Part shown: piece after piece, positions 1 through 28,542 of the stretch | How the letters are laid out: every line of letters begins with the position of its first letter | How positions within the stretch are numbered: position 1 is the first letter of the stretch | From: a virus | Virus record (IMG/VR): IMGVR_UViG_3300027833_000181 | Span: 1 to 28,542 of that record | Length of the DNA stretch: 28,542 bases | Strand: one strand, 5' to 3' | The notes under the pieces: generated by a model | Database searches by the model: none | What the model was told of the DNA's origin: nothing | What the model saw: only the letters and a program-made list of their open reading frames with translations | Made by a program: the position numbers and the translations under genes

Positions 1-72
1 GAGTGTAAAAGCTCAAGCTCAACTAACGAAGTTTCGCTTTTTGTCGAAGCTATACTTGTACGGAACTCATAA
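1..72 (+). CDS. C-terminal end of an upstream phage gene (partial)
   Basis: Frame 1 is open from the first base to a TAA at 70-72 and would encode the last 23 residues of a protein ending in VEAILVRNS. The stop overlaps the next start as TAATG, the same coupling used by many genes here, which argues that the frame is real. Its position just before the lysis cassette suggests a late virion or tail-fibre-associated protein. Too little is present to name it. Confidence 0.5.
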   Translation, partial: ECKSSSSTNEVSLFVEAILVRNS

Positions 73-257
73 TGGCCACTGTTAAAGAAGCCCTAATTAG
101 ACTAGAAGGCCACGAAAAAGAATGCGCCGTCCGATACGCCAACATTGAAAGGCGACTAGACGAAGGCTCTCAGCGATTTAAGAAAAGCGAAATGATGCTT
201 TGGGGTATGTATCCTCTGATTATAGGTTTATTTCTGATTGAGAAGGGCTTGATATGA
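72..257 (+). CDS. Small membrane protein of the lysis cassette
   Basis: This 61-aa protein has a charged N-terminal half containing LEGHEKECAVRY and a predicted helix, then one hydrophobic segment at about residues 43-59 (MLWGMYPLIIGLFLIEKGL). I recall similar small proteins beside holins in phages of Gram-negative bacteria. The end overlaps the holin start by four bases (ATGA), so the two are probably translated together. A role as accessory holin, antiholin or other lysis helper is inferred from position and the single membrane segment; no catalytic motif is visible. Confidence 0.65.
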   Translation: MATVKEALIRLEGHEKECAVRYANIERRLDEGSQRFKKSEMMLWGMYPLIIGLFLIEKGLI

Positions 258-634
258 GCATCGTCACTTCACTAATCGGCCCAGTTACTGGGCTGCTAGA
301 CAAATTTATCGAGGACAAAGATCAAAAAGCCAAGCTCGCGCACGAAATCAGCACCTTGTCGGATAAACATGCACAGGAACTTGCACTGGCACAGGTTGCG
401 CTCAACACTGCCGAAGCCAAAGGAAACTGGTTCCAGTCCGGCTGGAGGCCAGCAACCGGATGGGTCTGTGTCCTTGCCCTTGGCGTGAATTATCTAGTAT
501 CTCCACTAGCCGCTGGTATAGGTATCGATATACCTCAAGCAGATGGTGCTACACTTATGCCTATACTTATGGGCATGTTGGGTTTAGGCGGTATGAGATC
601 ATTCGAGAAGACCAAACAAATTGAAGGTAAGTAA
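254..634 (+). CDS. Holin, three-TM gene-transfer-agent type
   Basis: The 126-aa protein resembles the 'holin of 3TMs' family (PF11351) found in gene transfer agents and siphoviruses. Its layout is a charged helical N-terminal half with many K, E and Q (about 15-55), a WFQSGWRPATGWV motif near residue 60, and hydrophobic segments at about 70-90 and 98-115. Holins form lesions in the inner membrane that release endolysin at the end of infection. It lies between the small membrane protein and the peptidase, the usual lysis order. Its start overlaps the previous stop, and its own stop precedes the endolysin ATG by one base. Confidence 0.8.
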   Translation: MSIVTSLIGPVTGLLDKFIEDKDQKAKLAHEISTLSDKHAQELALAQVALNTAEAKGNWFQSGWRPATGWVCVLALGVNYLVSPLAAGIGIDIPQADGATLMPILMGMLGLGGMRSFEKTKQIEGK

Positions 635-635
635 C

Positions 636-1028
636 ATGGCTAAGTCACCAAAGATCGAAGATAAAAACTACTTTAAGCCGAAAGAACTGGTTTGCAGGCA
701 TACCGGCAAAGAAGGTTTTGATGAAGACTTTCTAAAGACCCTGAATGCTATCCGCGAAGAGTGCGGCTTTAGCTTTGCACTATCCTCTGCTTACAGGTCA
801 CCAGAACACCCCATAGAAGCCCGTAAAGAGGTGCTAGGAGCGCATACCACCGGAAAGGCAGTAGATATACTAGCCAGCGGAGAAAAGGCGTTAGAAATCG
901 TTAGAGTGGCCCAGAAGCATGGTATACAGAGAATAGGTATACAGCAAAAGGGTTCGGGTCGGTTTATCCACCTAGACGGCTGTACCGAAGATGATGGATT
1001 TCCTTGCCCTGCTATCTGGTCATATTAA
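636..1028 (+). CDS. Endolysin, peptidase M15 family (D-Ala-D-Ala carboxypeptidase-like)
   Basis: The 130-aa protein carries the M15_3/VanY-like zinc peptidase pattern: SSAYRSPEHP at 50-59, H70 and D77 in HTTGKAVDI, and H112 in FIHLDG as the third metal ligand. Such phage enzymes cleave peptidoglycan cross-links after the holin opens the membrane. I chose the ATG at 636, preceded by GAAGG, over an in-frame TTG at 621 that lies inside the holin gene. No signal peptide is visible, consistent with holin-dependent export. A hairpin follows 17 bases after the stop. Confidence 0.88.
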   Translation: MAKSPKIEDKNYFKPKELVCRHTGKEGFDEDFLKTLNAIREECGFSFALSSAYRSPEHPIEARKEVLGAHTTGKAVDILASGEKALEIVRVAQKHGIQRIGIQQKGSGRFIHLDGCTEDDGFPCPAIWSY

Positions 1029-1044
1029 ATTTTACATAGAACAT

Positions 1045-1068
1045 AAAAAAGCCCCTCCGAGAAGGGGC
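1045..1068 (-). terminator. Rho-independent terminator of the leftward gene
   Basis: The stem GCCCCT (1051-1056) pairs with AGGGGC (1063-1068) around a 6-nt loop. Six A residues at 1045-1050 give a U-run on the minus strand, so it reads as a terminator for the gene at 1076-1324. On the plus strand no T-run follows, but the hairpin may still mark the 3' end of the lysis mRNA. Confidence 0.75.
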
Positions 1069-1075
1069 GGTTAGT

Positions 1076-1324
1076 TTATAGAGTGAAAATACCCAGCGAT
1101 TCTGTCTCACAAACTACAAAAAGGTCTGAGTTTAAGGCCGTTTTAGACAACGCCTCTATCGCATCTTCCCGCGACTTAAAGGGCTTATGACCGAAGCCCT
1201 CATTCCTTAATTGATCGTGCATTAGTCTCTTCTCAGTCATACTGTAAGGTTTTCCGTTAGGATTGATATGCCTATGCCTGATCGTGAAATACGTTTCCGA
1301 TTTTGTGTCATGGTTAAAAGCCAT
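1076..1324 (-). CDS. Hypothetical leftward protein with its own promoter
   Basis: This 82-aa protein is charged and soluble, with aromatic and histidine-rich stretches (YFTIRHRHINPNGK near 12-25). I do not recognise a family. It is very probably real: AAAGGA lies about 8 nt upstream of its ATG, a near-consensus sigma-70 promoter lies 60-90 bp upstream, and a minus-strand terminator follows its stop. It is the only leftward gene I can support in the window. That isolation between lysis and early genes is typical of a moron or of a regulator made early or in lysogeny. The function is unknown. Confidence 0.75.
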   Translation of the reverse strand: MAFNHDTKSETYFTIRHRHINPNGKPYSMTEKRLMHDQLRNEGFGHKPFKSREDAIEALSKTALNSDLFVVCETESLGIFTL

Positions 1325-1360
1325 TTTATTTTCCTTTGGTTAATTGATTTTTAAAGAACG

Positions 1361-1385
1361 TGCCATTCCGTGATGGCATAGCCAT
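1361..1385. repeat. Nested inverted repeats at the leftward promoter start site
   Basis: TGCCAT (1361-1366) pairs with ATGGCA (1373-1378), and the right arm ATGGC also pairs with GCCAT (1381-1385). The three half-sites overlap the -10 box and the expected start of the leftward transcript. They could be an operator for a repressor or a 5' UTR hairpin. Both readings are inference. Confidence 0.4.
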
Positions 1386-1412
1386 TATAACATAAGTAAA
1401 CATAAATGTAAA
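1384..1412 (-). promoter_or_regulatory. Sigma-70-like promoter for the leftward gene
   Basis: On the minus strand TTTACA (complement of 1407-1412) and TATAAT (complement of 1384-1389) are separated by exactly 17 bp. The -10 box is perfect and the -35 differs from TTGACA at one base. Transcription would start near 1377 and leave a leader of about 50 nt. Confidence 0.75.
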
Positions 1413-1476
1413 CCGAACTTAAAAAGATGGTTTTCCTAATCCAGCCATTTGGAGCTATTAATGGCCAGATGAATGG

Positions 1477-1485
1477 TGTTATACT
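1477..1485 (+). promoter_or_regulatory. Extended -10 promoter for a short leader or small RNA
   Basis: TG at 1477-1478 sits one base before TATACT (1480-1485), an extended -10 arrangement. There is no convincing -35 at 16-18 bp, which extended -10 promoters can tolerate. The start would fall near 1491, immediately before the structured segment. Confidence 0.45.
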
Positions 1486-1490
1486 TTTCA

Positions 1491-1567
1491 GGCGCAATAA
1501 TGCGTACACTTTTGAATAGTGAATTATGTATCCCCCTTTGGCCCTGCTTATTGCGGGGCTTTTTTTT
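1491..1567 (+). ncRNA. Candidate attenuator or small RNA with alternative folds
   Basis: A transcript from the extended -10 promoter would be about 75 nt and end in a strong terminator. Three pairings are visible. CGCA/TGCG (1493-1496 with 1501-1504, loop ATAA) makes a 5' hairpin. CGCAATAA (1493-1500) is the exact complement of TTATTGCG (1548-1555). The last segment contains the terminator loop and part of its 3' arm. The long-range pairing would therefore break both the 5' hairpin and the terminator, which is the logic of a transcription attenuator. No ORF or leader peptide with a ribosome site is evident. A stable small RNA is the alternative. Confidence 0.4.
1541..1567 (+). terminator. Strong rho-independent terminator upstream of the early operon
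   Basis: GCCCTGC (1541-1547) pairs with GCGGGGC (1553-1559), with one G-U pair and loop TTATT, followed by eight T residues (1560-1567). No gene ends just upstream on this strand, so it terminates either a short RNA starting near 1491 or late readthrough into the early region. Confidence 0.85.
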
Positions 1568-1587
1568 GCATATTAATTAACAAAAGA

Positions 1588-1649
1588 GTTTACTTTATGG
1601 TTTAGATGTGCGATTATAATCCCACATTCAATAAAACAAGGGTTACAAA
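1588..1649 (+). promoter_or_regulatory. Early promoter and leader, cassette copy 1
   Basis: TTTACT (1589-1594) lies 17 bp from GATTAT (1612-1617), and a perfect TATAAT sits at 1615-1620. A short A-rich leader with AACAAGGG follows before the ATG at 1650. From the G before the -35 to the end of the ATG the stretch is 65 bases, the same length as the homologous stretch at 8638-8702, and it shares GTTTAC, the A-rich leader and CAAAATG. It probably drives the early operon. Confidence 0.6.
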
Positions 1650-1868
1650 ATGACTATTACAACTATCGAAGCAACCATTAACGCGCAACTTGCTGACTTA
1701 AAAAGCGCACTGAATATAAACATATTGCGTGGCGACGACGACCGCATCAAAGGTTGCGAGTTTGCAATTATCGAACTGAACATTCTTTTAGAAACTTTTG
1801 AAAAGCAAGCAAAACAAAAAGAAGAGGACGACAACACATTAAAAAACGAAGCCTTTTTGTCTGCATAA
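1650..1868 (+). CDS. Small helical hypothetical early protein
   Basis: The 72-aa protein is acidic and mostly predicted helix: TTIEATINAQLADLKSALN near the start, then a K/E/Q-rich stretch (about 50-65) that could form a coiled coil. No family is recognised. It is the first gene behind the early promoter, with GGG about 10 nt before the ATG, and a UUCG-loop hairpin follows the stop. First-position early genes in phages often encode host-takeover or regulatory proteins, which is only a positional inference. An overlapping minus-strand frame at 1643-1891 is rejected as a shadow. Confidence 0.7.
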   Translation: MTITTIEATINAQLADLKSALNINILRGDDDRIKGCEFAIIELNILLETFEKQAKQKEEDDNTLKNEAFLSA

Positions 1869-1875
1869 ATTAACC

Positions 1876-1893
1876 GCCCCTTCGGGGGCATTT
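1876..1893 (+). terminator. UUCG-loop hairpin, probably a leaky terminator
   Basis: GCCCC (1876-1880), loop TTCG, GGGGC (1885-1889), then ATTT. The stem is strong but the T-run is short, and no new promoter is seen before the next gene at 1909. Partial readthrough into the recombination genes is therefore likely. The format CCGCCCC-UNCG-GGGGC-ATTT recurs at 8591-8613. Confidence 0.6.
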
Positions 1894-1908
1894 GCTGTAG
1901 GAGGCAAT

Positions 1909-2055
1909 ATGGGAATCAACGATTTAAACGATCTGGAGCGCGGTGAGTACGACTGCGTTCTAGGTTACCAAGCCCTAGCAGGGCAATCAGATGCTTACTA
2001 TTTTGGTTATGGTGAGCAGTATGCAAAAGAACAGACCGTAGGAGGTCAACAATGA
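1909..2055 (+). CDS. Small hypothetical protein upstream of ERF
   Basis: This 48-aa frame begins MGINDLNDLERGEYDCVLGY and ends in VGGQQ. Support comes from a near-ideal ribosome site (TAGGAGG, 1898-1904) five bases before the ATG and from a four-base overlap (ATGA) of its stop with the ERF start. It is acidic and rich in Y, G and Q, and contains a YYFGYGEQYAKEQ segment. I do not recognise it. Position suggests an early gene co-expressed with recombination functions. Confidence 0.7.
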   Translation: MGINDLNDLERGEYDCVLGYQALAGQSDAYYFGYGEQYAKEQTVGGQQ

Positions 2056-2615
2056 AATCAAGCGAATCAATCAATGAGTTAGCCAGCGCACTATGTAACG
2101 CTCAGGGTCAAATGGGAGGTGCTGTTAAAGACAGTGCCAACCCTTTCTTCAAATCTAGCTATGCCGATCTAACGGCGGTTATTAAGGCAATCAAGCAACC
2201 GTTTTCTGATAACGGATTAAGCTATACCCAGTTCCCAGTTAGTAATGAAAATGGCGTTGGAGTATCTACCCGCCTCATGCACATATCTGGCCAGTGGTTA
2301 GAAATGGAATACACCCTGCCTACGGTCAAGAAAGACCCGCAGGCATCAGGTTCAGCAATAACGTACGCAAGACGGTACGCTTTACAGTCTATCGCAGGCA
2401 TACCCACAGCAGATGATGATGCAGAATCTGCAATGCTGCGTGGTGATGACAAGAAGAAAATCACTGAAGATGAGGTAATTACTATCAAGAAACTTCTTGA
2501 TGAGACCGCAAGCGATGAAGCCAAGTTTTGCAAGTGGCTAAAGGTTAAGTCTATTGATCAGGTTCTAGCTGTACATTATGACCGCGCTGTTGCCGCGCTA
2601 GAAGCTAAGAAGTGA
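2052..2615 (+). CDS. erf: ERF-family single-strand annealing recombinase
   Basis: The 187-aa protein matches the ERF superfamily (PF04404). Diagnostic segments are NPFFKSSYADL (about 30-40), a GQWLEMEYTLP strand (about 80-90) and GSAITYARRYAL (about 99-110), followed by an acidic ADDDAESAM linker and a helical C-terminus. ERF proteins form rings on single-stranded DNA and anneal complementary strands during phage recombination and circularisation. The next gene is a YqaJ-type exonuclease whose GTG start overlaps this stop (GTGA), the usual annealase plus exonuclease pair. Length is near normal for the family. Confidence 0.93.
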   Translation: MKSSESINELASALCNAQGQMGGAVKDSANPFFKSSYADLTAVIKAIKQPFSDNGLSYTQFPVSNENGVGVSTRLMHISGQWLEMEYTLPTVKKDPQASGSAITYARRYALQSIAGIPTADDDAESAMLRGDDKKKITEDEVITIKKLLDETASDEAKFCKWLKVKSIDQVLAVHYDRAVAALEAKK

Positions 2616-3211
2616 TTATCTTAGACCATGAGCAGGGTTCACCAGAGTGGCTTGCTGCAAGACTGGGCAAGCCCTCTGCAAGCATGTTTTCCAAGCTGAT
2701 TACGCTTGCTGGGAAGCCATCTAGTTCTGCTGATGGGTATGTCAATGAGTTAATAGCAGAACGCCTTACAGGGCAATCTGAGCCGTTTCACGTTACTGAG
2801 TGGATGCAGCGCGGCACTGAACTAGAGCCAGAGGCTAGAGAGGCGTATGAGTTCATATCTAGCAATGATGTTATTGAAACTGGCTTTATTCTACATACTA
2901 GCTATGAGTTTGGCTGTTCGCCTGATGGGTTGATATTGGATCAGGGTGGTCTAGAGATTAAATGCCCTGCGCCTAAGACTATGGTCAGCTATCTACGCGA
3001 TCCGCAGGTCGGTGTTAAGAAATACTGGCAGCAGATTCAGGGCTGTATGTGGATTACCAAACGTGATTGGTGGGACTTCTTTGCCTACCACCCAGAAATG
3101 CCGCATGTATTAGTGCGGGTTGAACGCGATGACGAATATATCGCAAAACTAGCCATTGAAGTCCAAGGGGCTGTGGCTGAAATACTAAACCAAGTGGAGA
3201 AGTTAAAATGA
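2612..3211 (+). CDS. YqaJ-like (lambda exonuclease family) recombination nuclease
   Basis: The 199-aa protein has the YqaJ viral recombinase fold signature (PF09588): QGSPEWLAARLGKPSAS near the N-terminus, CSPDGLI (about 101-107) and LEIKCPAP (about 113-120), which together give the D...ExK metal site of this nuclease family, then QIQGCMWIT (about 141-149). It would resect double-stranded ends 5' to 3' and supply single strands to ERF. The start is GTG at 2612, overlapping the ERF stop, and its own stop overlaps the next ATG. I see no truncation or missing active-site residue. Confidence 0.92.
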   Translation: MIILDHEQGSPEWLAARLGKPSASMFSKLITLAGKPSSSADGYVNELIAERLTGQSEPFHVTEWMQRGTELEPEAREAYEFISSNDVIETGFILHTSYEFGCSPDGLILDQGGLEIKCPAPKTMVSYLRDPQVGVKKYWQQIQGCMWITKRDWWDFFAYHPEMPHVLVRVERDDEYIAKLAIEVQGAVAEILNQVEKLK

Positions 3212-3510
3212 AAGTAGGATTATCTGTAAGAATCGATGTTACCAAGATCGACAAAAGCCGTCTTTATAAGGGCGCAAAGGGTACTTATCTTGACCTAACA
3301 ACCTTTGTCGATACGGAGCAGCAGGATCAGTATGAAAACAACGGATTTATCAGCCAGTCAACCACCAAAGAAGAACGCGAGGCTAATGTGCAGACCCCGA
3401 TACTGGGGAATGTAAAGGTATTTTATACCGATGGCAGTACGCCCAGCAGTGCGCCTGTACAGCAAGGTGGTATGAGTCTTGAAGAGTTAGATGATGATGT
3501 GCCGTTCTAA
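3208..3510 (+). CDS. Single-stranded DNA-binding protein-like
   Basis: The 100-aa protein starts with a beta-rich segment (MKVGLSVRIDVTKIDKSRLYKGAK) and ends in the acidic tail ELDDDVPF. That tail closely resembles the DDDIPF tip by which bacterial SSB proteins recruit replication and repair partners. Its place right after the annealase and exonuclease supports SSB function. It is shorter than bacterial SSB, as some phage versions are. The ATG overlaps the exonuclease stop (ATGA), and a GC-rich hairpin follows its own stop. Confidence 0.75.
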   Translation: MKVGLSVRIDVTKIDKSRLYKGAKGTYLDLTTFVDTEQQDQYENNGFISQSTTKEEREANVQTPILGNVKVFYTDGSTPSSAPVQQGGMSLEELDDDVPF

Positions 3511-3513
3511 CCT

Positions 3514-3537
3514 AAAAAAGCCCCTCTTTCGAGGGGC
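3514..3537. terminator. GC-rich hairpin at the end of the recombination operon
   Basis: GCCCCTC (3520-3526), loop TTTC, GAGGGGC (3531-3537) form a perfect 7-bp stem. Six A residues (3514-3519) precede it, so the strong U-run lies on the minus strand; on the plus strand AAACC follows. It may protect or weakly terminate the rightward mRNA. It would be an efficient stop for any leftward transcript coming from the 3600-4150 region. Confidence 0.6.
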
Positions 3538-3600
3538 AAACCATAGGAGGTTGCTGATCGGGGGAACCAGCCTAATTAATATATCACAGGAATTTTGACG

Positions 3601-3810
3601 ATGGAATTAATCGATGCAGGCAAATGCCTTAAAGCAGCACAAAAGGAACAAGGTATTACAAGCCGTGAATTGGCTAAACGCAGTGGGACATCACCGCAGC
3701 AAATGTTAAGGTGGCGCTCCAATAAAAACATCAAGCTACATACCATCCAGCTTTTAACCTTCCATTTAGGTATAAGCATCGATGCTTTTATAGCTTTTGG
3801 TAATAAGTAG
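3601..3810 (+). CDS. XRE-family (Cro/CI-like) DNA-binding regulator
   Basis: The 69-aa protein is little more than one helix-turn-helix domain: ITSRELAKRSGTSPQQMLRW (about 19-38) fits helix 2-turn-helix 3 of the XRE fold, followed by LHTIQLLTFHLGISIDAFI, where the last helices normally pack. Its size matches Cro-like repressors that bind as dimers. The ATG at 3601 is preferred, with AGGA ten bases upstream, over an in-frame TTG at 3595. The long non-coding stretch after it may contain its operators. No integrase or large CI-type repressor is visible, so a role in a lysogeny switch is unproven. Confidence 0.8.
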   Translation: MELIDAGKCLKAAQKEQGITSRELAKRSGTSPQQMLRWRSNKNIKLHTIQLLTFHLGISIDAFIAFGNK

Positions 3811-3825
3811 ACAAATAAGTATATT

Positions 3826-3853
3826 TTTACATTTAGATAGATTAAAGTACAAA
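3826..3853 (+). promoter_or_regulatory. Promoter candidate for the structured RNA
   Basis: TTTACA (3826-3831), 16 bp, TACAAA (3848-3853). The -35 matches the other strong promoters of this phage, and the -10 matches consensus at four of six bases. The predicted start (about 3859-3860) coincides with the first base pairs of the downstream structured segment. Confidence 0.45.
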
Positions 3854-3857
3854 AAGT

Positions 3858-4016
3858 GATCGGGCTAGAGGCTGACGGACTCCTTAAATAAAACGTCAGA
3901 GCGTGGTTGACCCTCCAGTACATAGCCCCTGCGATAACTCGGTAGTTATCAAAGGATAGGTTGGATATCCGATACGGTCACAAGTATTACCGCAGAGTTG
4001 CTTTAGCCCTCTGATC
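3858..4016 (+). ncRNA. Candidate structured non-coding RNA of about 160 nt
   Basis: No credible ORF spans this stretch, yet base pairing is dense. GATC (3858-3861) and GGGCTA (3862-3867) pair with GATC (4013-4016) and TAGCCC (4004-4009), closing both ends. A local alternative pairs GGGCTA with a second TAGCCC at 3923-3928 and GAGG (3868-3871) with CCTC (3912-3915), enclosing CTGACG/CGTCAG (3872-3877 with 3894-3899). Further hairpins are GATAACT-CGGT-AGTTATC (3933-3950), GGATA/TATCC (3954-3958 with 3966-3970) and CGGT/ACCG (3975-3978 with 3989-3992). The CTGACG hairpin loop carries CTCCTTA, complementary to a ribosome-binding site. No known RNA family is recognised. The opposite strand would fold similarly, so strand is inferred from the promoter. 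Confidence 0.5.
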
Positions 4017-4021
4017 GTAAA

Positions 4022-4039
4022 TTTACTATTCGTAGTAAA
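4022..4039. repeat. UUCG tetraloop hairpin after the structured RNA
   Basis: TTTACTA, loop TTCG, TAGTAAA is a perfect 7-bp hairpin six bases after the closing stem of the candidate RNA. It is AT-rich and lacks a T-run, so it is a poor terminator by itself. It may be a processing or stability element, or an operator with TTTACTA half-sites. Confidence 0.4.
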
Positions 4040-4065
4040 AGGGTTAAATCATCTTTAATAAAGTG

Positions 4066-4136
4066 TTTCTAAAAGTAACAAAAGAAAATTATAAGAAACA
4101 TATTTACTAACTTTATCGGGCGAGGCTTGCCGAGCC
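4066..4136 (+). promoter_or_regulatory. Weak promoter and leader hairpin before 4150
   Basis: TTTCTA (4066-4071), 18 bp, TATAAG (4090-4095) is a possible promoter in an AT-rich stretch. The leader has a GGCT/AGCC hairpin (4124-4127 with 4133-4136) just ahead of the ATAGGAGA ribosome site. Otherwise I see nothing in 4040-4149. Confidence 0.25.
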
Positions 4137-4149
4137 ATAGGAGAACAAA

Positions 4150-4431
4150 ATGGGAATTACAATTAATGGAATTGAGAATGAAAAAGATGCTAAATTCAAT
4201 ATAACAGAGCAAGACATCCGAAACACTGTTGTCAAAATGCCTAAGAGGATATATTCAGCAAGAGCCAGTTTAGAAACTTGGTATGGATCGGTCGAGATTA
4301 CTGGTTGGACTTTGCACAATATTTTTCAGCAGTGTTTAGTGCAGAACAAAGAATTTAGGAAACTTGTTAAGTTGTTTATTGATGAGCTAGATGATGGCAA
4401 AGAGTATTTGTACACTTGTAAAAAGTATTAA
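4150..4431 (+). CDS. Hypothetical early protein
   Basis: The 93-aa protein is soluble and lysine/glutamate-rich, with a central aromatic segment (ARASLETWYGSVEITGWTLHNIF) and a helical C-terminal half ending in YLYTCKKY. I recognise no family or catalytic motif. AGGAGA seven bases before the ATG and clean spacing to the next gene support it. It heads the replication block and may follow a separate promoter after the structured region. Function unknown. Confidence 0.7.
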   Translation: MGITINGIENEKDAKFNITEQDIRNTVVKMPKRIYSARASLETWYGSVEITGWTLHNIFQQCLVQNKEFRKLVKLFIDELDDGKEYLYTCKKY

Positions 4432-4455
4432 TTAATTAGACTGTAGGAGGTCACA

Positions 4456-4761
4456 ATGAACGGTAAATGGTCACAAGAAAACTTTAATTTGCATCACGAA
4501 AAAAACCCTGAGATATACGAAATGTTTGTTAGGTTCGCATTACAGGTTGCAAGCCGCAGGTCGTATTATTCAGCAAAAAATATATTTCATCGAATCCGGT
4601 GGGAAACCATGATCGAAGAAAATGATAGCCAGTTTAAAATTGATGATGGCTGGATTAGCCACTATGCAAGGAAATTTGCTGGCGAGTATCCTGATCACCG
4701 TGATCTCTTCAGATTCCGCTGTCGCGCAAAAAGCTATCATGGGGTGAACAATGCTGCTTAA
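4456..4761 (+). CDS. Conserved phage protein of the replication region
   Basis: The 101-aa protein follows a pattern I know from many phages: a helical start (FNLHHEKNPEIYEMFVRFALQVASR), then YSAKNIFHRIRWET, a residue-binding-like FKIDDGWISHYARKF, and PDHRDLFRFRCRAKS at the end. Members are annotated as hypothetical and usually sit beside replication or DnaT-like genes, as here. The ribosome site TAGGAGG lies five bases before the ATG, and the leader nearly duplicates that of erf. Its end overlaps the next gene by 11 bases. No enzymatic motif is visible; a DNA-binding accessory role would be a guess. Confidence 0.75.
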   Translation: MNGKWSQENFNLHHEKNPEIYEMFVRFALQVASRRSYYSAKNIFHRIRWETMIEENDSQFKIDDGWISHYARKFAGEYPDHRDLFRFRCRAKSYHGVNNAA

Positions 4762-5131
4762 TACTAAAGAAGATTGGCAACCAGAACAGGCCGATATCAT
4801 CCAATGGGGTAGGGCTTATCCAGCCGTAAACGTAGACCAAGAACTAATGGCTATGGAATCATGGCTAGATGCTAACCCTACTAAGCGAAAGACCAAGGCA
4901 GGGATAAAACGCTTTGTTAATAGCTGGCTATCTAGAGCGCAGAATCAAGGCGGTAGCTCACCGATTGCTAAGAGCTATAAGAAGGCAGATAGCCTAAGAG
5001 CTAGAACGCTAGATGAAAGCCTTACTGATATTAGTTGGCTACCTATAGAGCAGCAGCAAGAAATGAAGCAGTATTATCTTGCTCAACGTGGGTTTTATTA
5101 CGATGGGGAGCTTAGACATGGGAGCAATTAA
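4751..5131 (+). CDS. DnaT-like / replication organiser C-terminal-domain protein
   Basis: The 126-aa protein contains a central segment AMESWLDANPTKRKTKAGIK followed by RFVNSWLSRAQNQGG (about 33-68). It resembles the C-terminal domain of phage replication organisers and DnaT-like primosomal proteins, which bind DNA or help load helicase. Here it stands as a separate small protein without the usual N-terminal winged-helix DNA-binding part. The C-terminal third is variable. It overlaps the genes on both sides. I see no helicase gene in the window, so the phage probably recruits the host helicase. This is family-level inference. Confidence 0.6.
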   Translation: MLLNTKEDWQPEQADIIQWGRAYPAVNVDQELMAMESWLDANPTKRKTKAGIKRFVNSWLSRAQNQGGSSPIAKSYKKADSLRARTLDESLTDISWLPIEQQQEMKQYYLAQRGFYYDGELRHGSN

Positions 5132-5447
5132 TCAGCCCAGATTTGTTTATTATCAAAAGCATCCAAATTGCGAAGAATGCCCAGATAGGTTTTGTGGGTG
5201 TCACACTTCAAAACTTGAATATGGTAAAGCCTACACATACAAGCAACTAGCCGAGGCTGTTAATGTTAGCAAGGCAACGATTAAGGGTAGGCTGTACGGA
5301 AAACCGTACTGCACTGATCGTGATCTTTACAGGGTTGGCGATAGGGGCAAGAAACCTTCGGATTACATGAAGCGATCGAGAGGTTGCGATAAATTAGAAA
5401 CAAAAAGCCAACAGTTATCCGGCAAATGGTTGCGGGTGGCAATATGA
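5118..5447 (+). CDS. Cys-rich protein with HTH-like domain, putative regulator
   Basis: The 109-aa protein has a cysteine/histidine cluster at residues 18-29 (CEECPDRFCGCH), a plausible zinc site, followed by YTYKQLAEAVNVSKATIKGR (about 40-59), which reads as a helix-turn-helix. The pairing suggests a small DNA-binding regulator, but I cannot name a family. The ATG at 5118 is chosen because GGGGAG lies seven bases upstream; an earlier in-frame start at 5079 has no ribosome site. It overlaps the previous stop by 14 bases and the NinB start by four (ATGA). In lambda-like maps this neighbourhood often holds late-gene regulators. Confidence 0.6.
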   Translation: MGAINQPRFVYYQKHPNCEECPDRFCGCHTSKLEYGKAYTYKQLAEAVNVSKATIKGRLYGKPYCTDRDLYRVGDRGKKPSDYMKRSRGCDKLETKSQQLSGKWLRVAI

Positions 5448-5890
5448 GTCAAGGCGACTTTGTGCAAATCAACAGCAAGTCAGAAATAGAAAAGCGACTA
5501 CCTTTTCTGCTAAAGCGTATAGAGGGTTGGGATTATTCCAGCCCTTTAATTTTAAAGCTGGAGCAATACCAAGACCCTAGAAGTTTAAGCCAGAACGCCC
5601 TGTTTCATGTTTGGTGCGGGCAAATGTCAGAACACTTTATTAAGAAGATTCCTACCGCAACTAAAGACAACCTGAAGATGATGATGAAGCAGAGATTCTT
5701 GGGTACTTACGATATTAAGATCGGAAAGACATCTATTGAAGGGCAGGTAAAGTCTACTACTAGCCTTAAAAAAGGCGAAATGGTTAATTTTATGGATCAA
5801 GTGTATCATTGGGGTTTAGACAATGGGGTGCTGCTGACAGTTCCAGAAGATAGCGAGTACCAAAGGTTGAAAGCTAAACAGGATAAGTAA
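5444..5890 (+). CDS. ninB: NinB-family recombination mediator
   Basis: The 148-aa protein fits the NinB/Orf family (PF05772): a beta strand start (FVQINSKSEIEKRLPFLL), the conserved RSLSQNALFHVW (about 46-57), and a helical centre with TKDNLKMMMKQRFLG. Lambda Orf/NinB binds SSB-coated single strands and replaces host RecFOR in phage recombination. The ATG at 5444 overlaps the previous stop and follows GGTGG; an in-frame ATG at 5426 lies deeper in the upstream gene. Together with ERF, the exonuclease, SSB and NinG it completes a phage-encoded recombination set. Confidence 0.85.
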   Translation: MSQGDFVQINSKSEIEKRLPFLLKRIEGWDYSSPLILKLEQYQDPRSLSQNALFHVWCGQMSEHFIKKIPTATKDNLKMMMKQRFLGTYDIKIGKTSIEGQVKSTTSLKKGEMVNFMDQVYHWGLDNGVLLTVPEDSEYQRLKAKQDK

Positions 5891-5891
5891 C

Positions 5892-7070
5892 ATGGCCAAG
5901 GTTGACCCAAGAGTATTGAAGGAATTTGCAACAACAGATAGACACCATGAAGTTTTAGATGCAGTCATAAAATGTGGCAGTCATAGCGCAGCAGCGAGAG
6001 AAATAAATTGCGCTAGGCAAAGCGTTGACAGGATGATACAAGTTTTAGAAAAAAAGGCTGCACAGCAAGGAGTTGCACCGCATCGAGACTTGACGCATCA
6101 GACGGCAGAAGGATTTGAGGCCAAGCGGATAAGCACCGCTTACAAGGATGATGGTTCTGTGGCCCTCCAGTGGGTTATACAAGAGCCTGAAAAGAAAAGC
6201 CTTAAAGAACGCCTTGCATTAATGGTTGACGGCGTTAAAGACGATTTAAAAGGCTTTAAAAAGCCAGTTAAAGAGCCTGCCAAGGTAAACGCTGACTATC
6301 TGGCCATGTACATGATTGGCGACCACCACTTTGGAATGCTTGCAGACTCAGAAACCAAAGTTGATGACGATGACTGGGACGTTAAGATCGCAACCAAAGT
6401 TTTAATCGATGCGACTGACCGTCTTACGAACAGAGTAGGTAATGCAGAGGTTGGAGTTTTACTTAATGTGGGTGATTTTTTCCACGCCGATAGTAGCTTC
6501 AACACTACCACTAAGGGTACGCCGGTTGATGTAGATACCCGTATCGCCAAGACGTTTAAGCTGGCTGGCAGGTTGTTCCAACTTTTAATTACCCAAATGC
6601 TTAAAACCCATAAGCAAGTCATCGTGATTAATGTTCGCGGCAACCATGATTCTGATATGGCTTGCCATTTGTCTAGCTGTTTAGAATTACTCTATTCTGA
6701 AGAGACAAGGGTAAGTGTCCTGCCTAATTATTCTAAGTTTATACATTTCCAATGGCACAACAACCTGTTTGTCTTTCATCACGGGGATCGGATGAAGCAC
6801 GAGCAAATTCTACAAACGGTGATTAAGAACCTAGACAATGAGTGGTCGCAGTCTAAAAACCGCTATTGCCATTTAGGACATATCCACCACCATACATCCC
6901 GCGAAGTTGGATCGATGCACTTTGAACACTGGGGCAGTCTCACCGCTACGGATCAATGGCATTCAGATTCAGGCTATGGGGCTGAACGATCAATGACTAG
7001 CGTTGTTTACCATAAAGAGCATGGCGAAGACTCGCGGGTTAAAATCACAATTGGAGGGATAAATGAGTAA
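5892..7070 (+). CDS. Calcineurin-like metallophosphoesterase with N-terminal HTH
   Basis: The 392-aa protein has all five metallophosphoesterase blocks: GDHHFG (about 142-147), GDFFHAD (about 193-199), GNHD (about 250-253), HHGDR (about 296-300) and GHIHHH (about 329-334). It is therefore probably an active two-metal enzyme. Residues 18-60 (EVLDAVIKCGSHSAAAREIN plus CARQSVDRMI) look like a helix-turn-helix, so it may act on DNA. Such HTH-phosphoesterase fusions are common in phages of Gram-negative bacteria and resemble Mre11/SbcD nucleases, but the substrate is not established. It starts one base after ninB and overlaps the next gene by eight bases. Confidence 0.88.
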   Translation: MAKVDPRVLKEFATTDRHHEVLDAVIKCGSHSAAAREINCARQSVDRMIQVLEKKAAQQGVAPHRDLTHQTAEGFEAKRISTAYKDDGSVALQWVIQEPEKKSLKERLALMVDGVKDDLKGFKKPVKEPAKVNADYLAMYMIGDHHFGMLADSETKVDDDDWDVKIATKVLIDATDRLTNRVGNAEVGVLLNVGDFFHADSSFNTTTKGTPVDVDTRIAKTFKLAGRLFQLLITQMLKTHKQVIVINVRGNHDSDMACHLSSCLELLYSEETRVSVLPNYSKFIHFQWHNNLFVFHHGDRMKHEQILQTVIKNLDNEWSQSKNRYCHLGHIHHHTSREVGSMHFEHWGSLTATDQWHSDSGYGAERSMTSVVYHKEHGEDSRVKITIGGINE

Positions 7071-7242
7071 TGTTATACAATTTCCACCTTCTGGCATATC
7101 GCTTACTAAGCAGCATTGTGAGTGCGGTTACCCTCTCTATTATTTTCTTGGTGCTGATGATTGCGCTTATGGGATATGTGAGCGTTGCAATCTTGGAAGC
7201 CCTGATGAGATCGTTATCCCCTTCGAGGAAACAGAGCATTGA
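7063..7242 (+). CDS. 59-aa zinc-ribbon-like protein
   Basis: A frame starting MSNVIQFPPSGISLTKQHCE has GGAGGG five bases before its ATG and overlaps the genes on both sides (8 and 4 bases). Cysteines at 19, 21, 34, 39 and 42 form CxC and CxxC pairs consistent with a small zinc ribbon. The C-terminus is acidic. The longer open frame at 7070-7255 on the same strand has no ribosome site and is rejected. A 59-residue product is easily lost by length cutoffs. The function is unknown; nucleic-acid or protein binding is plausible. Confidence 0.7.
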   Translation: MSNVIQFPPSGISLTKQHCECGYPLYYFLGADDCAYGICERCNLGSPDEIVIPFEETEH

Positions 7243-7481
7243 AATCATTAAATAATCAGGTGGGCGGCGACCACTACAAGAATAAGGCGATCCAGCCTAT
7301 AGAGTACATAATGGCTAACAATATGGATTTCTGTGAGGGTAATATTGTTAAATACATTACTCGCTGGCGGGATAAGGGCGGCATAGAATCGCTGCGAAAG
7401 ATCAAGCACTATGTTGACTTTTTAATTGAGGGGGAATTGCGTGGCGAAGAGGAAGAAATCTACAACAGCCCAAGAGGTTGA
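7239..7481 (+). CDS. DUF3310 family protein
   Basis: The 80-aa protein matches DUF3310 (PF11753): VGGDHYKNKAIQPIEYIMAN, FCEGNIVKYITRWRDKGGIE and LRKIKHYVDFL in the usual order over residues 8-63. The domain is very common in phages and is often annotated as a nucleotide kinase-like protein, but no biochemical role is secure. The start is TTG at 7239, overlapping the stop of the zinc-ribbon gene (TTGA) and preceded by GAGGAAA. Its end overlaps the NinG start by 41 bases. Confidence 0.85.
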   Translation: MKSLNNQVGGDHYKNKAIQPIEYIMANNMDFCEGNIVKYITRWRDKGGIESLRKIKHYVDFLIEGELRGEEEEIYNSPRG

Positions 7482-7872
7482 TAAGGCTGCAAAGCTACTA
7501 CAGCGGCTTGTAAGGCTAAAGGCATCAGATGACAACGGATACTGCCAGTGCGTCACCTGCGGAAAGGTAGACCATTACAAGAATATGCAAGGGGGTCACT
7601 TTTATGGCCGCAGGAATCTAGTCTTTAAGTTGTTTGAAGAGAACATCCACCCGCAATGCCCTTCTTGCAATTTGTACGGGATGAAGACCACCAGAATACA
7701 AGAAGCCTATAGAATCTACATGGAGGATACATACGGCGCTAGACGCATCAGGGCCATGCAAAGATTAGCTTGGAGAGCATCGCCTAAGTTTAACCGCGAG
7801 GAAGTTATCCAGTTTGCCCGCGACCTAAAGGAGCAGATAAAAGACGAGGAATGGCGCGTAGGAGAATGCTGA
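7441..7872 (+). CDS. ninG: NinG/Rap-family recombination protein
   Basis: The 143-aa protein carries the NinG signature (PF05766): CQCVTCGK (35-42), QGGHFYGRRN (about 50-59), a CPSCN block (about 75-79) and a helical basic C-terminus. Lambda NinG (Rap) processes recombination intermediates with branched DNA. The GTG at 7441 is chosen because GAGGGGG lies eight bases upstream; the in-frame TTG at 7426 lies before that site. It closes the tightly overlapping replication and recombination operon. No terminator follows directly, but promoter-like DNA does. Confidence 0.88.
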   Translation: MAKRKKSTTAQEVDKAAKLLQRLVRLKASDDNGYCQCVTCGKVDHYKNMQGGHFYGRRNLVFKLFEENIHPQCPSCNLYGMKTTRIQEAYRIYMEDTYGARRIRAMQRLAWRASPKFNREEVIQFARDLKEQIKDEEWRVGEC

Positions 7873-7915
7873 TCGAGGTATATACTCAAAAGTTATAAAC
7901 AGTTTGTTTTTATGA

Positions 7916-7950
7916 CATAACGATATAAGCAAAACTGTACATTTGTTATG
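7916..7950. repeat. Inverted repeat flanking the -35 box of the 7936 promoter
   Basis: CATAAC (7916-7921) and GTTATG (7945-7950) are perfect inverted copies separated by 23 bases. The -35 box at 7936-7941 lies between them, a plausible repressor operator. Confidence 0.35.
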
Positions 7951-7964
7951 AGATAGCTTATTGT
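7936..7964 (+). promoter_or_regulatory. Early-type promoter, cassette copy 2
   Basis: TGTACA (7936-7941), 17 bp, TATTGT (7959-7964). It aligns base for base with the 8639 promoter when the shared 19-bp leader is used as anchor, which supports an otherwise weak match. Confidence 0.5.
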
Positions 7965-7969
7965 TACAC

Positions 7970-7988
7970 CTCAATCAAAAAACAAAGG
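7970..7988 (+). repeat. Shared 19-bp mRNA leader, first copy
   Basis: CTCAATCAAAAAACAAAGG is identical at 8673-8691, and the leader at 1633-1645 is related. It contains the ribosome site (AAAGG), so both genes would start translation from the same leader. Confidence 0.8.
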
Positions 7989-7997
7989 TATTAACAG

Positions 7998-8585
7998 ATG
8001 AACACTATAACTACTACTTACTACAACATTGAGCAGTTTGTTCCTAACAGCTACAAAGGTGTAGGCGTATGGGGCTGGACTTGTGACACCGTCAACGACA
8101 AGATTACTGACCGCGCTGAAGCAGAAGCAAAGATGGCTACAAAGATGGCATCGTGGGAAAAGTACCTTGCCAAAGAGCAGGAGCGAGTTGCAGACGGTAC
8201 TGGTGAGCAAAAAGAATATGTTGCTAAACTTCAGTCCAACGTAAAATTCCGCATTGTAGAAGATAACAAATCTTTTACTCACGTTAGCCAGTATGGTTAC
8301 ACAGATGTTTATGCTTACGAAATCATTAAGGTAGTTAGCGATAAAACTATTGAGATTCGCCAGATGAAAACTAAGCATGACATCAGTCATTTAGAGCAAA
8401 TATCTGGAGGGTATTGCGGCCATGTTGTAAGCCAGCGCAATCAAAAAGTTTCTTACGAGAGCGACTTTAACGCTCCAGTAGTTCGCGTCAGAAGAAAGAA
8501 AAATAACCCAGAGGCTTGGACTTCTAACGGTCAACGATTTGGACTTACCGAAGCCCCTTACGCCTTTCACGACTACAACTTCTAA
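7998..8585 (+). CDS. Hypothetical early protein with conserved C-terminal domain
   Basis: The 195-aa protein has a Thr/Tyr-rich start (NTITTTYYNIEQFVP), a charged helical segment with coiled-coil character (about 36-80), and a conserved-looking C-terminus: VVRVRRKKNNPEAW, GQRFGLTEAPYAFHDYNF. I recall this C-terminal pattern in proteins of unknown function from phages and bacteria. It has its own promoter-leader cassette and a strong terminator, so it is a monocistronic unit. No catalytic residues are evident. Accessory or host-interaction functions are common for genes at this map position. Confidence 0.75.
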   Translation: MNTITTTYYNIEQFVPNSYKGVGVWGWTCDTVNDKITDRAEAEAKMATKMASWEKYLAKEQERVADGTGEQKEYVAKLQSNVKFRIVEDNKSFTHVSQYGYTDVYAYEIIKVVSDKTIEIRQMKTKHDISHLEQISGGYCGHVVSQRNQKVSYESDFNAPVVRVRRKKNNPEAWTSNGQRFGLTEAPYAFHDYNF

Positions 8586-8592
8586 TTCAACC

Positions 8593-8613
8593 GCCCCCTA
8601 CGGGGGGCATTTT
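8593..8613 (+). terminator. UACG-loop rho-independent terminator
   Basis: GCCCCC (8593-8598), loop TACG, GGGGGC (8603-8608), then ATTTT. The UNCG loop and pure GC stem are very stable. It separates the 7998 gene from the next promoter at 8639. Confidence 0.8.
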
Positions 8614-8638
8614 AGGTTATTTAATTGTAAATAAAGGG

Positions 8639-8667
8639 TTTACATTAAGGTTAACTTACTTTAATAT
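8639..8667 (+). promoter_or_regulatory. Early-type promoter, cassette copy 3
   Basis: TTTACA (8639-8644), 17 bp, TAATAT (8662-8667), directly after a terminator and 33 bp before the gene at 8700. It is homologous in layout to the stretches at 1588 and 7936. Confidence 0.6.
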
Positions 8668-8672
8668 TTAAT

Positions 8673-8691
8673 CTCAATCAAAAAACAAAGG
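8673..8691 (+). repeat. Shared 19-bp mRNA leader, second copy
   Basis: This is identical to 7970-7988 and supplies the AAAGGG ribosome site eight bases before the ATG at 8700. Confidence 0.8.
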
Positions 8692-8699
8692 GTATCAAA

Positions 8700-8939
8700 A
8701 TGAAATTAACAATGAAAAAAGTCAATCAGGCCATTCAAGAGATCGAAGCCGGCTGGGAGTTAGTTAAAGGTAACGGCTACTTTTACTGGGTACACCCAAC
8801 AGATATGAGTTACCTTGATTGCGCGACTGTTGGCGTTTACAAGCTAAACGATTATAACTTAGATCGCTGGATTGAAGAGTTTAAAGGTAGAGGGCCAGAT
8901 TTTGGGACTTGGGCTTATTACAATCAGGAGGTGGCGTAA
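8700..8939 (+). CDS. Small conserved hypothetical protein
   Basis: The 79-aa protein begins with a helix (MKLTMKKVNQAIQEIEAGWE), then LVKGNGYFYWVHP and LNDYNLDRWIEEFKGR. This pattern resembles small proteins of unknown function found in many bacteria and phages, where a K-GNGYFYF-like core is followed by a VYRLND motif. It is acidic and soluble, with no enzymatic site apparent. It is first in a run of five overlapping small genes (8700-9769) behind its own promoter. Confidence 0.7.
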   Translation: MKLTMKKVNQAIQEIEAGWELVKGNGYFYWVHPTDMSYLDCATVGVYKLNDYNLDRWIEEFKGRGPDFGTWAYYNQEVA

Positions 8940-9103
8940 TGATTAACCATCCGTACAAAATCGATCAAGTTAAAAACGAGATAGCGCGCAAGAAACGCGC
9001 TGAGAGCCGACAGTTTGCAGCTTTAGGCGCTCTGTTATTTGTTATGTATGTCACCGTATCAACTATGGGTTATAACGACTGTATCAATCTGGGGGTGTGC
9101 TAA
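8939..9103 (+). CDS. Small single-pass membrane protein A
   Basis: The 54-aa frame starts at the ATG overlapping the previous stop (TAATG), with GGAGG nine bases upstream. It has a basic N-terminus (KIDQVKNEIARKKRAESRQ) and one hydrophobic segment at about 27-43 (AALGALLFVMYVTVSTM), so the N-terminus is probably cytoplasmic. The tail has two cysteines. No family is recognised. Two further short membrane proteins follow. Confidence 0.65.
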   Translation: MINHPYKIDQVKNEIARKKRAESRQFAALGALLFVMYVTVSTMGYNDCINLGVC

Positions 9104-9465
9104 TGAGCATTTTAAAGTTTCAAGATCGCCTTGATGACATTGTAAACGGATTATTTCCAGAGTACCGTAACTGGGAGGGTGATCTAATTGATCTAAGCGA
9201 TGGCCACAAGGATCATATCTGCTACCATTTTTTGATCTGTATGCCCTCATGGTGGGATGATTGTTTCCCGCCTTGTATTGTAAATCGCGAAGACTTCCTT
9301 CATGAGCTGTACTTAAATTCAGGTTCGCAATCTATATCGGCCATTATCAGGGATGACATCTATCTTGCCCTAGAGCATACTTTGCGGGACTTAGTGCAGG
9401 AATCTTTTAATAGGGTTCACAATATCCAACCAGAGCCGTTCGCAGGCTATGAAAGAGGTGAGTAA
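9103..9465 (+). CDS. Hypothetical acidic protein
   Basis: The 120-aa protein starts at the ATG that overlaps the upstream stop (TAATG) and ends in a TAATG overlap with the next gene. It is acidic and rich in D, W and C, with CYHFLICMPSWWDDCFPPCI (about 43-62), where three of four cysteines cluster, and a helical C-terminal half. It has no clear membrane segment and no recognised family. Translational coupling on both sides suggests shared regulation with the small membrane proteins. Confidence 0.65.
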   Translation: MSILKFQDRLDDIVNGLFPEYRNWEGDLIDLSDGHKDHICYHFLICMPSWWDDCFPPCIVNREDFLHELYLNSGSQSISAIIRDDIYLALEHTLRDLVQESFNRVHNIQPEPFAGYERGE

Positions 9466-9578
9466 TGCAAATTATAATATCTGTTTTATTGGGTTTATTG
9501 GCTGCTGTGCTTTTTAGAGGTGCGTGGCTTATGGTTCAAGATGCCGAGCATCGATACAATGAAAGGCAAAAAAAATGA
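9465..9578 (+). CDS. 37-aa single-pass membrane peptide B
   Basis: The frame begins MQIIISVLLGLLAAVLF, a hydrophobic segment that fills the first 17 residues, then a short charged tail ending RYNERQKK. It starts in a TAATG overlap and ends in an ATGA overlap, with GAGGTG just upstream. Both features support it despite its size. The segment could be a membrane anchor or an uncleaved signal. The function is unknown. Confidence 0.55.
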   Translation: MQIIISVLLGLLAAVLFRGAWLMVQDAEHRYNERQKK

Positions 9579-9769
9579 AAGATATTAAGGATTTAATAGC
9601 TGAAGCGCATAAAAGTGCTGACAAAGCCATTAAGAAGGCGCAGAAAAGTGATCACTGGGCTAAGTTAAATGACTGGCTAAATGAGACAATAACCATTAAA
9701 CGGCTCTATTTTGCTGTTGTATATTTCGCGTTATTTGGTTTTATCGCGTATGAGGTTATAATCTTTTAG
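9575..9769 (+). CDS. Small tail-anchored membrane protein C
   Basis: The 64-aa protein has a lysine/aspartate-rich amphipathic N-terminal half (DIKDLIAEAHKSADKAIKKA) and a C-terminal hydrophobic segment at about 45-63 (YFAVVYFALFGFIAYEVII), a tail-anchored layout. The start overlaps the previous stop (ATGA). It is the last gene before the non-coding region that precedes the late operon. Small membrane proteins at this position in other phages can be exclusion or lysis-timing factors, but nothing here identifies which. Confidence 0.6.
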   Translation: MKDIKDLIAEAHKSADKAIKKAQKSDHWAKLNDWLNETITIKRLYFAVVYFALFGFIAYEVIIF

Positions 9770-9790
9770 CCAGCGTCCATAATGCGCCTC

Positions 9791-9893
9791 CTGCCAGCCT
9801 GATCCACTGGTGGCAGCAACGGATCACCAAGGCCGAGGTTACCTTAGTACCTTTTGACCCAGACTAGTCCACTGGGGGCTGATACGGACTACC
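9791..9893 (+). ncRNA. Tandem covarying hairpin/pseudoknot elements
   Basis: Two 35-nt units (9794-9828 and 9859-9893) match at 26 of 35 positions. Each has a CCAG box, 2 nt, a 6-nt arm, one A, a CTGG box, 10 nt and the complementary 6-nt arm. The arms are TGATCC/GGATCA in unit one and TAGTCC/GGACTA in unit two, so two base pairs changed on both sides. CCAG can pair with CTGG in each unit, which in this order gives an H-type pseudoknot with loops of 2, 1 and 10 nt. Unit one also has a competing CTGCCA/TGGCAG pairing. They lie after the accessory genes and before terminase. An RNA element (3' UTR or cis-regulator) fits best; a packaging site is the alternative. Confidence 0.55.
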
Positions 9894-9894
9894 T

Positions 9895-9921
9895 ATTACA
9901 ATATATATTCTAATATGTAAT
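9895..9921. repeat. AT-rich imperfect inverted repeat
   Basis: ATTACAATAT (9895-9904) and ATATGTAAT (9913-9921) are inverted copies apart from one extra A. The surrounding 9895-9955 is almost pure A/T. It could be an operator or a melting or packaging-related site. I see no ORF here. Confidence 0.35.
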
Positions 9922-10008
9922 ATTATACTTCAACTCACATATATCATAAATGGCATGGCATTCATGCTAAACCATCATTTCAAATCATAACCGATAAGCC
10001 TTAAAATG

Positions 10009-10030
10009 CGCCCCTAATCAATTAGGAGCG
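10009..10030. repeat. Hairpin upstream of the late promoter
   Basis: CGC and CCTAA pair with TTAGG and GCG around loop TCAA, with one C-A mismatch (10012/10027). No T-run follows, so a terminator is unlikely. It is a candidate binding or packaging site ahead of the terminase genes. Confidence 0.4.
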
Positions 10031-10103
10031 ACCCTTGATACTTTACATGATAGCCTTTACCCTCGTTTCCCTCTCACTCGTCGCCGTAGACGATCTGCAA
10101 TAG

Positions 10104-10133
10104 TTTACATTTCCGCTTAAAACCCGCTACAAT
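10104..10133 (+). promoter_or_regulatory. Promoter for the late (packaging and virion) genes
   Basis: TTTACA (10104-10109), 18 bp, TACAAT (10128-10133). Each box matches consensus at five of six positions. Transcription would start near 10140, about 23 bases before the first late gene. It is the only convincing promoter before the long rightward block. Confidence 0.6.
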
Positions 10134-10162
10134 GCCCCAACCAACTACAGTTCGGGTGTATC

Positions 10163-10414
10163 GTGGACTCTTTACAAGTAACTGCGCGAATAGATGAATG
10201 CCTATTCTTTGAGCTAGAAGATCACCTCTTTCAGTTTGATGCTATTATTGATTCGCTAATGGAAACTGACGTACAACGAAATCAAGTTCGTGATGCACTG
10301 TCTGACTGGTGTACATCGGTTAGTGAATCCGTAGAAGACATAACCGAAATCAAACAAAACGAAATCCAAGAACTTACACTAACGGCCGATGAAGTATTCG
10401 GCACTGAGGTTTAA
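10163..10414 (+). CDS. Hypothetical acidic protein preceding terminase
   Basis: The 83-aa protein starts with GTG and is strongly acidic and probably all-helical (ECLFFELEDHLFQFDAIIDS, then VRDALSDWCTSVSESVEDI). No family is recognised. It lies behind the late promoter, and its stop overlaps the small-terminase start by one base (TAATG), so it may be a packaging accessory or an early-late control protein. The ribosome site is weak (GGGTG). Confidence 0.6.
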   Translation: MDSLQVTARIDECLFFELEDHLFQFDAIIDSLMETDVQRNQVRDALSDWCTSVSESVEDITEIKQNEIQELTLTADEVFGTEV

Positions 10415-10776
10415 TGCGACCCAAGTGGATACCTGACGAGCTAGTATGCCGTAAAGCTCGCGAAATGGCTTCTAAGGGACTTACTGTTACGCAGATAGCC
10501 CATTGCCTTGGTGTAAGTGACGCAACCGTATACGAGCGCCAGAAGGAGTTTCCAGAGTTTTCAGAGGCTATAAAAAAGGGAAGGAGCGAAGGCATACATG
10601 AAGTTGCTAATGCTCTGTACGATAAGGCCGTTGGCGGCGATACTACTTCAATCATTTTCTACCTCAAGAAAAGAGATCGAGAGTCTTGGGGTGATGAATA
10701 CATCGACCCAGTAAAAGAGATTCCACCTATCAATATAATCTTGGATGCAGATGCAATTAACAAAGCCGCAGTCTGA
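10414..10776 (+). CDS. terS: Terminase small subunit
   Basis: The 120-aa protein has an N-terminal helix-turn-helix (GLTVTQIAHCLGVSDATVYE, about 23-42), followed by KEFPEFSEAIKKGRSEGIHE and a C-terminal KRDRESWGDEY segment. This is the standard layout of phage small terminases that recognise the packaging site and recruit the large subunit. It overlaps the large terminase gene by 32 bases. The non-coding DNA just upstream (9770-10162) is the natural place for its cos or pac site. Confidence 0.85.
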   Translation: MRPKWIPDELVCRKAREMASKGLTVTQIAHCLGVSDATVYERQKEFPEFSEAIKKGRSEGIHEVANALYDKAVGGDTTSIIFYLKKRDRESWGDEYIDPVKEIPPINIILDADAINKAAV

Positions 10777-11965
10777 GATTTTTCTTAGCAAGGCTAGATT
10801 TGTGGCTGTTGTAGCTGGTAGGCGTTTCGGTAAAACCTTTCTTGCTACTGGATCGCTGTTACGCGCTGCTATCAAAGCCCCTAATCAAAATGTTTGGTAT
10901 GTAGCTCCAACCTATGGGGCGGCAAAAGAAATATGCTGGCTCATGCTGCTAAACAGTATTCCACAAGAGTATATAGCGAAGACCAACGAAACAGCCCTGA
11001 CCATTAAGCTAATTAACGGATCGTACATCGCGCTAAAAGGGGCAGAGAAGCCAAATAACTTACGCGGACGAGCTTTGGACTTTGTTGTACTTGACGAGTT
11101 TGCGGATATGCGCCCAGAGACTTGGTACGAAGTAATAAGAGCTTCACTAAGTGACAGGCAGGGAGCAGCCCTATTTATCGGTACGCCTAAAGGCAGAAAT
11201 CATTTCTATGATCTATGGGCTAAAGGTAAAGACAAGTCGCATGATTGGGAGTCATTTCAGTACACCACCATTCAGGGCGGCAACGTCCCAGAAGAAGAGA
11301 TTGAAGCAGCTAAATCTGATCTAGATGAAAGAACATTTAATCAAGAATATAATGCAGCGTTCGTAACCTATGCGGGGCTTATCTATTATGGATTTAACCG
11401 CGAAGACTCCGTATTGGATATGGGCGATGATAGTGGTACACTCCACATTGGGATGGATTTCAATTTAGACCCAATGTCTGCCGTTATCTGTTTGCGTAAA
11501 GGCGGGAAGCTGTACGCAGTTGACGAGATAGTCATGTACGGGTCAAATACTGATGAGATGGTTTCGGAGATAATAGACCGTTATCCTCGACGCAGTATTA
11601 TTATTTATCCAGACCCAGCATCAAGACAGCGGAAAACCTCTGCTGGTGGTCGAACAGATTTGTCGATCTTACAGAACGCAGGATTTAGCGTTAAGGCGAA
11701 GAACTCACATGCATTGGTCAGGGATAGAATCAACGCTGTGAACAGTCGTTTACTATCGGGTGATGGTGAGCGGCATTTGTATATCTCACCGAAATGCAAG
11801 CAGACCATTAAGTCTCTTGAACGGCAGACATACAAAGAAGGGACGAGTATTCCTAACAAAGACGATGGGTTTGATCATATGAATGATGCCCTTGGTTACT
11901 TAATAGAATACCTGTTCCCTGTTCGTACTGAATACGCTACCCCCCAACCTACTAGGTGGACTTGA
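10745..11965 (+). CDS. terL: Terminase large subunit (packaging ATPase/nuclease)
   Basis: The 406-aa protein has Walker A GRRFGKT (25-31), Walker B VVLDEFAD (about 113-120) and an ATPase coupling segment FIGTPKGRNHFYD. The RNase H-like nuclease acids are visible in GMDFNLDP (about 236), YPDPAS (about 288) and DDGFDHMNDALGYL (about 372). It powers DNA translocation into the prohead and cuts the concatemer. A second in-frame ATG at 10751 is an alternative start. It is somewhat short but has every expected motif. Its stop overlaps the portal ATG. Confidence 0.95.
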   Translation: MQMQLTKPQSEIFLSKARFVAVVAGRRFGKTFLATGSLLRAAIKAPNQNVWYVAPTYGAAKEICWLMLLNSIPQEYIAKTNETALTIKLINGSYIALKGAEKPNNLRGRALDFVVLDEFADMRPETWYEVIRASLSDRQGAALFIGTPKGRNHFYDLWAKGKDKSHDWESFQYTTIQGGNVPEEEIEAAKSDLDERTFNQEYNAAFVTYAGLIYYGFNREDSVLDMGDDSGTLHIGMDFNLDPMSAVICLRKGGKLYAVDEIVMYGSNTDEMVSEIIDRYPRRSIIIYPDPASRQRKTSAGGRTDLSILQNAGFSVKAKNSHALVRDRINAVNSRLLSGDGERHLYISPKCKQTIKSLERQTYKEGTSIPNKDDGFDHMNDALGYLIEYLFPVRTEYATPQPTRWT

Positions 11966-13350
11966 TGAGATTGAACGCAGATACAACGCACCCTGATTAT
12001 GATAAATACGAAAGCCGCTGGGAGTTTTATGTCCGCAGCTATTTGGGTGGAGAAGATTACTTTAATGGCGCATATCTAACGCGCTACATATCAGAAACCA
12101 GTGACGACTACGACCGCAGACTTGATCTGACTCCACTGGACAATCACTGTAAAAATATAGTCCATATCTATTCTAGCTTCCTTTGGCGAGTACCGCCTAC
12201 TAGAGCATACAACAGCGCAGCCAATAACGTAGCCCTTAATCCTTTCCTGCAAGATTGTGACTTAGAAGGCCGTAGCTTCAATGCGTTTATGCGCGAATGC
12301 CAGATATGGGCAAGCGTTTACGGTCATGTCTGGGTGATGATGGATAAGCCTAAGTCTACAGCGGGAACTAAGGCAGAAGAGTTAGAACAAGACATCCGGC
12401 CTTATGTGACGATGTTTACTCCAGAGAATGTCTTAGATTGGAACTGGGTAAGAACCCCTAGCGGTAGATTTGAACTTGATTACCTAAAGGTCAGGGAAAG
12501 CGTTATTCGTGTAGATGAGACAACCACAGAAACGTATTACAGAGTCTGGTACAAGGATCGAGTAGAGCTATGGCATTCGGTTAATGACCTAGATAAGCAG
12601 GTTGAAGTAGATGATAACGTGCTTGGCCGTATCCCTGCTGTATTCCTTCCTGCTAACCGTAGCGTAACCAGAGGTATAGGGCTTAGCGATATAGCTGATG
12701 CTTCCTATATGCAAAGGGCTATCTATCAAGAATTGTCAGAGATAGAACAGCTTATCCGTATCTCTAATCACCCTACACTGGTTAAGTCATTCGGCACTGA
12801 TGCATCTGCTGGCGCTGGTTCTGTTATCAATCTACCTGATGACATGGATGCCAGCCTAAAACCTTATCAGTTACAGCCTAGCGGCCAGAACCTTGACGCT
12901 GTTCGTGCATCGATTGACGATAAGATTGCATCTATTAATCGGATGAGTCACATGGGTGCTGTACGCGGCACAGAAGCCATGACTATGAGTGGCGTGGCTA
13001 TGCAGACAGAATTCCAAATGCTTAACGCTAAGTTAGCAGAGAAGGCTGATTTGCTAGAGTTAGCAGAAGAGCAGTTGTGGATTTTATTCTGTGATTGGCA
13101 GGATGTCACTCCAGATGTACAGATATTCTATCCAGACGCATTCGACCTTCGTGACTACGATAAAGAACTATTGTTCCTACAGCAGATGAAGGCATCAGGC
13201 GTTAAGTCGGTTACTTTGTCGCAGGAAATTGATAAGAAGATTAGCGACCTTATTCTTGATGATGAGAACTTAGCGAGGGCGCATTCAGAGATTGAATCTG
13301 GCACTCAAGTTTTGGGTCAGTTTAATCAGCAGGTAATTGAAGAAGCCTAA
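11965..13350 (+). CDS. Portal protein
   Basis: The 461-aa protein sits directly after terminase and has portal-like features: RSYLGGEDYFNG and YISETSDDYDRRLDLTPLDN near the N-terminus, a central KPYQLQPSGQNLDAVRASID segment, and MSGVAMQTEFQMLNAKLAEK before an acidic C-terminus. Portals form the dodecameric channel at one capsid vertex. I chose the ATG at 11965, preceded by AGGTGG, instead of an in-frame GTG at 11956. It overlaps the terminase stop by one base and the head morphogenesis gene by one (TAATG). Confidence 0.88.
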   Translation: MRLNADTTHPDYDKYESRWEFYVRSYLGGEDYFNGAYLTRYISETSDDYDRRLDLTPLDNHCKNIVHIYSSFLWRVPPTRAYNSAANNVALNPFLQDCDLEGRSFNAFMRECQIWASVYGHVWVMMDKPKSTAGTKAEELEQDIRPYVTMFTPENVLDWNWVRTPSGRFELDYLKVRESVIRVDETTTETYYRVWYKDRVELWHSVNDLDKQVEVDDNVLGRIPAVFLPANRSVTRGIGLSDIADASYMQRAIYQELSEIEQLIRISNHPTLVKSFGTDASAGAGSVINLPDDMDASLKPYQLQPSGQNLDAVRASIDDKIASINRMSHMGAVRGTEAMTMSGVAMQTEFQMLNAKLAEKADLLELAEEQLWILFCDWQDVTPDVQIFYPDAFDLRDYDKELLFLQQMKASGVKSVTLSQEIDKKISDLILDDENLARAHSEIESGTQVLGQFNQQVIEEA

Positions 13351-14093
13351 TGGCAGAAGATGTTGACCAGCTAAAAGAAACAATAAGGAAAGCCGCCCTG
13401 CACCAAGAAAGGTTGGCGGCTGCTTTGGTTACGCTAGAAAGTCGCATAACAGATGTTTTAGCCACAGCGCCATTAAGTGATGGCAATTTATTTGACTTGG
13501 AATGGGCGATACAGGCTAGGTCAGAATTAAGGCAAGTGATTGAAACTGAATACTTGGCCACTGTTGACAGTATAGTAAGGGAGTATGCTGGCGTTTCTGA
13601 TGATATTGCGGCCATGCTTGGAACTTATGCAGACGTTGCAAAATTAGACCCTGCAATAGTCTCTCAGCTTCAATCAATGACTTTTAAGGGTTTTGAAGAT
13701 TTAGGACAAAATTACTTAGATGCAATTTCAAAAGAAATATATGAAAACACTTTAACTGGAGCATCTTTTGCTTCCAGCGTTGCCATTATTAAGCAATCAG
13801 TAGATGCCGGTTTAGGTAGATACGCAAAGCAAGCGTTGCATGATGGTTTGATGCAATTTGACGCGGCTGTAAATACCAAGATTGCACTTGATGCTGGTGC
13901 AACTGAGTTTAAATACTATGGCCCAGATGATGAGGTTACGCGGGACTTCTGCGAAAAGCATGTAGGCAAAACATATACAAAAGAAGAGATTGAGGAAATC
14001 TGGTCTGGCAGTTGGGCAGGAAAGATTAGCGGCGATCCTTTTGTAGTTCGGGGCGGCTATAACTGCCGTCATAGATTCAGAGGCGTTTTTTAA
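13350..14093 (+). CDS. Head morphogenesis protein (MuF-like minor capsid protein)
   Basis: The 247-aa protein ends in the pattern typical of phage MuF/F-type head proteins: KYYGPDDEVTRDFCEKHVGK (about 190-209), then VVRGGYNCRHRFRGVF (about 232-247). The N-terminal 180 residues are helical (LKETIRKAALHQERLAAALV). These minor proteins attach to the portal or inner capsid and may be ejected with DNA. No fused toxin or protease domain is visible. The position between portal and scaffold is the usual one. Confidence 0.85.
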   Translation: MAEDVDQLKETIRKAALHQERLAAALVTLESRITDVLATAPLSDGNLFDLEWAIQARSELRQVIETEYLATVDSIVREYAGVSDDIAAMLGTYADVAKLDPAIVSQLQSMTFKGFEDLGQNYLDAISKEIYENTLTGASFASSVAIIKQSVDAGLGRYAKQALHDGLMQFDAAVNTKIALDAGATEFKYYGPDDEVTRDFCEKHVGKTYTKEEIEEIWSGSWAGKISGDPFVVRGGYNCRHRFRGVF

Positions 14094-14104
14094 CGAGGTG
14101 ACAT

Positions 14105-14179
14105 ATGCCACAAGGGAAAGGAACATACGGTTCGAAGGTCGGCCGTCCTAAGAAAAAGAAGAAGAAGGTTAAAAAGTAA
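14105..14179 (+). CDS. 24-aa lysine-rich phage micro-protein
   Basis: The frame reads MPQGKGTYGSKVGRP followed by a run of nine K/V residues, KKKKKKVKK. GAGGTG lies four bases before the ATG. I recall very similar GKGTYGSKVGRP-K-rich peptides between head genes in other phages, so this is likely a real conserved gene despite its size. The extreme positive charge suggests binding to DNA, to the acidic scaffold or inside the capsid. That role is inference. Confidence 0.7.
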   Translation: MPQGKGTYGSKVGRPKKKKKKVKK

Positions 14180-14186
14180 CCAATTA

Positions 14187-14195
14187 TGCTACACT
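14187..14195 (+). promoter_or_regulatory. Possible extended -10 before scaffold and capsid genes
   Basis: TG, one base, TACACT (14190-14195), with no good -35. It could boost scaffold and capsid expression. Support is weak. Confidence 0.25.
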
Positions 14196-14230
14196 TGTAA
14201 TTCACCAATACTCTTTAAGAGGCACGCGAC

Positions 14231-14890
14231 ATGAGCGATGAAATCATGGAAACACAAGCAGAGACTGAAACTGTTGCAGTAGAAACTCAGGAAAGCAAGA
14301 CCTTTACACAGGATGAACTAGACCGCATTGTCGCGGATCGTGTTGCAAGAGAGCAGCGCAAGTTTGACAAGAAGATATCTGGCATTGATCTGGATGACGC
14401 TAAAGACTTAATGGCACAGCGAGAAGCTGCCGAGTTGGAGCGTAAGAAAGAACGTGGCGAGTTTGATTCTATCCTAAAGCAAACGGTCGAGAAAAAAGAC
14501 ATAGAGATTCAGAGTTATAAAAGCAAGCTGCAACAGACGCTAGTAGATGGGGCGATCTTAGGTGCTGCTGGTAATAATAACGCTGTTAATCCGAATCAAG
14601 TTTCTCAGTTGCTGAAAGACCAGACCAGACTGTCAGATGACGGAACGGTTGAGGTGCTGGACGCTAACGGTACACCGCGATACAATGACAGCGGTGATTT
14701 GTTATCAGTCAATGAGATGGTAGCTGAATTCTTGACAGTAAACCCGCACATGGTCAAAGCCTCACAAGGTGGCACAGGATCGCAGGGTAACGCTGGTGGC
14801 TCTACACAGAAGCCTACATCTGTGGCAGATATGGTTGCAAACTGGGAATCTGGCGGCAAAGAAGCATTCGCTGCTATGAAGAAAAAGTAA
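14231..14890 (+). CDS. Scaffolding protein (DUF4355-like)
   Basis: The 219-aa protein is acidic and predicted coiled coil over about 25-110 (FTQDELDRIVADRVAREQRK, then E/K/R-rich helix), with a Gly/Ser/Thr-rich linker (about 178-195) and a C-terminal helix ending AFAAMKKK. Internal scaffolds of HK97-fold phages look like this, with a basic C-terminus that contacts coat protein. It lies immediately before the major capsid gene. AAGAGG about nine bases before the ATG sits in a small CTCT/AGAG hairpin. Confidence 0.82.
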   Translation: MSDEIMETQAETETVAVETQESKTFTQDELDRIVADRVAREQRKFDKKISGIDLDDAKDLMAQREAAELERKKERGEFDSILKQTVEKKDIEIQSYKSKLQQTLVDGAILGAAGNNNAVNPNQVSQLLKDQTRLSDDGTVEVLDANGTPRYNDSGDLLSVNEMVAEFLTVNPHMVKASQGGTGSQGNAGGSTQKPTSVADMVANWESGGKEAFAAMKKK

Positions 14891-14917
14891 CCACCAAACC
14901 ACAAACTAATTTTATTT

Positions 14918-14930
14918 AAAGGCAATTATC
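14918..14930 (+). promoter_or_regulatory. Ribosome-binding leader of the capsid gene
   Basis: AAAGGCAATTATC directly before the ATG. The tail tube gene has AAAGGTAATTATC in the same position (17084-17096), and both continue ATGGC. Confidence 0.75.
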
Positions 14931-15764
14931 ATGGCTGCAACTACTTCCACAACTCTCGACGATCTATTTGTAAATATCGTTGCTCAAGCGCGTTTCACCG
15001 CTGAAGAGCAATCTTTAATGATGGGTCTAGTAACTAACTACAACATTCAAGCCCAAGCTGGCAAGACTATTCAGGTTCCTAAGTACCCAGCAATCGCTGC
15101 TGCTGACTTAACCGAAGGCACTGACATGTCAAGCACCACTGTATCTACTAGCTCAGTTTCTGTAACTGTTGGCGAAGTAGGCGCACAGGTTCTGCTTACT
15201 GACATGGCTACCTACGGTGACGGAAACCCTGCTGTTGAGCTGGGAACTGTTCTTGGTAACGCTATCGCTACTAAGATCGATACTGACCTGATCGCTTTGT
15301 TTGACGGCTTCTCTGGTTCTATCGGTGCTGCTGGCGCTGAAATCACTGTAGCTGACCTGTTCAAAGCTGCTGCGACTCTTCGTGCTGCTAAGATCACTGG
15401 CGCTATTAATGCTGTTGTACATCCTTTCCAAGCGTACCAGTTGAAAGCTAACCTAACTAACACCTTTGCTAACCCAAATGGTGGCGACTTGCAGAACGAA
15501 GCAATGCGCAACGGTTATGTTGGTACTATCGCTGGAATCAATGTTTATGAGTCTGCCAACGTAGCTATCGATGGTAATGGCGATGCTAAAGGTGCTGTAT
15601 TTGCTCCTGAAGCTCTGATGATCGCTATGAAGCGTGACTTCAACATTGCTCCACAGCGTGACGAGTCACTCCGTGCATTCGAGCTTAACGCCACTGCTGT
15701 TTATGGTGTTGCAGAGCTTGATGATGCGTTCGGTGTTGAGCTTCTGTCTGACGCTGTACTGTAA
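14931..15764 (+). CDS. Major capsid protein
   Basis: The 277-aa protein is the main shell subunit, probably HK97 fold. Evidence: its place after the scaffold, a TTLDDLFVNIVAQARFTAEE start, AGKTIQVPKYPAIAAADLTEG with the usual beta-rich region, VVHPFQAYQLKANL (about 163-176), and a C-terminal FELNATAVYGVAELDDAFGV strand segment. The length is typical of short coat proteins without a fused protease. Codons look strongly biased toward GCT, AAC and GGT compared with the neighbours, as expected for a highly expressed gene. A strong terminator follows. Confidence 0.88.
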   Translation: MAATTSTTLDDLFVNIVAQARFTAEEQSLMMGLVTNYNIQAQAGKTIQVPKYPAIAAADLTEGTDMSSTTVSTSSVSVTVGEVGAQVLLTDMATYGDGNPAVELGTVLGNAIATKIDTDLIALFDGFSGSIGAAGAEITVADLFKAAATLRAAKITGAINAVVHPFQAYQLKANLTNTFANPNGGDLQNEAMRNGYVGTIAGINVYESANVAIDGNGDAKGAVFAPEALMIAMKRDFNIAPQRDESLRAFELNATAVYGVAELDDAFGVELLSDAVL

Positions 15765-15772
15765 GACTAATT

Positions 15773-15796
15773 GCCCCTTCTTCGGAGGGGGCTTTT
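15773..15796 (+). terminator. Terminator directly after the major capsid gene
   Basis: GCCCCTTC (15773-15780), loop TTCG, GAGGGGGC (15785-15792), with one U-G pair, then TTTT. No promoter is apparent before the next gene at 15810. Partial readthrough would lower tail gene expression relative to capsid. Confidence 0.82.
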
Positions 15797-15809
15797 ACTT
15801 GAGGTTTAT

Positions 15810-16220
15810 ATGGCTTATTCAAGCGATGCAGATTTATTAAAGCTAATCCCCGATATTCTCGATCTAGGTATCGAGTCTTTTGTATTGGAACACCCCAAAG
15901 CACAGGCAGATATTCAACGTGAGTTACGCATTAAGTGGTGGCCGCGCAAAAACATTGCTGGCGAAATGGATACTACTAAACTAACTGACAGCCAGTTTGT
16001 TACAACATCAGCTTATCTAGTGTTGTGGCGTTACGCATTGCCACAACTTACCAACTGGGTAGACGGCGACCGATTCGGCAATATGATCGACTTCTACAAA
16101 GCTAGATACGGTGAGGAATTGGAAGCTGTATTAAGCGATGGCGTTGATTACGATGCTGATGGCGATGGGAACGTCAAATACGATGAGAAGCAACCTGTCG
16201 GTCAGTGGTTAGATAGATAA
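15810..16220 (+). CDS. Head-tail connector protein with EF-hand-like loop
   Basis: The 136-aa protein follows the capsid gene at the usual head-tail adaptor position. It is helical at the start (SDADLLKLIPDILDLGIESF) and has conserved-looking WWPRKN and FVTTSAYLVLWRYALPQL. Near the C-terminus DADGDGNVKYDE (115-126) fits the calcium-binding EF-hand loop exactly: D at 1, 3 and 5, G at 6, V at 8, E at 12. The ATG at 15810 follows GAGG by five bases; an upstream in-frame start falls inside the terminator and is rejected. Connector function is inferred from gene order. Confidence 0.68.
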   Translation: MAYSSDADLLKLIPDILDLGIESFVLEHPKAQADIQRELRIKWWPRKNIAGEMDTTKLTDSQFVTTSAYLVLWRYALPQLTNWVDGDRFGNMIDFYKARYGEELEAVLSDGVDYDADGDGNVKYDEKQPVGQWLDR

Positions 16221-16642
16221 TGGATGTTAAAGTTAATACCAATGCCAAAGACATTGCAAAACGTGTTGGCAAGAAAGGAAAAGAGTTATCAGCAAGCATT
16301 AAAAAAGCCTTGTCGATTACTGCTCAATCCGGTATTAATATTATTGAAGACAGAACCAGTAAAGGTGTTGGCTTTAAAGGCGGCAAGTTTAATGGCTATA
16401 CAGCCACATACGCGGCATTTAGAGCAAGTCGAGGTAGAGGCACCAACCCTGACTTACAATTTACAGGGCAAATGCTTAGTTCTATGACATCCAGAGCTAA
16501 TAGCAAGCAAGCTGAGATATTTTTTAGCCGTGCAACTGAGTCTAAAAAAGCTGCAATGAATAACAAAACCAGACCTTTCTTTGGTTTTAGTGATCGCGAA
16601 GAAAAGCAACTAGCACAAGTATTCTTTAAGGCGTTGAAATGA
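16220..16642 (+). CDS. Tail completion / HK97 gp10-like neck protein
   Basis: The 140-aa protein is basic, with a helical N-terminal half (AKDIAKRVGKKGKELSASIK), then FNGYTATYAAFRASRGRGTNPDLQFTG and NNKTRPFFGFSDREEKQ. It resembles the virion morphogenesis / gp10-like proteins that sit between connector and tail terminator genes. The TAATG overlap with the previous gene and four-base overlap with the next (ATGA) fit a translationally coupled neck block. The family assignment is by pattern and position. Confidence 0.6.
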   Translation: MDVKVNTNAKDIAKRVGKKGKELSASIKKALSITAQSGINIIEDRTSKGVGFKGGKFNGYTATYAAFRASRGRGTNPDLQFTGQMLSSMTSRANSKQAEIFFSRATESKKAAMNNKTRPFFGFSDREEKQLAQVFFKALK

Positions 16643-17073
16643 GTGTACGAGAAAACATTGCTAACAATTTAGTAGCTACCTTGCAGGCTGTAACAGCACC
16701 TGTAGGTATTAAGTACGTTACTAGGGAGCCGTTTGATTTTACTAAATTATCAAGCGCACAGTTTCCAGCAATATTAGTTCGCAGTGCTGGTGAAGACAGA
16801 GAAGATAGCTCTATCGGTGGTTCTATTACTCAGCGAATGGCTACCATAAATTACGAATTCATTTGCTACGTTAAAGGGTCTGTGATTGATTCAGCCCGCA
16901 ACAATCTTATTGAAGCAATTGAAGAAGCTCTTGATGTTGACCGTTTGCGTGGTGGTTATGCCCTAGATACGCAGATAACCAATATCGAGATTGATGAAGG
17001 TTCTATTGACCCGATTGGCGGGATCATTATTACAGTTCGCGTTTTGTACCAATACACTCGCGGCACAACTTAA
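16639..17073 (+). CDS. Tail terminator protein (gpU-like)
   Basis: The 144-aa protein has a helical start (SVRENIANNLVATLQAVTAP), a beta-rich middle with FPAILVRSAGEDRED and MATINYEFICYVKG, a second helix (ARNNLIEAIEEALDVDRL) and a final strand IGGIIITVRVLYQYTRG. This order fits lambda gpU-like tail terminators, which cap the tail tube at its final length. It comes just before the tube protein, as expected. Sequence identity to a named family is not certain. Confidence 0.65.
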   Translation: MSVRENIANNLVATLQAVTAPVGIKYVTREPFDFTKLSSAQFPAILVRSAGEDREDSSIGGSITQRMATINYEFICYVKGSVIDSARNNLIEAIEEALDVDRLRGGYALDTQITNIEIDEGSIDPIGGIIITVRVLYQYTRGTT

Positions 17074-17083
17074 CTTAAATTTA

Positions 17084-17096
17084 AAAGGTAATTATC
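17084..17096 (+). promoter_or_regulatory. Ribosome-binding leader of the tail tube gene
   Basis: AAAGGTAATTATC directly before the ATG, differing at one base from the capsid leader at 14918-14930. Confidence 0.75.
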
Positions 17097-17498
17097 ATGG
17101 CGACTAAAACAGGCGCATCTGGAGTAGTAAAAGTACAAGTCTCAGGCACGACTGTTGCCGTGGTTGGCGAAGTACGTTCTTTCACGTTTGATGGGTCAGC
17201 AGATACTATTGAAGACTCAGTAATGGGCGATACTTCACGATCTTATAAGCAAGGCTTGAAAACTAATACCGTCTCACTTGACGTTTATTGGGATGAAGCT
17301 GATGCACAGCAATTAATCCTAGATGAGCGGGCTGAGATTGATTTTGAAATATACCCTACAGGTACTGGTACTGGCGAGACTTACTTCTCTGGTGGCGGCA
17401 TTGTTACTTCTCGTTCAATCACTGGTTCTTTTGATGGCATGGTTGAAGCCAGCTTCTCTATTCAGTGCAGCGGAGCAGTAACAGAAGCAACAGCTTAA
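17097..17498 (+). CDS. Major tail tube protein
   Basis: The 133-aa protein is beta-rich and low in charge, as tube subunits are: GEVRSFTFDGSADTIEDSVM (about 25-44), YKQGLKTNTVSLDVYWDEAD (about 51-70) and TSRSITGSFDGMVEASFSIQ (about 103-122). The pattern matches TP901-1/lambda gpV-type tube proteins that stack as hexamers around the tape measure. It lies between the tail terminator and the tail chaperone genes and shares its leader with the capsid gene. Confidence 0.85.
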   Translation: MATKTGASGVVKVQVSGTTVAVVGEVRSFTFDGSADTIEDSVMGDTSRSYKQGLKTNTVSLDVYWDEADAQQLILDERAEIDFEIYPTGTGTGETYFSGGGIVTSRSITGSFDGMVEASFSIQCSGAVTEATA

Positions 17499-17520
17499 TT
17501 TAACAACTAGGAGAATAGTT

Positions 17521-17868
17521 ATGGGTTTAGCAAAAGATTTACGCAGTAGAAGAAAGCAGGAAGCTAGGGAAGTATCAGTTCCTGAATGGGGTGACGAATC
17601 TGGAGCATTTAAGTTGTATTGCAGGGCTATTACTTGCTATGACTTAGATCAACTACAGAAGAAGCACCCCAACTTTCTTAATAACACCACAATCGGTGCA
17701 ATGGTAGATTTGATTTGCATGAAAGCACAAGATGAGGGCGGCAATAAATTGTTCGCATCTGCTGAAGATCGCCTTGATTTGATGGGTGAAGAGACAAGTA
17801 TTATTTCCGAAATCGCTAACCAGATGTTTGCAGAAATAGAATCTGTAGAGGCGGCTGAGGGAAACTAA
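17521..17868 (+). CDS. Tail assembly chaperone (G-like, unshifted product)
   Basis: The 115-aa protein is acidic and helical (YDLDQLQKKHPNFLNNTTIG, about 42-61; EETSIISEIANQMFAEIESV, about 91-110). It sits between tube and tape measure genes, where lambda G lies. G-like proteins coat the tape measure during tail assembly. The last two codons GGA AAC before the stop form the slippery heptamer GGGAAAC with the preceding G, so a share of ribosomes should shift into the next frame and make a longer G-T fusion. AGGAG lies eight bases before the ATG. Confidence 0.85.
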   Translation: MGLAKDLRSRRKQEAREVSVPEWGDESGAFKLYCRAITCYDLDQLQKKHPNFLNNTTIGAMVDLICMKAQDEGGNKLFASAEDRLDLMGEETSIISEIANQMFAEIESVEAAEGN

Positions 17869-17912
17869 GAAGCGATCAGTCTAGGATGAATCTGCTTTCC
17901 TTGGCTGACCGC
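17859..17912 (+). other. -1 programmed frameshift site with stimulatory stem
   Basis: The heptamer G GGA AAC (17859-17865) is a canonical X XXY YYZ slip site and ends one codon before the TAA. After a 6-nt spacer, GCGATCAGTC (17872-17881) pairs with GGCTGACCGC (17903-17912), ten positions with one A-C mismatch and one U-G pair. The -1 frame is closed by TGA at 17856-17858, so the shift must occur exactly in this window. Confidence 0.85.
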
Positions 17913-18008
17913 CTGCACATGAGTATAGAAGAAGCAGAGCAAATGCCTGTTAGTCACTTTAATGAGTGGTTGGCCTATTATCATATATTGAGCGAGCAAA
18001 ATGGCTGA
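17865..18008 (+). CDS. Tail chaperone T extension, expressed by -1 frameshift
   Basis: Reading from 17865 in the -1 frame gives 47 codons to TGA at 18006-18008, starting LRSDQSRMNLLSLADRLHMS and ending WLAYYHILSEQNG. The LHMS and FNEWLAYY pattern is typical of T-type tails of phage chaperones. The fusion would be 162 residues (115 + 47). It overlaps the tape measure start by eight bases. T domains bind the tube protein and bring it to the G-coated tape measure. A lone internal ATG at 17886 has a poor ribosome site, favouring frameshifting over separate initiation. Confidence 0.82.
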   Translation, partial: LRSDQSRMNLLSLADRLHMSIEEAEQMPVSHFNEWLAYYHILSEQNG

Positions 18009-19614
18009 AGATGTAAAGATTGTAATTAGCGCGGTTGATAAAACTAAGAAGGCATTTAGTGGTGTAACAAGCGCACTTAAAAAAGTTGCTAAAGCCGCTT
18101 TTAGCATGAAATCTGCCTTTGCTCTTGCGGCTGGTGCTGGCGCTATTGGGTTTATGATTAAGCAATCTTTAACTGCCATAGATACGCTAGGAAAGACTGC
18201 ATCCAAGATAGGCACTACCACTGAAGCACTTAGCTCCCTGCAATTCGCAGGAACCCAGACGGGTGTTACTATTGAAACCGTCAACATGGCTGCACAGCGA
18301 TTTACAAGGCGTTTAGCTGAAGCCGCTAAAGGCACTGGCGAGGCTAAAGGCGCACTCAAAGAATTAAATATTGATGCTGAAGAGCTAAAGAAGAAATCAC
18401 TAGATGAGCAGATGCTACAGCTTGCCGATGCTTTCGGTAATGTTACAACATCAGCAGATAAAGTCCGTCTAGCCATGAAGCTGTTTGACTCTGAAGGGGT
18501 CGCGCTAGTAAATACCTTGGCTCTTGGAAGGCAAGGTTTAAAAGATATGTTTATCGAGGCTGACCAATTAGGTTTGGTAATGTCTGGAAAAGCAGCTAAA
18601 GGCGTGGAAAAGGCAAACGATTCTCTTTCTAAATTGTTTGGATTATTTAAAGGTTTGCGCAATCAGATAACTGCTAACCTTGCTCCAGCCATAGAAGCAT
18701 TAAGCAATACGCTAAAAGATAAGTTTTTAAAAGATATTCAAGCCGCTGGCGGTAGCGTTGAAGAATTTGGCCGTATGTTGGCTGAAAGCATACTCCAAGG
18801 ATTAGCTGATATTTTGTTAGCACTAGGATCAACGGCTAGGGCTTTTGTTGATTTTGCTAATGGCTTTATTGAAATGGCCAATTACGTTAGAGATTGGATG
18901 GATTTGGCGCCAATCACCACTAAGATGACTTATGATTTTAGTAACTCTATAGACAATGCTGCTGGCAATGTTTGGCGCCTTAAAATGGGGCTTAGAGGGC
19001 TAAGAGAAGAGGCTGATGGTTTAGGTGATGATGAAGTTCTTCCAACTACTATGGAAAAATGGGGGGCATCAATCAAATCTGCTGGAAATGCATTGCCCAG
19101 CTTGGCCGAAGGAATGGATGCAGTTTCTAAGAATGCCGCAGGATCATTAACAGACGCTTTAACCTCTGCAATCAGTGGTGCAAAATCTTTTGGCGATGCA
19201 ATGAAAGATATGGCTAAAAGCGTTATTGATAGCCTAATTAAAATGATGGTTCAATATTGGATTGTACAGCCATTGTTTAATGCTATTGGTGGCGCTCTTG
19301 GTATGCCTACGACAGCAGCAACAGGAAAGGCAATCGGTGGATCGGTTCAGAACGGGCAGCCTTACATGGTTGGCGAGCGCGGGCCAGAGATGTTCGTTCC
19401 CAACCAAAGCGGTTCTATTGTACCTAACGGAAGTTTAGGCGGTGGCGGTGGCGTTACTGTTAACCAGACTATTAACGTATCTACAGGCGTACAGCAGACA
19501 GTCAGGGCAGAAATTGCTACACTGATGCCACAAATTGCCAATGCCGCTAAAGGTGCAGTTGCAGACGCTAGACAGCGTGGCGGTGGGTTCAGCAAGTCAT
19601 TAGTCGGAGCATAA
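18001..19614 (+). CDS. Tape measure protein
   Basis: The 537-aa protein starts MAEDVKIVISAVDKTKKAFS, has a hydrophobic stretch at about 38-57, long alanine/lysine-rich helical regions, and TSAISGAKSFGDAMKDMAKSV near residue 395. Its C-terminus has GERGPEMFVPNQSGSIVPN (about 459-477) and a glycine-rich turn, both typical of tape measures. It sets tail length and is ejected to help DNA entry. At about 0.15 nm per residue it predicts a tail near 80 nm, short for a siphovirus. No lysozyme or peptidase domain is visible. The large minus-strand frame 17865-18662 is a shadow. Confidence 0.9.
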   Translation: MAEDVKIVISAVDKTKKAFSGVTSALKKVAKAAFSMKSAFALAAGAGAIGFMIKQSLTAIDTLGKTASKIGTTTEALSSLQFAGTQTGVTIETVNMAAQRFTRRLAEAAKGTGEAKGALKELNIDAEELKKKSLDEQMLQLADAFGNVTTSADKVRLAMKLFDSEGVALVNTLALGRQGLKDMFIEADQLGLVMSGKAAKGVEKANDSLSKLFGLFKGLRNQITANLAPAIEALSNTLKDKFLKDIQAAGGSVEEFGRMLAESILQGLADILLALGSTARAFVDFANGFIEMANYVRDWMDLAPITTKMTYDFSNSIDNAAGNVWRLKMGLRGLREEADGLGDDEVLPTTMEKWGASIKSAGNALPSLAEGMDAVSKNAAGSLTDALTSAISGAKSFGDAMKDMAKSVIDSLIKMMVQYWIVQPLFNAIGGALGMPTTAATGKAIGGSVQNGQPYMVGERGPEMFVPNQSGSIVPNGSLGGGGGVTVNQTINVSTGVQQTVRAEIATLMPQIANAAKGAVADARQRGGGFSKSLVGA

Positions 19615-19617
19615 GAA

Positions 19618-20178
19618 ATGCCATTAGCTTTCCCCAACGTAGGCATTACATCAATCAGCCTGCGTTTAAAACGAACTGTTGCGGTTACAGAATCACCGTT
19701 TACCTATGATCAACAGGTGTACGCCCACCAAGGCGCTATATGGCAAGCAGAGGTCAATCTACCGCCTTTAACGCATGACGAGGCACGATCAGTCGAAGCA
19801 TTTATAGTGGGCTTAAAAGGTCGCTCTGGTACGTTTACGTTCGGTCACCCTTTACATACAAGCACAGCCACAAGTACCACATCTGGCACAACTGCGGTGA
19901 GGGCTGAAGTATTGGCTACTACTTCTGGCGCTAGTGCTGTAACTGCTGGTACTTATTTCCAGTTAGGCGACTATCTTTATATGGTCACAGCCGATAAATC
20001 TTCTGGCGCTGGTAACCTCTCTTTTCAACCACCATTACGGGCAGCAGTAGCAAGCGGCACAGCATTAGATTTTACCCTACCAAAAAGCCTGTGGCGTTTA
20101 TCGAGCAACGATATAGGCTGGTCTACTGATGCGGCTTCTATTTACGGATTCAGTCTTGCCTTTGCAGAGGCTATCTAA
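19618..20178 (+). CDS. Tail tip protein, distal-tail-like
   Basis: The 186-aa protein begins with a beta-rich segment (ITSISLRLKRTVAVTESPFT, YDQQVYAHQGAIWQAEVNLP), then FIVGLKGRSGTFTFGHPLH. Residues about 80-118 form a Ser/Thr/Ala-rich insert. Proteins of this shape are regularly found between tape measure and DUF2163-type genes in phages and act as distal tail or baseplate components. Position strongly supports a tail tip role; the exact family is uncertain. The stop overlaps the next ATG (TAATG). Confidence 0.7.
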   Translation: MPLAFPNVGITSISLRLKRTVAVTESPFTYDQQVYAHQGAIWQAEVNLPPLTHDEARSVEAFIVGLKGRSGTFTFGHPLHTSTATSTTSGTTAVRAEVLATTSGASAVTAGTYFQLGDYLYMVTADKSSGAGNLSFQPPLRAAVASGTALDFTLPKSLWRLSSNDIGWSTDAASIYGFSLAFAEAI

Positions 20179-20783
20179 TGAGCAGAACATTAAGCACAGA
20201 AATGCAGGCGGTTGCTACTGCTGAGTTAGTACGCCCTATCTATTTAGTAGATATGGAGTTTAGTTCTGGTAGCATTTATCTGTGGTCTGGCATGGGTGAT
20301 CTTACTTATAACTCCAACACCTATCTTGGTGCTGGTGACCTTCTGTCTATTGGTTCAATCCAAGAAACCGCAGAGCTTACAGCTAATGGCGCAACTGTAA
20401 CGCTGGGTGGAATAAAGCAGTCTTTGCTTAGTTTGGCTAGAGATGAGCCATACCAAGGAAGACCCTTAATCATTCGCCTTGGCGCATTTGATGAAAGCGG
20501 GGATTTAATCGCCAGCCCAGTTATATTGTTTAGCGGATTTATGGATGTAATGACCATTGCAGATTCTGGCGATACATCTACCATTACTGTGACTGTTGAA
20601 AATAAGCTAATAGCATTTCAGCGCACAGCAGTAAGACGTTACACAGCAGAAGATCAAAAGATTGAGCATCCGACAGATAAAGGATTTGAATTTGTCGCAA
20701 AGATACAAGAGAAAGAAATCATCTGGGGTAGAGCTTCACCAGCTTCGATGTCTAATACCACAGACCCAAGGGCATTTCGTTGA
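20178..20783 (+). CDS. DUF2163-like baseplate hub protein
   Basis: The 201-aa protein has SRTLSTEMQAVATAELVRPI at the start, WSGMGDLTYNSNTYLGAGDL (about 37-56), SPVILFSGFMDVMTIADSGD and the C-terminal block RRYTAEDQKIEHPTDKGFEF plus WGRA. This matches the DUF2163 / BR0599-type family of gene transfer agents and siphoviruses, which form the tail hub. It is shorter than full GTA versions. Its stop overlaps the TTG start of the next gene (TTGA). Confidence 0.75.
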   Translation: MSRTLSTEMQAVATAELVRPIYLVDMEFSSGSIYLWSGMGDLTYNSNTYLGAGDLLSIGSIQETAELTANGATVTLGGIKQSLLSLARDEPYQGRPLIIRLGAFDESGDLIASPVILFSGFMDVMTIADSGDTSTITVTVENKLIAFQRTAVRRYTAEDQKIEHPTDKGFEFVAKIQEKEIIWGRASPASMSNTTDPRAFR

Positions 20784-21238
20784 TTAAAATAGCTCACGAA
20801 AGCCTACTTAATGTAAAACAAGATTTAAAGCCCTTGCTTACTAAGCACTGGTCAGAGACAGAACCTAATCAAGATACAATAATGTTAGACCCAGACTGGC
20901 GGGAATATTCTCGCTTAGATCAAGAAGGGATATTGCATATCTTCGCAGCTAGGGATAATGGCAAGTTAATAGGATATTGCGTTGTTATGATATCTAAAAG
21001 TATTCATCATAAGCATCATATTTTTGCTTCAACTGATGTTATATACGTTAAGCCAGAATATAGGAAAAGTGCAACAGGTTCAGAATTAATAAGTTTTGCA
21101 GAAAAGCACTGTAAAGAAAATGGCGTATCATTAATGACGCTTAATATGAAGACAGAATATCCGTTTGATAACCTTATGGTTAAGCTGGGCTTTAACCTTA
21201 TTGAACGTGTATACCACAAATGTTTTTTAGGTAAATAA
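20780..21238 (+). CDS. GNAT-family N-acetyltransferase in the tail module
   Basis: The 152-aa protein has GNAT features: ILHIFAARDNGKLIGYCVVM (strands 2-4, about 51-70), ASTDVIYVKPEYRKSATGSE (motif A, about 83-102), and a C-terminal NLMVKLGFNLIERVYHK (motif B-like). GNATs move acetyl from acetyl-CoA to amines. The pyrophosphate loop reads RKSATG rather than the common RxxGxG, so activity needs testing. It starts with TTG inside the previous stop. In related gene orders a cell-wall peptidase often occupies this slot. Whether it modifies virion or host protein is unknown. Confidence 0.82.
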   Translation: MIKIAHESLLNVKQDLKPLLTKHWSETEPNQDTIMLDPDWREYSRLDQEGILHIFAARDNGKLIGYCVVMISKSIHHKHHIFASTDVIYVKPEYRKSATGSELISFAEKHCKENGVSLMTLNMKTEYPFDNLMVKLGFNLIERVYHKCFLGK

Positions 21239-21239
21239 A

Positions 21240-24200
21240 ATGGCTACAGCAGTAATAGCGGGATTAGCAACAGCAGGCGGGGCGGTGGCGGCGGCTGGTG
21301 GTTGGGCGGCATTTACTGCTGCTAGTGGCTCTTTATTTGCGGCATTTTCTATCGGTGCTGGTCTTTCTTTGGTATCTCAAGCATTAATGCCAAAGCCATC
21401 AATGGGCGCTCAAGTTTCAGGCACAACAACAACCGTGAGAGAGCCTGCATCAACGAGGAAAATGGTATACGGCAGGGCAAGAGTAGGCGGCTCTATTGTT
21501 TATTTAGACTCAACAGGCACAGACAACGAATACATTCACATGGTTATTGCTGTTGCTGGTCATGCTATTGATGCCTATGAAGAGGTATGGTTTAACGATG
21601 AAAAGGTTTGGGATAGCGGTTATGTTGGCAGTTGGGCTACTTATGTTGACCTTAACTTCCATGATGGAACGCAGACAACAGCAGATGCTAATCTTGTATC
21701 AAGGTCTACTCAGTGGACTACGAATCACAAGCTATTAGACACAGCTTACATTTACGTCCGTCTTAAATATGATGCAGAGCAATTCGCTAACGGTTTACCA
21801 AATATCTCTACAGTAATTCGTGGAAAGAAAGTCTATAACCCTGCAAACTCTACAACTGCTTGGTCGCAAAACCCCGCGCTTATCGTTAGAGATTATCTAT
21901 TAGATTCGAAATATGGCTTGGCCGAAGATGCTTCTAATATCAATGCAGCTTCTGTATCTACTGCCCAAACATTATGTGATCAGGATGTATCTTTAAGCGC
22001 AGGCGGTACGCAAAAAAGATATGTTTGTGATGGGGTTATTGATACAGGCAATTCAAGAGAGTCTAATATTGAAGCCCTGTTATCTGCTATGGCTGGGCGC
22101 TTAATTCACTCTGGCGGGGAATATTTTATATCCGGATCGGCCTATGTAACTCCTACAGTTACTATAGATGAGTCCGTTTTAGCTGGTGCAATATCTACAC
22201 AGACTAAGCAAAGCAGACGCAGTATTTACAATGGCGTTAAGGGCGTATTTCTCAGCGAAGAAGACAACTATATTCTAGCTGATTACCCTGCTCAGATTAG
22301 CAGCACCTATAGTTCTGCTGATGGCGATCCTATCTATCTTGATATGCCACTGCCTACAACCACTAATAATATTAGAGCGCAAAGATTAGCTAAACTAGCT
22401 TTGCTACAGTCAAGACAGCAAACACAAGTTACCTTGCCATGCAATTTAGCGGCTTTGAAGTTTAAGGCTGGCGATAATATTATGGTTACCAATGCAAAGA
22501 TAGGCTGGTCTGCAAAGGTATTTCAAGTCACAGGTTACAACTTTGCGCTGGGTGGTGATGGCAGCATTATAGTAAATGTTCAAGCCATTGAAACTGCATC
22601 TGCTATTTATGACTGGGCTTCATCTGATGAAGAAGATTACTTATCAGGCGGTGAGGTAGATTTATACGATGGCCGAACGGTAGCGGCTCCTACATCATTT
22701 GCTGGTACAGCATCTACAGCCACAAACTTAGATGGAACTATTGCACCACAGATCGTATCAACTTGGACGGCAAGCGCAGATGCTTTTGTTGTTAAGTATG
22801 ATTATCAGTGGTCAATAAACAATTCTGATTGGAATTCTTTTGATGTAGAAGGTACGCAGTTTACTATCAGCCCTACAATTGGTGCTGCAACTTACTATAC
22901 TAGAGTCAGGGCAGTAAATGAGTTGGGAGTCAGAAGCGCATTTGTTACGGCTAACGTGACAGCGGTTGGTGATACTACCGCCCCTGCTGTAGTTAGTAGC
23001 CCATCAGCTACCGCAGGGCAAGGCTCGATTACACTGGCGTGGATTAATCCAGCAGATAAGGACTTTTCAAACGCAGAGATTTACAGGTCAAATACTACAG
23101 GCGGCACATATACGGCAGTAGCTAGTGTGGCTGGCGGTCATGGGTTGCCATCTTCATTTGTAAACGGCTCGCTCGATGATTCAGAAGATTATTTCTATAA
23201 GATTAAGTCAGTAGATTATAGCGGAAACAAATCAGCATTCAGTGCAATAGTAAGCGCCACAACAGATGCGCCTGCTTCACCGCCCAGAGCAGATAACGGC
23301 TATGTCTATTACACCCAGTCTAGTGCTAATGCTCCAAGCACCCCAAGTGCAACATCTTACAATTACGACACAGCTTCCTTTGGTGGCCTAACGGCTAACT
23401 GGCAGAAGAACCCGCCTACTATTAATGGTGCAGATGGTAAGTTCTGGGCAAGTAGTTTCACGATTACCGAATCTAGTTTTGGCGGTTCGCAGACTATTAC
23501 CTTCTCCGCTCCATTTGCTTCAACGCAGTTTGACGGTCTGGTCACTTTTACAAATCTCAACTCTGAATTAGCAAACGCTTCCAGCACTGAAATTACTACT
23601 ATCAATGGTGGATTAATTAAGACTGGAACAATGGAGGCTGACCGAATCAGGGTTGATGGTGTTGGCATTGATGTTGTTACTAGCGGGTCAAACAAAAGTT
23701 TAATTATTGGTGATGACGGTGTAACGACAGTAAAAATAGATGACCTTGCAGTAAGTTCTGCAAAAATTGCTAATCTTGCTGTTACTACAGGTAAAATTGC
23801 TAACCTTTCTGTTGAAACATTAAAGATAGCTGGCAATGCCGTCACGTTGCCAAGCAGCTCATACACATCAACCGCTAGTAATTTGTCAGAATCAAATGGA
23901 GAGGTTACACAACAAACTGTTACTTATACTTCTGAAGGTGGTTCTGTAAATATTTTTGCTACTATTGTATTTTTTGGTTATGACGATGATGAGACCAACG
24001 AAGGTGTGCAAGTTGCTTTTTCAATAAAAAGAAACGGCACATTGATTGGATCAGCAACCCCTATTGCAGTTCAAAATTGGCAACTAGGCGATTTAGGTAA
24101 TGGAAGGAAAGAGCGTCAAGTGTATGCTGTTTCTTTAAAAGATGTTCCATCTTCTGGAAGTGTATCTTACACGCTAACCGCAAAACTAGAAGATCAAAAT

Positions 24201-24275
24201 GGTAGCACTATCACTAACAATCCAATTGTTACATTATCTAATAAATCGCTTGTGACACTGGAGGTTAAAAAGTGA
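21240..24275 (+). CDS. J-like tail tip / host-specificity protein
   Basis: The 1011-aa protein starts with an Ala/Gly-rich hydrophobic segment (about 1-50), then REPASTRKMVYGRARVGGSI (about 67-86), typical of J-like tip proteins. A region around 326 (RSIYNGVKGVFLSEEDNYIL) fits the phage tail hub domain (PF13550-like). Two fibronectin III-like domains follow at about 487-575 and 577-675. TINGGLIKTGTMEADRIRVD near 787 starts the DUF1983-like C-terminal part, followed by short TGKIANLSVETLKIAG-type repeats and a beta-rich end. It forms the central fibre that contacts the receptor. Confidence 0.88.
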   Translation: MATAVIAGLATAGGAVAAAGGWAAFTAASGSLFAAFSIGAGLSLVSQALMPKPSMGAQVSGTTTTVREPASTRKMVYGRARVGGSIVYLDSTGTDNEYIHMVIAVAGHAIDAYEEVWFNDEKVWDSGYVGSWATYVDLNFHDGTQTTADANLVSRSTQWTTNHKLLDTAYIYVRLKYDAEQFANGLPNISTVIRGKKVYNPANSTTAWSQNPALIVRDYLLDSKYGLAEDASNINAASVSTAQTLCDQDVSLSAGGTQKRYVCDGVIDTGNSRESNIEALLSAMAGRLIHSGGEYFISGSAYVTPTVTIDESVLAGAISTQTKQSRRSIYNGVKGVFLSEEDNYILADYPAQISSTYSSADGDPIYLDMPLPTTTNNIRAQRLAKLALLQSRQQTQVTLPCNLAALKFKAGDNIMVTNAKIGWSAKVFQVTGYNFALGGDGSIIVNVQAIETASAIYDWASSDEEDYLSGGEVDLYDGRTVAAPTSFAGTASTATNLDGTIAPQIVSTWTASADAFVVKYDYQWSINNSDWNSFDVEGTQFTISPTIGAATYYTRVRAVNELGVRSAFVTANVTAVGDTTAPAVVSSPSATAGQGSITLAWINPADKDFSNAEIYRSNTTGGTYTAVASVAGGHGLPSSFVNGSLDDSEDYFYKIKSVDYSGNKSAFSAIVSATTDAPASPPRADNGYVYYTQSSANAPSTPSATSYNYDTASFGGLTANWQKNPPTINGADGKFWASSFTITESSFGGSQTITFSAPFASTQFDGLVTFTNLNSELANASSTEITTINGGLIKTGTMEADRIRVDGVGIDVVTSGSNKSLIIGDDGVTTVKIDDLAVSSAKIANLAVTTGKIANLSVETLKIAGNAVTLPSSSYTSTASNLSESNGEVTQQTVTYTSEGGSVNIFATIVFFGYDDDETNEGVQVAFSIKRNGTLIGSATPIAVQNWQLGDLGNGRKERQVYAVSLKDVPSSGSVSYTLTAKLEDQNGSTITNNPIVTLSNKSLVTLEVKK

Positions 24276-24670
24276 AATCGTTTATAGTTTACAAAAGTGA
24301 CGGAAAGATAGTTAGGACTGGAAGCTGTGTTGATTCCGATTTTGATATGCAGGCGGGGGAAGACGAGTTTGTAATTGAGGGCATTGCTGATGATACTTTG
24401 AGCATTATAAGTGACGGAAAAATTGTTAATGCTCCAGAAGCTGATGCAACAAATACTGATGATTTGATACACCAAACGCAAAAAGAATCCAGAGCAAATA
24501 GAAATGCTAGGTTGCAAAAATCAGACTGGACTCAATTCCCTGACAGCCCTTTAACAACCGAAAAGAAAGCAGAGTGGATGACATACAGACAAGCCTTGCG
24601 CGATGTACCTTCAAACAATGCGAATGTCACATCACTTGATGATATAATATGGCCGACAAAGCCGGAGTAA
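24272..24670 (+). CDS. Tail fibre assembly chaperone-like protein
   Basis: The 132-aa protein has an N-terminal beta-rich part (SFIVYKSDGKIVRTGSCVDS) and the C-terminal signature SRANRNARLQKSDWTQFPDS followed by WMTYRQALRDVP and WPTKP. This is the Phage_tail_APC / tfa-like pattern (PF16778) of proteins that help fibres fold or that decorate the tail tip. It starts with GTG, with GGAGG eight bases upstream, and overlaps the tip protein stop (GTGA). Confidence 0.8.
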   Translation: MKSFIVYKSDGKIVRTGSCVDSDFDMQAGEDEFVIEGIADDTLSIISDGKIVNAPEADATNTDDLIHQTQKESRANRNARLQKSDWTQFPDSPLTTEKKAEWMTYRQALRDVPSNNANVTSLDDIIWPTKPE

Positions 24671-24674
24671 TGAA

Positions 24675-25001
24675 ATGATCTATCAATTAGTACAAAGCGA
24701 CCAAGCCCCGCAAGTACAAGCAGTGCTTAAAAGACAAGATGACGGCTCAGTGATTGACTTCTCTGGCGGCAGTTGTGCGTTAAAGTTTAGAGCTAAAGGC
24801 ACAACAACTATCCTGTTTACTTTAGCGGCAGCAGATGTGGGCGGTAACTTTGCTGCTGGTATTGCTGTATTCTCCTTCTCAGGCACACAGCTTGATTTAA
24901 GTGAAGGATATTATGAAGGTGAGATTGAAATCACCTATGCTGGTGGAGCTGTAGAGACAGTATTTGCAGTGTTGGACTTCTACGTTAGGGCTGACTTCTA
25001 A
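24675..25001 (+). CDS. BppU N-terminal-like Ig-fold baseplate protein
   Basis: The 108-aa protein is an all-beta small domain: YQLVQSDQAPQVQAVLKRQD, GSVIDFSGGSCALKFRAKG and LSEGYYEGEIEITYAGGAVE. The pattern resembles the N-terminal domain of BppU (PF10651), an Ig-like module linking receptor-binding proteins to the baseplate. It stands alone, without the long helix of BppU. Its stop overlaps the next ATG (TAATG). The family call is by pattern only. Confidence 0.6.
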   Translation: MIYQLVQSDQAPQVQAVLKRQDDGSVIDFSGGSCALKFRAKGTTTILFTLAAADVGGNFAAGIAVFSFSGTQLDLSEGYYEGEIEITYAGGAVETVFAVLDFYVRADF

Positions 25002-25621
25002 TGATTAAGGCGGTTGTTGCTTTTAAGAAAGCGGTTGCCACTATTGGCTTCAAGAAGGCCATTGCTGATATTAATTTCGGGGACTTCCTTATCTTTAGGT
25101 TTTTCTTCGATGTTTTAGGTATTACTGACAGCCCATCTAAGGCGTTAGGTAGGTCTATTGGTGATTCTTCTAGTGCGTTTGATGCCGAAATTAAAGGAAT
25201 AGCGAAAGCAGAATCTGACGCATCTTTTACAACTGACTCTGCATTTCTTGGATTTGGATCGGTACAGTCTGACGCTGCTTCTTTTTCTGATGATATTGAC
25301 TCTTTTGATTTAGGTAAGGGACTACAGGATTCACCAGTTACCAGTGAAGACCAGAATATGGACTTTCACAAGTTCATTAGTGAGCAGACAGGCGTAACGG
25401 ATGACCTAGACGGTGAAGCGACTGCCGATGATGATCAGGAAATGACTTTTACCAAGGTTAGGTCTAATCTTGCCACTATGACTGACCTTTTCGTTTCTAG
25501 CAGTGGTAAGGGTTTAAGTGATACAATCGGGTCATCTGATTCTGGCTCTTTGCGCGGTCAGGGCTATTGCGCTTTTGACTATTTTGAGGCCGATTATGTC
25601 GGCTATATACAATCTTTTTAA
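25001..25621 (+). CDS. Putative virion structural protein, Asp/Ser-rich
   Basis: The 206-aa protein starts with a basic hydrophobic region (MIKAVVAFKKAVATIGFKKA), then long Asp/Ser/Phe-rich stretches with loosely repeated S-D-S-F units (about 47-180). It ends in GSLRGQGYCAFDYFEADYVG, a motif I recall at the end of tail-associated proteins of marine phages. It lies between baseplate-like and fibre genes. No enzymatic site is seen. A fibre or adhesion-related structural role is likely, but the family is not recognised. Confidence 0.6.
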   Translation: MIKAVVAFKKAVATIGFKKAIADINFGDFLIFRFFFDVLGITDSPSKALGRSIGDSSSAFDAEIKGIAKAESDASFTTDSAFLGFGSVQSDAASFSDDIDSFDLGKGLQDSPVTSEDQNMDFHKFISEQTGVTDDLDGEATADDDQEMTFTKVRSNLATMTDLFVSSSGKGLSDTIGSSDSGSLRGQGYCAFDYFEADYVGYIQSF

Positions 25622-25631
25622 CAGGTGATTT

Positions 25632-26081
25632 ATGATTAACGATGATTTAAAACTGCGCGGCGATGTTGCGATAGTTCTGAAAGACAAAGACGGCAATGTA
25701 AAAGACAGCCGTGAAATACACAACTTAGTAGTTAGTGCTGGATTAGAGTTTATTTGCTCGCGCATGGCTGGAACTTCTGCTGGTGTAATGTCTCACATGG
25801 CATTGGGTTCAGGCACTACTGCTGCTGCCGCTGATCAGACTGACTTAGTATCGATTCTAGGTTCTAGGGAAGCGCTAGACAGCTCTACTGCGTCAAGCAA
25901 TACCATTACTTATGTTTCATCTTTCGAGGCTGGTGAGGGAACTGGTGCGGTTACAGAGGCAGGCGTATTTAACGCTGCAAGCTCTGGCACTATGCTTTGC
26001 CGTACTGTTTTCGCAGTTGTTAACAAACAAGCTGACGACACAATGTCAGTGACTTGGACTATTACTTTAACCGCATCTTAA
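25632..26081 (+). CDS. Putative tail-fibre-associated structural protein
   Basis: The 149-aa protein begins LKLRGDVAIVLKDKDGNVKD, then a helical IHNLVVSAGLEFICSRMAGT, SHMALGSGTTAAAADQTDL and a beta-rich C-terminal part ending DTMSVTWTITLTAS. I recall this architecture in phage proteins next to fibre genes, usually called hypothetical or structural. ACAGGTG is placed just before the ATG. It could be the base or collar of the following fibre. Confidence 0.6.
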   Translation: MINDDLKLRGDVAIVLKDKDGNVKDSREIHNLVVSAGLEFICSRMAGTSAGVMSHMALGSGTTAAAADQTDLVSILGSREALDSSTASSNTITYVSSFEAGEGTGAVTEAGVFNAASSGTMLCRTVFAVVNKQADDTMSVTWTITLTAS

Positions 26082-26097
26082 TTGGAAGGGGCTACCG

Positions 26098-28341
26098 ATG
26101 TCTACGATTACTACAAGGGCAGGCAAAGGCTCGCCCCTTACAAATAATGAAGTTGATGCTAACTTTACCAATCTAAATACCGATAAGGCCGAGCTTTCTG
26201 GCGCGGCTTTCACTGGTGCTATTACTACTAATTCTACGGTTGATGGTGTAGATATTGCGACAAGAGATGCAATTTTAACAAGCACAACTGCAACCGCTGA
26301 TGCTGCCTTGCCCAAAACTGGCGGTGCAATGACAGGTGCTATCACGACTAACAGCACTTTTGATGGCGTAGACATAGCAACACGGGACGCGGTTCTCACA
26401 AGTACCACAACTACTGCTGACGCGGCACTTCCAAAAGCTGGCGGTGCAATGACAGGAGCTATTACTACCAATTCTACCTTTGATGGTAGAGATGTAGCTA
26501 CTGATGGCACTAAGCTAGACGGCATTGAAGCTGGTGCTACCGCAGACCAAACAGATGCAGAGATTCGCGCAGCAGTTGAAGCCGCTACAGATTCTAATGT
26601 GTTTACAGACGCTGACCACAGTAAGTTAAATGCTATTGAAGCCCTTGCAGACGTAACAGACACAGCCAACGTGACAGCCGCTGGTGCCTTAATGGACAGC
26701 GAGTTGACTAGCGAAGCCTCCGTAAAGGCTTTGAATCAGGGTGTTGCTACTACTGACAGCCCTACGTTTGTAGGCTTAACAACCTCTGGCGAAATCACAG
26801 CCAACGGTGGCATAGCATTGGGCGACGGTGATGAATTAACACTAGGCGATAGTGACGAATTTAAAATTAAGCATCACGCTTCTGGCTACACGCATTTACA
26901 GAACACAGTAGGCACATTGTACATTGACAGTGACAGCGTGACTTTCCGTGATGATGATGGCTCTCCATCTAATATGGTCATAAGCCAAACAGGCATAGAC
27001 GTTACTGGCACAGCCACGATGGATGGGTTGGATTTAGGTGCTACAACAGATGCGGCAACCGTATCAACAACACCAGCGGACTATCAACTGCAATTAGGGG
27101 CAGCCAATAGCACAACTGGAGATATTGGTCAGAACATTTCTTTTGGCACTGGCGGAAATGTTACCGCCTCCATCAACAGTTATGACGCAGGTTCAAGTGC
27201 TGCAACTGGATTAGCGTTTTTTACTGGGACTAGCTCGACACTTAGAAGATATTTTAATATCACCGCTGGCGGCGATGTGTCGCTGTATGAGAACACAGGC
27301 ACAACGCCTAAGTTCTTCTGGGATGCGTCTGCGGAGTCTTTGGGTATTGGTACTAGTTCGCCTAGTACGCGCCTAACAGTAGGTGACGGAGTTAGTTCTG
27401 AAGCAATAAAAGTTAACGCGGGTTCAGGTTGGGCTGACCTTAGGTTACACAGTGCCTCCGCTAACGGAGGTAGTATCTATTTTAACGATGGAGCAGACGC
27501 AGGACAGATTTTCTATTACCACGTTGAGGATTCTATGCGGTTCCATACTGCTACAGAAGAACGCATTCGCATCGATTCCAGCGGTAACTTTCTACACGGG
27601 AAAACCGGTCTAGCAATAGCGCAAGAAGGTATTGTCTTTGAGAGAGGCGGTGCCGCAGAGTTTACAACAGATGCTGCGAGAGTAATGCGCCTTAACCGCA
27701 CCTCTAGTGATGGTAGTGTTCTTGAGTTTAACAAGGACGGCACAACCGTAGGTAGTATTGGTACTAAAACAGGTTCCGTGTACATAGGCACAGGCGATGC
27801 AGGAATAGGGTTCAACCATCACGGTGGCGGTAATTTAGACGCTATTATGCCTTACTCAATAACAGCAGGTGCTTTTCAAAATGGAGCAGTTGACATTGGT
27901 GGCTCCAGTAACCGCTTCAAAGACCTCTACCTATCGTCGGGTGTCTACTTAGGCGGCACAGGTGCTGCTAATAAGCTGGATGACTATGAGGAGGGGACTT
28001 GGACTCTTGCTTCTACTACAACTGGAGTAACTATAAGCTCGCAGAGTTGTAGATATACAAAGGTAGGTCGTTTAGTAACACTAACTGGCTCTATAATTTT
28101 CTCAGCGTTGCCCTCAAATATTTCAACTATGTCATTATCAGGAGCGCCCTTTAATTGTTGGGGAGAACACACCGCAGGAATTGTCAGAGAAGTTACCGCT
28201 GTAGGCGCAATTTACGTTCTTCAAATAAATGCAAATTCAACTAGTTTTGGAATGAACTCCTACAGTGGGGTTGCTAACGGCTCAGCTCGCATCTTTGCTA
28301 TCAACGAAGGCTACAACTTTTCATTGACTTACACAGTTTAA
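26098..28341 (+). CDS. Tail fibre protein with N-terminal 40-residue repeats
   Basis: The 747-aa protein starts TITTRAGKGSPLTNNEVDAN, then two full 40-aa repeats (41-80, 81-120) and the start of a third, each reading AITTNST-DG-D-AT. Next come EAGATADQTDAEIRAAVEAA, DSPTFVGLTTSGEITANGGI and long beta-rich repeats (LRLHSASANGGSIYFNDGAD). The C-terminus has FKDLYLSSGVYLGGTGAANK and LDDYEEGTWT before the last 110 residues. This is the typical layout of marine phage side fibres. I see no S74 chaperone peptidase at the end. The terminal domain is the likely receptor-binding part. Confidence 0.82.
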   Translation: MSTITTRAGKGSPLTNNEVDANFTNLNTDKAELSGAAFTGAITTNSTVDGVDIATRDAILTSTTATADAALPKTGGAMTGAITTNSTFDGVDIATRDAVLTSTTTTADAALPKAGGAMTGAITTNSTFDGRDVATDGTKLDGIEAGATADQTDAEIRAAVEAATDSNVFTDADHSKLNAIEALADVTDTANVTAAGALMDSELTSEASVKALNQGVATTDSPTFVGLTTSGEITANGGIALGDGDELTLGDSDEFKIKHHASGYTHLQNTVGTLYIDSDSVTFRDDDGSPSNMVISQTGIDVTGTATMDGLDLGATTDAATVSTTPADYQLQLGAANSTTGDIGQNISFGTGGNVTASINSYDAGSSAATGLAFFTGTSSTLRRYFNITAGGDVSLYENTGTTPKFFWDASAESLGIGTSSPSTRLTVGDGVSSEAIKVNAGSGWADLRLHSASANGGSIYFNDGADAGQIFYYHVEDSMRFHTATEERIRIDSSGNFLHGKTGLAIAQEGIVFERGGAAEFTTDAARVMRLNRTSSDGSVLEFNKDGTTVGSIGTKTGSVYIGTGDAGIGFNHHGGGNLDAIMPYSITAGAFQNGAVDIGGSSNRFKDLYLSSGVYLGGTGAANKLDDYEEGTWTLASTTTGVTISSQSCRYTKVGRLVTLTGSIIFSALPSNISTMSLSGAPFNCWGEHTAGIVREVTAVGAIYVLQINANSTSFGMNSYSGVANGSARIFAINEGYNFSLTYTV
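26218..26487 (+). repeat. 120-bp coding repeats in the tail fibre gene
   Basis: Units at 26218-26337 and 26338-26457, and the first 30 bases of a third at 26458, encode the 40-aa repeats. Units one and two agree at 36 of 40 residues but use different codons at 23 of those 36, while GGCGGTGCAATGACAGG near each unit end is identical. Confidence 0.8.
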
Positions 28342-28350
28342 CACCCATAC

Positions 28351-28368
28351 GCCTAGTGGACTCTAGGC
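28351..28368. repeat. Intergenic hairpin between the fibre gene and the last gene
   Basis: GCCTAG, loop TGGACT, CTAGGC is a perfect 6-bp hairpin ten bases after the fibre stop. No T-run follows, so it is more likely an mRNA processing or stability element than a terminator. Confidence 0.5.
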
Positions 28369-28386
28369 ACAGACAGGAGCAACACA

Positions 28387-28542
28387 ATGGCTTTAGAAAA
28401 AGTAATATCAGAAGACAAGATTGAAATCGTAGGCGACTACAAAGCAGTACAAGTACGAACCTGCACCAAGGTACTAGAGGACGGCGTAGAGCTATCTTCA
28501 GGCTACCATCGCCACGTTATAACCGCAGGTGATGACTACAGC
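28387..28542 (+). CDS. Hypothetical protein downstream of the tail fibre (partial)
   Basis: The frame is open from the ATG to the window edge (52 codons), starting MALEKVISEDKIEIVGDYKA, then VQVRTCTKVLEDGVELSSGY and HRHVITAGDDYS. Caps of this type after fibre genes are common in phages and are annotated as hypothetical. AGGAG lies eight bases upstream of the ATG. The 3' part is outside the window. Confidence 0.7.
   Translation, partial: MALEKVISEDKIEIVGDYKAVQVRTCTKVLEDGVELSSGYHRHVITAGDDYS

Follow-up and report, generated by a model that had tools for sequence, protein, structure and literature searches.

HK022 put RNA consists of two stem-loops directly behind the phage's early promoters and modifies RNA polymerase; it contains neither a pseudoknot nor a three-way junction. 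Three other described systems also resemble the phage locus analysed here. STAXI (RF01728) comprises tandem pseudoknot repeats near mobile-element genes; its function is unknown, and it was judged likelier to act as RNA than as single-stranded DNA (PMC2864571). ToxI and phage pseudo-ToxI are tandem RNA pseudoknots, and through the latter a phage can neutralise a host toxin in trans (PMC3475682). Flaviviral xrRNAs block the exonuclease Xrn1 and also bacterial RNase J1 (PMC5760640).

The window, the whole 28,542-nucleotide stretch of IMG/VR virus record IMGVR_UViG_3300027833_000181, has a lambda-like layout in which Erf, an exonuclease, and NinB and NinG homologues are followed by small genes, a repeat, orf83, terS, terL, and the head and tail genes. 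Neither orf64 nor orf83, which flank the repeat, has a Pfam or PHROG match. The repeat consists of two modules of ~61 nt on the + strand (Table 1). In each, P2 and P3 are hairpins that meet the closing helix, P1, in a three-way junction, and the loop of P3 pairs with the strand right 3' of P1 to form a pseudoknot, PK. The opening nucleotides of module 1 are the TAG stop codon of orf64 (9767-9769). The composite motif occurs twice in the window and not once in 100 dinucleotide shuffles. A plain minimum-energy fold does not contain the structure (z +0.76), because the pseudoknot lies outside that model.

A sequence-only reading of the window had described two 35-nt direct repeats at a spacing of 65 nt, each laid out as CCAG, 2 nt, a 6-nt arm, A, CTGG, 10 nt and the complementary arm, and had taken each to be an H-type pseudoknot. 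The repeats lie at 9794-9828 and 9859-9893, are 74% identical with nine differences, and have exactly this layout; the two compensatory changes singled out at the time, G9801:C9825 to A9866:T9890 and A9802:T9824 to G9867:C9889, are as stated. The RNA pseudoknot also stands, but not as an isolated unit: it is part of a ~61-nt module built around a three-way junction. The 35-nt unit, though real, is its 3' half: the supposed 10-nt third loop contains the P1 3' strand, whose partner lies ~25-30 nt upstream of the unit's start, with P2 in between.

Table 1. Positions of the RNA modules, their helices and neighbouring features in the window.
Feature	Position	Strand	Basis
orf64, small protein with hydrophobic C-terminus; last gene before the RNA, stop codon abuts P1	9575..9769	+	
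Module 1, complete ~60-nt unit	9767..9826	+	covariance-model match, 53.1 bits, E 1.3e-10
Module 1 P1 5' strand GCC, pairs with 9812-9814	9769..9771	+	P1 covaries in alignments A1 and A2
Module 1 P2 hairpin, GCG 9773-9775 / CGC 9785-9787	9773..9787	+	sequence; P2 in alignment
Module 1 P3, GCCAG 9793-9797 / CTGGT 9807-9811	9793..9811	+	motif scan and alignment
Module 1 PK 5' arm TGATCC, pairs with 9821-9826	9800..9805	+	alignment, tree-aware test
Module 1 P1 3' strand GGC	9812..9814	+	alignment
Module 1 PK 3' arm GGATCA	9821..9826	+	repeat comparison, alignment
Module 2, complete ~62-nt unit	9830..9891	+	covariance-model match, 75.3 bits, E 3.2e-16
Module 2 P1 5' strand GGCC, pairs with 9877-9880 GGCT	9831..9834	+	alignments, tree-aware test
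Module 2 P2 hairpin, GAGGT 9835-9839 / ACCTT 9849-9853	9835..9853	+	alignments
Module 2 P3, CCCAG 9858-9862 / CTGGG 9872-9876	9858..9876	+	alignments
Module 2 PK 5' arm TAGTCC, pairs with 9886-9891	9865..9870	+	alignment, tree-aware test
Module 2 P1 3' strand GGCT	9877..9880	+	alignment
Module 2 PK 3' arm GGACTA	9886..9891	+	repeat comparison, alignment
Promoter-like TTCAAA-17-TAAAAT, candidate late promoter	9979..10007	+	consensus match only
Promoter-like TTTACA-N18-TACAAT, conserved	10104..10133		consensus match only
orf83, conserved downstream neighbour in closest relatives	10163..10414	+	
terS and terL	10414..11965	+	

Searches with TerS and TerL drew at least 118 loci, and the motif is present once or twice between the orf64 and orf83 homologues in nearly every relative listed. 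The tandem arrangement described from the window alone needs qualifying: the window has two modules, but many relatives have one. The PK arms of the relatives differ yet remain complementary (TAGTCC/GGACTA, TAGCCC/GGGCTA, TGATCC/GGATCA, TGATGC/GCATCA), and P3 changes in step (CCAG/CTGG, CAAG/CTTG, CTAG/CTAG, CTCAG/CTGAG). P1 appears as GGCC/GGCC, GACC/GGTC, GATC/GATC, GGTC/GACC, AACC/GGTT, ACGC/GCGT, ATGC/GCAT and AAGC/GCTT, and the P2 hairpin, between the P1 5' strand and P3, as AAGGC/GCCTT and AAGGT/ACCTT. A covariance model built from the nested helices only (R1) recovers the relatives' loci at E values of 1e-17 to 1e-8, in one place per contig; its 18-bit matches on the opposite strand of L144 and L206, which have no P3/PK core, are excluded as members.

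Further groups were sought with a pattern fixing only CCAG..T...WCACTGG and ACGW...A. They include L038, L298 and their kin (P1 GTAGC/GCTAC, PK TGGTTC/GAACCA), L262 (PK TGGTAC/GTACCA), L289, L257 and L240 (P1 AGC/GCT, PK TGACTC/GAGTCA), L266 (P1 GACC/GGTC, PK TGGCTC/GAGCCA) and the tandem locus L235 (PKs TAGTCC/GGACTA and TGCCTC/GAGGCA). Where the earliest motif pattern matched inside a coding gene, as in L121, L134, L143 and others, the match is a false positive. Another pattern added L310, L314, L315 and the tandem locus L312, with PKs TAGTCC/GGACTA and TAGCTC/GAGCTA. The TerL proteins of L235, L310, L312 and L314 are 41-51% identical to that of the window. About 60-150 nt downstream of the L289 element, which is on the reverse strand, lies a candidate second module (GCGGC/GCCGC, AACAG/CTGTT, TAGTC/GACTA) with a long linker. 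A strict core descriptor demanding six Watson-Crick PK pairs gives 241 matches in 5.4 Mb of fetched strands and none in the reversed sequences, a simple control; most of the loci had been chosen because they have the motif. Among the matches listed, the module, single or tandem, is found in many uncultured, mostly marine phages. A blastn search of INPHARED with the window region and one relative's element gave no real match, and GTDB genomes searched by motif and by TerL gave none. Neither model nor descriptor finds the element in the fetched stretches of Pelagibacter phages HTVC111P, 112P, 026P and 202P, phage DSL-LC06, Pseudoalteromonas phage H103 and Vibrio phage pYD21-A, and R1 has no convincing match in the fetched stretches of these seven cultured phages or of two plasmids (F and ColIb-P9).

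Two alignments carry the evidence for the structure. In A1, with 51 distinct modules and 20 pairs, 92.4% of 1003 cells are paired and 119 cells hold double changes, which fall at 14 of the 20 pairs; moving the partners by 1-3 columns lowers pairing to 29-55%. A2, which adds more distant matches for a total of 82 distinct rows, is 94.7% paired with 247 double-change cells (24-51% paired with partners slid). These figures and the tree-aware test below are partly circular, since the fit of A2 relied on the model and helices P1 and P2 came out of these very alignments; P3 and PK had been proposed from the window alone, before any alignment. From the alignment by itself RNAalifold recovers the PK helix, all five of whose pairs covary. 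A tree-aware null, a home-made stand-in for R-scape in which each branch's substitutions are re-dealt over the columns, places 10 of the 20 structure pairs at E<0.05, spread across P1, P2, P3 and PK, while 2 of 1633 other pairs are equally strong; the test is limited to the structure's own pairs and uses more sequences, an earlier all-pairs version having been underpowered. The sequence-only reading had attributed the paired differences between the repeats to selection on structure, and proposed a search of related phages with a covariance model. That search finds the covariation: relatives keep the motif with many more compensatory changes, and their arms do not vary without pairing, PK being 95.7% paired over 82 distinct sequences.

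The wobble pairs give the strand. Over the 20 pairs of A1, G-U occupies 69 cells and A-C 14; since these counts would swap on the other strand, it is the + strand RNA that is selected. Comparison across relatives shows a conserved + strand RNA module, encoded at the locus in one copy or two. Unpaired positions vary, with two exceptions conserved at 97-100%: the A that separates P3 from the PK 5' arm, and the AC that precedes the PK 3' arm. PK pair 2 is a recurrent T-T mismatch in L138, L125, L225 and L314, and because of this recurrence in several groups, four to five pairs probably make up the functional core of PK.

These comparisons support the structured RNA family well. It has no counterpart in Rfam or in the open-access papers covered in a partial literature search. 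Rfam gives no gathering-level match in the window, none up to E 10 in 9560-10180, and no plausible match in six loci, in agreement with the earlier remark that no named family has this form. STAXI is the nearest described motif, as compared by Rfam model and description. Tandem pseudoknots occur in both; STAXI has two to three repeats, frequent UUCG loops and a home in Enterobacteriales, whereas the phage RNA has one or two modules, two in the window and one in many relatives, and no recurrent UUCG. At E values up to 10, the STAXI model matches neither the window region nor any of six loci; a single-family search of the window was likewise negative, with its controls silent as well, and no STAXI sequence was found for comparison in the F and ColIb-P9 plasmid stretches.

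In helix order the module follows the flaviviral xrRNAs, with a P1 5' strand, P2, P3 and a P3 loop pairing 3' of P1, and it shares with them tandem copies and a 3'-UTR place in many loci. The three-way junction and the pseudoknot from the P3 loop to downstream sequence are both present, and all four helices covary. There is no sequence relation, and xrRNAs belong to RNA viruses, unlike the DNA phages here. Read by eye, the sequences do not conserve the pairing of 5'-end nucleotides with the junction: only some loci have a 5' flank that complements the P2-P3 linker (L007 with TCA/TGA, L120 with CAA/TTG), and L122 and L136 lack it. ToxI repeats are 36 nt, nearly identical and adjacent to toxN, whereas the phage modules are ~61 nt, form a three-way junction, are mutually diverged and often single, and are flanked by genes without a recognised family. 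Near-identical repeats beside a toxN-like gene, as in type III antitoxin RNAs of the ToxI kind, are absent here, the cores being 74% identical. ToxI and pseudo-ToxI serve as a precedent for the favoured trans mechanism; no kinship is claimed. HK022 put RNA is alike in being a phage-encoded structured RNA near an early transcription boundary.

The surroundings of the RNA change more than the RNA itself. In most loci, those of the window's lineage included, the module begins between about -3 and +16 nt relative to the stop codon of the last early-operon gene. In most phages the abutting gene (9465-9769 in the window, and homologous loci) encodes one of several unrelated small proteins, which have a hydrophobic C-terminus or a single membrane segment and change family between loci. 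terS lies ~0.6 kb downstream of the element in most loci, 2-3 kb downstream in some, and is replaced in others; in L266 the element stands ahead of an integrase. A tiny conserved hydrophobic ORF (~10035-10104 in the window), ending in ...AV(A/V)(A/V)DDL plus one residue, sits in the otherwise non-coding stretch between the RNA and orf83 in most relatives, and the promoter-like site at 10104-10133 lies directly behind it, upstream of orf83/terS in many of them. A terminator-like hairpin occurs within 350 nt downstream in 19 of 69 distinct regions, and none within that distance of the RNA in the window. In one clade only, that of L005, L010, L136 and L165, the element is followed at ~+78 by a very strong intrinsic terminator (ACCCC...GGGGGGTTTTTTT) that is almost the same in each locus.

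Some modules lie behind promoter-like sequences. In L312 the tandem modules (3484-3620) begin 29 nt behind a 12/12 TTGACA-16-TATAAT promoter (consensus match only) and end in TTTTTT. The HNH gene, terS and terL of this contig are on the strand opposite the RNA, and no same-strand gene follows it; the segment 1789-3620, with a Walker-motif ATPase-like gene, a hypothetical gene and the tandem RNA, is inverted between HNH/terS and terL. L310 has an 11/12 promoter (again by consensus match only), then the module, then terS. In L289 the module is preceded at ~7 nt by the end of a TATAAT, a site passed over by the consensus scan; past the module, the relatives' sequences diverge. Immediately ahead of module 1 in the window the scan likewise finds no promoter; a TATAAT at 9757-9762, inside the last orf64 codons, stops 7 nt short of the first P1 base (G9769), much as in L289, and with its poor -35 is a lead only.

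The RNA remains constant while its neighbours change, and a self-contained non-coding RNA is therefore preferred; it occupies one locus per contig and is joined to the stop codons of unrelated last genes in most loci. The favoured reading, with a probability of roughly 0.45, is that this would be a self-contained early non-coding RNA with a role in trans exerted by its shape, probably through protein binding. Such an RNA would be made early in infection; in the window's lineage it would be transcribed together with the early operon, as its tail, and in distant lineages from a promoter of its own. Its rigid shape may then be bound in trans by a host or phage protein, which might thereby be sequestered or inhibited, and two modules would offer two binding sites. 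With few conserved unpaired positions and no conserved seed, a partner that reads shape fits better than antisense pairing. The post-stop position in most loci would, however, suit a cis role in the 3'-UTR equally well and would count against action in trans.

A trans-acting RNA is ranked slightly above a protector of the mRNA 3' end, the main rival, in which the modules would block exonucleases, much as xrRNAs do mechanically, and so determine the 3' end of the early mRNA or how long it persists. The location just behind the last gene, the small share of regions with a terminator-like hairpin downstream, and a helix order matching that of a fold able to stop RNase J1 all speak for such a barrier, but the modules of L312, L310 and L289 stand behind promoter-like sites and not at an operon's end, and the flaviviral 5'-end-to-junction pairing is not conserved. 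A bolder and rather unlikely reading is that a tandem three-way-junction/pseudoknot fold able to stop nucleases or other RNA-tracking enzymes arose in DNA phages separately from that of flaviviruses; it would yield stable early phage RNAs, a phage counterpart of xrRNA and sfRNA.

Control of transcription in cis is less probable still. Here the nascent RNA would modify RNA polymerase, as put does, or block Rho, and so promote read-through from early to late genes. The element does lie between the early operon, with its NinB/NinG homologues, and terS in most relatives, and strong terminators follow in a minority of loci; yet most loci have no terminator nearby, the window has promoter-like sites downstream, put RNAs are plain stem-loops, and in L312 the late genes are read from the other strand than the RNA, whose downstream sequence is antisense to HNH and terS. 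A new riboswitch or ribozyme, binding a ligand or cleaving itself, would suit the compact pseudoknotted fold and its small invariant core (A, AC and fixed closing pairs), but is improbable: conserved unpaired nucleotides are few, the element usually lies behind a gene and not ahead of one, and no Rfam ribozyme or riboswitch gives a plausible match up to E 10. The packaging role that the sequence-only reading had also entertained hardly fits. A cos/pac or protein-binding site in DNA could lie ~0.6 kb upstream of terS, as the element does in many relatives, but it would be expected to lack the one-strand wobble preference (69:14) and crossing helices of a pseudoknot, terS is up to ~3 kb away or replaced, the L266 element precedes an integrase, and the L312 RNA has its own promoter-like site on the strand opposite terS and terL. 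Two other candidates were rejected: stop-codon readthrough, as in several loci, the window among them, the frame that continues past the stop ends within the element, and CsrA-type GGA sites, as the GGA of the arm turns into GGG or GCA along with its partner.

The module is ~61 nt long and portable, so that simple first tests are possible whether it acts in trans or in cis. It represents an RNA family conserved across uncultured marine phages whose terminases share only about 41-51% identity. If its action is in trans, phages would have in it a new tool against a host factor; should it block RNA-tracking enzymes, the xrRNA solution would have arisen in phages too.
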